From: Akkermansiaceae bacterium
GTDB taxonomy: Bacteria; Verrucomicrobiota; Verrucomicrobiia; Verrucomicrobiales; Akkermansiaceae
Direction: 5' to 3'
NCBI GenBank assembly: GCA_025354565.1
Contig: JANXMQ010000246.1
Span: 1-53,283 of the forward strand
DNA: 53,283 nt
Numbering within the stretch: position 1 is the stretch's first letter; each line of letters begins with the position of its first letter. Position numbers and translations under genes: made by a program. Below are positions 1-53,283 of this stretch, piece by piece. A model generated the notes under the pieces. The model saw only the letters and a list, made by a program, of their open reading frames with translations. It made no database searches and was not told where the DNA came from.

Positions 1-63
1 AGGAAGTGTCCAACCCATTAGAGTCCAATCATGATCGAAGTTCCATTAGCGCGCATTCCTGAG

Positions 64-136
64 GAGCCCGGTGCGGTAATTCCGCACGCCGGGATCTGCG
101 AGGGGGGCGTCAGGCAACTGGCGTCTCTACCTTAAT
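64..136 (+). mobile_element. 3' end of a group II intron (domains V and VI)
   Basis: Bases 64-96 fold like group II intron domain V. GAGCCCGG pairs with CCGGGATC around a single G-A mismatch, then TGCGG pairs with CCGCA around a TAATT loop, and a two-base CG bulge lies on the 3' side. That is the known domain V architecture. Bases about 101-132 then fold like domain VI: a GCAA-capped stem with an unpaired TA in the 3' strand, so A129 is the likely branch point. The intron would end at T136, seven bases after A129, with a terminal AT. The rest of the intron, including any reverse transcriptase, lies left of the window; bases 1-63 are presumably domain IV. Assignment rests on folding by eye. 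Confidence 0.72.
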
Positions 137-150
137 CGCCAATAAATCAT

Positions 151-825
151 ATGGGAGTCGAATCCAACTTCTACATCATGCCCGCCTCCAGCGGTTTTCG
201 TCCTGAGTCCGAGGCAATTGATCGCTTGATCCGCAACCTTCATGCCCAACGCTACCTCCCCGAGGGACTGAATTGGAGTGTCGGCTGCGCGAAAGCTTCC
301 GGGAGTTTGGATGATCTACGAGCAGCGTTGGATGCCAATCCTACCACCGATATTCAGATTCGATGGCGGATCTCCGATCTCGCTACGAGTGGCCTTCGTT
401 ACCCGCTTGCGCGGATTCCGGGATCGGACGGAATCTATTACGGCATCGAACTCCACTTGGTCGCGGATACGGCGTATCGGATCTCGGAGATCATTCAGCC
501 GTTCGATTCAATTCATTGCGCGTGCGGCCATGAGATCGAGGAGACTCCGCTTCCAGCCGACGACCGCTTTGGTGCGGGGAGACTGCCCACAATTTGTCCC
601 GCCTGTGGACAACCAGTCGATTATGCTCGGATCCCCATGGAGGCCAGCCATCCGATGACTGGCGCTCCGGAACCAGGCCATGGTGGGATCACTTATCGAT
701 GCGCCGTTGTTCTTGATTGCGGCAAGTGCTATCCCGACTATGGAACAAAGGTAGAGTCCGGCTTCATTTCCACGATCGAATCGGAACTCGGCCGCAGCTT
801 GAGGGTGGCCCAAGATTTCTGCTAA
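151..825 (+). CDS. Hypothetical protein with a split zinc-ribbon-like cysteine pattern
   Basis: Unrecognised 224-residue soluble protein without a signal peptide or membrane segment. A CACGHE motif near residue 123 and a CPACGQ motif near residue 149 form a paired CxCG...CPxCG arrangement that could bind zinc; further cysteines occur near residues 184-193 (CAVVLDCGKC). Function cannot be named. The start lies only 14 bases after the predicted 3' end of a group II intron, so the intron sits in its 5' leader. No Shine-Dalgarno sequence is visible. The gene stands alone between mobile-element remains and is probably accessory. Confidence 0.6.
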   Translation: MGVESNFYIMPASSGFRPESEAIDRLIRNLHAQRYLPEGLNWSVGCAKASGSLDDLRAALDANPTTDIQIRWRISDLATSGLRYPLARIPGSDGIYYGIELHLVADTAYRISEIIQPFDSIHCACGHEIEETPLPADDRFGAGRLPTICPACGQPVDYARIPMEASHPMTGAPEPGHGGITYRCAVVLDCGKCYPDYGTKVESGFISTIESELGRSLRVAQDFC

Positions 826-930
826 CAACACCCAGCGAACAAGTCGTGGCGCACCAACCGGTCATCAGCTTTTTAATTTCAATTCTTTCTTCTTTCAACC
901 GCGCCGGTGGGCGCACATTTAACGCATGAA

Positions 931-1359
931 ATGAAGACAGCAATTGCTCTCTACTGCCTAGTCCTGATGAGCCTCGCTTCCGCACAGACATTTCGGGTCG
1001 GGGCTGAAGGCCGTAGTTGGACGTTCAGTGGGTATGGCGAGCGCAAGCGATTTGATTATTCATTCGATACTCCGAGGTTGGCTGCAACGCCTGAGTGGAA
1101 GAGTGACCAAGAGAATCCTCCATTGTCGCCCCGGAAGGCTGAGAAGTTGGCGATGATGAAGATCCAAGCTCTACTCAAGAAGTCAAAATGCTGGCACCGT
1201 GCGGAGATCGTTTTACAGGATTCTGGAGATGAACGGCATTGGTTCTACGTTATTAAATATGATCGGGATGGCGGTTCGGTCCCCCAGCCGGTGAGCATGG
1301 TTGTTGTTGTCCTAATGGATGGAACAATTCCAGAACCTAAGCTCCTCGATATGCCATGA
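931..1359 (+). CDS. Small secreted hypothetical protein
   Basis: The chosen ATG at 931 gives a clear Sec signal peptide (MKTAIALYCLVLMSLASA, cut before Gln), leaving about 124 mature residues; the upstream in-frame start at 907 would put eight residues in front of the signal. The mature part is charged and mixed alpha/beta in look, with a hydrophobic strand near the end (VSMVVVVLMDG). No family recognised. Likely periplasmic or exported. It has no obvious operon partner and is followed by a transposase remnant. Confidence 0.6.
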   Translation: MKTAIALYCLVLMSLASAQTFRVGAEGRSWTFSGYGERKRFDYSFDTPRLAATPEWKSDQENPPLSPRKAEKLAMMKIQALLKKSKCWHRAEIVLQDSGDERHWFYVIKYDRDGGSVPQPVSMVVVVLMDGTIPEPKLLDMP

Positions 1360-1432
1360 TGAACCAGGCAGAACAAGATTAGATGAGAAGGCAGCGGGCG
1401 GCGCTTGAGCGCCGTGGTATAATCCGCCTGCC

Positions 1433-1621
1433 ATCAAAAACACCATTCCTGCTATCACCATCGGTCTTGATCTCGGCGACAAGCACGCGATCTGTGTGCT
1501 CAACGCGGAGGGCGAGATCATCGACGAACGCACGATCACGAATCATCGCGAAGCGCTGCGCAGGCTCTCACAGAAGTATCCCGGTGCGCGCATGGCCCAC
1601 GAAGTTGGTATGCACATCCCA
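1433..1621 (+). pseudogene. IS110-family transposase, N-terminal remnant
   Basis: Translating from 1433 gives ITIGLDLGDKHAICVLNAEG and then an R-T-I-T-N...ALRRLSQKYPGARMAHEVG stretch. This is the start of the DEDD (RuvC-like) domain of IS110 transposases, including the first acidic residue in GLDLGD. There is no start codon in frame just upstream, and homology stops abruptly after EVGMHIP at about 1621, leaving roughly 60 of about 350-400 residues. A perfect 6-bp inverted repeat (GGCGCT-TG-AGCGCC, 1400-1413) lies upstream and may belong to the old element end. The element is dead. Confidence 0.75.
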
Positions 1622-1659
1622 CTTCAGAACCGGGAGGGCGGCGGCTTCACTATGCTTAC

Positions 1660-1679
1660 AAAAACCCCCGAGCTTCGGG
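1660..1679 (-). terminator. Intrinsic terminator after the 1701-2324 gene
   Basis: Read on the minus strand, CCCGA and TCGGG form a stem around a three-base loop, followed by GG and five T residues. It lies 20-40 bases after the stop codon of the minus-strand membrane-protein gene. The stem is short, so efficiency is uncertain. Confidence 0.55.
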
Positions 1680-1700
1680 ATGATCGGAAAGTCCGATGTC

Positions 1701-2324
1701 TCACCGCGACCCAAAGTAAAACAGCATCAGCGTCAGCGGTAACGCCTCCAGCTTGTCGCCCAGAGGGATCGCCTGCTGCCACCCAAAGATCTGGACCATG
1801 ATCGCCAGCGCGACCGCGACCAAGGTCACCACCGCCTTCAAATCATCGAACCACGATGCGCTGCCGTTGCACTGCTTTCCCCGGCTCAGCCGCGCCGCGA
1901 CCGCCCCGAACCCGATCCCGAGAAAATACGAACCCACACTCGCGAAAACGGGCATCGCCACCGGATCGCGCAGCCGCCCTGTGCAGCCCAGATAAACCGC
2001 CAGCCCCACGAACGACAGTACGATGATCGTCCGCAGTGAATGCCTTGGTAGATAGAGCGGGTGCGGCTCATCCTCGAGCAAATCCTCCCGCGTCAGCTTC
2101 TCATGCTGCACCGGCGAAAGCGCCACAAACCGCCGATGCGCAAAGTAATGCGCGAGGACGATGATGAGCGACTCATACCACAGCAGGCTCACCGGCTTGC
2201 TACGCGCCGTCTGTGTCACGATGAAACCCACGGTCATCAGCGTCAGCAGCGCACGAATGCTTCCCGCTGGCAAACCAAGGACCTTCCGCACCCGCGGAGC
2301 CATGAGTAATTGTTGATAGGCCAT
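1701..2324 (-). CDS. Integral membrane protein, unknown function
   Basis: This 207-residue protein has about five hydrophobic segments (around residues 26-42, 48-62, 97-113, 124-142 and 168-182, plus a hydrophobic end) separated by short charged loops such as RREDLLEDEP-like acidic stretches near residue 75-85. No catalytic motif or named family recognised. It lies 70 bases downstream of a second membrane-protein gene on the same strand (2395-3225), so both are probably one transcript, and a terminator-like hairpin follows. The pair may work together in the inner membrane; that is inference from linkage only. Confidence 0.7.
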   Translation of the reverse strand: MAYQQLLMAPRVRKVLGLPAGSIRALLTLMTVGFIVTQTARSKPVSLLWYESLIIVLAHYFAHRRFVALSPVQHEKLTREDLLEDEPHPLYLPRHSLRTIIVLSFVGLAVYLGCTGRLRDPVAMPVFASVGSYFLGIGFGAVAARLSRGKQCNGSASWFDDLKAVVTLVAVALAIMVQIFGWQQAIPLGDKLEALPLTLMLFYFGSR

Positions 2325-2394
2325 AGCGTGACTTCACGGTGGGGGGAAACGACGCGGCGTCCAAAGACACCATGGCGTCCACCGCCTCAACGGG

Positions 2395-3225
2395 TTACGG
2401 CGGGGGCTGCTGGACGACCACTTTTTCCTCGCCATCCTCACCCACCAAGGTTGCCCGCTGATGCAGGATACGATCCAGCTTCTGCCAATAGAACCACAGC
2501 CCCACGATGTTTTCGTAACGCTTAATCACCGTCTGGTGGTTATCCACTGCCAGCAAATCGCCCCCGCCAAAACCCAGCACCGTCTCCAGCACATCGCGAT
2601 ACTTCGTCACAAAGCGCAGCCCCGAGCGATCCGTCAGTTCCGAGCCTTCGCCAAAGTGAAACTCCGCAATTTCATTCGGGCTGAACTTCTTCCTCCGATT
2701 GAACACCATCTCGAAAAGCGAGCACACCCACGGGATCAGCAGCAGCCACGTAAGCACCATCACCGTCCCCCGATCATACTTGGGCTCCAGCGCCGCGAAG
2801 TGGTGCAAAATCGGCCCCAGAATCAAGGTGTCGCGAAGGTTCTCCATATACTTCGCAAAGAGCCAGATCACCGCCACTACCAGCGAGCAAAGTATCAGTT
2901 TCTTCAGGCTTATATCGTAAAGCAGCGCCAGCACGAAATAGATCATCGTCGCGATGAAAATCCACGCCCCGGCCTGCGGCGTGATCACGCCGGGCACTAG
3001 GAATTTCAGCGCAAACCCCACTGCGATCACGATCCACAGATAAAACGCCGGCGGCGCGGAATACACCACGATCTCATCGATCCTCGTCTTCCCGCCGAGG
3101 AGGAATCCGACCACCTTGAAGGGCGCGAAGATCACCCTCCCGATTTTAGTCCTGAACGTGGTTTTGGCAGCCGGGGGCGACTGCGCTTTTGCGGGCAAAG
3201 CCTGCGGATCGAGTGAGTCAGCCAT
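2395..3225 (-). CDS. Integral membrane protein, unknown function
   Basis: This 276-residue protein starts with a Pro/Ala-rich cytoplasmic tail, then has a basic amphipathic stretch (KIGRVIFAPFKVVGFLLGG) and at least four transmembrane segments (about residues 58-78, 84-102, 109-125 and 157-176). The C-terminal third is soluble and acidic (FHFGEGSELTDRSGLRFVTK) and ends in PPP. No family recognised. It is the first gene of a two-gene minus-strand unit with 1701-2324. Confidence 0.7.
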   Translation of the reverse strand: MADSLDPQALPAKAQSPPAAKTTFRTKIGRVIFAPFKVVGFLLGGKTRIDEIVVYSAPPAFYLWIVIAVGFALKFLVPGVITPQAGAWIFIATMIYFVLALLYDISLKKLILCSLVVAVIWLFAKYMENLRDTLILGPILHHFAALEPKYDRGTVMVLTWLLLIPWVCSLFEMVFNRRKKFSPNEIAEFHFGEGSELTDRSGLRFVTKYRDVLETVLGFGGGDLLAVDNHQTVIKRYENIVGLWFYWQKLDRILHQRATLVGEDGEEKVVVQQPPP

Positions 3226-3435
3226 TTTGGGATGCCGGAGAAATTACGCCCTCCCGACCACCGACACAAGACAAACGCATCGCGAGGAATTTACTTTTGG
3301 CGGAAGGTTCGCGAATCAGCAGTTGGGCCGGACCGGAGGCGAGGAAATGGGCGGGGAGGCGCAGTCGGTGGTGAAGGCAACTGCGATGGCCTGCTGCCGT
3401 TAGAGTTAGCTTCCGCCACCCCACGACGGTGAACT

Positions 3436-5214
3436 TCAGCGCGTTTCGTAAAATTTCCTAACCACCCACCACGCCTTCTTCCGCTGCCCCTTGTCCGAAA
3501 CGAGTCCCTTGCGGTTCCAGCCGTCCTGATTCAGCGGATGGTAGCGGGTTGGTGAGCGAAAATCAAACAACACCCAGGGACAGGTGCCGCGCAGGTTGGG
3601 GATGTTTTGGAACATGATGTAGTTCTTGCGGTAGAGTTCCTCCTGATATTCCTCGCTCCAGTTGGAAGCCACGTCGGCAGGCCCGTGCTGACCGTAGAGC
3701 GCCTCGCAGCCGAATTCCGTCATGATTAGGGGTTTGTCGGTGGCCACTTCCCACTTGATTTTCTCGGGCTCTAACGGGAATGGAAAGTACCACCCCAAAT
3801 ATTTGTTCACCCCGACCACATCCACCGCCTCGGAGACCTTGTCTTTCAGATGAAACGTGGAAGTCGCCTTGTCATAGCGCACATTGTCGAAGGCCGCACC
3901 AACCAATCGGCTGTCGTCCAGCTCATGGGTGAGCGCGACCAAATCCGTTAAAACCTGATCGCGATATTCCGAGGGGCTGGTTTCATTGGCGATGCTCCAG
4001 ATGATGATTCCGGCGCGGTTTTTGTCCCGATAGATCATTTCACGCAGCATGGTTTCTGCCTTCTTGAGGATGACGGGGTTTGAAAATTCGATGCCTTGCC
4101 ACAGCGGGATTTCCTCCCAGATCAGGATCCCCATTTTCTCGGCCATGCGCACGGTATGTTCGTTCTGCGGATAGTGGGCGGTGCGGACGAAGTTGCAGCC
4201 CAGCGCCTTGACCTCGCTGAGAATCATGGCGGCGTCGGCATCGGAGTTGGCACGTCCGAGGCGTTGGGGGATCTCCTCGTGGAAGTTGACCCCTTTCAGG
4301 AAAATCGGCTTGCCGTTGAGTAAAATGTCGTTGCCCTTGGTCTCGATGGTTCGGAAGGCGATTTCGTCGGCCAGTGAATCCTCCGCAGTGGAAACTTCCA
4401 CATGATACATTTTCGGCGCGGCGGGTTCCCATAACTGCGGCTTGGCTTCGATCTCGAACGAGACATGTCCGTTCGCGTCGGTGGTGAGTGCCTGCTTAAT
4501 GTTCAATTCCCCAATCGAGACTTCCACATTCTGTGGCGAGGTCGAGCCATCCAATTGGACATATCCGGCGATGGTGTCGCGGTGTCCCTTTTTGAGTTGC
4601 ACCTTGTAATCGCGCACATGCACTTGGGGTCGGTCCACATAAAACACGTCCCGCAGGATACCGCCGTAGTTCCACCAGTCGAAGTTCATGGCGGGGATGC
4701 CATCCACACGGCGGCGGTTATTTACCATCACGATCAGATCATTTTCGCCATCGACCAGCGCGTCGGACAAATCCATCTGGAAAGGAGTGAAGCCGCCCTC
4801 GTGCCGTCCCACCTCCTTGCCATTTAACCAGACCGCAGCCTCGTAGGAAACGCCCGCAAAATAGAGAAACTGCCGATGATCTTTGGTTTTTTCCGCAGTG
4901 AAATACCGCTGATACCAGACGTTTCCCTCGTAGTATTTTAATTCAGGGACTTGTGAGTTGAAGTCGCCGGGAACATCGAGCCGTAAACCACCGCTGAACG
5001 AATACTCCACGAAATCCGTTTTCCCCTGCGGTTTGCGATTTTGATAGAATTTCATCGATTCTCCCCGCCCGAACTGGTCGATGATGGCATTCCACTTGCC
5101 GTTGAGGAGCGTGGCATTCTTGCAGCCGTAGGGATTCATCATGAACGTCTGGGACATGAGATTCACCGTAAAGCATAGGAATGCGGCGAGGAATAAAGGT
5201 GTTTTCACTGGCAT
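3436..5214 (-). CDS. Secreted glycoside hydrolase family 2 (beta-glucuronidase-like)
   Basis: A 592-residue GH2 enzyme with an N-terminal signal peptide (about residues 1-22). The order is jelly-roll sugar-binding domain (about 35-195, with WYQRYF and WLNGKEVGRHEGG), an immunoglobulin-like domain (200-295) and a TIM barrel (295-590). The catalytic acid/base is E411 in WSIANE and the nucleophile E500 in MTEFG; RTAHYP at 344-349 is the usual active-site strand. GH2 enzymes hydrolyse beta-glycosides with retention. The closest look is beta-glucuronidase, but beta-galactosidase cannot be excluded from sequence alone. It stands alone, so a role in polysaccharide scavenging is inferred. Confidence 0.9.
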   Translation of the reverse strand: MPVKTPLFLAAFLCFTVNLMSQTFMMNPYGCKNATLLNGKWNAIIDQFGRGESMKFYQNRKPQGKTDFVEYSFSGGLRLDVPGDFNSQVPELKYYEGNVWYQRYFTAEKTKDHRQFLYFAGVSYEAAVWLNGKEVGRHEGGFTPFQMDLSDALVDGENDLIVMVNNRRRVDGIPAMNFDWWNYGGILRDVFYVDRPQVHVRDYKVQLKKGHRDTIAGYVQLDGSTSPQNVEVSIGELNIKQALTTDANGHVSFEIEAKPQLWEPAAPKMYHVEVSTAEDSLADEIAFRTIETKGNDILLNGKPIFLKGVNFHEEIPQRLGRANSDADAAMILSEVKALGCNFVRTAHYPQNEHTVRMAEKMGILIWEEIPLWQGIEFSNPVILKKAETMLREMIYRDKNRAGIIIWSIANETSPSEYRDQVLTDLVALTHELDDSRLVGAAFDNVRYDKATSTFHLKDKVSEAVDVVGVNKYLGWYFPFPLEPEKIKWEVATDKPLIMTEFGCEALYGQHGPADVASNWSEEYQEELYRKNYIMFQNIPNLRGTCPWVLFDFRSPTRYHPLNQDGWNRKGLVSDKGQRKKAWWVVRKFYETR

Positions 5215-5344
5215 AGGATCGGGTTTCTGATTGCGAGACAGACTGAACGCCCGTCCTCGGCTGGCTGTAAGATGGTAATTTTGGTGGCGGCACCTGAAAA
5301 GTGGTTAGTCTGGAGGGCGGGCGGAGACACTGGATCGATGTTCC

Positions 5345-5359
5345 GTTCGTTTAACGAAC
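5345..5359. promoter_or_regulatory. 15-bp palindrome upstream of the GH2 gene
   Basis: GTTCGTTTAACGAAC is a perfect inverted repeat around one central base. It lies about 130 bases upstream of the minus-strand glycosidase start and directly after the stop of the small ORF 5362-5553. No T-run follows, so it is not a terminator; the symmetry fits a repressor operator. Regulator unknown. Confidence 0.4.
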
Positions 5360-5361
5360 CC

Positions 5362-5553
5362 TCAGGCCAGGGCGGCCTCGGTTTGCTCGCCGGGTTCAGC
5401 ACTCGCGTGGTCATTGTTAGCTGCTTCCAGCAGGGCGGTGATGTCGTGGGTGATGTCGATCCCTGCTTGGCCGGGATGGATGGCGAGGATTCGTGCACCT
5501 TCGCCAAGGAGGCGTGCGATGCGGAGGGCGGGTGTGCTGGGGTTGATTGCCAT
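5362..5553 (-). CDS. Possible small protein, unknown
   Basis: A 63-residue open frame with consistently G/C-ending codons, as in neighbouring real genes, and an ATG start. The product (ALRIARLLGEGARILAIHPG, then GIDITHDITALLEAANNDH) looks like a compact helical protein. No family recognised and no ribosome binding site seen. It lies upstream of the glycosidase gene and next to a rearranged stretch, so it may be a fragment. Confidence 0.4.
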   Translation of the reverse strand: MAINPSTPALRIARLLGEGARILAIHPGQAGIDITHDITALLEAANNDHASAEPGEQTEAALA

Positions 5554-5562
5554 GGCTGAGTG

Positions 5563-6846
5563 TTAGGAGAAACAGAAGATTGCATCGCCCAACGCGAGTT
5601 GTCGCGCTTGTAAGGTAAAAAAAATCACGGGTGGTCGGTCGCTTTCCGCATCTCTGCCAGCACCACACCCGGCACACTCGCTCTGGACTGGACGGGTGCC
5701 TCCGCGCAATGGAGTTATGTTATCGAATGGACCGACTCGCTGAGTCCAGCAAACTGGCAAGCACTGGCCACCCCTCCCGGTGTTACGCATTTCGAAATCA
5801 CGCCTGCACCCGGCACCCCGCATGCCTTCTTCCGGTTGAAGGCGTCGTCTGTGCCTTAGCGCAAATCCCTGCCGTGGAGTCCCCGATTGCCTCAAAACCG
5901 AACTGTTAACTGGGTTAGGCACTTCAAAGCGTGCTTCATAAACCTCGGCCCAGAACTGCCAGTGGGACCATGCGAAGCTAACATCCTGACCAAGCACCAT
6001 TTCATTGAAGTCATTGATTCTCGTGCCGGGTGGCAGGCTGGGCTGTGCTTGATCCGTGAAGTAGGGACCTTCGCTCGCGGAAAAACCGATCACCCATGCC
6101 ATGTCTGGTCGATAGGCGACGCGCGCACTAACCGTTGGGTGGTCGAAGCCGCTATCGACGGCGTCCCAAGTCTCAGGTCGGGATGACAAGCCGGCGTTTT
6201 TGATTTCCGCCGCGTAGTCGAACTTGCCGAGTTGGCCGGAAATGGAAATGCCAGTGGCGTAAGACGGACCCCAGATCACTGGGTTGTATTCATATTTTGG
6301 GTCCACCAATCCTGCGCTGAAATCCTTCGCATCAGGCGGCGCTTTGGCATCGTAGATCCCTGTTATATTTTCATAAATCAACGGCGCGTTGATGAACGGA
6401 TTCTCCCACGATTCATGACGCGGCACATAATTTCCCACCACTGTTGCGAAGCGGCCGATCTGCACATTGAACCGCCCGTCATCCCAAGGAGTATAGCGCA
6501 ACGCGTATTCTTCCAACCGGGCTTCAGTGGCCCGGTCGCTGGGATCGAATCCCTGATCGACCCGTGCTTGCGCGAACAGATAGATATTGGGGCCGACCTG
6601 TGCGTCGAAAAACAGGCTGAACCGTGAGTTTGTAAGTGATGAGTCGTCGCACAAAATCAATCCTGGGGCGGTGCCGCTGTAATTGTAATATTCCAGAGCC
6701 AGCGTGCCGCTCAAGCGTGCCCGTAACGGATCGTTGAATCCCGAGAATGTCAGTGCGTTATCGACGCGGTCCAAAAGGTCCTGTCCCCATGCGGTGACGG
6801 CGGTCACTGCGAGGAGGGCAAATCCGATGGCGGATGGGCGATTCAT
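5563..6846 (-). pseudogene. Truncated outer-membrane porin
   Basis: The start overlaps the kinase stop as ATGA. A signal peptide (MNRPSAIGFALLAVTAVTAWG) is followed by porin-type strands to about residue 313: LSGTLALEYYNYSG, FSLFFDAQVGPNIYLFAQARVD, YALRYTPWDDGRFNVQIGRF, ISISGQLGKFDYAAEIKNAG and WSHWQFWAEVYEARFEVPN. After about position 5905 the frame runs on to 5563 but reads as Arg/Gly/Cys-rich antisense of the plus-strand fragment 5614-5859, not as porin. The last beta strands and the closing aromatic residue are absent, so a working barrel is unlikely. Porin start well supported; the break is placed by eye. Confidence 0.75.
5614..5859 (+). pseudogene. Orphan C-terminal fragment of a secreted protein
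   Basis: The plus-strand frame opened by the TAA at 5611 encodes a plausible 81-residue C-terminal piece without a start codon: AFRISASTTPG, then ALDWTG, SYVIEWTDSLSPANWQALAT and FEITPAPGTPHAFFRLKA before the TAG at 5857. The order of W-T-x-S-L-x-P-x-N-W followed by a closing F-F-R-L-K is typical of fibronectin-like tails on secreted Verrucomicrobia proteins. Its parent gene is missing, and its right end abuts the truncated porin on the other strand, so it is debris from a rearrangement. Confidence 0.6.
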
Positions 6847-8546
6847 GTGGATGTTGTAACGACTGCGCGACGGAAGGATACGTCAAATTCCGTCCACCCA
6901 TCGGCGGATCGGACTAACCGTAAATCGCCACCGTGAAGCAATGCCAGTTCCCGTGCAATGTTCAGGCCGAGGCCGTGGCCGGGCACATTTTCGGCCACAG
7001 CAGCGCGGTGGAAGCGCTCGAAAATGTGCTCTTGCGCCTCAAGCGGGATGCTGGTGCCGGTATTGGCCACCCGCAGGGCGACCATGTCATCCAGTTCCTG
7101 TACGCTTATCGAGATCGTGCCCTGTGGCGTGTTGTATTTCCACGCGTTCTCCATGAGATTCTGAAGGATCATCGCTATGTAACGTTTCTCTCCGAGGATG
7201 TGCAAGTCCGGCGGCACATCCACCACGACTTCAAAATCCGGTGCGTTTGGCACAGCGCTGAGGTCATCCACAAGTGAGTCGATGTAGTCCGATAGATCGA
7301 TGTCGGCCATTTGCAATTCAAGGCGTCCCGCGTCGAGACGCGAGAGCAGTAGTAAGTCATGGATCATACCGGAGAGCTTTGCGGTTTGGAAAATCAGCCC
7401 GGAAATTTCGTCGTCCATTTTCCGGGTGATTCCCGGTTGTTGTTGCAGTTCCTCGAGACCCGCTCGAAGGACGGTGATCGGAGTTTTGAGTTGATGCGAC
7501 GTATCTGCCGAAAAGCGCATGGACCGGCGTAGTTCGACGCTGGTTTGTTCGAGCGCGGCTTCGGCCTTTTCGCGCCGAATTTGATTTTGTGCGGAATCCA
7601 CGACGAGTTGCTCCACCGGTACGGCGAGACTGCTTGCGATGGCGTGACTCGCGAACCCGGCACCCAGCAGAAGCAAAGCTCCCGCGCCGAGAATCTGCGT
7701 GCGCAAGTGCTGTCCGCGGGTCATCGCGTCTGCCAGCGAGTAAATGCAGACTTCATAGGCGGGTGGTAGTTTTGAGTCGGGATTGAGCAACTGACTGAAC
7801 ACCAGATGGGGCACGCCGTCGATATCAAGCTCCGTGTGGGAACCGGTGGGCGCGCCACCCAGCAGCGTCGCGAGCCGCGCGGCGACCTCGCTGGGTGCAT
7901 CGGGTAGGTAGAGTTTGCCTTTGGTCCAGATTCCGGATTTCACGCCAGGGTTTTGATTGATGGTATTGAAGGGTTTGAATCCGAGTACGATGCTTGCGAT
8001 CAAATCATTCGTGTCCGTGGAGATGATCGGTGCGGCGATGATCTCATCCATGCCGCCGTCGTGAATCAGATAGCCGCCTTGTTGGGTGCCTTGCAGCTTC
8101 GCGCGGCTGAGTTCGATCTCTTCTTCGGGATCTAACATTCCAGCGTCCACGGTGGCTGGGGTTGCGATCACCTTGCCGTCGGCGTCAAGAAACCGATAGA
8201 AGCGCGCTTGCAGCGGTTGATCCGCATCGTTTGCCATCACGTCGCGTAGTTCATCCTCTGCGTTCGGATAGAGCAGGTCCAGCGCATTGTCCTCGAGTGC
8301 GGCATGGATGCGTGACTTGCGTGCGAGCGAGCGTGATCGCTCGACGAGCGCCGCGTGGCGCACTTCCCAAGCGCGGTGCAAAGCGGCGATCTCTCCTTGG
8401 AACGATTGCTGTAACTGTTGCCTAACATCGGTGGAGACCTTGTTCTGGGCAACCCACAATGCCAGTCCGGCAGCGACCAGCACCACCAGCATCATACCGA
8501 TGAATAGACGCAGGCGGAAGCCGGAGATGCTCGAAGGAGAGCTCAC
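6843..8546 (-). CDS. Membrane sensor histidine kinase
   Basis: Two-component kinase. I place the start at the GTG at 8546, where GTGA overlaps the stop of the cupredoxin gene; an ATG at 8621 would overlap that gene by 79 bases and adds a non-helical Pro/Cys-rich tail. From the GTG (567 residues): transmembrane segment about 9-32, an extracytoplasmic sensor region of about 250 residues, a second transmembrane segment (ILGAGALLLLGAGFASHAIA), a linker coiled coil, then the phospho-acceptor box SADTSHQLKTPITVLR and an HATPase_c domain with N-box ENAWKYN and G-box GHGLGLNIAREL. It would phosphorylate the neighbouring OmpR-type regulator, whose own gene is interrupted. Confidence 0.9.
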   Translation of the reverse strand: MSSPSSISGFRLRLFIGMMLVVLVAAGLALWVAQNKVSTDVRQQLQQSFQGEIAALHRAWEVRHAALVERSRSLARKSRIHAALEDNALDLLYPNAEDELRDVMANDADQPLQARFYRFLDADGKVIATPATVDAGMLDPEEEIELSRAKLQGTQQGGYLIHDGGMDEIIAAPIISTDTNDLIASIVLGFKPFNTINQNPGVKSGIWTKGKLYLPDAPSEVAARLATLLGGAPTGSHTELDIDGVPHLVFSQLLNPDSKLPPAYEVCIYSLADAMTRGQHLRTQILGAGALLLLGAGFASHAIASSLAVPVEQLVVDSAQNQIRREKAEAALEQTSVELRRSMRFSADTSHQLKTPITVLRAGLEELQQQPGITRKMDDEISGLIFQTAKLSGMIHDLLLLSRLDAGRLELQMADIDLSDYIDSLVDDLSAVPNAPDFEVVVDVPPDLHILGEKRYIAMILQNLMENAWKYNTPQGTISISVQELDDMVALRVANTGTSIPLEAQEHIFERFHRAAVAENVPGHGLGLNIARELALLHGGDLRLVRSADGWTEFDVSFRRAVVTTST

Positions 8547-9169
8547 GGGAAATTGACCTTGAGGGCAGCGCCTCCAGTTAGAGTGACAGGCTTTTCCAGG
8601 GTTGTCCGGCTGTCGATCCAAGTCTTGAGCTTGTAATCGCCGGGTGGCAAGCCGCTGAGTTTGAAATTTCCATCGGTGCCGCTAATGACATAGTGAGGAG
8701 TATCGAGCACCAGAATGATGCCACGCATGTGTTCATGGATGTCGCAGCGCAGGGTGATCAGGCCCGCTTTGTCAAATAGCTGCGAAGGCACCGGCTTGTC
8801 CTCGGGACGGTGGCGGCCAAGGTCGAAACGTTTCGCCGGCGAAAACGAGAAAACATTGTGATAGGTGTCGTCCTGATTGGGAAATTCCACCGTCGTGCCG
8901 GTTTGCACCGCAAGCAGGGAGGGTTGGAAAACATAATCCTTCTGGATAATCTGGTGCTTGGGCAGCGCGGCCGATTTGGGGAAATTGCCTTCCAGATAGA
9001 CGACGGCCACCGGCGGGTTGGTGGATAGGACGCCGCCCTTGGTGACGATCTCGTAGCGCTTCGCCATCACGGGTGTGGATTTGGCCGCAGGCAGCGTCAC
9101 ATGGCCTTCGATGACCGAGTCCGCATGCGCGAGGACGGCGGTTAGAATGAGAATGGCGGGAATTTTCAT
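8543..9169 (-). CDS. Secreted cupredoxin-like (blue copper) protein
   Basis: A 208-residue protein with a signal peptide (about residues 1-16). The core is plastocyanin-like: H104 in DDTYHNVF and then C142, H145 and M148 in RCDIHEHM give the His-Cys-His-Met type 1 copper ligand set. The C-terminal part (ISGTDGNFKLSGLPPGDYKLKTWID) is a carboxypeptidase-regulatory-like beta sandwich. It is sandwiched between regulator and kinase, with 4-nt overlaps on both sides, so it is made with the two-component system and may feed it redox or copper information outside the cytoplasm (inference). An electron-transfer role is equally possible. Confidence 0.85.
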   Translation of the reverse strand: MKIPAILILTAVLAHADSVIEGHVTLPAAKSTPVMAKRYEIVTKGGVLSTNPPVAVVYLEGNFPKSAALPKHQIIQKDYVFQPSLLAVQTGTTVEFPNQDDTYHNVFSFSPAKRFDLGRHRPEDKPVPSQLFDKAGLITLRCDIHEHMRGIILVLDTPHYVISGTDGNFKLSGLPPGDYKLKTWIDSRTTLEKPVTLTGGAALKVNFP

Positions 9170-9879
9170 GGGGTCGTTTCAGTCGAGGATTTGATCGTAT
9201 AACCGATGGATCGGATGGTGTGAATCAGCGGATTTTCGTAGCCAGCATCCACTTTTTTACGCAGTCGGGCGATGAAGATTTCGACGGTGCGAGTGTCGTA
9301 TTCGTGTTCGCGCTGCCACACGCGGTCGGATAGTTCAGTGCGTGTAAATACGCGGCCGGGTTCCTCCATCAGAACTTGGAGCAACTCCAACTCACGGGGT
9401 GAGAGCGCGATGGTCTTGGCTCCCCTGGTGACGCGGCGCTGATGGACATCCAATTGCAGATCCGCGACTTTCAAAATGTCTTCGGCCGTGGGAGTGGCAC
9501 CCCTGCGTCCGAGCGCCTCGACGCGTGCGATGAGCTCCTCCATGGAGAATGGCTTTGCGATGTAGTCATCCGCGCCGGCTTTGAGTCCTGTGATGCGGTG
9601 GTCCACATCACCGAGCGCGGTAAGGATGATCACGCGTGCCGCGCAGTGTGCTTTGCGCATTTTTTCCAACACTTCGAGGCCATTCATGGTGGGCAGATTC
9701 AGATCCAGCACGACAAGATCGGGTGAATCTCTCAGCACCGCTGCAAGCCCCATGGCACCATCGTGTTCCGCGCGGACCTCATGACCGCTGCGTTTTAAGT
9801 CGCTGCTGACATGGCGGGCGAGCTACGGCTCGTCTTCGATCACAAGAATGTGCGTGATTGGGTGGTGATGTTTCCGCAT
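9166..9879 (-). pseudogene. OmpR-family response regulator with an in-frame amber codon
   Basis: The frame from ATG 9879 reads ITHILVIEDEP, then TAG at 9823-9825, then LARHVSSDLKRSGHEV and on to a full regulator. The open part alone (ATG 9753, 195 residues) lacks the first beta strand and the acidic pair (EDE) that hold magnesium. With the whole frame, D59 (DLVVLDLNLP) is the phospho-acceptor, K109 (AKPFS) the conserved lysine and about 135-235 a winged-helix Trans_reg_C domain (LSPRELELLQVL, IHTIRSIGYTI). The stop sits where homologues have a variable residue after EDEP, so it looks like a single nonsense change, though read-through or a sequencing error is possible. First gene of the four-gene operon. 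Confidence 0.8.
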
Positions 9880-9973
9880 CGGCGTCTTCCTGTCATGCGA
9901 GTGATGACGGATGGGATCCGAGGCGGTGCTGATTGTTTAGCGTATTTGTGGAGCTTTGTCAGGAATGAAAAAT

Positions 9974-10003
9974 CGGAGCACGAACTTCGCGGTCCGTGCT
10001 CCG
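9974..10003 (-). terminator. Intrinsic terminator after the 10032-10229 gene
   Basis: CGGAGCACG (9974-9982) and CGTGCTCCG (9995-10003) pair perfectly over nine bases around a 12-base loop. On the minus strand the stem is followed by ATTTTTCATT. It separates the small gene at right from the regulator operon at left and supports independent transcription of the small gene. Confidence 0.8.
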
Positions 10004-10031
10004 TCTGATGGATGATTAGATGATTAGATGC

Positions 10032-10229
10032 TTACTTGAAGTTCGCGGTGAGCGAAAGGTTTGCACTCATGGTCACCGGATCGTAGTCAGCGGCCACGAT
10101 GGTCACCGTGGGGATGGGATTGAGCGTCGTTGTCGTGCTGAGATTACCGCCGTTATAAGTTGCTTTAACCGAAACTCCCTTGAGTCCCGAAACCACGTTG
10201 GTGATCGCGCTTACTTGTGCGGTGGTCAT
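10032..10229 (-). CDS. Small protein of unknown function
   Basis: A 65-residue product beginning MTTAQVSAITNVVSGLKGVS and continuing through a Thr/Asn-rich middle (GGNLSTTTTLNPIPTVTIVA) to SANLSLTANFK. It looks like a short beta-rich protein without signal peptide or membrane segment. No family recognised. A strong terminator follows 30-60 bases after the stop, and two operator-like dyads lie 100 and 220 bases upstream, so it appears to be a regulated single-gene unit. The start is uncertain because the frame is open upstream, but no other ATG was found and no ribosome binding site is visible. Confidence 0.6.
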   Translation of the reverse strand: MTTAQVSAITNVVSGLKGVSVKATYNGGNLSTTTTLNPIPTVTIVAADYDPVTMSANLSLTANFK

Positions 10230-10328
10230 GGAGAAACTGATTGATCGGATGCGATTGGTTTGAGTGGAATTTTTTCTCGCAATGGGACGATCTCTGTTCC
10301 ATTGCCGCCGTGGTCACAACAGGTCAAA

Positions 10329-10346
10329 TGTAACGTCTTTGTTACA
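10329..10346. promoter_or_regulatory. Operator-like dyad TGTAAC-N6-GTTACA (site 1)
   Basis: TGTAACGTCTTTGTTACA is a perfect 6-bp inverted repeat with a 6-base spacer, about 100 bases upstream of the minus-strand small gene. Read as TGTAAC and TGTTAC it is also a direct repeat with an 11-base period, as OmpR-family regulators use. A near copy lies 120 bases to the right. Confidence 0.5.
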
Positions 10347-10448
10347 GCGCTACCCGTCATGGAATGGGCGGAAATGCAATGGAGTCCTTAATCTATAAGG
10401 CCCGCTCGTCGCCCGGACCGACCTTTCCAACCTTGTGCGCGGTGCGAG

Positions 10449-10466
10449 TGTAACAGACCTGTTGCA
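10449..10466. promoter_or_regulatory. Operator-like dyad TGTAAC-N6-GTTGCA (site 2)
   Basis: TGTAACAGACCTGTTGCA repeats the arrangement of site 1 with the same spacing and one changed base. Both sites fit TGTAAC-N5-TGTTRCA. It is adjacent to the terminator at 10473-10503. Confidence 0.45.
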
Positions 10467-10472
10467 TAAAAA

Positions 10473-10503
10473 GCCCCGCCCAAATCACTTGTTCGGGCGG
10501 GGC
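10473..10503 (-). terminator. Intrinsic terminator without an assigned gene
   Basis: GCCCCGCCC (10473-10481) and GGGCGGGGC (10495-10503) form a perfect nine-base GC stem. On the minus strand the stem is followed by TTTTTATGC. No minus-strand gene ends nearby, so it may close a short transcript that starts in 10504-10720. Confidence 0.75.
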
Positions 10504-10720
10504 GGAGCGAGTCCGGCAATCGTTTTCAGTCTCGATCCATTAAAATGATGTCGTGCGAACGCTTTCGGTTTATCAATAAGATTCTCCCGGAGAAATCAAG
10601 CCCGATTTCCTGCCCGGCATGAAGCTGAGGCGCTGATAAATTCCTGTAAATCCGGCATTTAATCCGCTTACTTCTTGCTTCCGTGGCCTCTTACGGAAGC
10701 ATGGGGCTGTCAAATCTGCT

Positions 10721-11788
10721 ATGGAATCCATCCGCGCCGAGTCAGTCGTCAAATCCTTCGGGAACGCCCGTGCGCTCGACGGGATCACCCTTCACGTCGA
10801 GCCGGGTGAGTTATTTTTCCTGTTAGGCGCTTCTGGCTGCGGAAAAACGACGCTGCTCCGTTGCATCGCCGGCTTGGAAACCCCGACGAGTGGCGCGATT
10901 TTCTTCGGCGATCGCGATGTCACGAACCTAGCACCGCACAAGCGCGAGGCAGCGATGGTGTTCCAAAGCTACGCGCTGTGGCCGCATCTAACGGTGGGGC
11001 AGAACATCGCCTTCGGGTTGGAGGAACGCCGCGTGCCGAAGCCGGAAATCAGCCGGCGGGTCGAGGAAGCCCTGGCGATGGTGCAACTCGCGGGCTTCGG
11101 CGACCGCGCGATCGACCAGATGTCCGGCGGTCAACAGCAGCGCGTCTCGCTGGCCCGGGCGCTGGTAGTGAGGCCGAAGTGCCTGCTGCTCGACGAACCC
11201 CTATCCAATCTCGACGCCCAACTCCGCGTGGAAATGCGCCGTGAGATCCGCCGCATCGTGAAGGAAAACGGCCTGACCGGCATCTACGTCACCCACGACC
11301 AAGAGGAGGCGTTGGCGATGGCAGATCGGATGGCGGTGCTGACCCGAGGAGCCATCGGCCAGATCGGCACGCCGGAGCAAATTTACCGTTCGCCGCGCAG
11401 TGCCTATGTCGCGAATTTCATTGGCGAGACGAATCTGATCCCCGCCGTGGTGATCGAGAGCGGCGATGGTTTCACTCTCACGAAGACCGCCGCCGGGCCG
11501 CTGATTGGGCGCGTTTCCGACCCGGATTGGTCGCCGGTGCCGGGTGAGGATGTGCGGATTTCCGTGCGGCCCGAGGCATGGCGTTTGCACAAGGAGGATG
11601 GTGATAATGCGGTGACCGGCAACATCGTGGAGCGCAGTTATCTCGGCCAACGTATCCAGTATTGGGTTAGAACCGACGCCGGCCGCCAACAAGTCGTGGA
11701 GCTGAATCCACACATCATCCATGAGCCCGGCGAGGCGGAAATCCTGTTATATGCACGGCACGATGACGTGGTGGTTTTGAAAGTCTGA
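10721..11788 (+). CDS. ABC transporter ATPase (Fe3+/spermidine/putrescine type)
   Basis: This 355-residue protein is the ATP-binding subunit of an importer of the FbpC/PotA kind. Visible motifs are Walker A GASGCGKTT (about 37-45), Q-loop VFQSYALWPHLT, signature MSGGQQQRVSLARAL, Walker B CLLLDEPLSNLD and switch histidine YVTHD. A C-terminal TOBE-type domain (about 240-355; RISVRPEAW, GNIVERSYLGQRIQYWV) is typical of the CUT1/iron/polyamine group. The solute-binding protein follows 52 bases downstream. No permease gene is in the window, so the partner membrane subunit must lie elsewhere or be lost. No Shine-Dalgarno sequence. Confidence 0.93.
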   Translation: MESIRAESVVKSFGNARALDGITLHVEPGELFFLLGASGCGKTTLLRCIAGLETPTSGAIFFGDRDVTNLAPHKREAAMVFQSYALWPHLTVGQNIAFGLEERRVPKPEISRRVEEALAMVQLAGFGDRAIDQMSGGQQQRVSLARALVVRPKCLLLDEPLSNLDAQLRVEMRREIRRIVKENGLTGIYVTHDQEEALAMADRMAVLTRGAIGQIGTPEQIYRSPRSAYVANFIGETNLIPAVVIESGDGFTLTKTAAGPLIGRVSDPDWSPVPGEDVRISVRPEAWRLHKEDGDNAVTGNIVERSYLGQRIQYWVRTDAGRQQVVELNPHIIHEPGEAEILLYARHDDVVVLKV

Positions 11789-11840
11789 AGAAGATATCTC
11801 AGCCGAATCACACTAACTCACTTCAAACAGACCCCACCTT

Positions 11841-13316
11841 TTGAAAACACGCGCTTGGATCATCTTCGGACTGTTAGCCCTGATCGTGGCGTTGCCGATG
11901 GTGCTGCGCCGTCAAAGCGCGACGACAACATCGCACAGCGCCGATGACCGCCTGGTGATCCTCAGTCCGCACAACGAGTCGATCCGCGAGGAATTCGGCG
12001 AGGCTTACGCGGCGCATTGGAAAAAATCCACCGGTCGCTCGCTCTACATTGACTGGCGGACACCCGGCGGCACCTCGGAAATCCGCATGGTGCTCGACGC
12101 CGGATTCAAGGCGGCGGAGGAAACTAACCGGCCCGGCATTGGCGTGGATATTTTCTTCGGCGGCGGTGAACCGGATTTCGCCGGGCAAGCGAAAAAAGGC
12201 CGACTGTTGCCCCTGCGGGTCTTCAATTCCCACCCCGACTGGTTCGGCAAAGATGGCCCCATCCCGGAAACTTTCACCGGCGAGCGCTACTACCCGTTAG
12301 ACCATACCTGGGTCGGCACCTGCATGTCGCAGTTCGGCATTTGCTACAATCCAGACGTGCTCAAGCGGCTTAAAATTCCCCCGCCCACCGCTTGGCGCGA
12401 TCTCGCCGACCCGCGTTACGCCGGGACCATCGCCCTAGCAGATCCCACGAAAAGCGGCTCCGTCGCCCGCGCCTTCGAGCTTGTGGTCCAAGGCGAAATG
12501 CTGCGCGCCATCGACGCCCCCGGTGCGGATCGTGCCGCCGCCACGGATGCCGGGTGGACGGCGGGCTTGCAACTCATCCAAATGATGGCCGCAAATGCCC
12601 GCTACTTCACCGATAGCGCGACCAAGGTGCCGCTGGACGTGGGGCAGGGGAATGCCGCCGCTGGCATGTGCATCGACTTCTACGGGCGCTCGTTCGCGGC
12701 GGAATTCAATTCGAAAACCGGCAGCCCGCGCCTCGTCTGGATCGCGCCGACGGGTGGCACCACTTTGAGCGGCGATCCAGTGGCCGTGCTCAAGGGCGCG
12801 CCTCACCCGGAAGTCGCGCAAGATTTCGTGGAATTCTGCCTCAGTCGCGAAGGCCAGACACTGTGGTTGGGCAAGCCCGGCACGCCCGGCGGACCGGAAC
12901 AACGCGCCCTCCACCGCACCCCCATCCGCCGCGATGTCTATACCCCGGAAATTCTAGCAAACTCGACGATGCCGGACGCCATGCCCTACACCGATCCCGG
13001 AAATTTCACCTATCAGCATGACCTAACCGGAGCCTCCTTCAATACCCTCCGCCAGATCGTTAGAATCATGTGCATCGACTCCCATGAAGAAATGAAATCC
13101 GCGTGGCTCGCCCTGCGCGACGCCGGAATGCCCGCCGATGCTCTTGCCGTTTTCTCCGACGTCTCCCTCATGACCTACGCCAAAGCCGGCAAAGGCGATC
13201 CCATCCTCGACGGCTCAGATGCCCTCAAAGCCGCCGAACGCGCCACCGAAATCGGCGAGTGGTTCCGCACGAACTACCGCAAAGCCGAAGCCATGGCCCG
13301 CCACAAATCCCTGTAG
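11841..13316 (+). CDS. ABC transporter solute-binding protein (iron/thiamine/polyamine type)
   Basis: A 491-residue protein with a TTG start and an N-terminal membrane anchor or signal (IIFGLLALIVALPMVL, about residues 5-20). The fold signature is FbpA/AfuA-like: LVILSPHNESIREEFGEAY, GVDIFFGGGEPDFAG, GICYNPDVLKRL and WRDLADPRYAGTIALADPT. It is longer than usual (about 340), with a C-terminal extension of some 130 residues (TYQHDLTGASFNTLRQIVRI onward) of unknown role. It presumably delivers substrate to the transporter whose ATPase precedes it. A long palindromic repeat overlaps its stop codon. The ligand cannot be told from sequence. Confidence 0.88.
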   Translation: MKTRAWIIFGLLALIVALPMVLRRQSATTTSHSADDRLVILSPHNESIREEFGEAYAAHWKKSTGRSLYIDWRTPGGTSEIRMVLDAGFKAAEETNRPGIGVDIFFGGGEPDFAGQAKKGRLLPLRVFNSHPDWFGKDGPIPETFTGERYYPLDHTWVGTCMSQFGICYNPDVLKRLKIPPPTAWRDLADPRYAGTIALADPTKSGSVARAFELVVQGEMLRAIDAPGADRAAATDAGWTAGLQLIQMMAANARYFTDSATKVPLDVGQGNAAAGMCIDFYGRSFAAEFNSKTGSPRLVWIAPTGGTTLSGDPVAVLKGAPHPEVAQDFVEFCLSREGQTLWLGKPGTPGGPEQRALHRTPIRRDVYTPEILANSTMPDAMPYTDPGNFTYQHDLTGASFNTLRQIVRIMCIDSHEEMKSAWLALRDAGMPADALAVFSDVSLMTYAKAGKGDPILDGSDALKAAERATEIGEWFRTNYRKAEAMARHKSL

Positions 13317-13378
13317 GCGATCACCGGTCGCCACGCATTCATTCATTTCACTCGCGGTGACCGGTGATCGCCGCTACA
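13312..13378. repeat. REP-like long inverted repeat
   Basis: The left arm (13312-13332, TGTAG then GCGATCACCGGTCGCC) and the right arm (13356-13378), reverse-complemented as TGTAGCG then GCGATCACCGGTCACC, match except for a two-base gap and one substitution. The arms flank 23 AT-richer bases. The left arm starts inside the last codon and includes the stop of the solute-binding gene. No T-run, so it is a repeat rather than a simple terminator, though the hairpin may stabilise mRNA ends. Confidence 0.7.
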
Positions 13379-13457
13379 GACAAGGCTTACACCATCACAA
13401 ACATCCCCGCTGCTTTTCTTAGGCTCATGCGGTGTCCTTCAAACCCACAATAATTCC

Positions 13458-14342
13458 ATGAACCGAAACACACTTCTCATCTCTTGCCTTGTCTCCGTGA
13501 TCGGCGGCTTATATGCTACTGCTGAGGAAGTGGTATTGCCTTTGGCGGTGGCGGCCGGATACATTGACACTCACGTCCACGCCTACCCTTGTCGGAAGGA
13601 TGGCTTGGATGTGGTGGACGCGTGGATGAAGCGCGTGAACGTGAGCCAGTGCGTCATCCATCCGCTGGATCATCCAGGGAGCCGCCCCGGCAATGAGGCG
13701 GAGCGGCAGCAGATGTTAGAGAACTTCCGGAAGTATGCAGGCCGCATGCACCGTTTTTGCATCATTTATCCCGATGAGGTGAAGACGGTGGAAGAGGCGG
13801 TGAAAATCTTGGAGCAGGAGAAGAAGGACGGGGCGATAGGCTTTGGCGAACATTACGGCGTGGGACTCATGTTCGACGATCCGAAGAATTTGCTACTCTA
13901 TGATGCGTGTAGCCGGGTGGGACTGCCGGTGATGTTTCACATCGACCAGAACAAGAATATGGATGAGAAGGGCCTGCCTCATCTGGAGAATGTGCTCAAG
14001 GCCTATCCGAAGTGCGTGTTGATCGCACATGCATATTGGTGGCGTCAATTGGGCAACGGGGCCTGCGATCGGCTGTTGCAGCAATACCCGAACCTCCATG
14101 CGGACCTGTCGCCGGCGGCAGTCGCTGCCCTGAGCAGTCAGGCGGACCATGGGCGCGAATTCATCATCCGCAATGCGGATAAATTGCTGTTCGGCACGGA
14201 CGCGGGTTGGTGGTCGTTCACCAAGATCCCGGCCCCGGAAAAGGAGTGGACGTATTTCGAAACGCTCAATCTACCCGCTGACGTGAAGAACAAGATCTAC
14301 CGGGAAAATGCGGCGAAGCTGTTGAAGCTGGAGTTGAAATAA
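13458..14342 (+). CDS. Secreted amidohydrolase-family (Amidohydro_2) metal-dependent hydrolase
   Basis: A 294-residue TIM-barrel hydrolase with a signal peptide (about residues 1-22). Metal-site motifs are present in order: DTHVHAY (37-43), a FGEHYGVG strand, VMFHIDQN, VLIAHAYWW and FGTDAGWWS. These match PF04909 enzymes, which include decarboxylases and lactonases; the substrate cannot be assigned. It stands alone after the palindromic repeat, and convergent to the helicase gene. No Shine-Dalgarno sequence is seen before the ATG. Confidence 0.85.
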   Translation: MNRNTLLISCLVSVIGGLYATAEEVVLPLAVAAGYIDTHVHAYPCRKDGLDVVDAWMKRVNVSQCVIHPLDHPGSRPGNEAERQQMLENFRKYAGRMHRFCIIYPDEVKTVEEAVKILEQEKKDGAIGFGEHYGVGLMFDDPKNLLLYDACSRVGLPVMFHIDQNKNMDEKGLPHLENVLKAYPKCVLIAHAYWWRQLGNGACDRLLQQYPNLHADLSPAAVAALSSQADHGREFIIRNADKLLFGTDAGWWSFTKIPAPEKEWTYFETLNLPADVKNKIYRENAAKLLKLELK

Positions 14343-14428
14343 CAGAATCTCCATGAACCCGGACTACAATTCATCCTCCGCCGTGCCACACCTTTGACGT
14401 ACGCAGCGCGATGCGTGGGTAGCCAGGT

Positions 14429-15541
14429 CTAGTGGACTTCGGTAAAAGAGAGACCGAGATCGTTTTCCAGCTTGGTGATCTTGGGGCGTTCGCGGGGTTC
14501 GATGAGGGCGAGGGAAATGCCTTTTTTCCCGGCGCGGGCGGTTCTGCCGCTGCGGTGGGTGAAGTATTCGATTTGCTCGGGAAGCTGGTGGTGGATGACG
14601 AAGGAGAGGCCCTCGACGTCGATGCCACGGGCGGCGACGTCGGTGGCGATGAGGAACTGGGTGCGCTCTTTTTTGAAGGAACGCATGACGGTGTCGCGCT
14701 CTTTTTGGGTGAGGTCGCCTTGCAGGACATCGACGGGGAAACCGCGCACGGTGAGTTGTTTACCCAGCACGATGGCGCCGGCCTTGGTGCGGCAGAAGAT
14801 GACGCCGCGGTTTTCTTGCTGGCGCTTGAGGAAGGCGGCGATGAACGCGCTTTTCTCGTCGCGGCTGCAAATGGTGAACTGGTGGTCAATGTCGCGGTTG
14901 ACGACGTGGGCCTTGTCGATTTTGAGGAGATGGGGTTTGCCGGACATGCAGTCCTTGATGAGGCCGTGGATGGCATCCGGGATGGTGGCGGAAAATAGCC
15001 AGGTGCTGCGCCGGGCGCGAGTGAGGCCAAAGATTTTGACGAGCTCTTTCTTGAATCCCATGCTTAACATTTCATCCGCCTCGTCTAACACGAGATGCTT
15101 CACGCCGACGAGGGTGAGTGCTTTTTTGTGGATGAGGTCGATGAGCCGTCCGGGCGTGGCGACGACGATGTGGGTGGGCCGTGTGAGGGCGGCGACTTGG
15201 CGGTCGAAGTTGTCGCCGCCGCAGAGGACCTCGACGAAGATTTTTTCGGAAAACTTGGTGTAGCGGAAAAGCTGCTTGCCGATCTGCTTGGCGAGTTCCC
15301 GCGTGGGGGCGACGATGAGGCCTTGGATTTCCGGGGATTTCGGGTTCACCTTCATCAGCAGCGGCAGACCGAAGGCGGCGGTCTTGCCGGTGCCGGTCTG
15401 GGCTTGGGCGATGAGGTCGCCGCCGTTCTCTAGCAGGAACGGGATCGCCTTGTCCTGGATTTCCGTGGGGTGGATTATGCCGAGTGCGTGGAGGCCCTGC
15501 ATCAGGTTGGCCGGGATTCCGAGTTCTTTGAAGGTTTTCAA
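14429..15541 (-). CDS. DEAD-box ATP-dependent RNA helicase
   Basis: A 370-residue helicase with all core motifs: Q motif (FKELGIPANLMQGLHALGI, PTEIQ), motif I AQTGTGKT (47-54), PTRELA (79-84), TPGR (129-132), DEAD (153-156), SAT (184-186), ATDVAARGIDV and HRSGRTARAG. It ends soon after motif VI, so the basic C-terminal tail seen in RhlE or CsdA is missing; it is a minimal-core helicase. Role: ATP-driven unwinding of short RNA helices in ribosome assembly or mRNA turnover. The promoter region to the right includes a palindromic repeat element. Confidence 0.93.
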   Translation of the reverse strand: MKTFKELGIPANLMQGLHALGIIHPTEIQDKAIPFLLENGGDLIAQAQTGTGKTAAFGLPLLMKVNPKSPEIQGLIVAPTRELAKQIGKQLFRYTKFSEKIFVEVLCGGDNFDRQVAALTRPTHIVVATPGRLIDLIHKKALTLVGVKHLVLDEADEMLSMGFKKELVKIFGLTRARRSTWLFSATIPDAIHGLIKDCMSGKPHLLKIDKAHVVNRDIDHQFTICSRDEKSAFIAAFLKRQQENRGVIFCRTKAGAIVLGKQLTVRGFPVDVLQGDLTQKERDTVMRSFKKERTQFLIATDVAARGIDVEGLSFVIHHQLPEQIEYFTHRSGRTARAGKKGISLALIEPRERPKITKLENDLGLSFTEVH

Positions 15542-15633
15542 GGTGGTGATGGGTGAATGAACGCACCTTGCCTGTCGGAATTTGGAATGACGAGTCGGGA
15601 AATTTCAGCGGGCAGCGACATTTGCAGACATCT

Positions 15634-15769
15634 AACCGCGAATCGACGCGAATGGACACGAATTTTGTGATGAGAGATAGGGAGATTACCGTGTACCCTA
15701 CCGATTTTCACGACTCACAGACATCAGCCGAAATTCCATATTCGCGTCGATTCGCGTCAATTCGCGGTT
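15634..15769. repeat. Palindromic element built from 10-base repeats
   Basis: The left arm (15634-15663) reads AACCGCGAAT-CGACGCGAAT-GGACACGAAT, a tandem of related 10-base units. The right arm (15740-15769) is its near-perfect reverse complement (AACCGCGAAT-TGACGCGAAT-CGACGCGAAT). They flank 76 bases without a gene. It lies between the helicase start and the AEC transporter end and looks like a short non-coding repeat that can fold into a long hairpin. Confidence 0.75.
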
Positions 15770-15798
15770 GAAAAATTCCAGATCGAAAACCCCACAAT

Positions 15799-16725
15799 TC
15801 ACAGCCACAATTTCAGAATGTATAACAGCCCCGTGGTGGTGAACATGCTGAACAGGGTGGTGTAATAGACGGCGGAGGTCGAAAACGAAACGTCACCACC
15901 GAACTCATGGGCGAGCATCGCGGTATTCACGGCGGTCGGTGCGGCGGCGGCGAGGATGAGCGATGCGGAGGTGTCTTTGGAAAAACCCATGAGGATGGCG
16001 AGTGGCAGCGCTAGCAATGGGGAAAGCACAAGCCGCAACGCAACGGCCGACCACATGGCGGCGCGGAACGGTGCGGGTTTGGTTTGGGACATTTGCACGC
16101 CCAGGGTGACCAGGGCGAAGCCGATGAGGCTGGATTGCAGGAGGTCGAGAGGTTGCCAGAGCCAAATGATTTCTTTGACCTGATAGTGGAACAGATTGCA
16201 GACCACGGCGGCGAGCATGGCGTAGATTGTCGGTTGGCGGAGCACTTTGGCGAGCGCAACGCGATGAGAGCCGGGGCTATCGCCATGCGCTTGGGCGAGG
16301 AACAGCCCGACCGTGTAGGTGGCGATGTTCACCGTCGCGAGGACGTAGATTTGCACCGCTGCGGCCTTGTGCCCGAAGGCGAGGGTGACGAGCGGCAGTC
16401 CGTAGTTGCCGCAATTGTAAAACATCGTGGCGAGCGAGAGCGATTGGCGTTGCCGGCCGGGCATTTTGAAAATCCGCGCGGCAACGGCGCTGCCTGCCCA
16501 CATCAACCCGATCATGCCCAGTGTGAACCCGATGATTTTCATGGCCTCGCTTCCGGCCAGTTCGGTGTCTAACACATGGGTGAAAATGAAGGCTGGCACC
16601 ATCAGATAGATGTTTAATTTCACCAAGCTTTCCAGATGGAGGTGAAATTTCCGGTCCAACAGCCAGCCCATGGCGACGATCAGGAAAATCGGCGCGCAGA
16701 CGTTGAGGAAGAGATGGAAAAACAC
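15799..16725 (-). CDS. AEC (auxin efflux carrier) family transporter
   Basis: A 308-residue membrane protein with about ten hydrophobic segments in two five-helix halves, the layout of PF03547 carriers. Typical features are FLNVCAPIFLIVAMGWLLDRK at the start, the MFYNCGNYGLPLVTLAFG helix near residues 101-118, and the repeat-like FALVTLGVQMSQ and APTAVNTAMLAHEFGGD stretches in the second half. Family members export or import organic acids such as malate; substrate unknown. Transcribed alone on the minus strand, with a palindromic element after its stop codon. Confidence 0.9.
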   Translation of the reverse strand: MFFHLFLNVCAPIFLIVAMGWLLDRKFHLHLESLVKLNIYLMVPAFIFTHVLDTELAGSEAMKIIGFTLGMIGLMWAGSAVAARIFKMPGRQRQSLSLATMFYNCGNYGLPLVTLAFGHKAAAVQIYVLATVNIATYTVGLFLAQAHGDSPGSHRVALAKVLRQPTIYAMLAAVVCNLFHYQVKEIIWLWQPLDLLQSSLIGFALVTLGVQMSQTKPAPFRAAMWSAVALRLVLSPLLALPLAILMGFSKDTSASLILAAAAPTAVNTAMLAHEFGGDVSFSTSAVYYTTLFSMFTTTGLLYILKLWL

Positions 16726-17004
16726 GGGCAGTGATCAACCATGCAAGCCATGAAGATGTCAACCCGCTCAAGTGCTGCGCTGGCTCATTCGCCGAGCGCG
16801 GACTGGGTGGTGAAATGCCCCACGCATTCGACGCTGGGTAGCGGCTCCGAACTGCAGTTGAGAAAAGTATATGCCATTTAGAATCAATTCCGATAGAGGA
16901 ACTGAGATAATTTTGCGATTCTTTCGGGGGATGAGGGAGGCGTGAGGCTTTTCCATGACCACACATCGGATGCCTGGCCATCCTTACTTCGTTGCCGCGT
17001 CCGA

Positions 17005-18000
17005 TCACTCAGGCAACGCAATCACCGGCGGTTTTCCGCCCCAGACAGGGTGCGATGGGTCCAGCAAGTCTTTTCCATTCAATATCACTCGTCCGGTTGT
17101 GCGGTCGATGGGCAGAGATTTAACGCTTTCGTCCGTCCATAAGATGACTGCCTTGCCATCGAAAGGTTTGGGGTCGAAGCGCGTGGTGCCTGGAATCAGC
17201 GGAGTGATGGCGAGCGGGCGGACGACCGAGTCCGAGGTGGCTCCATTCCCGATGTAGGCAAATCCGCACTCGCCCTTTTCCAAGGCGTGATTGTCATCCA
17301 TGATGCCATCGGGTTTATGAACGCCCGGAGTGTGGACATAGAATAGACTTTCCGCTGCGTCGGTCTCTGCGCGGATGAGTTGACGGAAGCGGTCATTGGC
17401 CGTGCTTCCGGTAATTTTTGCCGTATGGGTTTTATCGGCGACAGCTTGCGCGGTGGCGTCATCCGGGTAGCTACCGTATTCTTCTTTGAATACGTTGAGA
17501 ACCAAGCCAAGCTGTCGGGCATTGCCTACAGCCTCCGTTTGGTCGGCCTTCTTGCGCTGGCGGATGACTAGTGGAGCCGCTAACCCCGCGAGCATCGCAA
17601 TGCCGATGAAGAGAAAGCCACAATACCCCGTCACCAGTCCCGCGATGGCAAGTCCGGCTCCGGATTGCGTGCCTGCCGAGCGTTTGATCTTGCCCAATGA
17701 GAGGTGGCCACAAATGACCGCAGGAATGGCAGTGAGGCCAACGGTGAGGAATGCCAGAATCCCGAGAACCAGACTCCAGATCGCGAGGCCCGACGTGTGG
17801 GTGGCCGATGGAGCGGTGATCGGGGAGCCAGGTAAATTAGCGCCGAATCCCGGGACGGTGTGCAGTGGTTGCCAGCCTGCAGCTCCATCATACCACGCCA
17901 GATCTGATAGCTGATAGGTGCCGTTGGCTAGATTGGCACGAATCTGGTCTGCGCTGAACGGGCCGCATTGCTGGCCTTGGTGCTGGATGAAGATTTGCAT
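17005..18000 (-). CDS. GYF_2 + DUF4190 protein with a pseudopilin-like end
   Basis: I choose the ATG at 18000 (331 residues), because the 21 codons upstream read through repeat-like sequence. Residues 1-50 are a GYF_2 (DUF4339) domain (GPFSADQIRANLANG, WYDGAAGWQPL). About 75-155 is a DUF4190-type membrane region (LAIWSLVLGILAFL, ICGHLSLGKIKRS, GYCGFLFIGIAMLAGLAAPLV). The rest resembles the soluble part of type II secretion pseudopilins (RQRKKADQTEAVGNARQLGLVLNVF, YGSYPDD). Such fusions are typical of Verrucomicrobiota; role unknown, possibly envelope-associated. It ends in a beta-rich, Pro-rich tail. Confidence 0.8.
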   Translation of the reverse strand: MQIFIQHQGQQCGPFSADQIRANLANGTYQLSDLAWYDGAAGWQPLHTVPGFGANLPGSPITAPSATHTSGLAIWSLVLGILAFLTVGLTAIPAVICGHLSLGKIKRSAGTQSGAGLAIAGLVTGYCGFLFIGIAMLAGLAAPLVIRQRKKADQTEAVGNARQLGLVLNVFKEEYGSYPDDATAQAVADKTHTAKITGSTANDRFRQLIRAETDAAESLFYVHTPGVHKPDGIMDDNHALEKGECGFAYIGNGATSDSVVRPLAITPLIPGTTRFDPKPFDGKAVILWTDESVKSLPIDRTTGRVILNGKDLLDPSHPVWGGKPPVIALPE

Positions 18001-18032
18001 GATGGATAATGGCGATTTCAAATAGGACGGCC

Positions 18033-18341
18033 TCAGACTGCGGATCGCCCGAGGACGCCGCAAGGTGAAAGTCGCTGCGCCAGCGCCCCACCCCTAAACT
18101 GCGGGTTGGCGCGCAAGGGATGGAGGGCTGATGATAGAAGGAAGGCATCAGGAAACGAAGGCGGGTGTTTAGCTGGATTGAAGTGAGAGAGATACCATAT
18201 GAGCATCATGTTCGCGCTAATGATGAGAATAAATAAAGGCTGAACCCACCAGCGCCGGTTGCTGCGCGCTTGAGCATCGAGGATCGCTAGGAAAGGTTTC
18301 GGCTCATACCAAGTGAAACGCTTTTTCGGGAAGATGCTCAT
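18033..18341 (-). CDS. Small one-helix membrane protein, possibly truncated
   Basis: The first 70 of 102 residues look like a real protein: a basic start (MSIFPKKRFTWYEPKPF), one transmembrane helix (WVQPLFILIISANMMLIWYL) and NPAKHPPSFPDAF. The remaining 30 residues (RANPQFRGGALAQRLSPCG) are encoded by a GC-rich stretch with internal symmetry (CGCTG-CGC-CAGCG) and read like non-coding sequence. The gene may thus be a longer membrane protein cut off by a repeat or deletion. No family recognised. Confidence 0.4.
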   Translation of the reverse strand: MSIFPKKRFTWYEPKPFLAILDAQARSNRRWWVQPLFILIISANMMLIWYLSHFNPAKHPPSFPDAFLLSSALHPLRANPQFRGGALAQRLSPCGVLGRSAV

Positions 18342-18425
18342 GAGTAGCGTGAAGGCGAATGTTCTAACACGATTGAAGATTTATGTGTCAGACTTCTGCC
18401 ATCGCTTGCTCGGATTGGTTAGCCG

Positions 18426-19916
18426 TCAGGCCAAGACGCCGGTGATGACTTTCGTGCCGGGTTTGGTGATGTTCGTGAGGCGCTGCGGGGCACCGTTAGA
18501 GAGGTAAGTGAGTTTCTCGTGATCGAAGCCCATGAGGTGCATCATGGTGCCGTGGAGGTCGTGGAGGGAAACTTTGTCGATCATGGAGGCGTAGCCGATG
18601 GGGTCGGTCTCGCCGTAGGAAATGCCGGGTTTCGCGCCGCCGCCGGCCATCCAGACGGTGAAGGCACCGGGGTTGTGGTCGCGGCCGATGAAGGCATTGA
18701 CGCCGCCGCCGCGGTTTTCGAGCATGGGAGTGCGGCCGAATTCGCCGCCCCAGACGACGAGCGTGTCATCGAGCAGACCGCGTTGTTTGAGGTCTTTTAA
18801 GAGGGCGGTCATCGGCTGATCCACTTCCTTGCAGCGATCCATGAAGCCCTTGTTGAGTGCCTCGCTGGCGCTGGCCCCGTGGGAGTCCCAGCCCCAGTGG
18901 AAGAGTTGGATGTAGCGGACGCCGCGCTCGGCGAGGCGGCGGGCGAGCAGGCAGTTGTTAGCGAACGATTCCTTGCCGGGCTGCGTGCCGTACATTTCGT
19001 GAGTGGCGGGGGATTCTTGTTTCAGATCGAAGGCGTCGGTGGCGCTCATTTGCATCCGGTAGGCCATCTCGTATTGGGCAATGCGGGTGACGGTTTCCGC
19101 ATCGCCGGTGTCCTCGGCGATCTGTTGGTTCAGGCGGTCCAGGCTATCGAGTGAGCGGCGGCGGAGGTCGCGGGAGATGCCGGGCGGGTTGTCCAGATAG
19201 AGGACGGGTTCGCCTTGGGAGCGGCATTGCACGCCCTGATAGACAGACGGCAGGTAACCGGACCCCCACACGGATTTTCCGGCATCCGGATTTTTTCCGC
19301 CAGATGTTAGAACGATGAAGCCGGGGAGATTTTGGTTTTCCGTGCCGAGTCCGTAAGTGGCCCACGCGCCGATGGAGGGTGCGCCGAGATTCTGGGTGCC
19401 GGTGTGGACGAGCAGTTGGGCGGGTCCGTGGTTGAACTGGTCCGTGTACATCGACTTGATGAAACACACGTCATCCACCATCGTGGAAAAGTGCGGCAGG
19501 CGGTCCGAGAGCCAGGCACCGGACTGGCCGTATTGTTTGAAAGGATACTGCGGGCCAAGCATTTTCGGGATGCCTTGGATAAAGGCGAACTGCTTGCCTG
19601 CTAGAAATTCCTGCGGGCAGTCCTGGCCATTGAGCTTTTGGAGTTCGGGTTTGTAATCGAACAATTCATGCTGCGACGGGGCACCGGCCATGTGCAGATA
19701 GATCACGCGTTTCGCCTTGGCGGCGAAGTGGGGCGAGGCCGATGCCAGTGGATTCGCTGGATCTTTTTTCAAGGCCGTGGAAGTCCCCCAAGCGCGGCCA
19801 GTGGCGCCAGCGAGCCACATCGCGCCGAGGCCGGTGCTGCACTTCGAGAGGAAATGGCGGCGTGTTAGATGTTCCAGATGGGAATGCTGGAGCCGGGCGA
19901 AATGGTCGGGGTGCAT
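18426..19916 (-). CDS. DUF1501 protein with Tat-type signal (copy 1)
   Basis: The start is set at ATG 19916, five bases after the stop of the DUF1553 gene, giving 496 residues; an upstream open frame in the same phase is a shadow of that gene. The N-terminus carries a twin-arginine motif (LTRRHFLSKCSTGLGAMWLAGA). The body is DUF1501 (PF07394), a sulfatase/alkaline-phosphatase-like fold: [88 protein letters not shown] and LHDLHGTMMHLMG. Function of the family is unknown; it is nearly always next to DUF1549/DUF1553 genes, as here. Confidence 0.93.
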   Translation of the reverse strand: MHPDHFARLQHSHLEHLTRRHFLSKCSTGLGAMWLAGATGRAWGTSTALKKDPANPLASASPHFAAKAKRVIYLHMAGAPSQHELFDYKPELQKLNGQDCPQEFLAGKQFAFIQGIPKMLGPQYPFKQYGQSGAWLSDRLPHFSTMVDDVCFIKSMYTDQFNHGPAQLLVHTGTQNLGAPSIGAWATYGLGTENQNLPGFIVLTSGGKNPDAGKSVWGSGYLPSVYQGVQCRSQGEPVLYLDNPPGISRDLRRRSLDSLDRLNQQIAEDTGDAETVTRIAQYEMAYRMQMSATDAFDLKQESPATHEMYGTQPGKESFANNCLLARRLAERGVRYIQLFHWGWDSHGASASEALNKGFMDRCKEVDQPMTALLKDLKQRGLLDDTLVVWGGEFGRTPMLENRGGGVNAFIGRDHNPGAFTVWMAGGGAKPGISYGETDPIGYASMIDKVSLHDLHGTMMHLMGFDHEKLTYLSNGAPQRLTNITKPGTKVITGVLA

Positions 19917-19921
19917 GGTGT

Positions 19922-22759
19922 CTAACGGTTGAAGGCGGAATCCAGATTTAGGATGGTGTTCGCGACGAGCACCAACGCAGCGGCGGCGGGCGTTTCCCCA
20001 AGTTTCGCGGACTCGGCCGGGGTTTGCTGATAGTCGGCGGTGGCGGCGGCATGCAAGGCGGTGAGTTCCGCAAGCGTGGCAGGGGAGGGAGCCTGCTGGG
20101 TGGCCAGCGTGATGCCGAATGCGAGCTGGGCTGGAAGCTCGGCACCAGCGGCGGCCATGCGTTTCGCAAAACTCTGCGCGGCCTCGATGTGTGCCGGGTC
20201 GTTGAGCGTGACGAGCGCCTGCAACGGGGTGTTGCTGACGATGCGGCGGGCGCTGCAAAGATCGCGGCTCGGCGAGTCGAACATGAGGAAGCCCGGAAAA
20301 CCACTGGTCCGCTTGCTATACGTGTAAATGCCCCGGCGGTAGCGGTCCTCACCCTGCGATGTTTTCCATTTCGCACCGCTGTAAACCGAACTCCAGACGC
20401 CATCGGGCTGTGGCGGATAGACGGGTGGTCCGTGCATTTTCGGTGAGAGTAATCCAGCGACGGCAAGTGCCTGGTCGCGGACCATTTCGGCGGACAGACG
20501 ATTGCGTGGGCCGCGGGCTAACAGCCGGTTGTTCGGATCACGGTTGATCAATTCCTTGGTCGCACGGTGGGACTGCCGGTAGGTCGAGGATAGCACAATT
20601 TCCCGCAGCATTGACTTCACCGACCAGTGGTATTGGTTCTCGAAGCGGAGGGCGAGGTGATCCAGCAATTCCGGGTGGCTTGGCGGTGTGCCGGAGGTGC
20701 CGAAATCCTCTGCCGTCTGCACGATGCCGATGCCGAATAGCTCGCCCCACAAGCGGTTCACCATCACGCGGGCCGTCAGCGGGTTGCTTGGGCTGGCGAT
20801 CCAGCGGGCCATGTCGAGTCGGGTCATTCCCGATTTAGGGGCATTGCCAGCTAGCAATTTCGGCACTCCGGGCGTGACGACGTTCTCCTTGGCGAGGCGA
20901 TTTCCCCTAGCAAAAACGCGGGTCTCGCGGGCGGCACGCTGGATCATCACCGGCACCATCGTGCCCTTGATCGCGCCGTATTGCCCGGCCATTTCTCCGC
21001 GCGATTTCCAAGTGGCGGCACGTTGCGGGTCGGTGATCAGGGTGGTCCATTCGGGACGGTTAGAAACGTCGATGGCGAAGCGTCGCACTGGCACCGCTTG
21101 GCTGCCAGCCGTCTCGGCACTATGGGCCAAGGAAATTTCCAAGCGTGAGCCGGGTGCTGGTTCGATCTTGTTAGCAGGTACAAACACCGACCAGCGCGGG
21201 CCTTCGAGTTTTGGGAAACCGCCGACATTGCCGTTAGGTCCCGGTTCGAAAAAATCGCCGAGGTGATCGACAAAGACTTCTTTCATTGCAACGGGCGTTG
21301 ATGCTCCCGCCGGGTCGATCAGATTTACTTGGAATTTCGAGACCAGCGAGCCGCGTTCCGGCCATTTTTTCGGGTCGTCATTTTCTGGTAGAATTTTCAA
21401 TCTGACCGCGGTGAAGGTGAGAGCCGGGCCGATGACCTTTTGGATGCAGCGCCTCGGCAGGGTGCCTTGGCTGCGGATCGTGCCGTCGGCGGACATTGCC
21501 AGCGTACCGTGGCTGGGGGCGAAGGCATCCGGGGTGAAGGGCCGCCAATCCGTGGTGGATTCCGCAAGCGCGTGGCCATCGGCGTTGAGTTGTTCGCGGA
21601 GGACGCTCAATTGAATTTCCAAGCGCGAAGCTTCGGCGGCTTTGGCGGGGTCATCCGGCACTTTCATGTGGGGAAAATCCTCGTCCAGATCGCAATCTTC
21701 GCTGCTGTTGAAGAAGGCGAGAAACTGATAGAACTCGTCGTGCTCGATGGGATCGTAGGGATGCGAATGGCATTGCACGCAGCCGAAAGTGGTGGCCTGC
21801 CAGGTGGTCCAAGTGGTGCTCGTGCGGTCGATCACGGCGGCGAGGCGGTATTCCTCGTCGTCGGTGCCGCCCTCGGTGTTTGTTTGCGTGTTGCGATGGA
21901 AGGCGGTGGCCAGGCGTTGGTCGGCGGTGGCGTTTGGCAGCAGATCCCCGGCGAGTTGCTCGATGGTGAATTCGTCATAAGGCATGTCCGCATTGAAGGC
22001 GCGGATCACCCAATCGCGGAAAGGCCAGATGTCGCGTTCCGGGTCTTTTTCGTAGCCAAAGGTGTCTGAGTAGCGGGCGAGGTCCAGCCAGACGGCGGCC
22101 CAGCGTTCGCCGAAATGCGGTGAGCCTAACAAGCGGTCCACCACCGCAGCGCGAGCGGCAGCGGGGTCCTTCACCACCGCGTCCTGATAGGCGGTTAGAT
22201 CCTCAGGCAAAGGTGGCAGACCGGTGAGATCGAAGGATACCCGGCGCAACCACTCGGCAGGTGCAGCTTCGGGTGAGGGCTTGAGTTTTTCGCGGTCGAG
22301 GCGTTGTAAAATATAGCGATCGAGCGGTGCGCTCGGCCATTTTTCATTGGAAATTGTTGCCACCGCCGACTCCTTAGGCGGGACGAACGACCAGTGGTTC
22401 TGCCACTCCGCGCCTTGGGCGATCCAGCGCTCGATCAGCGCGATGTCCGCGGCCGGGAGCGGTGGTTCCTGCTTCGGTTTCGGCATTACTTCATCGGGAT
22501 CGTCGCTGCGTAGGCGGCGCAGCATTTCCGATTCTGCAGGCTTGCCGGGGACGATAGGGATCTTCCCGGACTTGCCAGGAGCCAGCGCTTTTTCCCGATA
22601 GATGAAGGAAATTTTCCCCGCCTCCTTCACGCCGCCGTGGCAGGTGGTGCAGTGTTTCGTGAGGATCGGGCGGATGTCGCGATTGAAATCCACGCGCTCC
22701 TCGCTCAGCGCCACGGCTGCGGATGTGACGGCTAGAAATAGGCAGAGCGGGCGGATCAT
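19922..22759 (-). CDS. DUF1549/DUF1553 cytochrome-like protein (copy 1)
   Basis: About 945 residues from the ATG at 22759, chosen because MIRPLCLFLAVTSAAVALS is a good signal peptide (an ATG four codons earlier is possible). Order: PSCyt1-type domain with C37-TT-C40-H41 in ILTKHCTTCHG, DUF1549 (about 140-345; FGERWAAVWLDLARYSDTFG, FNADMPYDEFTIEQLAGDLLP, GCVQCHSHPYDP), a middle beta domain, and DUF1553 (about 660-910; [53 protein letters not shown]). CxxCH suggests covalent haem and a role in extracytoplasmic redox. It forms an operon with the DUF1501 gene; catabolic substrates are unknown. Confidence 0.93.
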   Translation of the reverse strand: MIRPLCLFLAVTSAAVALSEERVDFNRDIRPILTKHCTTCHGGVKEAGKISFIYREKALAPGKSGKIPIVPGKPAESEMLRRLRSDDPDEVMPKPKQEPPLPAADIALIERWIAQGAEWQNHWSFVPPKESAVATISNEKWPSAPLDRYILQRLDREKLKPSPEAAPAEWLRRVSFDLTGLPPLPEDLTAYQDAVVKDPAAARAAVVDRLLGSPHFGERWAAVWLDLARYSDTFGYEKDPERDIWPFRDWVIRAFNADMPYDEFTIEQLAGDLLPNATADQRLATAFHRNTQTNTEGGTDDEEYRLAAVIDRTSTTWTTWQATTFGCVQCHSHPYDPIEHDEFYQFLAFFNSSEDCDLDEDFPHMKVPDDPAKAAEASRLEIQLSVLREQLNADGHALAESTTDWRPFTPDAFAPSHGTLAMSADGTIRSQGTLPRRCIQKVIGPALTFTAVRLKILPENDDPKKWPERGSLVSKFQVNLIDPAGASTPVAMKEVFVDHLGDFFEPGPNGNVGGFPKLEGPRWSVFVPANKIEPAPGSRLEISLAHSAETAGSQAVPVRRFAIDVSNRPEWTTLITDPQRAATWKSRGEMAGQYGAIKGTMVPVMIQRAARETRVFARGNRLAKENVVTPGVPKLLAGNAPKSGMTRLDMARWIASPSNPLTARVMVNRLWGELFGIGIVQTAEDFGTSGTPPSHPELLDHLALRFENQYHWSVKSMLREIVLSSTYRQSHRATKELINRDPNNRLLARGPRNRLSAEMVRDQALAVAGLLSPKMHGPPVYPPQPDGVWSSVYSGAKWKTSQGEDRYRRGIYTYSKRTSGFPGFLMFDSPSRDLCSARRIVSNTPLQALVTLNDPAHIEAAQSFAKRMAAAGAELPAQLAFGITLATQQAPSPATLAELTALHAAATADYQQTPAESAKLGETPAAAALVLVANTILNLDSAFNR

Positions 22760-22896
22760 CGGATTGACCAAAGCATACGGCAGCCGGGCCGGAATGCTAT
22801 CACGGATCGCAGTGCCGCCGTCATGCCAGGGGCATCATCGTTTCCGTAAAAATGGGTCTGTGTTCGCTTGGTGCGCGGGGCGTGGTGATGGCATGG

Positions 22897-23305
22897 TTAT
22901 TTCGACAGCTTCACCATTTTCTTGCCCATGGCCTCGCCGATGAGCAGGTAGGACTCGGCGCTGTTTCGATAGAAATACCCATGGCCACCGGGCGTTTTCT
23001 CTGGCGGGAAAAAGCACGGTAGGGTTTCCACGGAAGCGACGTTGCCCGTGAAGGCAGGGTATTTGGCGGGATCGCCCACGGCCATCTGCGCGTCGCGGAC
23101 TTTGCTGATGTTAGAGTTCACCCATTAGACGGATTGGCCGAAGGCCGCGACGACGAAAGGTAGAACGGGCTTCGCGAACTCGCGGCGCACGTCATGGATT
23201 AAACCTGCTACGTTCTTTTCATAGGCGGCGGCGAAGGCGCCTGACTCGGCGTCGGCGATGCCTTGAAACCAGACGAAGCCGGCGATTTCCGGTGGCCACT
23301 GCCAA
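22897..23305 (-). pseudogene. Sialate O-acetylesterase (SASA) remnant with a stop codon
   Basis: In one minus-strand frame, IAGFVWFQGIADAESGAFAA...YEKNVAGLIHDVRREF...PFVVAAFGQSV runs to TAA at 23125-23127 and continues in the same frame through SNISKVRDAQMAVGDPAKYP, FFPPEKTPGGHGYFYRNSAE and YLLIGEAMGKKMVKL to TAA at 22897. This is the C-terminal half of PF03629 esterases. The N-terminal half with the catalytic serine (GQSN) is missing. It is a dead fragment. Confidence 0.8.
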
Positions 23306-23586
23306 CGAGATAGCCGCTGGGACAGTAGCCCGGTTGTGCGGCGCGTCGTACGCTGGGTGAATAACATCTCACGCGGGAAAGAAGATCGTCGGCAGACCTT
23401 GTTCGATAGGGATTTCGTAGCGGGCGGTACCATCGGTCCGGCACCAGGCGTGCGGTGAGGTGGTTCGCTGCGATTGGTTTGAATGCGCTGTTGCAAAGCC
23501 AGCGATGCGTTTCGACCGCGCTCATGCGGCAGCGCCTGAGAGGGATCGTCATCGAATTGCCGAATCCGACGGGCAGATCACCGATT
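23306..23586. other. Mosaic of gene debris upstream of the SASA remnant
   Basis: No intact gene. On the minus strand one frame encodes RTDGTARYEIPIEQGLPTIF followed by FPA and a stop, which looks protein-like but belongs to a different frame from the SASA piece. Other frames give only Arg-rich shadows. I read it as a rearranged or frameshifted 5' part of the same or another gene. Confidence 0.4.
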
Positions 23587-24438
23587 TCACGGGATTAGAA
23601 AATCTCGGATGACCGCCATGTGCTGCATGTTCGGCACGCCACTGTCGGCTTTCTGCACAGGGGTAACTTGATCTAACGGCTCGAATTCCCGGCTGTCAAA
23701 CACCAGTCCGTGCGGGAACTCCGCACCAGCTAGTTTCACCGGAACGGTTGTCTTATCCAGCGGATCGCTGGCGAGGACCCAGTCGTAAGGCCGGTTGCGC
23801 GGGGCGTTGGTGAAAATCACGCCATGCCCGTCAGCAGGAGGATTTTTTGGGATCACCACGGCTTGTGCGAGTTCCTTGAAACAGGGTTCGTTGGTGGCAC
23901 GAGCATTGAAATCCCCGCCGATCAGCAGCATGGCCTTTGTGGGCACATGGGCGGCGACGAATTTCGCGAGGGCGGCGGTCTCCGTGGTGCGGGAGGTTTC
24001 TCCTTTCGAATGCAAGTGCACGCAGACCACCCAGAGGTCGCCTTTGGTCGGCAGGCGAAGCTGCGCCCAAACGAATTTTCGGTTCGTTAGTTCCGGATCC
24101 TCCCATGTTCCCGAGGCCACGATGGGAAAGCGGGAAATGACGCCGTTCGGGATTTGCGCACCCTCCTCGCGCATGAAGGCGTAGTCCTCGCCCAGCGCCC
24201 CGTTGAGCCACTGGCGCGCCGGCACGGAGGTGTTGAACTCTTGGATCATTACGATATCCGGCTTCAGGGCTTTGAGGACGCGAGCACCCGCGCCTTCCGG
24301 GTTGCTGTGATTGCCATTGTCAGGCGAGTAAGACTGCTGCCGGTCAGATGTTAGATTGGCGGCGATGGCGCGGATCGCGAGCGGCTCGGTGTAAGCCAGT
24401 CCAGGGACGAGAAAAATCAACAAGACGATCCGGAACAT
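23587..24438 (-). CDS. Secreted endonuclease/exonuclease/phosphatase-family protein
   Basis: The start is set at ATG 24438, giving a signal peptide (MFRIVLLIFLVPGLAYTEP) and 283 residues; 64 more codons upstream are open but lack coding character. EEP-fold motifs are present: AANLTSD, PDIVMIQEFN (metal-binding E), WVVCVHLHSKG, LLIGGDFNAR and RPYDWVLAS. The final motif reads NMQHMAVIRDF, so the usual SDH aspartate is replaced by Gln next to the histidine, which may affect catalysis or be normal in this subfamily. Likely an exported phosphodiesterase or nuclease. Confidence 0.82.
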   Translation of the reverse strand: MFRIVLLIFLVPGLAYTEPLAIRAIAANLTSDRQQSYSPDNGNHSNPEGAGARVLKALKPDIVMIQEFNTSVPARQWLNGALGEDYAFMREEGAQIPNGVISRFPIVASGTWEDPELTNRKFVWAQLRLPTKGDLWVVCVHLHSKGETSRTTETAALAKFVAAHVPTKAMLLIGGDFNARATNEPCFKELAQAVVIPKNPPADGHGVIFTNAPRNRPYDWVLASDPLDKTTVPVKLAGAEFPHGLVFDSREFEPLDQVTPVQKADSGVPNMQHMAVIRDFLIP

Positions 24439-24486
24439 GTGCGAATCATGATCTATCCAAGACCACAGGCGAGCGCATTTCGCCAA

Positions 24487-24523
24487 TAAAAAAATCCCGC
24501 CAGTAGCAGTGCCACTGACGGGA
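24487..24523 (-). terminator. Intrinsic terminator after the TIGR04073 gene
   Basis: On the minus strand CCCGTCAGTGGC and GCTACTGGCGGG pair (two mismatched positions) around a short loop and are followed by a run of T residues. It lies about 30 bases after the stop codon at 24554 and before the endonuclease/exonuclease/phosphatase gene. Confidence 0.8.
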
Positions 24524-24553
24524 AAAATGGATCGGACCAGTCGAGGTAACTGC

Positions 24554-24982
24554 TTAGAATTTTTGAGAGCGGGTATGATCCCAACCGCCGTCGGCACCAA
24601 GTTCCGGTGGAAACTCGGACAGGCCGTCATGGACGTTCATTTCAATGCGGTTGTCTTCACCGCAGCGCTCGTAGGGTGGTTTGAAGGTGCCGCGATAGGT
24701 TGGGCAGTTAAAGGTAAAGAGTTCGTAGAAACCATAGCCAAGACGGCGCAGGGCGCGGCTGGTGCCATCAGCGGCACCATACCAAACGGAACTGGCACCG
24801 TATTGTTCGTTTTTCCGGACCAGTTGTTCGGGGATTTCCAAGAAGCCGTAGAGGATGTTGTCAATGGCCCGTCCCAGCTTGCGCGCGGACGTGTAAGTGG
24901 AACCCGGAGGTGCTTGGATGTCGGCGACCACGATGCTGCTGAGGGCTGCAATAGTGCTAGCGATGACGAAGAGTTTTTTCAT
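24554..24982 (-). CDS. Exosortase system-associated protein, TIGR04073 family
   Basis: A 142-residue exported protein. The signal peptide MKKLFVIASTIAALSSIVVA is followed by SARKLGRAIDNILYGFLEIP, then ALRRLGYGFYELFTFNCPTY and GTFKPPYERCG. The RKLGRxxxNILYGxLEIP and FxxPTYxGxxxPPY signatures match TIGR04073, a family found in genomes that have an exosortase and PEP-CTERM sorting. Role unknown. Single gene: terminator directly downstream, serA upstream in the same direction with a 65-base gap. The acidic tail is strain-specific. Confidence 0.85.
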   Translation of the reverse strand: MKKLFVIASTIAALSSIVVADIQAPPGSTYTSARKLGRAIDNILYGFLEIPEQLVRKNEQYGASSVWYGAADGTSRALRRLGYGFYELFTFNCPTYRGTFKPPYERCGEDNRIEMNVHDGLSEFPPELGADGGWDHTRSQKF

Positions 24983-25047
24983 GCTGCGAGGAGGTTAAGT
25001 GATTCAGACCGGGGATGGCAACGGATTTTTCAGGTTTTGGTGATTTT

Positions 25048-26646
25048 TTAGAGTTCGAAACTCAGGACGCGGATGATTCCCGGCGTGGCCCGCAGTTGCT
25101 CAAGCAGTTGCGTCGTTGGCTCGGTGTCCACCTCGATCACCGTGACGGCGCGTTTGCGGTCGCTGGTGCGGCTCAGGGCCATATTGGCGATGTTCACAGA
25201 CGCGCTACCCAGGGACGTGCCGAGCGTGCCGACGATGCCGGGGCGGTCGTCGTTCTCCACGAACAGGAAGCGGCCGGTCGGGTTCGTTTCCACGTAATGC
25301 CCGGCGATGTGGACGATGCGCGCGGACTTGCCGAAGATGGTGCCTGCCACCGTGCAAACCTCCTCGCCTTTGATCGCCGAAACTTCGATCAGCTCGGTGC
25401 AGTTAGACGCTAGGGCGGCGGTCGATTCGGTGACGCTGATGCCGTGGGCCTTGGCGATGGCCGGGGCATTGATCAGGTTCACCTGCGCCTCGTTGTGCGC
25501 GGCAGATAGATAGCCTGTTAGCACCTTGCGGGTGATGAGTTCGGTATCGAGTTCCGAGACTGGGCCGAGGTAGGAAACGCGGATGCCATCGCACTGGGCG
25601 GGGGCGATTTTCGACAACAACTTGCCCAGGGAATTCGCGAGATCGAGGTAGGGCCCGACGCTTTCTAACGTGCGGCTGTCAAGGTTCGGCATATTCACCG
25701 CGTTGACAATTTCGCCAGATGTTAGGAAATTCTTCACCTGATGGGCGACCTCGATGCCGACGTTTTCCTGCGCCTCGGCGGTCGAGGCTCCGAGGTGCGG
25801 GGTGAACACGCATTTTTTCGCAGAAAACAGGGGGAAATCCGCAGGCGGCGGCTCCACTTCGTAAACGTCCAGTGCGATCCCTCCGAGGTGGCCGGCATCC
25901 ATGGCGGTCTTGGCGGCGGCCTCGTCCACAAGGCCACCGCGGGCACAGTTGACGATGAGGGCTCCGGGATTGAGCAGGGCGATGCGGGTGGCGTTGAGGA
26001 GGTGGTTGGTTTCCGGTGTTAGAGGAATGTGCAGGGTCACCACGTCGGCCCCGGTGAGGGCGAGATCGGCGGTTTCCGCAAGTTCCACTTTAAGTGACTG
26101 GGCGCGGGCGGCGGTTAGAAATGGATCGAAGGCGACGACGACCATGCCGAAGGCTTGCGCCCGCTTGGCGAATTCAGTGCCGATGCGACCCATGCCGATG
26201 ATGGCGAGGCGCTTGCCGCACATTTCCATGCCTTGCAGCGATTTCCGATCCCATCGACCGGCGATCATCGAGCAATGCGCTTGGCCGATGTTGCGGGCCA
26301 GCGAGAGCATCAAGGCGAAAGCGTGTTCGGCGGTGGAAATGGTATTTCCGCTAGGTGTGTTCATTACCACCACGCCATGATCGGTGGCAGCACTGCGGTC
26401 GATATTATCCACGCCGACACCTGCGCGACCGATGGCCTTGAGGTTCTTGGCTGCGGCGAACACGTCCGCCGTCACTTTCGTTTCGGAGCGGACGATCAGC
26501 CCGTGATAATCTCCGATGATCTTGATAAGTTCCTCCGGCTTGAGACCGGTATTCACGTCCACGGAAATCTCTGGGGCGGCGCGAAGGGCATCCACGCCTT
26601 TTTCCGAAATGGGGTCGGAAACCAACACACGATAACTGCTAGCCAT
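25048..26646 (-). CDS. serA: D-3-phosphoglycerate dehydrogenase
   Basis: A 532-residue long-form PHGDH, the first enzyme of serine biosynthesis (3-phosphoglycerate to 3-phosphohydroxypyruvate with NAD+), cytosolic. Visible: nucleotide-binding LAIIGMGRIGTEFAKRAQAFG split as GMGRIG near residue 150, catalytic Arg in NCARGGLVDE, Glu in the VYEVEPP strand and His in FTPHLGAST. The C-terminus has the intervening domain of type I enzymes (about 315-450) and an ACT domain (FLFVENDDRPGIVGTLGTSL) that probably senses serine. Length matches the 525-530 residues usual for this class. Confidence 0.97.
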   Translation of the reverse strand: MASSYRVLVSDPISEKGVDALRAAPEISVDVNTGLKPEELIKIIGDYHGLIVRSETKVTADVFAAAKNLKAIGRAGVGVDNIDRSAATDHGVVVMNTPSGNTISTAEHAFALMLSLARNIGQAHCSMIAGRWDRKSLQGMEMCGKRLAIIGMGRIGTEFAKRAQAFGMVVVAFDPFLTAARAQSLKVELAETADLALTGADVVTLHIPLTPETNHLLNATRIALLNPGALIVNCARGGLVDEAAAKTAMDAGHLGGIALDVYEVEPPPADFPLFSAKKCVFTPHLGASTAEAQENVGIEVAHQVKNFLTSGEIVNAVNMPNLDSRTLESVGPYLDLANSLGKLLSKIAPAQCDGIRVSYLGPVSELDTELITRKVLTGYLSAAHNEAQVNLINAPAIAKAHGISVTESTAALASNCTELIEVSAIKGEEVCTVAGTIFGKSARIVHIAGHYVETNPTGRFLFVENDDRPGIVGTLGTSLGSASVNIANMALSRTSDRKRAVTVIEVDTEPTTQLLEQLRATPGIIRVLSFEL

Positions 26647-26718
26647 AGGGGCGGGGAGTTAACCCAGCGCCCGCTGGCTGGCAAGGGGTTTGCGCTGGAA
26701 AAAATCGCGCCGCGCACG

Positions 26719-27609
26719 TCACTTGATTTCCATGCCGCTCTTCGGCCAGATCCAGCGGATGACTTTGCCACCTTTGAGCAGGGCCTTGGCTTGGATGGTT
26801 TTCACACCAAAAATCGTCTCCGCCTTGTAGGATGCAACGCCGGTTTGGTAAGTTTCGCCATCCACGGTTTCGTTCGCATCGGCTTTCCAATCCAGCACTT
26901 GCTCGAATTTGAACTCCTTGATCTGGGCGGCCTTGATGCTCGCCTGCATGGCACTCACTACATCCGCAGGCGTACTCGCCGACGTGGTGGGCGCGGCTGG
27001 AGCTGGGGCAGGTTCGGGCGTGGGGGCAGGGGCAGGGATCGGCACCGGAGCGGGTTCCGGCACGGGCGGTGGCTCGATGGTCTTCGTCGGCTCCACCGAG
27101 TCGCCAGTCGGCGGCGTGACTGGGGCCACGGGTGCGGGGATGACTGGGGCGGGTTCGACGGGTGGCGTGACCGGCGGAACGACTTCTGGAGGGCGCGCGA
27201 TTTCGTTCGATTGCAAGGCGGCGATTTGTTGAAAAAGGTCGGTCTCATTCGCCAGCACGCTGCCGAAATACGGGACATCGCCGGGAGGACTGACCACGAC
27301 GGCACCACCTTCCAAGCGCACCAGCTTTGCCCGGTTTCCAGCGGTCAGGATCAGGGTCACGCCAGAGGCTGCGTCGGTGACTTTCACATCCGATTTCAAA
27401 AGGACCGTGGCAGGCAGTTGTTCCGGTTTCAGGCTTGCGAGGTCGATCACTTTCCCGTCGCCTTCCAATTGCAGGATCACATGCTTGCCGCGGGCCATTT
27501 CCGCCGCGCTTGGTTGGACGCCGGTGAGTTGGAATCGCAGGTAGGGTTCCGCCAAGTAGCCAAAAACGCCAGCCGCTAGGATGCCGAGGAGATTGTAGAA
27601 CAATTTCAT
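26719..27609 (-). CDS. Membrane-anchored protein with a Pro/Ala-rich linker
   Basis: Start at ATG 27609 (296 residues), which begins a single membrane anchor (MKLFYNLLGILAAGVFGYLA); a start 17 codons upstream lacks coding character. Residues about 30-135 are a globular extracytoplasmic domain. About 140-205 is a low-complexity Pro/Ala/Val-rich linker (PAPVPIPAPAPTPEPAPAPA), and a second small domain follows (KEFKFEQVLDWKADANETVD, YQTGVASYKAETIFG). No family recognised. The linker suggests a protein that spans peptidoglycan, as in TonB, but there is no TonB motif. Confidence 0.7.
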   Translation of the reverse strand: MKLFYNLLGILAAGVFGYLAEPYLRFQLTGVQPSAAEMARGKHVILQLEGDGKVIDLASLKPEQLPATVLLKSDVKVTDAASGVTLILTAGNRAKLVRLEGGAVVVSPPGDVPYFGSVLANETDLFQQIAALQSNEIARPPEVVPPVTPPVEPAPVIPAPVAPVTPPTGDSVEPTKTIEPPPVPEPAPVPIPAPAPTPEPAPAPAAPTTSASTPADVVSAMQASIKAAQIKEFKFEQVLDWKADANETVDGETYQTGVASYKAETIFGVKTIQAKALLKGGKVIRWIWPKSGMEIK

Positions 27610-27668
27610 GTGTTGGCTGGATACGTAGCTCCCCGGCGATTCCTTGGAAAGAAATTTCAAAATCTCAT

Positions 27669-27902
27669 TCAGCCACCATCGCGGCCTTCCAGATGGTCCA
27701 GCGCTTTCGCGAAACTCGCGTTTCCGAGATAGTGCCGCAACCGGGCATCCACTTCCGACCGATGCTCTGCCGTCCAGGTGGAAATTTCCTCAGACACCGT
27801 TTTCAGCGCCTCCAAATGTCCCGCCGCGTCGCGGTCCCGCCAAGCGTGGTCAGCGATGAGGGTGATACGGCGGCGGAGCAGGGCGATCAATTCGGTATTC
27901 AT
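27669..27902 (-). CDS. Small helical protein, unknown function
   Basis: A 77-residue product from ATG 27902 (MNTELIALLRRRITLIADHA), predicted all-helical and charged, ending ARLRHYLGNASFAKALDHLE. The 11-codon extension to 27935 is less likely. It lies 59 bases upstream of the membrane-anchored gene, on the same strand, probably cotranscribed. No family recognised. Confidence 0.6.
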   Translation of the reverse strand: MNTELIALLRRRITLIADHAWRDRDAAGHLEALKTVSEEISTWTAEHRSEVDARLRHYLGNASFAKALDHLEGRDGG

Positions 27903-28168
27903 GGCAACCACGGGAAATGAATTACATTTCCCCACCGGGAGCGCGAAGTTTATTTCGAGCGGGCGACAATTTCACCGCGCTCTCATTGCCGTAACGGTCC
28001 CGAATTCTAACCTCCTCTTTCTTCTTCGGGCCATTATGACAGAGGCCATTTTTAGGGGGGCAAGCCAGTGGCACACGCCTTGCCACGGGTTGGCGAGTTC
28101 CCAAACAAATTACCTAGTCAATGTTTGCTATTTGGTAATGGTACCGAAGCAGTGAGTCCGAAGCAAGG

Positions 28169-28402
28169 TCACAGATTTTCCATCGCATTGAGAAACCAGA
28201 ATGCTGCGGGTAGAGGCAGTTGCAGCAAAACGCCGGTGCCGATGAATAGCCAGCGTGGCAGATAGGTGAAAGTGGTCCCCGGACATAACGTGTCGCCCTG
28301 AATGCCGCATTTGATCAGATAGATGCCGTAGCTCGTAGCAATCAGCCCAACGGCAATCAGATTGCCACCCCGGTTAATAGCCAGATAAGAATTCAGTTTC
28401 AT
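28169..28402 (-). CDS. Small membrane protein, unknown function
   Basis: A 77-residue protein with two hydrophobic segments (GGNLIAVGLIATSYGIYLI and LPRWLFIGTGVLLQLPLPAA). It follows the 28409-28927 gene by six bases, so the two are probably cotranscribed and translationally coupled. No family recognised. Confidence 0.55.
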   Translation of the reverse strand: MKLNSYLAINRGGNLIAVGLIATSYGIYLIKCGIQGDTLCPGTTFTYLPRWLFIGTGVLLQLPLPAAFWFLNAMENL

Positions 28403-28408
28403 GCATGA

Positions 28409-28927
28409 TCAAATTGTCAAAGTCTCCCCGCAGCGATCCGCTTTCACGCGGGGGATGCTCTTTCCTGCGCTGTAATCGATCAGACCCATACGTGCGAGTT
28501 GGAGAATGTCGGTCTGCCGATTCGGGTAGTCGGTGATTGCCTGCCATTTATTGGCCGCACGAAGAACCGCCAGTGTATCGGCCAATTTGGATTCCAGCCG
28601 GGAATTGTCCGGCAGCATGCTCGCGATGAGCGTATTCACACGAAACAATAACAACGGGCCTGCTAGAAATAATTGGCTGAGCACGTGAGCCGTGCCTGTG
28701 ACACGGTGGACGTAATGATTCACCACAATGGCTCCTGCCGTTTCCTCTCCCAGATCATGATATAAGCCTGACTCGTGATCAAGTGCCGGGAGTCCACACG
28801 CCCCGACTTTCGGAGAAGCCTCGTGCGGAATAAATTCCGCTCCGCTTGCTGCAAGACTTGCCGGGAGGCGTGACAGCGCTAGAAAAGGGCCGTGGCGCAG
28901 CAAAGTGATGTCCGGGAAGTCCTCCAA
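28409..28927 (-). CDS. Hypothetical protein
   Basis: A 172-residue frame with a plausible globular product: HDLGEETAGAIVVNHYVHRV, QLFLAGPLLLFRVNTLIASM, LADTLAVLRAANKWQAITDY. The start region (28892-28927) overlaps the start of the divergent N-acetyltransferase gene, so a later start is possible. It is coupled to the small membrane protein downstream. No family recognised. Confidence 0.5.
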   Translation of the reverse strand: MEDFPDITLLRHGPFLALSRLPASLAASGAEFIPHEASPKVGACGLPALDHESGLYHDLGEETAGAIVVNHYVHRVTGTAHVLSQLFLAGPLLLFRVNTLIASMLPDNSRLESKLADTLAVLRAANKWQAITDYPNRQTDILQLARMGLIDYSAGKSIPRVKADRCGETLTI

Positions 28928-29974
28928 TACATTCCGCAGTTTCGTGGGAAAATTTTCCTCGTGCTCATCGAGGCTGGATTGCTGCCGGAACCGGCGGTGG
29001 CGGAAACCCTGCTGGACTTGGCAGTGTTGGAAGACCTCGGCGTGAAACTGGTGCTCGGCGTGCTGGGCGGCGATTTGAAGGATCTCTACGATTGGACGCT
29101 GGAGTGCGAAATCATGGCCGCCCGGGTTTCGCGCCCGATTTCGGACCCGCTGGCAGTCCCCGAGGCGATGGAAATTCTAGGCCGGGGCCAGTCCGTGGTC
29201 ATCGACGCGTCAGCCACCGGCCCGCTGGACAGCCCGGTCGTGGACTTCGCCCTGCGACTTGGCGTGGCGAAAATTATCACGCTATTAGAAGAGGCGATCC
29301 TCATCGACGGCGCACCCGCCCATGCCATCCGGGCGGCGGATGCGGTGGACCTCGCCGGTCAAAGCGATGCGGCGGGGTCGGCCCTATTGCTGGCGGCGGC
29401 GGCGGCCTGCCACCGTGGTGTGCCGCGCGTGCATGTGCTGAATGGTCGCCAGCAAGGGGTCTTGGTCGATGAGCTTTTCTCAAACGAAGGCGTCGGCACG
29501 ATGGTCCACGCGGACAGCTACCGGGTGATCCGTGAGCTGCGCGAGGAGGATATTCCCGAGCTGTTAGGCATGATTGGGCGTTCGGTGAGACGGACGAAAC
29601 TGGTGGCGCGGACCTATGAGGACATCCAGTCGCGGATCGAGGATTACCGGGTGATGGCCATCGATGACAACGTCGTGGGCTGCGTGGCTTTGCATGAATA
29701 TCCACAAGAAGACTGCGCCGAAGTGGCCTGCCTGTATGTGAAACTGGCGCACGAGGGCCGGGGCTACGGCATCGAGCTGGTACACCACGCGGAAGGTCTC
29801 GCACGGGAGCGCGGGATCGGGCGGGTGTTCGCCTTGAGCAACCGGGCGGCGGATTTTTTCACCACCAAACTGGACTATGAGCCTGCGACCGTGGATGATC
29901 TGCCAGTAATCCGCCGAGCACAATTCGAAGCCAGCGGTCGTGACTCGCGGGTATTTTCGCGCAGGCTGGGGTGA
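28892..29974 (+). CDS. argA: N-acetylglutamate synthase-like protein (AAK + GNAT)
   Basis: A 360-residue protein read from a GTG start. An N-terminal amino-acid-kinase-like domain (about 15-205; FRGKIFLVLIEAGLL, AVLEDLGVKLVLGVLGG, VPRVHVLNGRQQG) is followed by a GNAT domain (about 210-360) with the acetyl-CoA loop HEGRGYGIELV and ARERGIGRVFALSNRAADFF. This layout is that of bacterial ArgA, which makes N-acetylglutamate for arginine synthesis, but the kinase-like part is about 70 residues shorter than in E. coli, so arginine feedback may be altered. Fairly sure of the family, less of the exact reaction. Confidence 0.8.
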   Translation: MAQQSDVREVLQYIPQFRGKIFLVLIEAGLLPEPAVAETLLDLAVLEDLGVKLVLGVLGGDLKDLYDWTLECEIMAARVSRPISDPLAVPEAMEILGRGQSVVIDASATGPLDSPVVDFALRLGVAKIITLLEEAILIDGAPAHAIRAADAVDLAGQSDAAGSALLLAAAAACHRGVPRVHVLNGRQQGVLVDELFSNEGVGTMVHADSYRVIRELREEDIPELLGMIGRSVRRTKLVARTYEDIQSRIEDYRVMAIDDNVVGCVALHEYPQEDCAEVACLYVKLAHEGRGYGIELVHHAEGLARERGIGRVFALSNRAADFFTTKLDYEPATVDDLPVIRRAQFEASGRDSRVFSRRLG

Positions 29975-30059
29975 GCGTCTCCCGCTGATTTTTCCGGGAG
30001 AAATTTTTTCCAACCTTTCCGCTTGAAGCCGTGGAAGAGCCATCGCACCGTTTTCGCAC

Positions 30060-30323
30060 ATGGAAGTATCGAAGAAGAAAAACGCGCCGTCCCCCACGGA
30101 ATTGATCGACTGGTTAGCGGATGAAGGGGTGCTTGATCTGGAATGGGATTTTCCCGAAGACGGGGACTTGTTCGCCGCCGGGCTGGACTCGATGGCAGTG
30201 ATGCAGTTGGTCGTCGCCGTGGAAGACCGCTTCGCCGTCGAGCTAACACCCGAAGATCTGACCCGTGCGAACCTCGCCACGCCCACGACATTGGCGGCGT
30301 TGATTGGCGGAAAACTTTCGTGA
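30060..30323 (+). CDS. Acyl carrier protein (orphan)
   Basis: An 87-residue PP-binding protein. The phosphopantetheine serine is S44 in AAGLDSMAVMQLV, followed by the usual helix II and the VEDRFAVELTPEDL stretch. A four-lysine start (SKKKNAP) precedes the domain. No acyl-AMP ligase, ketosynthase or phosphopantetheinyl transferase is adjacent; instead the next gene, an FAD oxidoreductase, starts inside its stop codon (GTGA). It therefore probably carries the substrate of that oxidoreductase as a thioester; this is inference from coupling. Not the fatty-acid AcpP by context. Confidence 0.9.
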   Translation: MEVSKKKNAPSPTELIDWLADEGVLDLEWDFPEDGDLFAAGLDSMAVMQLVVAVEDRFAVELTPEDLTRANLATPTTLAALIGGKLS

Positions 30324-31519
30324 AACCGCGGGGCGAGTTCTTCGACGTTGCGGTCATCGGTGGCGGTAGCGCGGGGCTGGCGGCGGCGGTCACGGCGGCT
30401 CGGAGGGGTGCGCGGACTTTGTTGTTAGAGCGTCACGGCTACCTCGGCGGCATGGGCACGGCTTCGCTGGTGCATACGTTTTGCGGACTCTATCTGCTAC
30501 GCGAAGAACCCGGCGCGGTCTTGGCGAATCCGGGTTTCCCAGCGGAAATGGCGGGGCTGATGATCGCCGCCACCGGCCTCGGCCCGGTGCGGATGGGGCG
30601 GGTGGACGTGTTGCCGCAACACCCCGTCGAGTTCGCAAGAATCGCGGATGTCTTGGTGGCCGCCGAGCCGCAGTTAGAGCTCCGACTGCACACGGAAGTG
30701 ACGGCGATTTCCCGTGAGGAAAATTGGGCAATCCGGCTGGCGGGACGGGCGGGTTCGCTAACTGTTACTGCCGGAATGCTGGTCGATGCCTCGGGCGATG
30801 CGCTGGTCGCGACTTTGTTAGGACTTGATGCGGCCATGGCAGCGGTCCCGCGCCTGCAACGCCCGGCCTATGTCTTTGGCGTGCAAATCCCGCGACCGCT
30901 TGATGAATCGGCGCGCTTGGAAACGGCGGGACTGATCGTCGAGGGCATCCGCGCGGGCGATCTGCCGGATGCGGCGATGGGGCTGACATTCCGTGCCTCG
31001 GGCAGGCTGGGGGAAATTTTTGGCACGCTCGATCTAGCAGGTGGCGAGCTGGGCTATGATCCGTTGGATACCGCCTGCCTGACGAATCTTGAGGTCGAGG
31101 GCCGCGCGACCGCGAGCACCACGCTGGCGTGGCTGGCCGGGAAATCCGCTTGCTGGAAAAGCGGTTACATCAGCCATTGGCCGGCGCGGGTGGGAATCCG
31201 TGAGAGCCGCCGCTGGCTGGGTGAAACGGTCCTAACGGGTGCAGATTTGATAGTCGGCAGGCGTTTCGAGGAGGAAATTGCGCTGGCGACGTGGCCGATG
31301 GAATTTCGCGAATCCCCACGCGGACCCAAACTGCGTTTTCCCGAAGACAATCGTCCGGCGGGTATTCCTTTGGGGTGTCTCAAGCCCGTTGGCCTTGACC
31401 GCATTTTCGTCGCTGGGCGCTGCATTTCCACCGACCACGACGCGCAGGCATCGATCCGCGTGATGGGCACCTGTTTTGCCACCGGCGAGGCCGCTGGGCG
31501 GGCGGCGGCGGGCGGATGA
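30320..31519 (+). CDS. FAD-dependent oxidoreductase (FAD_oxidored family)
   Basis: Starts with GTG at 30320, overlapping the ACP stop by four bases; 399 residues. The dinucleotide-binding motif VIGGGSAGLAAAVTAARRGA is followed by LLLERHGYLGGMGTASLVHT, the GG-x-GT pattern of PF12831. Near the end, DRIFVAGRCISTDHDAQASI and RVMGTCFATGEAAG complete the FAD site. No signal peptide, so cytosolic. It may oxidise a substrate bound to the neighbouring carrier protein. The following dehydrogenase gene overlaps its stop (ATGA). Substrate unknown. Confidence 0.88.
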   Translation: MKPRGEFFDVAVIGGGSAGLAAAVTAARRGARTLLLERHGYLGGMGTASLVHTFCGLYLLREEPGAVLANPGFPAEMAGLMIAATGLGPVRMGRVDVLPQHPVEFARIADVLVAAEPQLELRLHTEVTAISREENWAIRLAGRAGSLTVTAGMLVDASGDALVATLLGLDAAMAAVPRLQRPAYVFGVQIPRPLDESARLETAGLIVEGIRAGDLPDAAMGLTFRASGRLGEIFGTLDLAGGELGYDPLDTACLTNLEVEGRATASTTLAWLAGKSACWKSGYISHWPARVGIRESRRWLGETVLTGADLIVGRRFEEEIALATWPMEFRESPRGPKLRFPEDNRPAGIPLGCLKPVGLDRIFVAGRCISTDHDAQASIRVMGTCFATGEAAGRAAAGG

Positions 31520-32547
31520 AGTTTTGGTGTCCTTCGGGCTTATCCGCAGTTAGCATACCCCCCCTCAGATTTATGGTAATCCATCGAATTTTCTCCGACT
31601 CGCCTTTGAGCGAAACCGCCGCCCAGATCTTGCGGGAAGGCACTGCGCCGCATGAAATCATCGTCCCTCAGAAAAAACTGTCGTCGATTTTGGCCAAGCC
31701 CGAGGCGGACCCGGCATTTTCGCTAGCAGACATTGCCTTCGGCCAACCCGACCTCGAAAGTATTGCCCGTTCCGAGTGGCTGAAATGGATTCACGTCAGC
31801 ACCGCTGGCTTCACCCGGTATGACACGTCGGAGTTCCGCGCGATGGTCGCCAAGCGCGGGTTGATCGTCACTAACAGCTCCAGTGTCTATGCCGCAGCCT
31901 GTGCGGAACATGTGTTCGCGTTCATGATGGCGCAATCCCGCCGGCTGCCGCAGTCCTTGGGCTCCCACGCCGCCACCGGCTCGTCGGAGTATTTCCAACT
32001 CCGTGGCGACTCAGTTTCCTTGCGTGGTCAGAGCGTTGTGATCCTCGGCTTCGGGGCGATTGCCGCGCATTTGGTGAAATTGCTGGCACCGTTTGAAATG
32101 GCCGTCACCGCCATGCGCCGCCAGCCACGGGGCGATGAAGGCATCCCCACCGTCACTGGGGAAAATCTAGCAGCGGCCCTTGCGACGGCGGATCACGTCA
32201 TCAACATCCTGCCCGACAACGCCGCTTCGCGAAATTTCATCGACACTACCCGACTCGCCCAGATGAAGCGCGGCGCGGTTTTCCACAACATCGGACGGGG
32301 GACTACTGTCGATCAGGATGCCTTGTTGGATTCGCTACGTTCCGGCCACCTCGCCGCCGCCTGGCTGGACGTCACCGAACCCGAACCTTTGCCTGCGGAT
32401 CATCCCCTGCGCGGCGAGCCTAACTGTTTTATCACTCCGCACATCGCCGGTGGCCACGCGGGTGAGGCGGAAACCTTGGTCCGCCATTTCCTCGCGAATT
32501 TCCAACGCTACCTTGCGGGTTCTCCGCTGCTAGATCGGGTTATGTGA
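31516..32547 (+). CDS. D-2-hydroxyacid dehydrogenase family protein
   Basis: 343 residues from the ATG overlapping the previous stop; the ATG at 31573 (19 codons later, MVIHRIFSDSPLSETA) fits the family start better and may be the true one. NAD-binding VVILGFGAIAAHLVKLLAPF, Arg in HNIGRGTTVDQDAL, Glu in WLDVTEPEPLPADHPL and His in CFITPHIAGGH form the usual R-E-H set. The glycine motif is GFGAIA rather than GxGxxG. It reduces 2-oxoacids or oxidises 2-hydroxyacids. By coupling, it should act in the same pathway as the carrier protein and FAD enzyme. Confidence 0.88.
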   Translation: MKFWCPSGLSAVSIPPLRFMVIHRIFSDSPLSETAAQILREGTAPHEIIVPQKKLSSILAKPEADPAFSLADIAFGQPDLESIARSEWLKWIHVSTAGFTRYDTSEFRAMVAKRGLIVTNSSSVYAAACAEHVFAFMMAQSRRLPQSLGSHAATGSSEYFQLRGDSVSLRGQSVVILGFGAIAAHLVKLLAPFEMAVTAMRRQPRGDEGIPTVTGENLAAALATADHVINILPDNAASRNFIDTTRLAQMKRGAVFHNIGRGTTVDQDALLDSLRSGHLAAAWLDVTEPEPLPADHPLRGEPNCFITPHIAGGHAGEAETLVRHFLANFQRYLAGSPLLDRVM

Positions 32548-32792
32548 GATTCGCTTAAAGGCGGAAACGCCGCAAGCACCCTCAGCTTACCTCCGGTTCT
32601 GGAAGATGATTTTCAATGGCGTATGCCAGTTGCAGGGCATTTCCGGCGGCTTGGTGGTGACGCAGTATTTGATGCGTTGCGCTTTTCCGAGATGCCGGGC
32701 GGACTTGGAAAAGCTGTGTGAGCGGGGTAGAAAAATACGGCAGGGTCTTGTCTGGACAGCGCGGAACGGCCCCGTCAGAGTGGGCCAACTTC

Positions 32793-33902
32793 ATGCGAAT
32801 ATCAGACCGTTACATCGGAAAACAGGTTCTCTTGGGGACACTGTATGCGGTGTTGGTGCTCGGGTTGGTGCTGGTGTTAGGTAATCTTTTCAAGCAAATC
32901 CAACCCTTGCTGGTGGACCAGAAGGCTCCGCTGGAACTGGTGTTGCGGTTTGTCATCAACGTGCTGCCGCTGTCGTTGATTTACACAATTCCTTGGGGCT
33001 TTCTCTCGGCGGTGTTGCTGGTATTCGGGCGGCTTTCCTCGCAGCATGAAATCACAAGTTTTCGCGTGGCGGGCCTGAGTTTGGTCCGCTTGTCGGCCCC
33101 GGTGTTCGTGATCGGCGCGAGCTTGTCGGTCCTCAGCTTGTGGCTAAATGTGAACGTCGTGCCGCACTCGCGGGCATCGGCCAGGCAGTTGATCTACGAG
33201 CAGGCGTCGCGTAATCCAGACTCACTGCTGAAGCCGGGTGTGGTGCAGGGAGATTTCAAGGGCGACGGAGATGAGTTGCAGAAACTGCTGATCGAGGGGA
33301 AGAACGGGGAGTGGGTGGAGGGCTTTCATTTTTACGTGCTGCCAGTATCGAAAACCTCCGGCGCGGACCTAACGTATGTCCATGCAGCGCGGGCGGCGCT
33401 GACGGTGGACAAGGCGAAAAGCCAGCTTCGGGTGAAGCTGCAGGACGCCTATTTCGAGTCCAAGGATGCGGACGGCAAGGTGGAAATGGTGTTCGCTGGC
33501 GAGGCGGAGCCATTGGTGATCGACCTGAAGAACCCACAATCGGGAAGAATGAAGGCGAACTCGATGTCCAATGCGGAGATACGCCATGAAATCGCTACCA
33601 ATCCGACATTGAAACCTGAATCCAAGGTGAAGATGCAGACGGAAATCACCTCGCGCTATTCCTTCTCGATGGCCTGCCTGGCCTTCGCCTTCGTAGCGGT
33701 GCCGTTAGGCTTGCAAACGCGCCGCCGGGACAGTTCGCGCGGGCTGATCCTTAGTCTGTCGATCGGGACCGGATATTTCCTCGTGACGATGCTGGCGGAC
33801 CAGTTCAAGACGAACGGCACGGCGACGATGGTGTTGTGGGTTCCTAACATCGCCTGCGTCGTGCTGGGATTGATCCTGTTCCGGAAAGCGAGATTCAAGT
33901 AA
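32793..33902 (+). CDS. LptF/LptG-type permease (YjgP/YjgQ family)
   Basis: Start at ATG 32793 (369 residues). Three transmembrane helices (about 12-30, 52-78, 95-115) precede a periplasmic beta-jellyroll (about 125-270), and three follow it (about 280-300, 310-325, 335-352). FLSAVLLVFGRLSSQHEITSF cut as FGRLSSQHEITSFRVAG is the coupling-helix signature of LptF/LptG. These permeases with LptB extract lipopolysaccharide from the inner membrane, so the organism has a Gram-negative type envelope. Only one copy is here; the sibling must be elsewhere. The 245 bases upstream hold only short frames and a small GGCG-GAAA-CGCC hairpin. Confidence 0.9.
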   Translation: MRISDRYIGKQVLLGTLYAVLVLGLVLVLGNLFKQIQPLLVDQKAPLELVLRFVINVLPLSLIYTIPWGFLSAVLLVFGRLSSQHEITSFRVAGLSLVRLSAPVFVIGASLSVLSLWLNVNVVPHSRASARQLIYEQASRNPDSLLKPGVVQGDFKGDGDELQKLLIEGKNGEWVEGFHFYVLPVSKTSGADLTYVHAARAALTVDKAKSQLRVKLQDAYFESKDADGKVEMVFAGEAEPLVIDLKNPQSGRMKANSMSNAEIRHEIATNPTLKPESKVKMQTEITSRYSFSMACLAFAFVAVPLGLQTRRRDSSRGLILSLSIGTGYFLVTMLADQFKTNGTATMVLWVPNIACVVLGLILFRKARFK

Positions 33903-33919
33903 TCCCGTCTGGCACGCCG

Positions 33920-35803
33920 ATGAAAATTGCCCGCACGCTCACCAAGTCCAGCCGCAAGGTGAGGGATTTTTTCGCGGCGGAGCATGTGGAACTGGCCCCG
34001 TTCATGCGGGATCTGAGGCATTACAATCTGGAGAAATTTCGCCACGATGCGTGGGCGGCGGCGAACGTGACGGTGCTGGCGATCGCGCAGGGCATTGCCT
34101 TCGCCGCGATCGCCGGGCTGCCCGTGGTTTATGGCATCGTTAGCACGGCGGTGGCCGCGTTTGTGGCTCCCTTGTTCGCAGGTTCGCGGCATACGATTCT
34201 CGGGCCGACGAATGCGACGGCCTTCATGTTATTCAGTTTTTTCTCGGTCAATCCCATGCTGGCCGGGCGTTGGAGCGAGTTGATCCCGCTGCTGGTTATC
34301 ATGGTGGGTCTGTTAGCGACGGCCGGGGCGTTTCTGCGGGTGGCGGACTTGCTGCAATATGTGTCCCGCAGTGTGTTAGTTGGTTATATTTCCGGGGCGG
34401 CGGTGTTGATCGTGGCGAACCAGTTGAAGCCGTTCCTCGGCTTGTCCTCGCATGTGGGCGGGGAAATGGCATCGACTTTCGCCGGGCTGTTATACGGTCT
34501 GGCGCGGGCGCTGCCGCATACGCAATGGGCATCGGTGCTCATCGGGTGTGCGACGCTGCTGCTCTTCGCTGCCCTGCGGCGTTGGCGACCCACTTGGCCA
34601 GCCTTCGCGGTGGCCTTGTTGATTTCCTCGGTGGCGTTCGGCTCGCTGATCCGGTCCGGCAACAGTTCCTTCAAGGGAGTGGAAACCTTCGTGACTTTTA
34701 ACCTCAGCGACCTGATGTTCAAAATGCCGCATTTGATGCGAGCGGGGATTTTTTCTGACATTTCCGCCTTGCTCGGCATTGCTCTCGCCTTAGCTTTCTT
34801 AGCCTCGTTAGAAAACTCGCTGATGGCGAAAACGCTGGCCTCAAAAACCGGCGACCGCGCGGATGTGAACCAAGACATGCTGGCCGTCGGCATGGCCAAT
34901 CTCGCCAGCGCCCTCGCCGGTGGGATGCCCGCCTCGGGTTCTCTAACACGCTCGATGCTCAATCACGAGTCCGGGGCTCGCACGCGCTTCGCGTCCTTGA
35001 TTTCCGGCGTCTATACGATGGTCGCAGCGGTGTTGATCGCGGCCTCGGTGGGGTGGGGGATGCCGCTGATCGACTATGTGCCGAAGCCGGCCTTGGCAGC
35101 GCTGGTGATCGCTCTATCACTTTCACTATTCAATATCAGACACATCCGCATTTGTCTGCGCTCGACTGCGGATGACGCGGCGGTGCTGGTGATCACTTTC
35201 ATCGCGACGCTGTTAGCTCCGCTGCATGTGGCCATTTTTATCGGCGTGGCCATTTCCATCACCCTGTTCTTGCGCAAGGCGAGCCGGCCTTTCCTCATCG
35301 AGTATGAATTCAGCGAGGCGGGCGAACTCCGGCAGATGGGGGAAAAACGCCAGCGCCCGATTCCCGCGATCTCGATTGTTCACGTCGAGGGGGATTTGTT
35401 TTTCGGCGCAGCCGAGTTGTTCCGCACGCAGATCCAGCGCACCGTCTCGGACCCGGCGATCAAGGTCATCATCCTGCGATTGAAAAATGCGCGACATCTG
35501 GATGCGACGAGCGTGATGGCGCTGGAAGACCTGATCCTGTTCATGCGGAAAAAAGGGCTGCACCTGCTCGTTTCCGGCGCACCCCGTGAGGTCTATCGCG
35601 TGCTCAAGCAATCCGGTATTTTAATCACCTTGCAGGAAGGCTGCGACCGGAAGGCGGGCGAGAGTAATATTTTTCTAACCAATCTCCGCAACCCGAATCT
35701 ATCCACCCGCGCCGCGCTCAAACGAGCCCAACAGCTTCTGGGCACCGACAAGGCGGACATCCGGATTTTCTACGATCCTAACCAAAAACCCGCCGCCACA
35801 TGA
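33920..35803 (+). CDS. SulP family anion transporter with STAS domain
   Basis: A 627-residue SLC26/SulP protein. The membrane part (about 45-445) has the family's opening motif VLAIAQGIAFAAIAGLPVVY and GIVSTAVAAFVAPLFAGSRH, and ends near IFIGVAISITLFLRKA. The C-terminal STAS domain (about 475-600) reads ISIVHVEGDLFFGAAELF, then KVIILRLKNARHLDATSVMA. Such carriers import sulfate, bicarbonate or dicarboxylates; substrate not decided by sequence. The stop overlaps the next start (ATGA), coupling it to the small protein at 35800. Confidence 0.93.
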   Translation: MKIARTLTKSSRKVRDFFAAEHVELAPFMRDLRHYNLEKFRHDAWAAANVTVLAIAQGIAFAAIAGLPVVYGIVSTAVAAFVAPLFAGSRHTILGPTNATAFMLFSFFSVNPMLAGRWSELIPLLVIMVGLLATAGAFLRVADLLQYVSRSVLVGYISGAAVLIVANQLKPFLGLSSHVGGEMASTFAGLLYGLARALPHTQWASVLIGCATLLLFAALRRWRPTWPAFAVALLISSVAFGSLIRSGNSSFKGVETFVTFNLSDLMFKMPHLMRAGIFSDISALLGIALALAFLASLENSLMAKTLASKTGDRADVNQDMLAVGMANLASALAGGMPASGSLTRSMLNHESGARTRFASLISGVYTMVAAVLIAASVGWGMPLIDYVPKPALAALVIALSLSLFNIRHIRICLRSTADDAAVLVITFIATLLAPLHVAIFIGVAISITLFLRKASRPFLIEYEFSEAGELRQMGEKRQRPIPAISIVHVEGDLFFGAAELFRTQIQRTVSDPAIKVIILRLKNARHLDATSVMALEDLILFMRKKGLHLLVSGAPREVYRVLKQSGILITLQEGCDRKAGESNIFLTNLRNPNLSTRAALKRAQQLLGTDKADIRIFYDPNQKPAAT

Positions 35804-36285
35804 AACGCCTCGCCATTTTCGCAGTCATCCTCGCCCTGCTCGGTGGCTTCGGCACTTGGTGGTTTTCGCCGCTGCAGGTGGTGAAACGCCGGACCGCCGC
35901 GCTGCTCGCGACCCTCACGCTTGAGCGCGGCAGCGGAAAAGTCGGTCGTCATGCCGGGACCTACTCGCTCGATGGTTTGCTCGCCGAACACGTCGAACTT
36001 AACTCGCCCACGATCCAAGAGGCGAATGGCAACTTCGAGCGCGCAGAACTCGAATCCGCGTATTCGTGGCTTTGTGACCAGGCCAAAGAGACACGCTTCA
36101 AGTTGGAAAAAATACATACTATCACCCTCGACGACACCAAGGCCACGGTGAAGCTGACGTTGAATGGTTTGGTCGAGCTTCCTGTTTATCGCCCGGCGGA
36201 TGGCCGATACGATGTCACAATTGAGTGGCTCAAGGGCAAGGACGGGTGGCAACTCAGTCGTGCCACCTGGGATCAGGCCCGGTGA
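35800..36285 (+). CDS. Membrane-anchored small protein coupled to SulP
   Basis: 161 residues with an N-terminal hydrophobic anchor or signal (MKRLAIFAVILALLGGFGTWW) and an extracytoplasmic alpha+beta domain of about 130 residues (RADGR-like TIEWLKGKDGWQLSRATWD end). The layout resembles small NTF2-like domains, which I cannot confirm. It starts inside the SulP stop codon and ends next to a convergent gene, so it is likely made with the transporter. Function unknown. Confidence 0.7.
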   Translation: MKRLAIFAVILALLGGFGTWWFSPLQVVKRRTAALLATLTLERGSGKVGRHAGTYSLDGLLAEHVELNSPTIQEANGNFERAELESAYSWLCDQAKETRFKLEKIHTITLDDTKATVKLTLNGLVELPVYRPADGRYDVTIEWLKGKDGWQLSRATWDQAR

Positions 36286-36289
36286 AAAA

Positions 36290-37030
36290 TCAATCTCCCA
36301 GAAACACGAACTCCTCCGCCATCCGGTTGAGTGAGCGACGGGCGGTCGGCAACACGTCAGCCAGTGTGCCCAGCAGATTGCGTGAGGTTTTCCCGCTGGC
36401 CTGACGGTTGTCCGCCGCCTCGCGGTAGGCTTGTTGGGCGAAGGATTCGTAAAAATCCAGATCCGGCGCACCGCGTTGTTTGCAGCGATGCCGGAGGAAA
36501 TCCGGATAGAGTCCGGTGAGCACGAGAAACTGGTTCCCAGCAGCCACCTGTAGATGGAAGCGCATCCGGCCCTTGGCACTGGAAATGATCGCGATGAAGT
36601 CCGAGGCATGGGTGAACCCGCGGGCAATGTCCTGCAGCGGATCTTCCGGCGAGGGGCAGATCCGCTTGGTCATGACGCCCGCAACATAGTCCGCGAGATC
36701 CGCATCGCTCAAGTCCGCTTGCAGGAAGGTGTGGCGGACGAGGACGTAAAAATAAAATCGGGGAGACACCTGAATGGCGGACGGCGAGTCGAGCAAGCCC
36801 CGTAAGACTTCTTTGAGGTCGAGCATCTCGCGCAGCGCGTCGGGATCGCTCCAAAGCTTTTCCAAGTGGAGTCGCTGCTCGCCCGGTGCCAGCACGGAGG
36901 CGAGAAATTCCAAATCCGCTGCGGTAAAGCGGTTTCGGTTCGACGGTATCCAATGTTCAAGCACTAAAGATCTATTAACAATATTTGTGCCGGCATGGCC
37001 AGAAAAATCTTTAACTTTTCCGTAAGACAT
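36290..37030 (-). CDS. Conserved hypothetical soluble protein
   Basis: 246 residues without signal or membrane segments. Predicted mostly helical, with FYFYVLVRHTFLQADLSDAD, YVAGVMTKR, FHLQVAAGNQFLVLTGLYPD and FYESFAQQAYREAADNRQAS. No family recognised by me; the composition and good codon use argue for a real gene. It stands convergent to the SulP unit and divergent from the rlpA-like gene, sharing a 115-base AT-richer region with it. Confidence 0.65.
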   Translation of the reverse strand: MSYGKVKDFSGHAGTNIVNRSLVLEHWIPSNRNRFTAADLEFLASVLAPGEQRLHLEKLWSDPDALREMLDLKEVLRGLLDSPSAIQVSPRFYFYVLVRHTFLQADLSDADLADYVAGVMTKRICPSPEDPLQDIARGFTHASDFIAIISSAKGRMRFHLQVAAGNQFLVLTGLYPDFLRHRCKQRGAPDLDFYESFAQQAYREAADNRQASGKTSRNLLGTLADVLPTARRSLNRMAEEFVFLGD

Positions 37031-37145
37031 TGGCTAGACCGCCCTAAAAGTGAGGATTTTTCGCCTTTTTCCGCAAGGGAGTTTATTCTTGCATCCCCAT
37101 TTTAAGCCCCTTAAGAGACGGCTGCCCCAAAGGGGACTTAACACG

Positions 37146-37583
37146 ATGAACATGACCCGGAACCTAAAATCCGTGGCCCTGGCAATCGCCGGCGTCATCC
37201 TTATTCCCAGTTGCGCTGCAATCGGGAATGCGAACAACAAACAACAAACCAACCCACAATTCGCGGTAAAGTCCGTGCAGACCGGTCAAGCCTCATGGTA
37301 TTCCGTACGGACCAACTCCGGTACCCGGACGGCCAGCGGCGAGCGTCTCAACAACAATGCGCCAACCGCCGCTCACAAAACCCTGCCCATGGGAACCATG
37401 GTGCGGGTGGTCAATGAGTCGAACGGCAAAGCCGAAGTGGTAACGATCACGGATCGCGGCCCCTACGTGAAAGGCCGGATCATCGACGTCACTCTTGGCA
37501 TCGCGGAGCGGCTTGGCTTTGCCCAGCACGGCATCGCTAAAGTGCGTGTCGAAGTGCTCGGGAAAATCAAAACGGAAGGCTGA
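37146..37583 (+). CDS. rlpA: RlpA-like septal ring lytic transglycosylase, lipoprotein
   Basis: 145 residues from ATG 37146, which puts an AAGGGGA sequence 11-18 bases upstream. The N-terminus has a lipobox-like end of the signal (ILIPSC). A double-psi beta-barrel domain follows: GQASWYSVRTNSGTRTASGE, TAAHKTLPMGTMVRVVN, TITDRGPYVKGRIIDVTLG. The conserved Asp of DRGP and His of AAHK are present. RlpA cleaves denuded peptidoglycan glycans at the septum; here the SPOR domain found in E. coli RlpA is absent. A terminator follows 20 bases after the stop. Confidence 0.9.
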   Translation: MNMTRNLKSVALAIAGVILIPSCAAIGNANNKQQTNPQFAVKSVQTGQASWYSVRTNSGTRTASGERLNNNAPTAAHKTLPMGTMVRVVNESNGKAEVVTITDRGPYVKGRIIDVTLGIAERLGFAQHGIAKVRVEVLGKIKTEG

Positions 37584-37606
37584 TAAACCACTATCGACAA
37601 CCCAAA

Positions 37607-37641
37607 GCGCCCTGTCCGGTTCCATCCGGGCGGGGTTTTTT
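37607..37641 (+). terminator. Intrinsic terminator after rlpA
   Basis: CGCCC and GGGCG pair, with a further CCGG-TTCCAT-CCGG inner pairing possible, followed by GGG and six T residues. It lies about 25 bases after the stop codon. Confidence 0.75.
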
Positions 37642-37681
37642 GTGATCGGGGGGAGGGGAAGCGGAGCAAGCGCACATCAAA

Positions 37682-37742
37682 AATCAACAATCGTCAATCG
37701 GTGGCAGGGAGAGAGTTGATTGATGATTTTGGATTGTTGATT
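37682..37742. repeat. AT-rich inverted repeat
   Basis: AATCAACAATC at 37682-37692 is exactly repeated in inverse as GATTGTTGATT at 37732-37742, with further ATCAATC-type words between them. It lies between two convergent genes. It may be a non-coding repeat or a weak transcription barrier. Confidence 0.5.
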
Positions 37743-37772
37743 GGACCGGAATTCAGATGACACGTCCCGCCT

Positions 37773-38438
37773 TCAATCCAACAGGCGGCGCTCGATGTCG
37801 CTGATGACTTTGTCGGACGTGATCATTAACGGGTGCATGAGCACCGGGTATTCCAGATTTTCCGCTCGATCCCAGATCGAGCTGCTCGGTGGCAGGATGA
37901 TCAGATCCATCGGCGTGCGGTAGGAGGTTACGGGCATTTTCCCGAGCTGGTCTTGCGTCTTTTCGAGATTTGCAAGAAAAGGGCTGCCGGGGCGCATTTC
38001 CTCGACTCCCTTGGTCGGATAGAGCCAGGCGGCTTTGGTGCCGTGGTGCGGGGAGGAGACGGTGATGAGGTTCTGGCACCGCGCCGCGCCGCCGAGATTT
38101 TGCAAATATTGGCGGGTCACGATGCCTCCCATGCTGAAGGCGACCATGCTGATCGGTTGCTTGGGGCCGAATTTTGCGTCGATGTCCTGCTTGAGATGGG
38201 CCGCGAGATTTTCCAAGCCGCCACGCCCGTCGCTCGGACTCAGGCGCGGCACGTAGCACTCGACACCGCGTTTTTCGAGTCGGGCTTTTAGCATGCTGAG
38301 AGTCGAGCCGGTTTCCATGAAGCCATGCACCAGCACCACCCGCCGGACCTGCGTGGCAATCGGGGCTGGAGGTTTGGTGGCACATGAGGGACCGGCCAGA
38401 CAGAGGGCTGCGAGGAGTTTGGTAAAGCGATGTTTCAT
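37773..38438 (-). CDS. Alpha/beta-hydrolase lipase or esterase, exported
   Basis: 221 residues. A signal with a lipobox-like end (LCLAGPSC) suggests a lipoprotein. The fold signs are RRVVLVHGFMETGS (oxyanion loop), nucleophile elbow AFSMGG with catalytic serine, an aspartate near PMDLIILPPSSS and histidine in VLMHPLMI. SPHHGTKAAWLYP is typical of triacylglycerol lipase/PGAP1-like enzymes. Substrate unknown. It follows the HIT-protein gene by ten bases on the same strand, so the two are likely cotranscribed. Confidence 0.85.
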   Translation of the reverse strand: MKHRFTKLLAALCLAGPSCATKPPAPIATQVRRVVLVHGFMETGSTLSMLKARLEKRGVECYVPRLSPSDGRGGLENLAAHLKQDIDAKFGPKQPISMVAFSMGGIVTRQYLQNLGGAARCQNLITVSSPHHGTKAAWLYPTKGVEEMRPGSPFLANLEKTQDQLGKMPVTSYRTPMDLIILPPSSSIWDRAENLEYPVLMHPLMITSDKVISDIERRLLD

Positions 38439-38448
38439 AAAATGATTT

Positions 38449-38796
38449 CTAACCGGGTGGCCATAGGAGTTGGCGTCCGCCTAACAGATGGACATGCAGA
38501 TGCGGCACCGCCTCGCCGCCATCGGGACCGTTGTTGATGACCAGTCGGTAGCCGCTCTCGGCGATGCCCTCGCTGCGGGCGACCTGTGCGGCGGTGAGCA
38601 ACAAATGTCCGAGCACCGGCTCGTCGTCCGCCGTCGCCAGACCCACCCGTGGGATCACCTTGCGTGGGATGATTAGAATATGCAGCGGTGCCTGTGGGGA
38701 AATGTCGCGGAATGCCACACACCGATCATCCTCATAAACCATGGTTGCGGGGATTTCCTTGTCACAGATTTTTTCAAACAACGTTTTATCTACCAT
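38449..38796 (-). CDS. HIT-family (HINT-like) nucleotide-binding protein
   Basis: 115 residues, the full length of bacterial HINT proteins. Visible: FEKICDKEIPATMVYEDDRC, FRDISPQAPLHILIIPRKVI and the histidine triad VPHLHVHLLGGRQL. HINT proteins hydrolyse adenosine phosphoramidates in the cytosol. It is upstream of the lipase gene on the same strand and downstream of fmt with an 80-base gap. Confidence 0.95.
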   Translation of the reverse strand: MVDKTLFEKICDKEIPATMVYEDDRCVAFRDISPQAPLHILIIPRKVIPRVGLATADDEPVLGHLLLTAAQVARSEGIAESGYRLVINNGPDGGEAVPHLHVHLLGGRQLLWPPG

Positions 38797-38876
38797 GCGA
38801 GGTTAAGATGGCAGGCTGGCGCGGGCTTGCAAGCTCTGGAAGGTGGTGTGTCGACAGCTCGGGAATGTGGTGGCGA

Positions 38877-39797
38877 TCACATGAAAGACGTGGGCTTGCG
38901 ACCGCGCAGGTAGTCGCCCGCAGCCATTTTTCGTCCACCTTCGGGTTGCACTATTTCGAGTGCCAGCGCCCCGTTGCCGCAGCCGACGACGAGCTGGCCG
39001 ATACTCAGTGCGATCTCTCCGACGGCAAGCGAGAGATCCACCACTCTAACTGGTGGAAAAATTTTCACACGTTTGCCGCCATCCGTCTCACTCGCGATGG
39101 TAAAAGTGCCGGGCCATGGCTCGTAGGCACGGATGCGGCGTTCGAGAGCAGCGGCGTCCTGGCTCCAATCCAAGAGGCCATCATCGCGTTCGAGTTTTGG
39201 GATATAACTAACAGCGCTGGTGTCTTGTGGGATGCGGGAGGCCGTGCCATCCGTTAGTTTTTGCAAGGTCTCCGCGAGGACTGAGGGGGAGAGTGCTGCG
39301 AGACGTTCATGCAGACTGCCGCCCGTTTCATCGGGGGCGATGGTGAGCGCCTTCGCTAGGATGATGTCTCCGGCATCCAGTTCGCGAACCACATGCATCG
39401 CGGTGATCCCGGTTTCCGCATCTCCGGCATCGATGACGGCTTGGATGCAAGCTGCCCCACGAAAGCGCGGTAACAATGAGGCGTGGAGGTTGATGATCGC
39501 CTTTTCAGCTAGGCTGAGAATGTTCTGCCGTAGGATTTGACCGTAGGCCATCACGACGATGACTTGAGGCTGCATGGCCGCTAAGTCGGCGGTGATGTCG
39601 CCGATTTTTTCCGGTTGAAAAACGGGGATGTTTGCCGCCAGCGCTGCCAGTTTGATCGCCGGAGGTGTTAGCTCCAATCGGCGGCCCGCAGGCTTGTCCG
39701 GTTGCGTGATCAGGGCAAGCGGGCGCGGGCCATGCTCTATCAGATGATGGAAGGTCGGTAAGGCGATGTGGCCGGTTGCGATAAAAATGAGCCGCAT
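38877..39797 (-). CDS. fmt: Methionyl-tRNA formyltransferase
   Basis: 306 residues from ATG 39797 (MRLIFIATGHIALPTF); 12 upstream codons are less likely. Formyl-transferase domain with VIVVMAYGQILRQNILSL, NLHASLLPRFRGAACIQAVI (the catalytic Asn-His pair) and HVVRELDAGDII; C-terminal OB-like domain from about residue 205 (RIRAYEPWPGTF). It formylates initiator Met-tRNA with 10-formyl-tetrahydrofolate. No def gene is adjacent, unlike in many bacteria. Confidence 0.95.
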   Translation of the reverse strand: MRLIFIATGHIALPTFHHLIEHGPRPLALITQPDKPAGRRLELTPPAIKLAALAANIPVFQPEKIGDITADLAAMQPQVIVVMAYGQILRQNILSLAEKAIINLHASLLPRFRGAACIQAVIDAGDAETGITAMHVVRELDAGDIILAKALTIAPDETGGSLHERLAALSPSVLAETLQKLTDGTASRIPQDTSAVSYIPKLERDDGLLDWSQDAAALERRIRAYEPWPGTFTIASETDGGKRVKIFPPVRVVDLSLAVGEIALSIGQLVVGCGNGALALEIVQPEGGRKMAAGDYLRGRKPTSFM

Positions 39798-39843
39798 GGC
39801 AATGAGGGGTGGACGATTGAAAATGGCTGCCAATTGCGCTGGC

Positions 39844-40764
39844 TCATGGCCGCGACAAGGCGAGAAACACGATGAAGGGAATCAACAGCGCGACATCGGC
39901 CAACACCCGCAGGGCGTCCATTTGGAAGCGCGCACGGCAGCGATTGAGGATATATAACAGCGCAGCGCCAGTTAAAATGGCATGGAAAAACGGACGGGTT
40001 GTTAGTTCGTGATCTTGCAGGGCGAAATACAAGGAGGCAGCGCCTAACAAAGTCAGCGGCAGAGTGAGTGCCAATTCATCGGTTGCCTTGATTTCCGGGT
40101 CTGACGAGCGGTTCGCATGTTCCCAAAGATCGATTGCTGATATGTTTAGGATGCACAACACCGCGAAGCAGATGAACTCATGTGATTTGACGTAATCCCA
40201 GAAATCGAAGCTTGTGAAAGCGTAGGCAATCATTGAGGTGCCATAAGCGAAGGCCGCTCCAGCAACTAAGTTCTTGGCATAGGGAATCTCGTCAGGCCCC
40301 TGATCGGAAAACAGCGACAAGGCGAAAAACGCGGCGATCATGAGCCCGCCGATAATGGCGTAGCCGATGTATCCATTTGGGCCGAACTTGATGCCGTAGA
40401 TAGCGAAGGGCAGGCGGGTAACGACGAGAATCACGGCGACAATGCTGGCGACGATGACGAGCCGTTTGAAGATGCGCCGGTGCTTGAGGTGGAACTGATG
40501 GCGGGCTTCCAATTTTCCCGAACTACCGGTATCCATCGAGGCGTCCAGCAGGCGGTCGCCGACATAGATGACCCAGACGACGAGGCCGAGCGAGAAATAG
40601 GCGGCCCACGGCAAGTAGTCAACGCGCCAAGTCTTCGCGAACATATACAGCCAAGCGACTGCGACGAGCGGAGCGTCCAAGCTCAACAAGTTGGGAATGA
40701 GCCACCATGGCTTACGATGCGCGGAAGGCACGATGGGCGGACCATTCCTGACCGACGCCATCAT
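39844..40764 (-). CDS. Polytopic membrane protein, UbiA-like
   Basis: 306 residues with about eight or nine transmembrane segments. The stretch LDAPLVAVAWLYMFAK, then WVIYVGDRLLDASMD, recalls the first aspartate-rich motif of UbiA prenyltransferases (N/D-x-x-x-D-R), and NISAIDLWEHANRSSDPEI sits where a second one would be. Both are weak, so enzyme activity is unproven. It lies 46 bases upstream of fmt on the same strand. A start 21-30 codons downstream is possible. Confidence 0.6.
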   Translation of the reverse strand: MMASVRNGPPIVPSAHRKPWWLIPNLLSLDAPLVAVAWLYMFAKTWRVDYLPWAAYFSLGLVVWVIYVGDRLLDASMDTGSSGKLEARHQFHLKHRRIFKRLVIVASIVAVILVVTRLPFAIYGIKFGPNGYIGYAIIGGLMIAAFFALSLFSDQGPDEIPYAKNLVAGAAFAYGTSMIAYAFTSFDFWDYVKSHEFICFAVLCILNISAIDLWEHANRSSDPEIKATDELALTLPLTLLGAASLYFALQDHELTTRPFFHAILTGAALLYILNRCRARFQMDALRVLADVALLIPFIVFLALSRP

Positions 40765-40860
40765 GGCAAGCGCTCATTGTCAGTCAGGCGGCACTTGCTG
40801 ATACTGCCCGGCCATGCCACCGCCACTTGCGACTGATATTTAGCCGGGAAATTGTCATCT

Positions 40861-41826
40861 TCAGACCAAACCTACCGCCCTGCGCACGCGTGTTAGCACC
40901 TTGCTCGCCTCCTCGCGTGCCCGCTCTGCGCCGCTTGCCAGCACACGATCGACATACCCCGGATCGGCCAAAATTTCCGCACGGCGGACACGCATGGGTG
41001 CGAAAAAATCCCAGTAAGCATCGGCCAGCCGTTTTTTGAAATCGCCGTAACCGACGCCACCGCGTTCGTGGTCGGCCACCATCGCCGCGTAATCCGCCGG
41101 ACTGGCGAAGAGTTTGTAGAGCGCGAGAATCGTGGAGCCTGCGACCGGCTTAGAAGACTCCACCGGGGTTGAATCGGTGGTGATTTTCATGACAAGTTTT
41201 TTCAAGGGCTTTTCCTCACCGAAGAGTGGCAGCGTGTTTTGATAGCTTTTGCTCATTTTCCGGCCATCCAGCCCGATGACGATTGCGGTGTCTTCGCGGA
41301 TGATCGGTTCGGGCAGGACGACGGTGTCTGCGCCGTAGGTTTCGTTGAATTTCACCGCCAAATCGCGGGTTACCTCGAGGTGTTGTTTCTGGTCCTTGCC
41401 AACCGGAACTTTGTTAGAATCGTATAACAGAATATCCGCAGCCATCAGCACCGGATACGCGAAAAGGCCATGGTTGGCGGCGACGCCTTGGGCAATCTTG
41501 TCCTTATACGAATGGCATTTCGCCAGCAGGCTCATCGGGCAAACCGTCGAGAGCAACCACGCCAGCTCGTTCACCTCCGGCACCGCGCTTTGTCGGAAAA
41601 ATACCGCCCGCGCCGGATCGAGGCCACAGGCGAGGAAATCAATCGCCAGCTCGCGCACATTCTCGCGCAGTGCGGCGGGATCTTGCGAGGACGTCATCGC
41701 ATGATAGTCCGCGATGAAATAAAACGCCTCGCCCTCATCCTGGAGTCGCACGGCAGGCTCCATCGCGCCGAAAAAATTTCCGACGTGAAGTTTTCCGCTG
41801 GGTTGGAGTCCGGTCAAAATGCGCAT
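40861..41826 (-). CDS. trpS: Tryptophanyl-tRNA synthetase
   Basis: 321 residues from ATG 41826, the start that places RILTGLQPSGKLHVGNFFGA at the N-terminus as in other TrpRS. Class I signatures are HVGN (HIGH) and GRKMSKSYQNTL (KMSKS). It charges tRNA-Trp with tryptophan and ATP. Length is typical (330). Transcribed from a 130-base divergent region shared with hrpA. An alternative ATG seven codons upstream exists. Confidence 0.97.
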   Translation of the reverse strand: MRILTGLQPSGKLHVGNFFGAMEPAVRLQDEGEAFYFIADYHAMTSSQDPAALRENVRELAIDFLACGLDPARAVFFRQSAVPEVNELAWLLSTVCPMSLLAKCHSYKDKIAQGVAANHGLFAYPVLMAADILLYDSNKVPVGKDQKQHLEVTRDLAVKFNETYGADTVVLPEPIIREDTAIVIGLDGRKMSKSYQNTLPLFGEEKPLKKLVMKITTDSTPVESSKPVAGSTILALYKLFASPADYAAMVADHERGGVGYGDFKKRLADAYWDFFAPMRVRRAEILADPGYVDRVLASGAERAREEASKVLTRVRRAVGLV

Positions 41827-41956
41827 GGCGCGAAGCATGAATTCCATTGGCGGATGCGGTCAAGCGAGGAGCAGGGGACATTCACGCGGAAATCCCCGGT
41901 GGTTTCAAGGCAGGGCTTGCCTCGATTTCCTGAGCTTGTAGAGATTCGCGCGGCGG

Positions 41957-44900
41957 ATGACTGATTCAGAGCGACAAGCGGGCAGGGAAATGAAGTGGAA
42001 TTATCCGCTGGAGCTTCCGGTGGTCGAACATCGGGCGGAAATCCTAGCAGCGATCCGGGCACATCCCGTGGTCGTGGTGGTCAGCGAAACTGGCTCGGGG
42101 AAAACGACCCAACTCCCAAAAATGGTGGCCGAGGCGCTCGGCGTCGATGGCGGGCGGATTGGCTGCACCCAACCCCGGAGGCTTGCGGCGGCTAGCGTCG
42201 CGAAACGGGTGGCGGAGGAACTCCAAGTGCCGCTCGGCGATTTTGTGGGCTATCAGGTCCGCTTTGAGGACCAGACTTCACGGGCAACCCGGATCAAGTT
42301 CATGACTGACGGCATTCTGTTAGCCGAGACTCAGGGCGACCGCGATCTGCGGCAATACGAAGCGCTCATTCTCGACGAGGCCCACGAACGCTCGCTCAAC
42401 ATCGACTTTCTGCTAGGCTACGTGAAGCGGCTGTTAGTACGCCGCAGGGATTTGAAACTGGTGATTTCCTCGGCCACTCTGGACGCCGGGGCATTCGCCG
42501 AATTTTTCTCTAACAATGGCAGTCCCGCGCCGGTCATCGAGGCTCCGGGCCGGATGTTTCCGGTCGCGGAATTTTTTCTCCCGCCCCACGATGACGAGGA
42601 CTTGGCACAGCACGTCGCCCGCGCGGTGGACTATCTCGGTGGGATCGAGCCTCAGGGCGATGTCCTGATCTTTCTCCCCGGCGAGCGCGAAATCCGCGAC
42701 TGTGCCGATGCCCTCGAGGGCCGCCAATACCGTGGCACGGAGGTCCTCCCGCTTTTCGCCCGCCTCAGTCTTGGCGACCAGCAGCGCGTTTTTAATCCCG
42801 GTCGTCAGCGCCGTCTGATTCTCGCCACCAACGTCGCGGAAACCTCTCTAACCATCCCACGGATCGCCTGCGTGATCGACTCCGGCGTCGCGCGAGTCAG
42901 CCGCTGGAGTCCGGGAAAAGGCGTGCAGCGTCTGCAAATAGAAGCTGTTAGCCAGGCCAGCGCCCGGCAGCGCAAGGGCCGTTGCGGACGGGTGCGAGAT
43001 GGTGTTTGCGTCCGACTTTACGAGGAAACCGAACTCACCGAGCGCCCGGAATTCACCGATCCGGAAATCCGCCGCAGTTCTCTAGCAGGCGTGATTCTGC
43101 GGATGAAAGCCCTCGCCCTGCCGGAGATCGACGAGTTTCCCTTCCTCGATCCACCCTCGCCGAAAGCTATTGCGGAAGGCTACCGCACGCTGCGCGAAGT
43201 CGGGGCCTTGGATCGGGAAAAACGCCTCACTGATTACGGTCGCCAGATTTCCCGCCTGCCGGTCGATCCACGGCTCGGGCGAATGCTGATAGAAGCCAGG
43301 AAAGAGCATTGCCTTGAGGAAGTGCTACCAATCGTCGCCGCTTTGGAATCCAACGATCCCCGCGAACGTCCAGCAGAAAAAACCCGCGAGGCGGATGCCG
43401 CGCACGCCCGGTGGAAGGACGGCGACAGTGATTTTATTTCCCTGCTGCGGCTCTGGCAGGATCTCGCTCGCTTCCGCGACGCGCGGGGCCGGTGGCAGCG
43501 CAATGCCCTGCGGAAATACTGCGGCAGTGCGTTTCTCAACGCCCGCCGTGTTATGGAATGGGCGAACGTCCGTGACGAACTGGCGGATCTGCTAGAGCGC
43601 GAATGGCAGCTCAAACTCGGCGAGATCAGCGGCGATCTATCAGGCGAGGCGGCCTACGCTACGATTCACAAGGCGCTTCTATCAGGTGTGCCACGGCAGT
43701 TCGGCGTGTGGGATCGTGAGACGAAATCCTACCGCAGTGCAAACGGCGGATTTTTCGCGGTATTTCCCGGTTCCGGCCTGTTCGCCCTGCCGCAGCGCTG
43801 CGAGTGGGTGATGGGCATGGAACTGGTGGAAACATCCAGACTTTGGGCGCGGCGGGTTGCTAGAATCGATCCGTTATGGGTCGAGCAAGTCGCACCACAT
43901 CTATGCAAGAGCAAGTTTGGTGAGGCGCATTGGGATGAAGCTCAAGGTGCGGTCTATGGCAAGGAAACCGTGATTTGTGGCGGCCTGCCGATCGTCGCCG
44001 GGCGGCGTATCCACTACGGGCGTGTCGATCCAATAGCTGCTAGAAATATTTTCCTGCGCGAGGGAATCATCGGCAACGGCCTGCGGAAACGCTGTGAATT
44101 TCTCGAACACGTCACCGCCATGCGCGACGAAATCGAAGCGATCGAGCACAAGCTTCGCCGACCCGGAGGCTTATGGAGCGATGAGGCGGTGATGCGGTTT
44201 TATGAAGCCCGTATTCCAGCAGACATTCATACTGCGGCGGCGTTTTATAAGTGGCTGGAAGGGCATGAGGCGACACTGATGTTAGAACTGGCCGACGTGG
44301 TGGACGAGGATCTAGCGGATCTCGGGCTCGCCGGATTTCCTGATAGCATGAATCACGGCGGCGAGGAATATTCACTCTACTATCATGCTCTAGCAGGTGA
44401 GCGCGACGATGGTGTAACTGTCGGCATACACATCGATCAACTGCCGAAATTTCCCGACTGGCTACCCGACTGGGGTGTCGATGGCCAACTCGGCGAGCGG
44501 GCGGAAATTTTGCTGCGCTCACTGCCGAAAGACTATCGCCGCGCCTGCCAGCCGATCAGTTCGCTGGCGGAGGGCTTCGCCGAGTTGTGGAGTTACGCGC
44601 CCAAGGACCGGTCGATTTTCCAGGCTCTATCCGAATACGCCAAGGAGCGCACCGGAGCCTACGTGCCGGTGGCTGAGTATGATGTTAGTAAACTTCCACC
44701 CGAGCTCATCACGAAGATCTGGATCTGCGATGATGAGGGCGCGGAGCTTGCGATGGGGGTGGATGTGGCGGTGTTGAAATCCCAGCTTGCGGACCGGATG
44801 CGACTGCGGTTCGAGGCAGTGGCGAATGCTGACATCGAGCGCAAAGGCATGACCAAGTGGGACGGTGAATGCCTGCCGGAATGCGTGCAAACTCCCGGAG

Positions 44901-45673
44901 GTCCGGCATTTCCGGCGTTGGTGGATGAGGGTAAAACCGTCGGTATTCGAGCCTTCACCAGCGCTGCCGAGGCTGCCCAATCCCATCGCGCGGGTGGTGC
45001 GCGTTTGCTCTGTCTCGCCCATCCCGAGCAAGTCGCTTACCTCACAAAAAAGTTTCCGTTAGGATTGATGGCCAAGGTCGAACTGCCCCGCCTCGGCTCA
45101 GACGGCACCTCGCTGGAGCGCTTGATTCTGCTCGCGGCGGAAGGTGCGGCGGGGGAAACTTTCCCACGCTCGCCCGACAAATTTCGCAAGCTAGCCGAAC
45201 CGGCGCGGGGTCGTTGGTATCAAGCCGCAGCGGTCATCGGGCAGGCTTTGGACGAGATCATGGTCATCCTGCCTGAGATTCAAAAATGGACTGCTGCCAA
45301 CCGACAGGATCGCAATCTGGGCGAAATCGCGACTGATCTTGATGAGCAACTCGTCTGGCTATTTCGCAAAAATTTCGTCTGGCGGACGGGTTTCAACGGC
45401 CTGCGCGACTACCCCCGCCGCCTGCGTGCGATTCGCTCACGATTGGCCCGCCTGTCATCACTGCCCATCGTCAAGGATCTGGAAAAAATGGACCGGCTAC
45501 GGCGCTTGTGGTCGCCGTGGTTTCTGGCTTGGGTGGCGAATCCCGATGACCCTAACTGCTGGCCCGCTGGATGGATGTTAGAGGAGTATCGAATTTCCCT
45601 TTTCGCCCCAAATATCCCCCTGTTAGGCAAGGTTTCCGAAAAGCAAATTGAGGAAATGATCAACGGGCTTTAA
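41957..45673 (+). CDS. hrpA: ATP-dependent RNA helicase HrpA
   Basis: 1238 residues, close to the 1300 of E. coli HrpA. Motifs: Walker A SETGSGKTTQLPK (43-55), CTQPRRLAAASVAKRVAEE, DEAH (140-143), SSATLDAG, ATNVAETSLTIPRI and QRKGRCGRVRDGVC. The helicase-associated and OB-fold regions follow, and a long C-terminal DUF3418 region (about 660-1230) completes the HrpA type. It unwinds RNA and resolves stalled ribosomes. The true start may be the ATG at 41990. The gene ends 13 bases before the convergent malQ stop. Confidence 0.96.
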   Translation: MTDSERQAGREMKWNYPLELPVVEHRAEILAAIRAHPVVVVVSETGSGKTTQLPKMVAEALGVDGGRIGCTQPRRLAAASVAKRVAEELQVPLGDFVGYQVRFEDQTSRATRIKFMTDGILLAETQGDRDLRQYEALILDEAHERSLNIDFLLGYVKRLLVRRRDLKLVISSATLDAGAFAEFFSNNGSPAPVIEAPGRMFPVAEFFLPPHDDEDLAQHVARAVDYLGGIEPQGDVLIFLPGEREIRDCADALEGRQYRGTEVLPLFARLSLGDQQRVFNPGRQRRLILATNVAETSLTIPRIACVIDSGVARVSRWSPGKGVQRLQIEAVSQASARQRKGRCGRVRDGVCVRLYEETELTERPEFTDPEIRRSSLAGVILRMKALALPEIDEFPFLDPPSPKAIAEGYRTLREVGALDREKRLTDYGRQISRLPVDPRLGRMLIEARKEHCLEEVLPIVAALESNDPRERPAEKTREADAAHARWKDGDSDFISLLRLWQDLARFRDARGRWQRNALRKYCGSAFLNARRVMEWANVRDELADLLEREWQLKLGEISGDLSGEAAYATIHKALLSGVPRQFGVWDRETKSYRSANGGFFAVFPGSGLFALPQRCEWVMGMELVETSRLWARRVARIDPLWVEQVAPHLCKSKFGEAHWDEAQGAVYGKETVICGGLPIVAGRRIHYGRVDPIAARNIFLREGIIGNGLRKRCEFLEHVTAMRDEIEAIEHKLRRPGGLWSDEAVMRFYEARIPADIHTAAAFYKWLEGHEATLMLELADVVDEDLADLGLAGFPDSMNHGGEEYSLYYHALAGERDDGVTVGIHIDQLPKFPDWLPDWGVDGQLGERAEILLRSLPKDYRRACQPISSLAEGFAELWSYAPKDRSIFQALSEYAKERTGAYVPVAEYDVSKLPPELITKIWICDDEGAELAMGVDVAVLKSQLADRMRLRFEAVANADIERKGMTKWDGECLPECVQTPGGPAFPALVDEGKTVGIRAFTSAAEAAQSHRAGGARLLCLAHPEQVAYLTKKFPLGLMAKVELPRLGSDGTSLERLILLAAEGAAGETFPRSPDKFRKLAEPARGRWYQAAAVIGQALDEIMVILPEIQKWTAANRQDRNLGEIATDLDEQLVWLFRKNFVWRTGFNGLRDYPRRLRAIRSRLARLSSLPIVKDLEKMDRLRRLWSPWFLAWVANPDDPNCWPAGWMLEEYRISLFAPNIPLLGKVSEKQIEEMINGL

Positions 45674-45686
45674 GCCCGACCACGCG

Positions 45687-47417
45687 TCATGCGCGACGGG
45701 TGATGCTGATGATGGTGGCCAGTTTCCGGCAATTCGCTTCTAAAGTCGGATCGCCGCAGATTTCCGTTAGGGTCCATGGCAGCCGAAAGCGCCAGTTTTG
45801 GCCGCCGGAGGTGCCGGGGTGATTGATGCGGTCATTGAGGCCAAATAACTCGGTAATCATCAGGCAGGCGTAGCGCGAGTTGGACGCGAACAGCGCCTTG
45901 ATGAGCCGCAGTCGGACGCCCTCGGTGAAGGGGGGCCATGGGGCTTGATGTGGGATCGGGATGCCGGCGAATTCAGACAGTATCCGCAGGGTGTTATTCG
46001 CTCCTCCGACAGCCCATGCGGTGTGTTCGTTTGGATTTTCCTGATGCTGTTGGATGACGCGCAGGCAGCCATTCCAGATGCCATTGACTGGATCGTGATC
46101 GTGGGTGGAATAGGTGGCGAAGCTGTTTTCCGGAAACGCGTTGCCCGGTGTCGGGTGGCCGTTTTCGTTGCAATCCCAGTGCGGAATTCGGAACCCGGTG
46201 ATCCCGAGATCCAACAGGTGCGGCCGCACATAGTCTGGTACCCAGCCGAGGTCTTCGGCGATGACTTCTGCCCCGTCCGAGGCCGAGAGGATTGCCCGCA
46301 GGCGGATGTCGCCATCGTCACGATTCGCGGCCTTGTTTTCCACCGTGTCATCGGGCCGCAGCGACCAGTCGGGCAAGAGCCCGTTGTTGATCGATGCCGC
46401 CTGTTCGCGGCTGAGGCCAATGAATTCGTGGTTCCGCTCAGGTCGCCATGGGAAAGCATAAATCCGATAGAACCCGAGGATGTGATCCAAGCGGTAAATT
46501 TGAAAAATCCGGGTGAGTCGTTTGATCCGCTTTTGCCACCAGGTAAAGCCGTTCGACTGCATGTGGTCCCAGCGATAAAGTGGGATTCCCCAGTTTTGCC
46601 CCCATTGCTGGAAGAACGGATCGTCCTGGCCCATGCCCTCCGGCGGCGAGCCACCACACCAGCCAAGACGGAACTCCTCGCGAGCAAAAAATACATCGCT
46701 CGAATGCCAACTGATTCCGATCGGCACGTCGCCCATCAGTTTCACCCCGCGTGCATCCGCATGTGCCCGCAGTGCCAGCCATTGGCGGAAACACAGCCAC
46801 TGGACGAAGGCGAAATAACCGATGCGATAGTCCACTTGCTCCGCATCCTTCTGGCGCAGTCCTGCCACGAACTCGCGGGCGGACACTGGGGTCTGGCAGC
46901 TCGCCGGCCACTGGTCCCACGTCAGTTTTTCGCCGTGAAATTCCATCAAAAACCGGAACAAGCCATAGTCTCCCAGCCACTCCTCCTCCGTCTGCCGGAA
47001 GTGCGCGAATTCCTCGATCATCGACTGCGGCGCGTTCTCGAATTTTGCCCACGCCAGTTCTAACAAATTACGTTTCACCGCCCGCACCGCAGGGTAGTTC
47101 ACCAGCGACGAAGTCTGTGCGGACATGAGTTGGTCGCGAGCCTTGGCAATATCAACCGATCGCAAACCTGGAATTTCACCGACGTCGCAAGCCAGATAGA
47201 TCGGGTCCAGCGCGGCTGAGGAAATCCCGCTGTATGGGCTCTCCTCAGTGCCGTTCTCGTTGATCGGCAGCAATTGGATGAACCCCACTTGCCGCTCCGC
47301 CGCCCAGTCGATCCACTCACGCAGCGCCAGCGTGTCGCCGATGCCGAGATCGCCCTCCCGGCGCGGCGAAAATGCAGGGATCATGATGCCTGCTACGCGT
47401 TTTCCAAGTGGATGCAC
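45687..47417 (-). CDS. malQ: 4-alpha-glucanotransferase (amylomaltase)
   Basis: 576 residues, GH77. Signatures: IPAFSPRREGDLGIGD at the start, LMGDVPIGISWHSSDVFFA, the nucleophile region IYRLDHILGFYRIYAFP, acid/base glutamate in EVIAEDLGWVPDYV, LGITGFRIPHWD and the third carboxylate in YSTHDHDPVNGIW. It transfers glucan chains between maltodextrins and so works in glycogen or starch metabolism. No N-terminal starch-binding domains. It stands alone between hrpA and the second DUF1501 gene. Confidence 0.95.
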   Translation of the reverse strand: MHPLGKRVAGIMIPAFSPRREGDLGIGDTLALREWIDWAAERQVGFIQLLPINENGTEESPYSGISSAALDPIYLACDVGEIPGLRSVDIAKARDQLMSAQTSSLVNYPAVRAVKRNLLELAWAKFENAPQSMIEEFAHFRQTEEEWLGDYGLFRFLMEFHGEKLTWDQWPASCQTPVSAREFVAGLRQKDAEQVDYRIGYFAFVQWLCFRQWLALRAHADARGVKLMGDVPIGISWHSSDVFFAREEFRLGWCGGSPPEGMGQDDPFFQQWGQNWGIPLYRWDHMQSNGFTWWQKRIKRLTRIFQIYRLDHILGFYRIYAFPWRPERNHEFIGLSREQAASINNGLLPDWSLRPDDTVENKAANRDDGDIRLRAILSASDGAEVIAEDLGWVPDYVRPHLLDLGITGFRIPHWDCNENGHPTPGNAFPENSFATYSTHDHDPVNGIWNGCLRVIQQHQENPNEHTAWAVGGANNTLRILSEFAGIPIPHQAPWPPFTEGVRLRLIKALFASNSRYACLMITELFGLNDRINHPGTSGGQNWRFRLPWTLTEICGDPTLEANCRKLATIISITRRA

Positions 47418-47507
47418 GGGCGCAGCATGGCAGGCGAGATCAATGCGTAAACCTCGAAATCAGGGTGAAATATCGCTCGCTCTGGCAAACACCCAATCCG
47501 CCCGTCA

Positions 47508-48920
47508 TCACGCGAGGATTCCTTTCACAAGCTCCCCATGCACATCTGTTAGCCGGTAGTCACGGCCTTGGAAGCGAAAGGTCAGGCGTGTGTGATCGAT
47601 GCCTAGCAGGTGCAATGCGGTGGCATTGAGGTCGTGGATGTGGACGCCGTCCTTGACGATGTTGTAGCTGAAATCATCGGTCTCGCCGAAGACGTGGCCC
47701 CGTTTGACGCCCGCGCCAGCCATCCACATGCTGAAGCAGCGCGGATGGTGATCCCGACCGTAGTTGTCCTTGGTGAGCGTGCCTTGGGAGAACACGGTGC
47801 GGCCAAATTCACCGCCCCAGATGACGAGGGTGTCGTCGAGCAGGCCACGCTGTTTGAGGTCGGCGAGTAGGGCGGCACTGGGCTGGTCCACGTCGTAGCA
47901 TTGGGATTTGATGCCCTTGGGGAGGTCGTTGTGCTGGTCCCAACCACGGTGATAGAGCTGGATAAAACGGACACCGCGCTCGGCAAGGCGGCGGGCAAGG
48001 ATGCAGTTGGCGGCATAGGTGCCGGGTTTTCTCGACTCGGGACCGTAGCTCTCGAAAACGCTGGCGGGTTCCTTCGACAGGTCTGCGAGTTCCGGCACGC
48101 TGGCCTGCATGCGGAAGGCCATTTCAAATTGATCGATGCGATTCTGCGTTTCCGGATCCTGATATTCTGCGAACGAGAGCCGGTTGAGTTCGCCGAGATC
48201 ATCGAGCATCGCGCGGCGGCGTTCGCGCGAGATGCCGTCGGGATTGGTAAGATAGAGCACGGGATCTTTGCTGGGCGAGAACCGCACGCCTTGATACTTG
48301 GCGGGCAGAAAGCCCGAGCTCCACATGCGCTCGTGCAGCGGCTGGGCATTGGTGGGGCCGCTCGGCCGCGAAATCATGGCAACGAAGGCCGGCAAGTTTT
48401 CGTTCTCGGTGCCGAGGCCATAAGAGACCCATGAGCCGAACGAAGGCCGCCCGCCGATTTGATTGCCAGTTTGCAGCAGCGTCATCGCGGGATCGTGATT
48501 GATCGCCTCGGTGAACATGGAGCGGATCAAACAGATGTCATCGGCGTGCTTGGCAATGTGGGGCAGCAATTCACTGATCCACATGCCACTTTGGCCGTGC
48601 TGTGAAAAATTGTAAACCGAGGGAGCGATGGGAAGGTGCGCTTGGCCGGAGGTGAATCCGGTGAGTCGCTGGTCGCCACGCACGGAGGCGGGCATATCGG
48701 TGTTGAACAACGCCGCTAAACCAGGCTTGTAATCAAAGGTCTCTAACTGCGAGGGCGCGCCCGCTTGAGTCAGATAGATGATGCGTTTCGCCTTGGGTGC
48801 GAAATGCGGTGCACCGGCTGCGAACAGCCGTGGATTGAGCAGCGAAGTCAGCGCCATGGAACCCAGACCAAGGCTGGTGCGACCGAGAAACTGGCGGCGG
48901 GAGAGATGGAGTGGGTTCAT
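47508..48920 (-). CDS. DUF1501 protein with Tat-type signal (copy 2)
   Basis: 470 residues. The N-terminus has a twin-arginine signal ([20 protein letters not shown]). DUF1501 body: [90 protein letters not shown] and [14 protein letters not shown]. The start overlaps the DUF1553 stop by three bases (ATG within TCAT on the plus strand), so translation is coupled. Copy 1 at 18426-19916 has the same layout but different loops. Confidence 0.93.
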
Positions 48921-51900
48921 TGTTTCGTGACCGTTTCATCCAAGCAGAGGATGGTGCTGGCCACGGTGGCCATGGCGGCGAGTTGGGGGGTGGATCGATT
49001 GGGATCGGTTTTCTTGTCGCCAATGTTGAGCAGGGATATCACGGCAGCGGCGTCATTTTGAAAATCGGCGAGCGCACGGTCGTAAGCGCGGATGAGCACG
49101 CGCATTTCCTGCGGCTGCGGTGCGCGGGAGAGGACGAGGCGGAAGCCGTGCGTGAGCTGGGTTTCCATGCTGGTGCCGCCATCGCGGATCATGCGCTCGG
49201 CGAGGAAGCGACTGGCCTCGGTGTAGGTGTCATCATTCATCAGGTTGAGCGCTTGGAGCGGCGTGTTGCTGCGCGTGCGTTGGAGAGTGCAGGTTTCACG
49301 GAAGGGCGTGCCAAACGCGAGCATGGCGGGGTGCGGCACGGAGCGCTTCCAGTAGGTGTAAAGGCTGCGGCGGTAGAGGTCATCGCCCTTGCCGGGCACG
49401 TAGGTGGTAGTGCCGCTGCTGCCTGATGCGACCTGCTCATAGAGGCCGGGCGGATGGTAGGGCTTCACGGATGGGCCGCCGATTTTATCGACTAACAATC
49501 CACTCGCCGTGAGTGCCTGATCGCGCACGAACTCGCCCATGAGGCGGAAGCGCGGGCCGCGTGCGAGGAGGCGGTTTTCCAAATCGCGCTCGTGCAGGAG
49601 GGGCGTGAGCTGTGATTGCTGGCGGTAGGTCGCGCTGGTCACCATGAGGGTCATGAGATGCTTCACGTCCCAACCGCTGCGGATGAATTCCAGCGCAAGC
49701 CAATCGAGTAGCTCGGGATGGCTCGGTGGCGCGCCCTGTGCGCCGAAGTTCTCGCTGGTTTTCACCAAGCCGGTGCCAAACACCTGCTGCCAGAAGCGGT
49801 TGACCGTAACGCGGGCGGGGAGGGGATTTTGCGGGCTGACGAGCCATTTCGCGAGGCTGAGGCGATTGCGCGGTTCGCCCTCAGGTATCGGCGGCAGCAC
49901 GGCGGGTGTAGCTGCGGTGACGAGTTCGCCTTTTTTGTCGTAGGCTCCGCGGATGAGGATGAAAGTCGGGCGGGCTTCCTTCATCTCGTCCATGACGAGT
50001 GTGGTGGGAAATTCGCTCTCTGTCTTGGCGATTTGCTTCTTCAGCGCGTTCAAGGGGTCGCTCAATTTCTTCTGCTCTGGCTGCGGCAAGTTGGTGGTCG
50101 CCAACTGGGCGACGGCGGTCGGGGCATTGGTGACCGCGAGGCGAAAGCGTCCAAGCTGATGGTTGGTATTGGGCGAATTGAAGCTGAGGGTGATGGTCAC
50201 TGTGGCACCCGGATCCACGGTGATCGGTGCCGCCGGAGCGAACACCGCCGTGTGCGGTTTTCCTAGTTCGGGCTGGATCGCCCAACCACTGCTTGGGTCG
50301 GCATCGATGGCATTGGCGACCGGAAATTGCGCTTGGCTGAAATCGGCCACGGCAGTTTTGAGATCCACGGAACGGGCGGCAACGGCTGGGGCGTTCACAA
50401 CCAGGCGGACATCGGTCATGACGAAATTGCCATTTATTGCGCGTCCGGGGCCGTGCGCTGGCAATGAGTCGTCGGGCAGGGCCTCAACCCGGAGGCCGAA
50501 GATGGTCCCCAACGTGACCGGGGCGGTGAGTGTGTATGTCTCATTGGCCGGATTGGCACCGCTGGCGAGAATGGCCCCATCCGGCTGGATCGTCAGCTTG
50601 GCACCGCTGGCTGACGTGAGTGCCGTTGGGCCGAGAATGGTCCAAGCAAGCGTCGCTGCGACCTGATTTTTTTCCACGGTGGCCTTCGCCTTGGCGGCAT
50701 CGGCATCGGCAACTTTGATGGCTTGCTCAAGCTCCAAAACCTCCGCAGACAGCGCGGCGATCTTCGCCTCGATCTCCGGCGCGGGCAGTTTCACAAACGG
50801 TGGTGCGTTGATCCGAATCGGCGTCCCGTCTCTGCCAATGCCGGTCTCAGTAACGTTGTGGAAAAATGCCTTCAACGAATAAAAATCCCGCTGGGTGAAG
50901 GGATCAAACTTGTGGTCGTGGCAACGGCAGCAGTTGAAAGTCTGTGCGAGCCACACTGCGGCGGTCGTCTCCACTCGGTCGGCGACCATATCCGCGAGGA
51001 ACTCCTCGGCGATTATCGCGCCTTCTTCGTTGAGCATGGGGTTGCGATTGAATCCCGACGCGATTCTCTGCTCCAGCGTGGCATTTGGCAGCAGGTCGCC
51101 CGCGATTTGTTCGATGGTAAATTGGTCGAAACGCTGGTTGTCATTGAACGCCTTGATCACCCAATCGCGCCACGGCCAGAGCTCTCGGTCACGGTCCACC
51201 TGATAGCCGTTGGTGTCCGCATATCGCGCCGCATCGAGCCAGTCCACCGCCATGCGCTCGCCGTAGTGCGGCGACTTTAGCAGGCGCTCAACCACGTTCT
51301 CATAAGACTGCGGCGACTGATCCGCTAGATACGCATCCACCTCCGCCAGCGTGGGCGGCAGGCCGGTGAGATCGAGCGTCACCCGGCGAATCAAGGTCTC
51401 CTTTGCCGCCTCGGGCGAAGGCGTGAGTTGCTCGCTCTCCAGGCGCGAGAGAATGAATCGGTCGAGGTCATTGCGCGCCCAATTCTGCCGTTTCACCGTA
51501 GGCACCGTGACCGGTTCAAGCGGCACGAAAGCCCAATGCGGTTCATACTTCGCCCCCTGCTCGATCCACCGTTTCAGCATCGCTTTCTGGGGCGCAGTTA
51601 GAGATTTGTGCGACTCCGGCTTTGGCATCACTTCATCTTCGTCGGTCGAGAAAATCCGCCTTACTAATTCGCTGTTCTTGGCATCACCGGGGACGATCGC
51701 AAACTCACCCGATTTTGCCGCTTTGACAGCGGATTCCCGCACATCCAGCCGCAGCTCACCTTTGACTTTGCTTTTATCCGGTCCATGACAGGCAAAGCAG
51801 TTGTCCGAGAGAATCGGGCGGATGTCGCGGTTGTATCGCAGGGGGTCCGCCGCCCGCGCGGGAGCAAGAAACAACGCCGTAATCAGTGCGAGCCGCAATG

Positions 51901-51925
51901 CGGGAAAGAGTCTTAGGTAGTGCAT
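48917..51925 (-). CDS. DUF1549/DUF1553 cytochrome-like protein (copy 2)
   Basis: 1002 residues with a signal peptide (about 1-25). The haem motif is C43-FA-C46-H47 in [14 protein letters not shown]1549 (about 150-360) has [40 protein letters not shown] and [12 protein letters not shown], a second CxxCH. A coiled coil (about 375-420, [20 protein letters not shown]) and a beta domain follow, then DUF1553 (about 700-970; [38 protein letters not shown]). It heads an operon with the DUF1501 gene. The coiled coil is longer than in copy 1. Confidence 0.93.
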
Positions 51926-51974
51926 TTTCTAGTTCCCCGCGTGCCAAGATATTTTTGTTAGGTTGGGATTCGCT

Positions 51975-53249
51975 TCACTGACCTAAGTTCTTTTTGAGAA
52001 GATCGTAAATCGTTCCCTTGCGTTGCGCTTCCGTGGTTACATTCTCGACGGCTGCCATGCCAAGTCGATCCTTCAACTGCGTGAGATAGAGGCTTCGCGG
52101 AGTTACATGGGTTCCTTGCGATTCGTAGTGCCCCGGTGTGCGATTGGGAAGGGCTCCAGTCGTGATTTTTCCCGTGCATCCGATGGCGTAGTTCTGCGCC
52201 GTGGGTGGTTGTTGGACGCAAATGGTTGTCGTTTCGCAATTCCAGAATACCTGCTGTGCCCCGGCCCAACCATGACCCGAGCCCATGTTGCCGCGGTCCT
52301 GGGCATTGAATTGGCCGCCCTTGAGATTGTCCCACAGGATTCCGGTTGCCCAGCGATGGTGTGGCCCTGTGTCGGCATGGGTGTTCTCAGCCAGGCAATC
52401 CAGAAAAACATTGGGTCCCGGGACTCTTGAACTCGTTGCCTCCGCATGACGGGCGTTATCGCTGTAACAGCGCTGAACCAGGCAATACTGGCCGCCAACG
52501 TCGAAAGGATAACGCCGGCCGCCGATGATGAGCGAGACCGGTTTGAGGCACGCGCAATCCTGAACAGTGACAAAAATAGCTCCCGAGCCCAGCATGACCC
52601 CATGACTGAAATGGACAACTGTCACATTTCGAACCCACGAGTTGGCGGCATGCTCCAGAGAGACACCGACCCAAGCATGTGCTTCATCCTCATTTTCCTT
52701 GCCTAACTGATACTCGGATTCGAGTCGGAGATTTTCCACTCCAACATGGTCCAACCGGCCTTTCTGTTCGTAACGATAAACGAATCCACCACCATACTTT
52801 TCCTCCATGGCATTCACCACTGGGGCGTCCAGCGTGATCCGGTTTCCTTCGATCGCTGTGATGGTACGCTCGAACGTGAGGTTATAACCACCGGCGCTCC
52901 ACTGCGTAGTGCCCGGGCGTGGCGCGATCTTGTCCATGTGGATATCAGAAATCCATGCCGCCGTGCTTGGCCGATAAACCATCACGGCATCACCAATCGA
53001 ATAGCCTTGCGTCGTTTCCAATGCAAAAGTCTTTACGCCCCATGGCACATACTTTTCATTAATTTTGTGTCGGCTGCCTTTGACCTCAGCAATGGTTGTT
53101 TTGCCGTCGAGAGCGATTAGAGAACGTTTATTTTTGCCCGTGCCTAGCAGCCTGTCGAGCTTTTGAGATTTTGGGCGGATCGCCGATATACAGGCGCCTA
53201 CAGTTCGGACGCTACCACAGGTTGTGGGTTTGAAATTCTTGATTTCCAT
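51975..53249 (-). CDS. Right-handed beta-helix protein, possibly 5'-truncated
   Basis: The frame encodes 424 residues starting 34 bases from the window edge. The middle has beta-helix rungs (GVENLRLESEYQLG, SWVRNVTVVHFSHGVMLGSG, CLVQRCYSDNARHAEATSSR, PNVFLDCLAENTHADTGPHH), as in pectate-lyase-like folds, and the end (LTQLKDRLGMAAVENVT) is a helical tail. There is no signal peptide, and the first 35 residues (TCGSVRTVGACISAIRPKS) are unlike the rest, so the 5' end may be frameshifted or missing upstream. Function likely carbohydrate binding or cleavage, not provable here. Confidence 0.65.
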   Translation of the reverse strand: MEIKNFKPTTCGSVRTVGACISAIRPKSQKLDRLLGTGKNKRSLIALDGKTTIAEVKGSRHKINEKYVPWGVKTFALETTQGYSIGDAVMVYRPSTAAWISDIHMDKIAPRPGTTQWSAGGYNLTFERTITAIEGNRITLDAPVVNAMEEKYGGGFVYRYEQKGRLDHVGVENLRLESEYQLGKENEDEAHAWVGVSLEHAANSWVRNVTVVHFSHGVMLGSGAIFVTVQDCACLKPVSLIIGGRRYPFDVGGQYCLVQRCYSDNARHAEATSSRVPGPNVFLDCLAENTHADTGPHHRWATGILWDNLKGGQFNAQDRGNMGSGHGWAGAQQVFWNCETTTICVQQPPTAQNYAIGCTGKITTGALPNRTPGHYESQGTHVTPRSLYLTQLKDRLGMAAVENVTTEAQRKGTIYDLLKKNLGQ

Positions 53250-53254
53250 AAAGT

Positions 53255-53268
53255 CAAACGATCGTTTG
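53255..53268. promoter_or_regulatory. 14-bp perfect palindrome before the edge gene
   Basis: CAAACGATCGTTTG is fully self-complementary and lies six bases upstream of the ATG at 53249. Its place across the likely leader suggests an operator for a dimeric repressor. Confidence 0.4.
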
Positions 53269-53283
53269 GTTTTGCTCCGGCGA

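Follow-up and report, generated by a model that had tools for sequence, protein, structure and literature searches.

PltE and RedW are oxidases of carrier-bound prolyl groups and belong to the acyl-CoA-dehydrogenase-like flavoenzymes, and halogenases of the kind encoded in arcuflavin and xanthomonadin clusters are flavin-dependent. For the ishigamide-type system, we know of no FAD partner. The gene table of the aryl polyene (ape) cluster lists no flavoenzyme (Table 1, PMC8253772), and an antiSMASH aryl polyene cluster is reported for Oceaniferula (PMC9865893). Flexirubin and the xanthomonadin/arcuflavin pigments are made by a type II fatty-acid-like polyene assembly that is started by a ligase (PMC3949708, PMC3992019). 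The arcuflavin and xanthomonadin clusters contain a halogenase gene and, as far as the visible text of the sources goes, not a PF12831 protein (PMC3949708, PMC3691225).

The window, which is the whole 53,283-nt stretch of Akkermansiaceae DNA analysed here, encodes an acyl carrier protein (ACP2) and a FAD_oxidored enzyme that are likely, in our view, to work as a module of two genes within a type II polyketide pathway of the highly reducing, aryl-polyene-like kind, whose genes are scattered. This pathway of Verrucomicrobia is probably pigment-like, and the pair probably belongs to it. The model is built on the pairing of the two genes, their linkage to pathway genes in other lineages, co-occurrence, and family assignments; from these we infer each catalytic step, what ACP2 carries, and which way the FAD reaction runs. 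No description of this ACP-FAD pair was found in the titles and abstract openings of the literature searched, which does not prove its absence from print.

The ACP-FAD gene pair

As originally predicted, ACP2 has an intact phosphopantetheine serine, seen both in its PF00550 match and in an Asp43-Ser44 site (Ser codon, 30189-30191), and its gene overlaps the FAD gene in a GTGA (Table 1). The Asp-Ser pair is kept in 30 of 30 ACP2 rows from FAD-bearing genomes. ACP2 also matches the PRK07081, DltC, and AmcB NCBIfam models, all below cut-off. The FAD enzyme matches PF12831 over its full length (239.6 bits against a cut-off of 27; residues 9-397 on profile positions 1-395 of 416).

Table 1. Genes of the ACP-FAD region of the window
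Feature	Coordinates	Strand	Family match and remarks
ACP2, 87-aa acyl carrier protein	30060..30323	+	PF00550, E 2e-10, 41.1 bits (cut-off 20.8)
FAD_oxidored enzyme, 399 aa	30320..31519	+	PF12831, E 1e-70; GTG start on the ACP stop (GTGA)
D-2-hydroxyacid dehydrogenase, neighbour judged to lie outside the module	31573..32547 (probable start; ORF opens at 31516)	+	PF02826, E 6e-44
N-acetylglutamate-synthase-like (NAGS-like), neighbour judged to lie outside the module	28892..29974	+	PF00583; ends 85 nt upstream of ACP2

The AlphaFold2 model of the FAD enzyme (mean pLDDT 93.8) matches many flavoprotein folds. Sequence matches in the PDB mostly end at the FAD-binding segment. Flavin monooxygenases come first among the best 50 Foldseek rows, with query TM-scores below 0.5, and the best 50 VIA-align rows, spread over about 2 Z units, include DepH, thioredoxin reductases, a geranylgeranyl-reductase-like protein, and fumarate-reductase types. 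As these matches are generic, the fold does not reveal a reaction, and assigning a function from it was rejected. The likeliest idea is that the enzyme would act on a carrier-bound thioester.

The adjacency of the two genes, anticipated in the original prediction, is conserved in Verrucomicrobiota. We compared 28 loci, one from the window and 27 from relatives. In 24 of them the ACP lies upstream of the FAD gene by no more than 200 nt, a recurrence beyond chance, and 20 of the 28 show the 4-nt overlap. Relatives in culture that carry the pair include the environmental species Luteolibacter pohnpeiensis (L018) and Haloferula luteola (L028). At L030 the ACP is 1.4 kb away from the FAD gene. No ACP motif was present within 2.2 kb upstream of the FAD gene at L033, L034, and L035 (FAD proteins at 40-42% identity), and an ACP-like match at L034 lies about 2.6 kb from it. 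FAD relatives from outside the Verrucomicrobia (L038-L057, about 30% identity) gave no tblastn match to the window ACP (E<=1e-3) at any of their 20 loci, a search that an unrelated ACP could escape.

ACP2 in relatives that lack the FAD gene

ACP2 is kept in 15 of 43 congeners that lack the FAD gene. Each copy was compared with its closest ACP among the FAD-bearing genomes, picked on residues 10-42 plus 54-85. Copies from FAD-less genomes differ at 43% of residues 43-53, which hold the Asp-Ser site, versus 7% for copies from FAD-bearing genomes, at 14% versus 22% of residues 10-42, and at 31% versus 24% of residues 54-85. Alongside the FAD enzyme, the site and the following helix (DSMAVMQ) are nearly invariant. 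The erosion of residues 43-53 in FAD-less genomes, with residues 10-42 kept, suggests a second, carrier-independent role. We tentatively propose that ACP2 may have two jobs. With the FAD enzyme and the scattered pathway it would be a substrate carrier. In FAD-less relatives its first ~42 residues would have a role that needs no carrier function, while the Asp, the Ser (now Ala in two genomes), and the positions that follow drift, which would be an ACP turning non-carrier in more than one lineage.

It is quite conceivable that the retained ACP2 is simply decaying, its uneven erosion being the product of recent pathway loss and chance. Decay would fit the persistence of Asp-Ser in 10 of 16 FAD-less copies (the motif is intact at L238, where the FAD gene is missing) and the somewhat loosened residues 54-85, and the near-copy sets L247/L248 and L251/L252 hold too few ACP2 changes to tell. 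What argues against decay is the gap between residues 10-42 and residues 43-53 in the comparison above. In an all-pairs comparison, pN of residues 10-42 is 0.14 in FAD-less genomes, close to the 0.11 of FAD-bearing ones, despite saturated synonymous sites (pS 0.76). Within the FAD-less sets L239/240/241/243 (6 of 66 versus 3 of 198) and L244/245 (5 of 11 versus 5 of 33), changes per site are also highest in residues 43-53. If ACP2 does have two jobs, the FAD-less relatives would be natural replicates of a carrier losing its cargo site with the rest under selection, making carrier-independent ACP functions directly testable.

A proposed scattered polyketide pathway and the neighbouring genes in the window

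Next to the pair, the window showed no recognisable ligase, ketosynthase (KS), or thioesterase (ORF list by eye; eight proteins scanned). On this point the original prediction was right about the window and wrong about the wider system: the genome has ligase and ketosynthase genes elsewhere, and some relatives have them next to the pair. The pathway parts are spread over four contigs (C98, C150, C50, and C73) and are clustered only in some relatives. C150 carries adjacent KS and chain-length factor (CLF) genes with a PF00501 AMP-ligase next to the KS, C50 carries an SDR (ketoreductase), ACP1, and an LPG_synthase_TM membrane protein (TM), and C73 carries a FabZ-like (FabA-domain) dehydratase, a PlsC acyltransferase, a GT2 glycosyltransferase, and a methyltransferase. 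What we take to be the Cys-His-His motifs are present in the KS, and the CLF is without the Cys.

At L031, ACP2-FAD is linked with AMP-ligase, KS, CLF, FabZ, SDR, ACP1, and TM, and subsets of this set occur at L021, L023, L029, L036, L122, L204, L210, and L211; the last-named loci in this list could repeat organisms of the earlier-named ones. The adverse case considered in the original prediction, an ACP homologue always found in an ordinary fatty-acid or peptide-synthetase cluster, is half realised: some homologues, though not all, are clustered, and their cluster is of the type II ketosynthase kind rather than that of ordinary fatty-acid synthesis. Among 61 congeners, the FAD gene is present in 14 of 14 with an unfused CLF (14 of the 18 FAD genomes; p 1e-10), and FAD (18) and TM (16) genomes overlap in 15 (p 2e-10), p-values that overstate independence because the congeners are related. 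FAD-bearing congeners without CLF are G020 (59% complete), G022, G023, and G052, and those without TM are G022, G036, and G052. In each of the nine next-best FAD genomes of a phylum sample (45-68% identity), both a CLF (37-65%) and a TM match (26-55%) are present. Even on the one contig of G312 the parts are dispersed, with FAD at 3.618 Mb, CLF at 2.860 Mb, and TM at 4.561 Mb. Some TM matches, such as that at 26% in G126, may be paralogues. A rule that a fused KS-CLF excludes the FAD gene holds in 4 such genomes among the 61 congeners; it was dropped because the CLF lies in 797-858-aa frames in FAD-bearing G247, G250, and G259, which are of another family.

In the proposed pathway, the AMP-ligase would activate an acid and load it onto ACP2, and the FAD enzyme would oxidise or reduce the bound acyl group. 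The KS and CLF would then extend the chain with units carried on ACP1, each round being converted to a double bond by the ketoreductase and the FabZ-like dehydratase. The methyltransferase, acyltransferase, and glycosyltransferase would decorate and anchor the product, which the LPG_synthase_TM protein may carry across the membrane. Alternatively, as originally suggested, the pair may have a small pathway of its own, independent of KS and CLF: an acyl or aminoacyl group bound to the carrier would be dehydrogenated by the FAD enzyme, and the product would be set free as an acid. We regard this as unlikely. It would agree with the pair being unlinked from KS/CLF in most close relatives, with the 4 of 18 FAD-bearing congeners without CLF (two of them, G022 and G052, also without TM), and with the below-cut-off scores of ACP2 against DltC and AmcB, carriers that are loaded by a ligase. 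It fits poorly with the clusters in which several lineages combine the pair directly with KS, CLF, and ligase, with a FAD gene in every unfused-CLF congener, and with the window, where neither ligase nor thioesterase was recognised beside the pair. Under the scattered-pathway model, cluster-based genome mining would probably miss the pathway here because its genes are in four places, and the ACP-FAD pair offers a handle for finding it. The pair would bring a flavin step, coupled to one of the two carriers, into an aryl-polyene-like pathway, so that ligase, carrier, and flavoenzyme could be tested together in vitro.

Of the three genes first described, only those of the ACP and the FAD enzyme belong together. 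The dehydrogenase had been described as coupled to the FAD gene through an ATGA and as a partner that may act on the released product, and neither claim held up. Its ORF can open at 31516, yet the alignments of ten orthologues begin no earlier than window residue 14-24 (an eleventh, in G034, is a partial match), and an in-frame start codon falls at window residue 20 or 21 in 10 of 10 orthologues examined, with earlier starts too in some. The ATG at 31573, which encodes window residue 20, is probably the true start and leaves a 53-nt gap to the FAD gene. Across the 61 congeners, an orthologue is present in 12, of which 6 are without the FAD gene, and the two sets overlap weakly (6/12, p 0.09). 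The five other congeners with both genes have them on separate contigs, leaving the window genome as the only one of 18 FAD-bearing congeners in which they are neighbours, and no dehydrogenase orthologue adjoins a FAD orthologue in any other genome searched. The original three-gene operon, in which the dehydrogenase would process what is released, can claim a shared strand, gaps of 53 nt or less in the window, and a hydroxyacid dehydrogenase (29% identity) about 0.8 kb upstream of a FAD_oxidored protein (30%) in G288 (L215), both too distant for orthologues, but it is very improbable and already mostly refuted, and the dehydrogenase was rejected as a module partner since its orthologue is adjacent in none of the other genomes searched, is found without the FAD gene, and has a conserved start away from the ATGA overlap.

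The NAGS-like gene, whose protein scores 172.9 bits against TIGR01890 (cut-off 202.85), had been suggested to join the operon and turns out to be a syntenic neighbour. A metallo-beta-lactamase-fold gene sits between it and the ACP in several relatives. It was rejected as a partner because it is also found at 7 of 16 loci with the ACP but without the FAD gene. The NAGS-neighbour tree (14 rows) needs 5 FAD-label changes, at least 2 of them forced by well-supported branches, and gives no direction.

Comparison with known systems

The system of the window genome shares with the ape cluster of E. coli (apeA-R) a KS with a Cys-less partner, a ketoreductase, a dehydratase, an AMP-ligase, two ACPs, a GT2, an acyltransferase, and a methyltransferase. 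The ape genes form one cluster, whereas this system is scattered over four contigs and adds the LPG_synthase_TM protein and a FAD enzyme encoded by a gene that overlaps one of the ACP genes. In a BLAST comparison with 17 ape proteins from E. coli Nissle, the KS matches ApeR/ApeO at 31-33%, the SDR ApeQ at 35%, ACP1 ApeE at 37%, the GT2 ApeJ at 40% over 245 aa (E 5e-51), and PlsC ApeD at 28% (E 1e-13). The CLF, AMP-ligase, ACP2, FAD, TM, and FabZ proteins of the window genome had no match at E<=1 among the 17; for the CLF this includes ApeC and for the FabA-domain protein ApeI/ApeP, and the ligase, CLF, and FabZ differ from the ape proteins in not being BLAST-alignable to them. In relatives, the G047 ligase matches ApeH at 24%, and the L031 ACP2 matches ApeE only at E 0.003.

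The CLF model from L023, which is of moderate quality (pLDDT 69.9, four sequences), matches ketosynthase and CLF structures including the ishigamide CLF (6kxf_B; TM-score by target 0.71, 20% identity). The KS of the window genome matches 6kxd_A from the ishigamide KS/CLF (6KXD-6KXF), a highly reducing type II PKS, at E 2e-60, and FabF-type structures score equal to or better than these. With the flexirubin and xanthomonadin/arcuflavin clusters, as far as the text of the sources above describes them, the system shares a ligase-started, type II fatty-acid-like polyene assembly, and its SDR scores below cut-off with the flexirubin FlxB model; it differs in that no aromatic ammonia-lyase (PF00221) was found in the window genome. 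PltE and RedW are acyl-CoA-dehydrogenase-like and the window FAD enzyme is a PF12831 protein, but the two would share, as a working idea, a ligase that loads a small carrier and a flavoenzyme that oxidises the bound group before chain extension.

The carrier–oxidoreductase pair and its neighbours

The conserved unit in the window is the pair of ACP2, an acyl carrier protein (ACP) with its site at Ser44, and the FAD enzyme, whose genes overlap by GTGA as originally predicted. A search with the FAD protein returned 50 loci, 30 of which are verrucomicrobial by title, the most similar genes coming from Akkermansiaceae, Luteolibacter, Haloferula, and Prosthecobacter records. Pairing was counted over the 28 loci with a readable upstream side, that is, 27 of the 30 verrucomicrobial loci and the window (L025, L036, and L058 were omitted). 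An ACP lies on the same strand within 200 nt upstream of the FAD gene in 24 of these, with the exact 4-nt overlap in 20; the adjacency is conserved in Verrucomicrobiota. The ACP is 1.4 kb away in L030, while L033, L034, and L035 show no ACP motif within 2.2 kb upstream; L034 has an ACP-like match at about 2.6 kb. No match to the window's ACP was found at the remaining 20 of the 50 loci, whose FAD proteins show about 30% identity.

Positions and supporting matches of the genes in the window
Feature	Position (nt)	Remark
N-acetylglutamate-synthase-like gene	28892-29974	end 85 nt upstream of ACP
ACP2, 87 aa	30060-30323	PF00550, 41 bits
FAD_oxidored protein, 399 aa	30320-31519	PF12831, 240 bits
D-2-hydroxyacid dehydrogenase ORF	end at 32547	downstream of FAD gene

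The original prediction extended this unit to the dehydrogenase, through an ATGA overlap, and possibly to the N-acetylglutamate synthase (NAGS)-like gene. Ten dehydrogenase orthologues align from window residue 14-24 onward and share a start codon at the position of residue 20 or 21, although some could also open in frame further upstream; the gene therefore probably starts at 31573, which would make the overlap an effect of ORF calling. Orthologues (53-78% identity) occur in 12 of 61 congeners, the compared genomes including the window's own. The dehydrogenase was rejected as a module member because it lies on a different contig from the FAD gene in the five other FAD-bearing congeners that have it, and because the two genome sets overlap weakly (6 of 12, hypergeometric p 0.09). 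A 29%-identity dehydrogenase near a 30%-identity FAD_oxidored protein in genome G288 (locus L215) is a distant look-alike.

The NAGS-like gene is linked to the pair by synteny and was likewise judged not to belong to the module: several close relatives have a 466-aa gene of the beta-CASP-type metallo-beta-lactamase fold between it and the ACP, and it also occurs in 7 of the 16 loci that retain the ACP but not the FAD gene. Only the GNAT half of its product is recognised by Pfam, although the gene has full-length matches of 79-89% identity among relatives; its other half seems to have diverged strongly from any known kinase. The beta-CASP protein of one relative (L011:6261-7661, 466 aa) scores 415 bits with the NCBIfam type VII CRISPR Cas14 model (cut-off 800) and 307 bits with aCPSF1 (cut-off 580), and as both scores are below cut-off, neither name is transferable.

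A probable scattered pathway that travels with the pair

In a Luteolibacter MAG, 7.5 kb (L031) hold a FabZ-like dehydratase, an AMP-ligase, a ketosynthase (KS), a KS-like chain-length factor (CLF), a ketoreductase (SDR), a second carrier (ACP1), an LPG_synthase_TM membrane protein (TM), ACP2, and the FAD enzyme. Partial groupings recur elsewhere: PlsC, FabZ, ligase, KS, CLF, ACP2, and FAD in L023; KS, CLF, ACP2, and FAD in L021, L210, and L211; SDR, ACP1, TM, ACP2, and FAD in L029, L122, and L204; and KS, CLF, SDR, ACP1, and TM with a truncated FAD gene in L036 (L122, L204, L210, and L211 may duplicate organisms of the named loci). Most close relatives of the window carry these modules apart from one another. 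The window's own genome (5.1 Mb, 257 contigs, the window being C98) carries ligase-KS-CLF on contig C150, SDR-ACP1-TM on C50, and FabZ-PlsC-GT2-methyltransferase on C73, as checked by protein family. The original observation is half right, since the pair is conserved but neither neighbour belongs to it, and it saw one part of a larger system. The scatter is not merely a product of draft assembly, since the single-contig congener G312 has the FAD gene at 3.618 Mb, CLF at 2.860 Mb, and TM at 4.561 Mb. Contigs C143 (L001, L005-L007) and C236 (L003) of the window's genome hold further modular synthases, in frames reaching 2999 and 2561 aa that contain PP-binding and ketosynthase domains.

Among the 61 congeners, 18 have an FAD orthologue (E 7.6e-51 or better; next value 8.2e-29), 18 a CLF (E 2.5e-70 or better), and 16 a TM (E 1.1e-49 or better, three weaker matches excluded). 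In G026, G046, G047, and G054, the CLF sits inside an open frame of 791-844 aa, which proved to be a KS-CLF fusion in the three examined. The FAD gene is absent from these four and present in every one of the remaining 14 CLF congeners. The FAD gene shares 14 genomes with unfused CLF (p 1e-10) and 15 with TM (p 2e-10), p-values that are only indicative because the genomes are related. The exceptions are FAD without CLF in G020 (59% complete), G022, G023, and G052, FAD without TM in G022, G036, and G052, and TM without FAD in G025 (57% complete).

In a phylum sample of 288 genomes, 44 had an FAD match at E 1e-30, and the best nine outside the congeners already tested (45-68% identity) all contain a CLF (37-65%) and a TM match (26-55%). 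That KS-CLF fusion excludes the FAD gene is ruled out by the CLF frames of 797-858 aa in FAD-bearing G247, G250, and G259. The fused loci L170, L125, and L126 (G047, G046, and G026) represent a pathway variant with KS and CLF in one protein of 783-818 aa and no ACP2-FAD in the locus; L170 and L125 also encode GT2, PlsC, lipid-A-type acyltransferase, and B12-binding radical SAM proteins.

ACP2 retained without the FAD enzyme

ACP2 is present in 32 of the 61 congeners, comprising 17 of the 18 FAD-bearing and 15 of the 43 FAD-less genomes. Within the latter 15, only G046 has a CLF, of the fused kind, or a TM match, which is weak. No FAD gene or other clear pathway part lies beside the ACP in their 16 loci; L253 has a FabF-like KS match (34%) about 2.4 kb away, and an RlmN-type frame follows the ACP in about seven, the NCBIfam naming holding for L242 only.

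ACPs from FAD-bearing genomes keep Asp-Ser in 30 of 30 rows and DSMA(V/I)MQ in 28, while FAD-less copies keep Asp-Ser in 10, the Ser in 13, and the full motif in 1 of 16. Measured against the closest ACP from a genome with the FAD gene, closeness being judged over residues 10-42 and 54-85, the share of differing sites in FAD-less copies is 14% for residues 10-42, 43% for 43-53, and 31% for 54-85, versus 22%, 7%, and 24% in FAD-bearing copies. Pairwise comparison among ACPs of comparable divergence (12 FAD-less and 11 FAD-bearing) gave pN of 0.35 versus 0.012 over residues 43-55, and 0.14 versus 0.11 over residues 10-42, where synonymous sites are near saturation in both. In FAD-less ACP2, the cargo site is under relaxed constraint and the last third under slightly relaxed constraint, with the amino-terminal half as conserved as before. 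The FAD-less sets L239/240/241/243 and L244/245 repeat the pattern internally; in two other pairs the changes are too few to tell. The motif of L238 (G031) is fully intact as DSMAIMQ in a genome without FAD orthologue, CLF, or TM; possibly the FAD gene was lost very recently, the assembly has a gap there, or the ACP has another partner.

On a NAGS tree of 14 rows, the FAD label needs five changes, at least two of them forced by well-supported branches, and the wider distribution of the ACP-FAD pair argues for loss of the FAD gene rather than gain. ACP2 may have a second, carrier-independent role.

Putative reaction and likeness to aryl polyene systems

The structure model of the FAD enzyme is confident (pLDDT 93.8), and its matches are generic flavoprotein folds. 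ACP2 scores with the DltC and AmcB models, below cut-offs; these carriers are loaded by a ligase. Together with the close coupling to ACP2 and the fact that another, ApeE-like carrier exists, these scores favour an FAD enzyme that would act on a starter or early intermediate held on ACP2.

The KS retains the Cys and two His motifs, and the Cys is missing from the CLF. The L023 CLF, modelled with moderate confidence (pLDDT 69.9), matches ketosynthase and chain-length factor structures, including the CLFs of the ishigamide and actinorhodin systems. The window's genome yielded no aromatic ammonia-lyase. Compared with 17 ape-cluster proteins of E. coli Nissle, the KS is 31% identical to ApeR and 33% to ApeO, the SDR 35% to ApeQ, ACP1 37% to ApeE, GT2 40% to ApeJ over 245 aa, and PlsC 28% to ApeD; the methyltransferase reaches ApeB at E 0.06 only, and the CLF, ligase, FabZ, ACP2, FAD enzyme, and TM have no match at E<=1 to these 17. 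No flavoenzyme is among the 18 ape genes in Table 1 of PMC8253772. We consider it likely that ACP2 and the FAD enzyme form a module of a scattered, aryl-polyene-like type II polyketide pathway, and do not claim a proven aryl polyene pathway. Unlike the E. coli ape cluster, this pathway has its genes scattered and includes an added ACP-FAD module.
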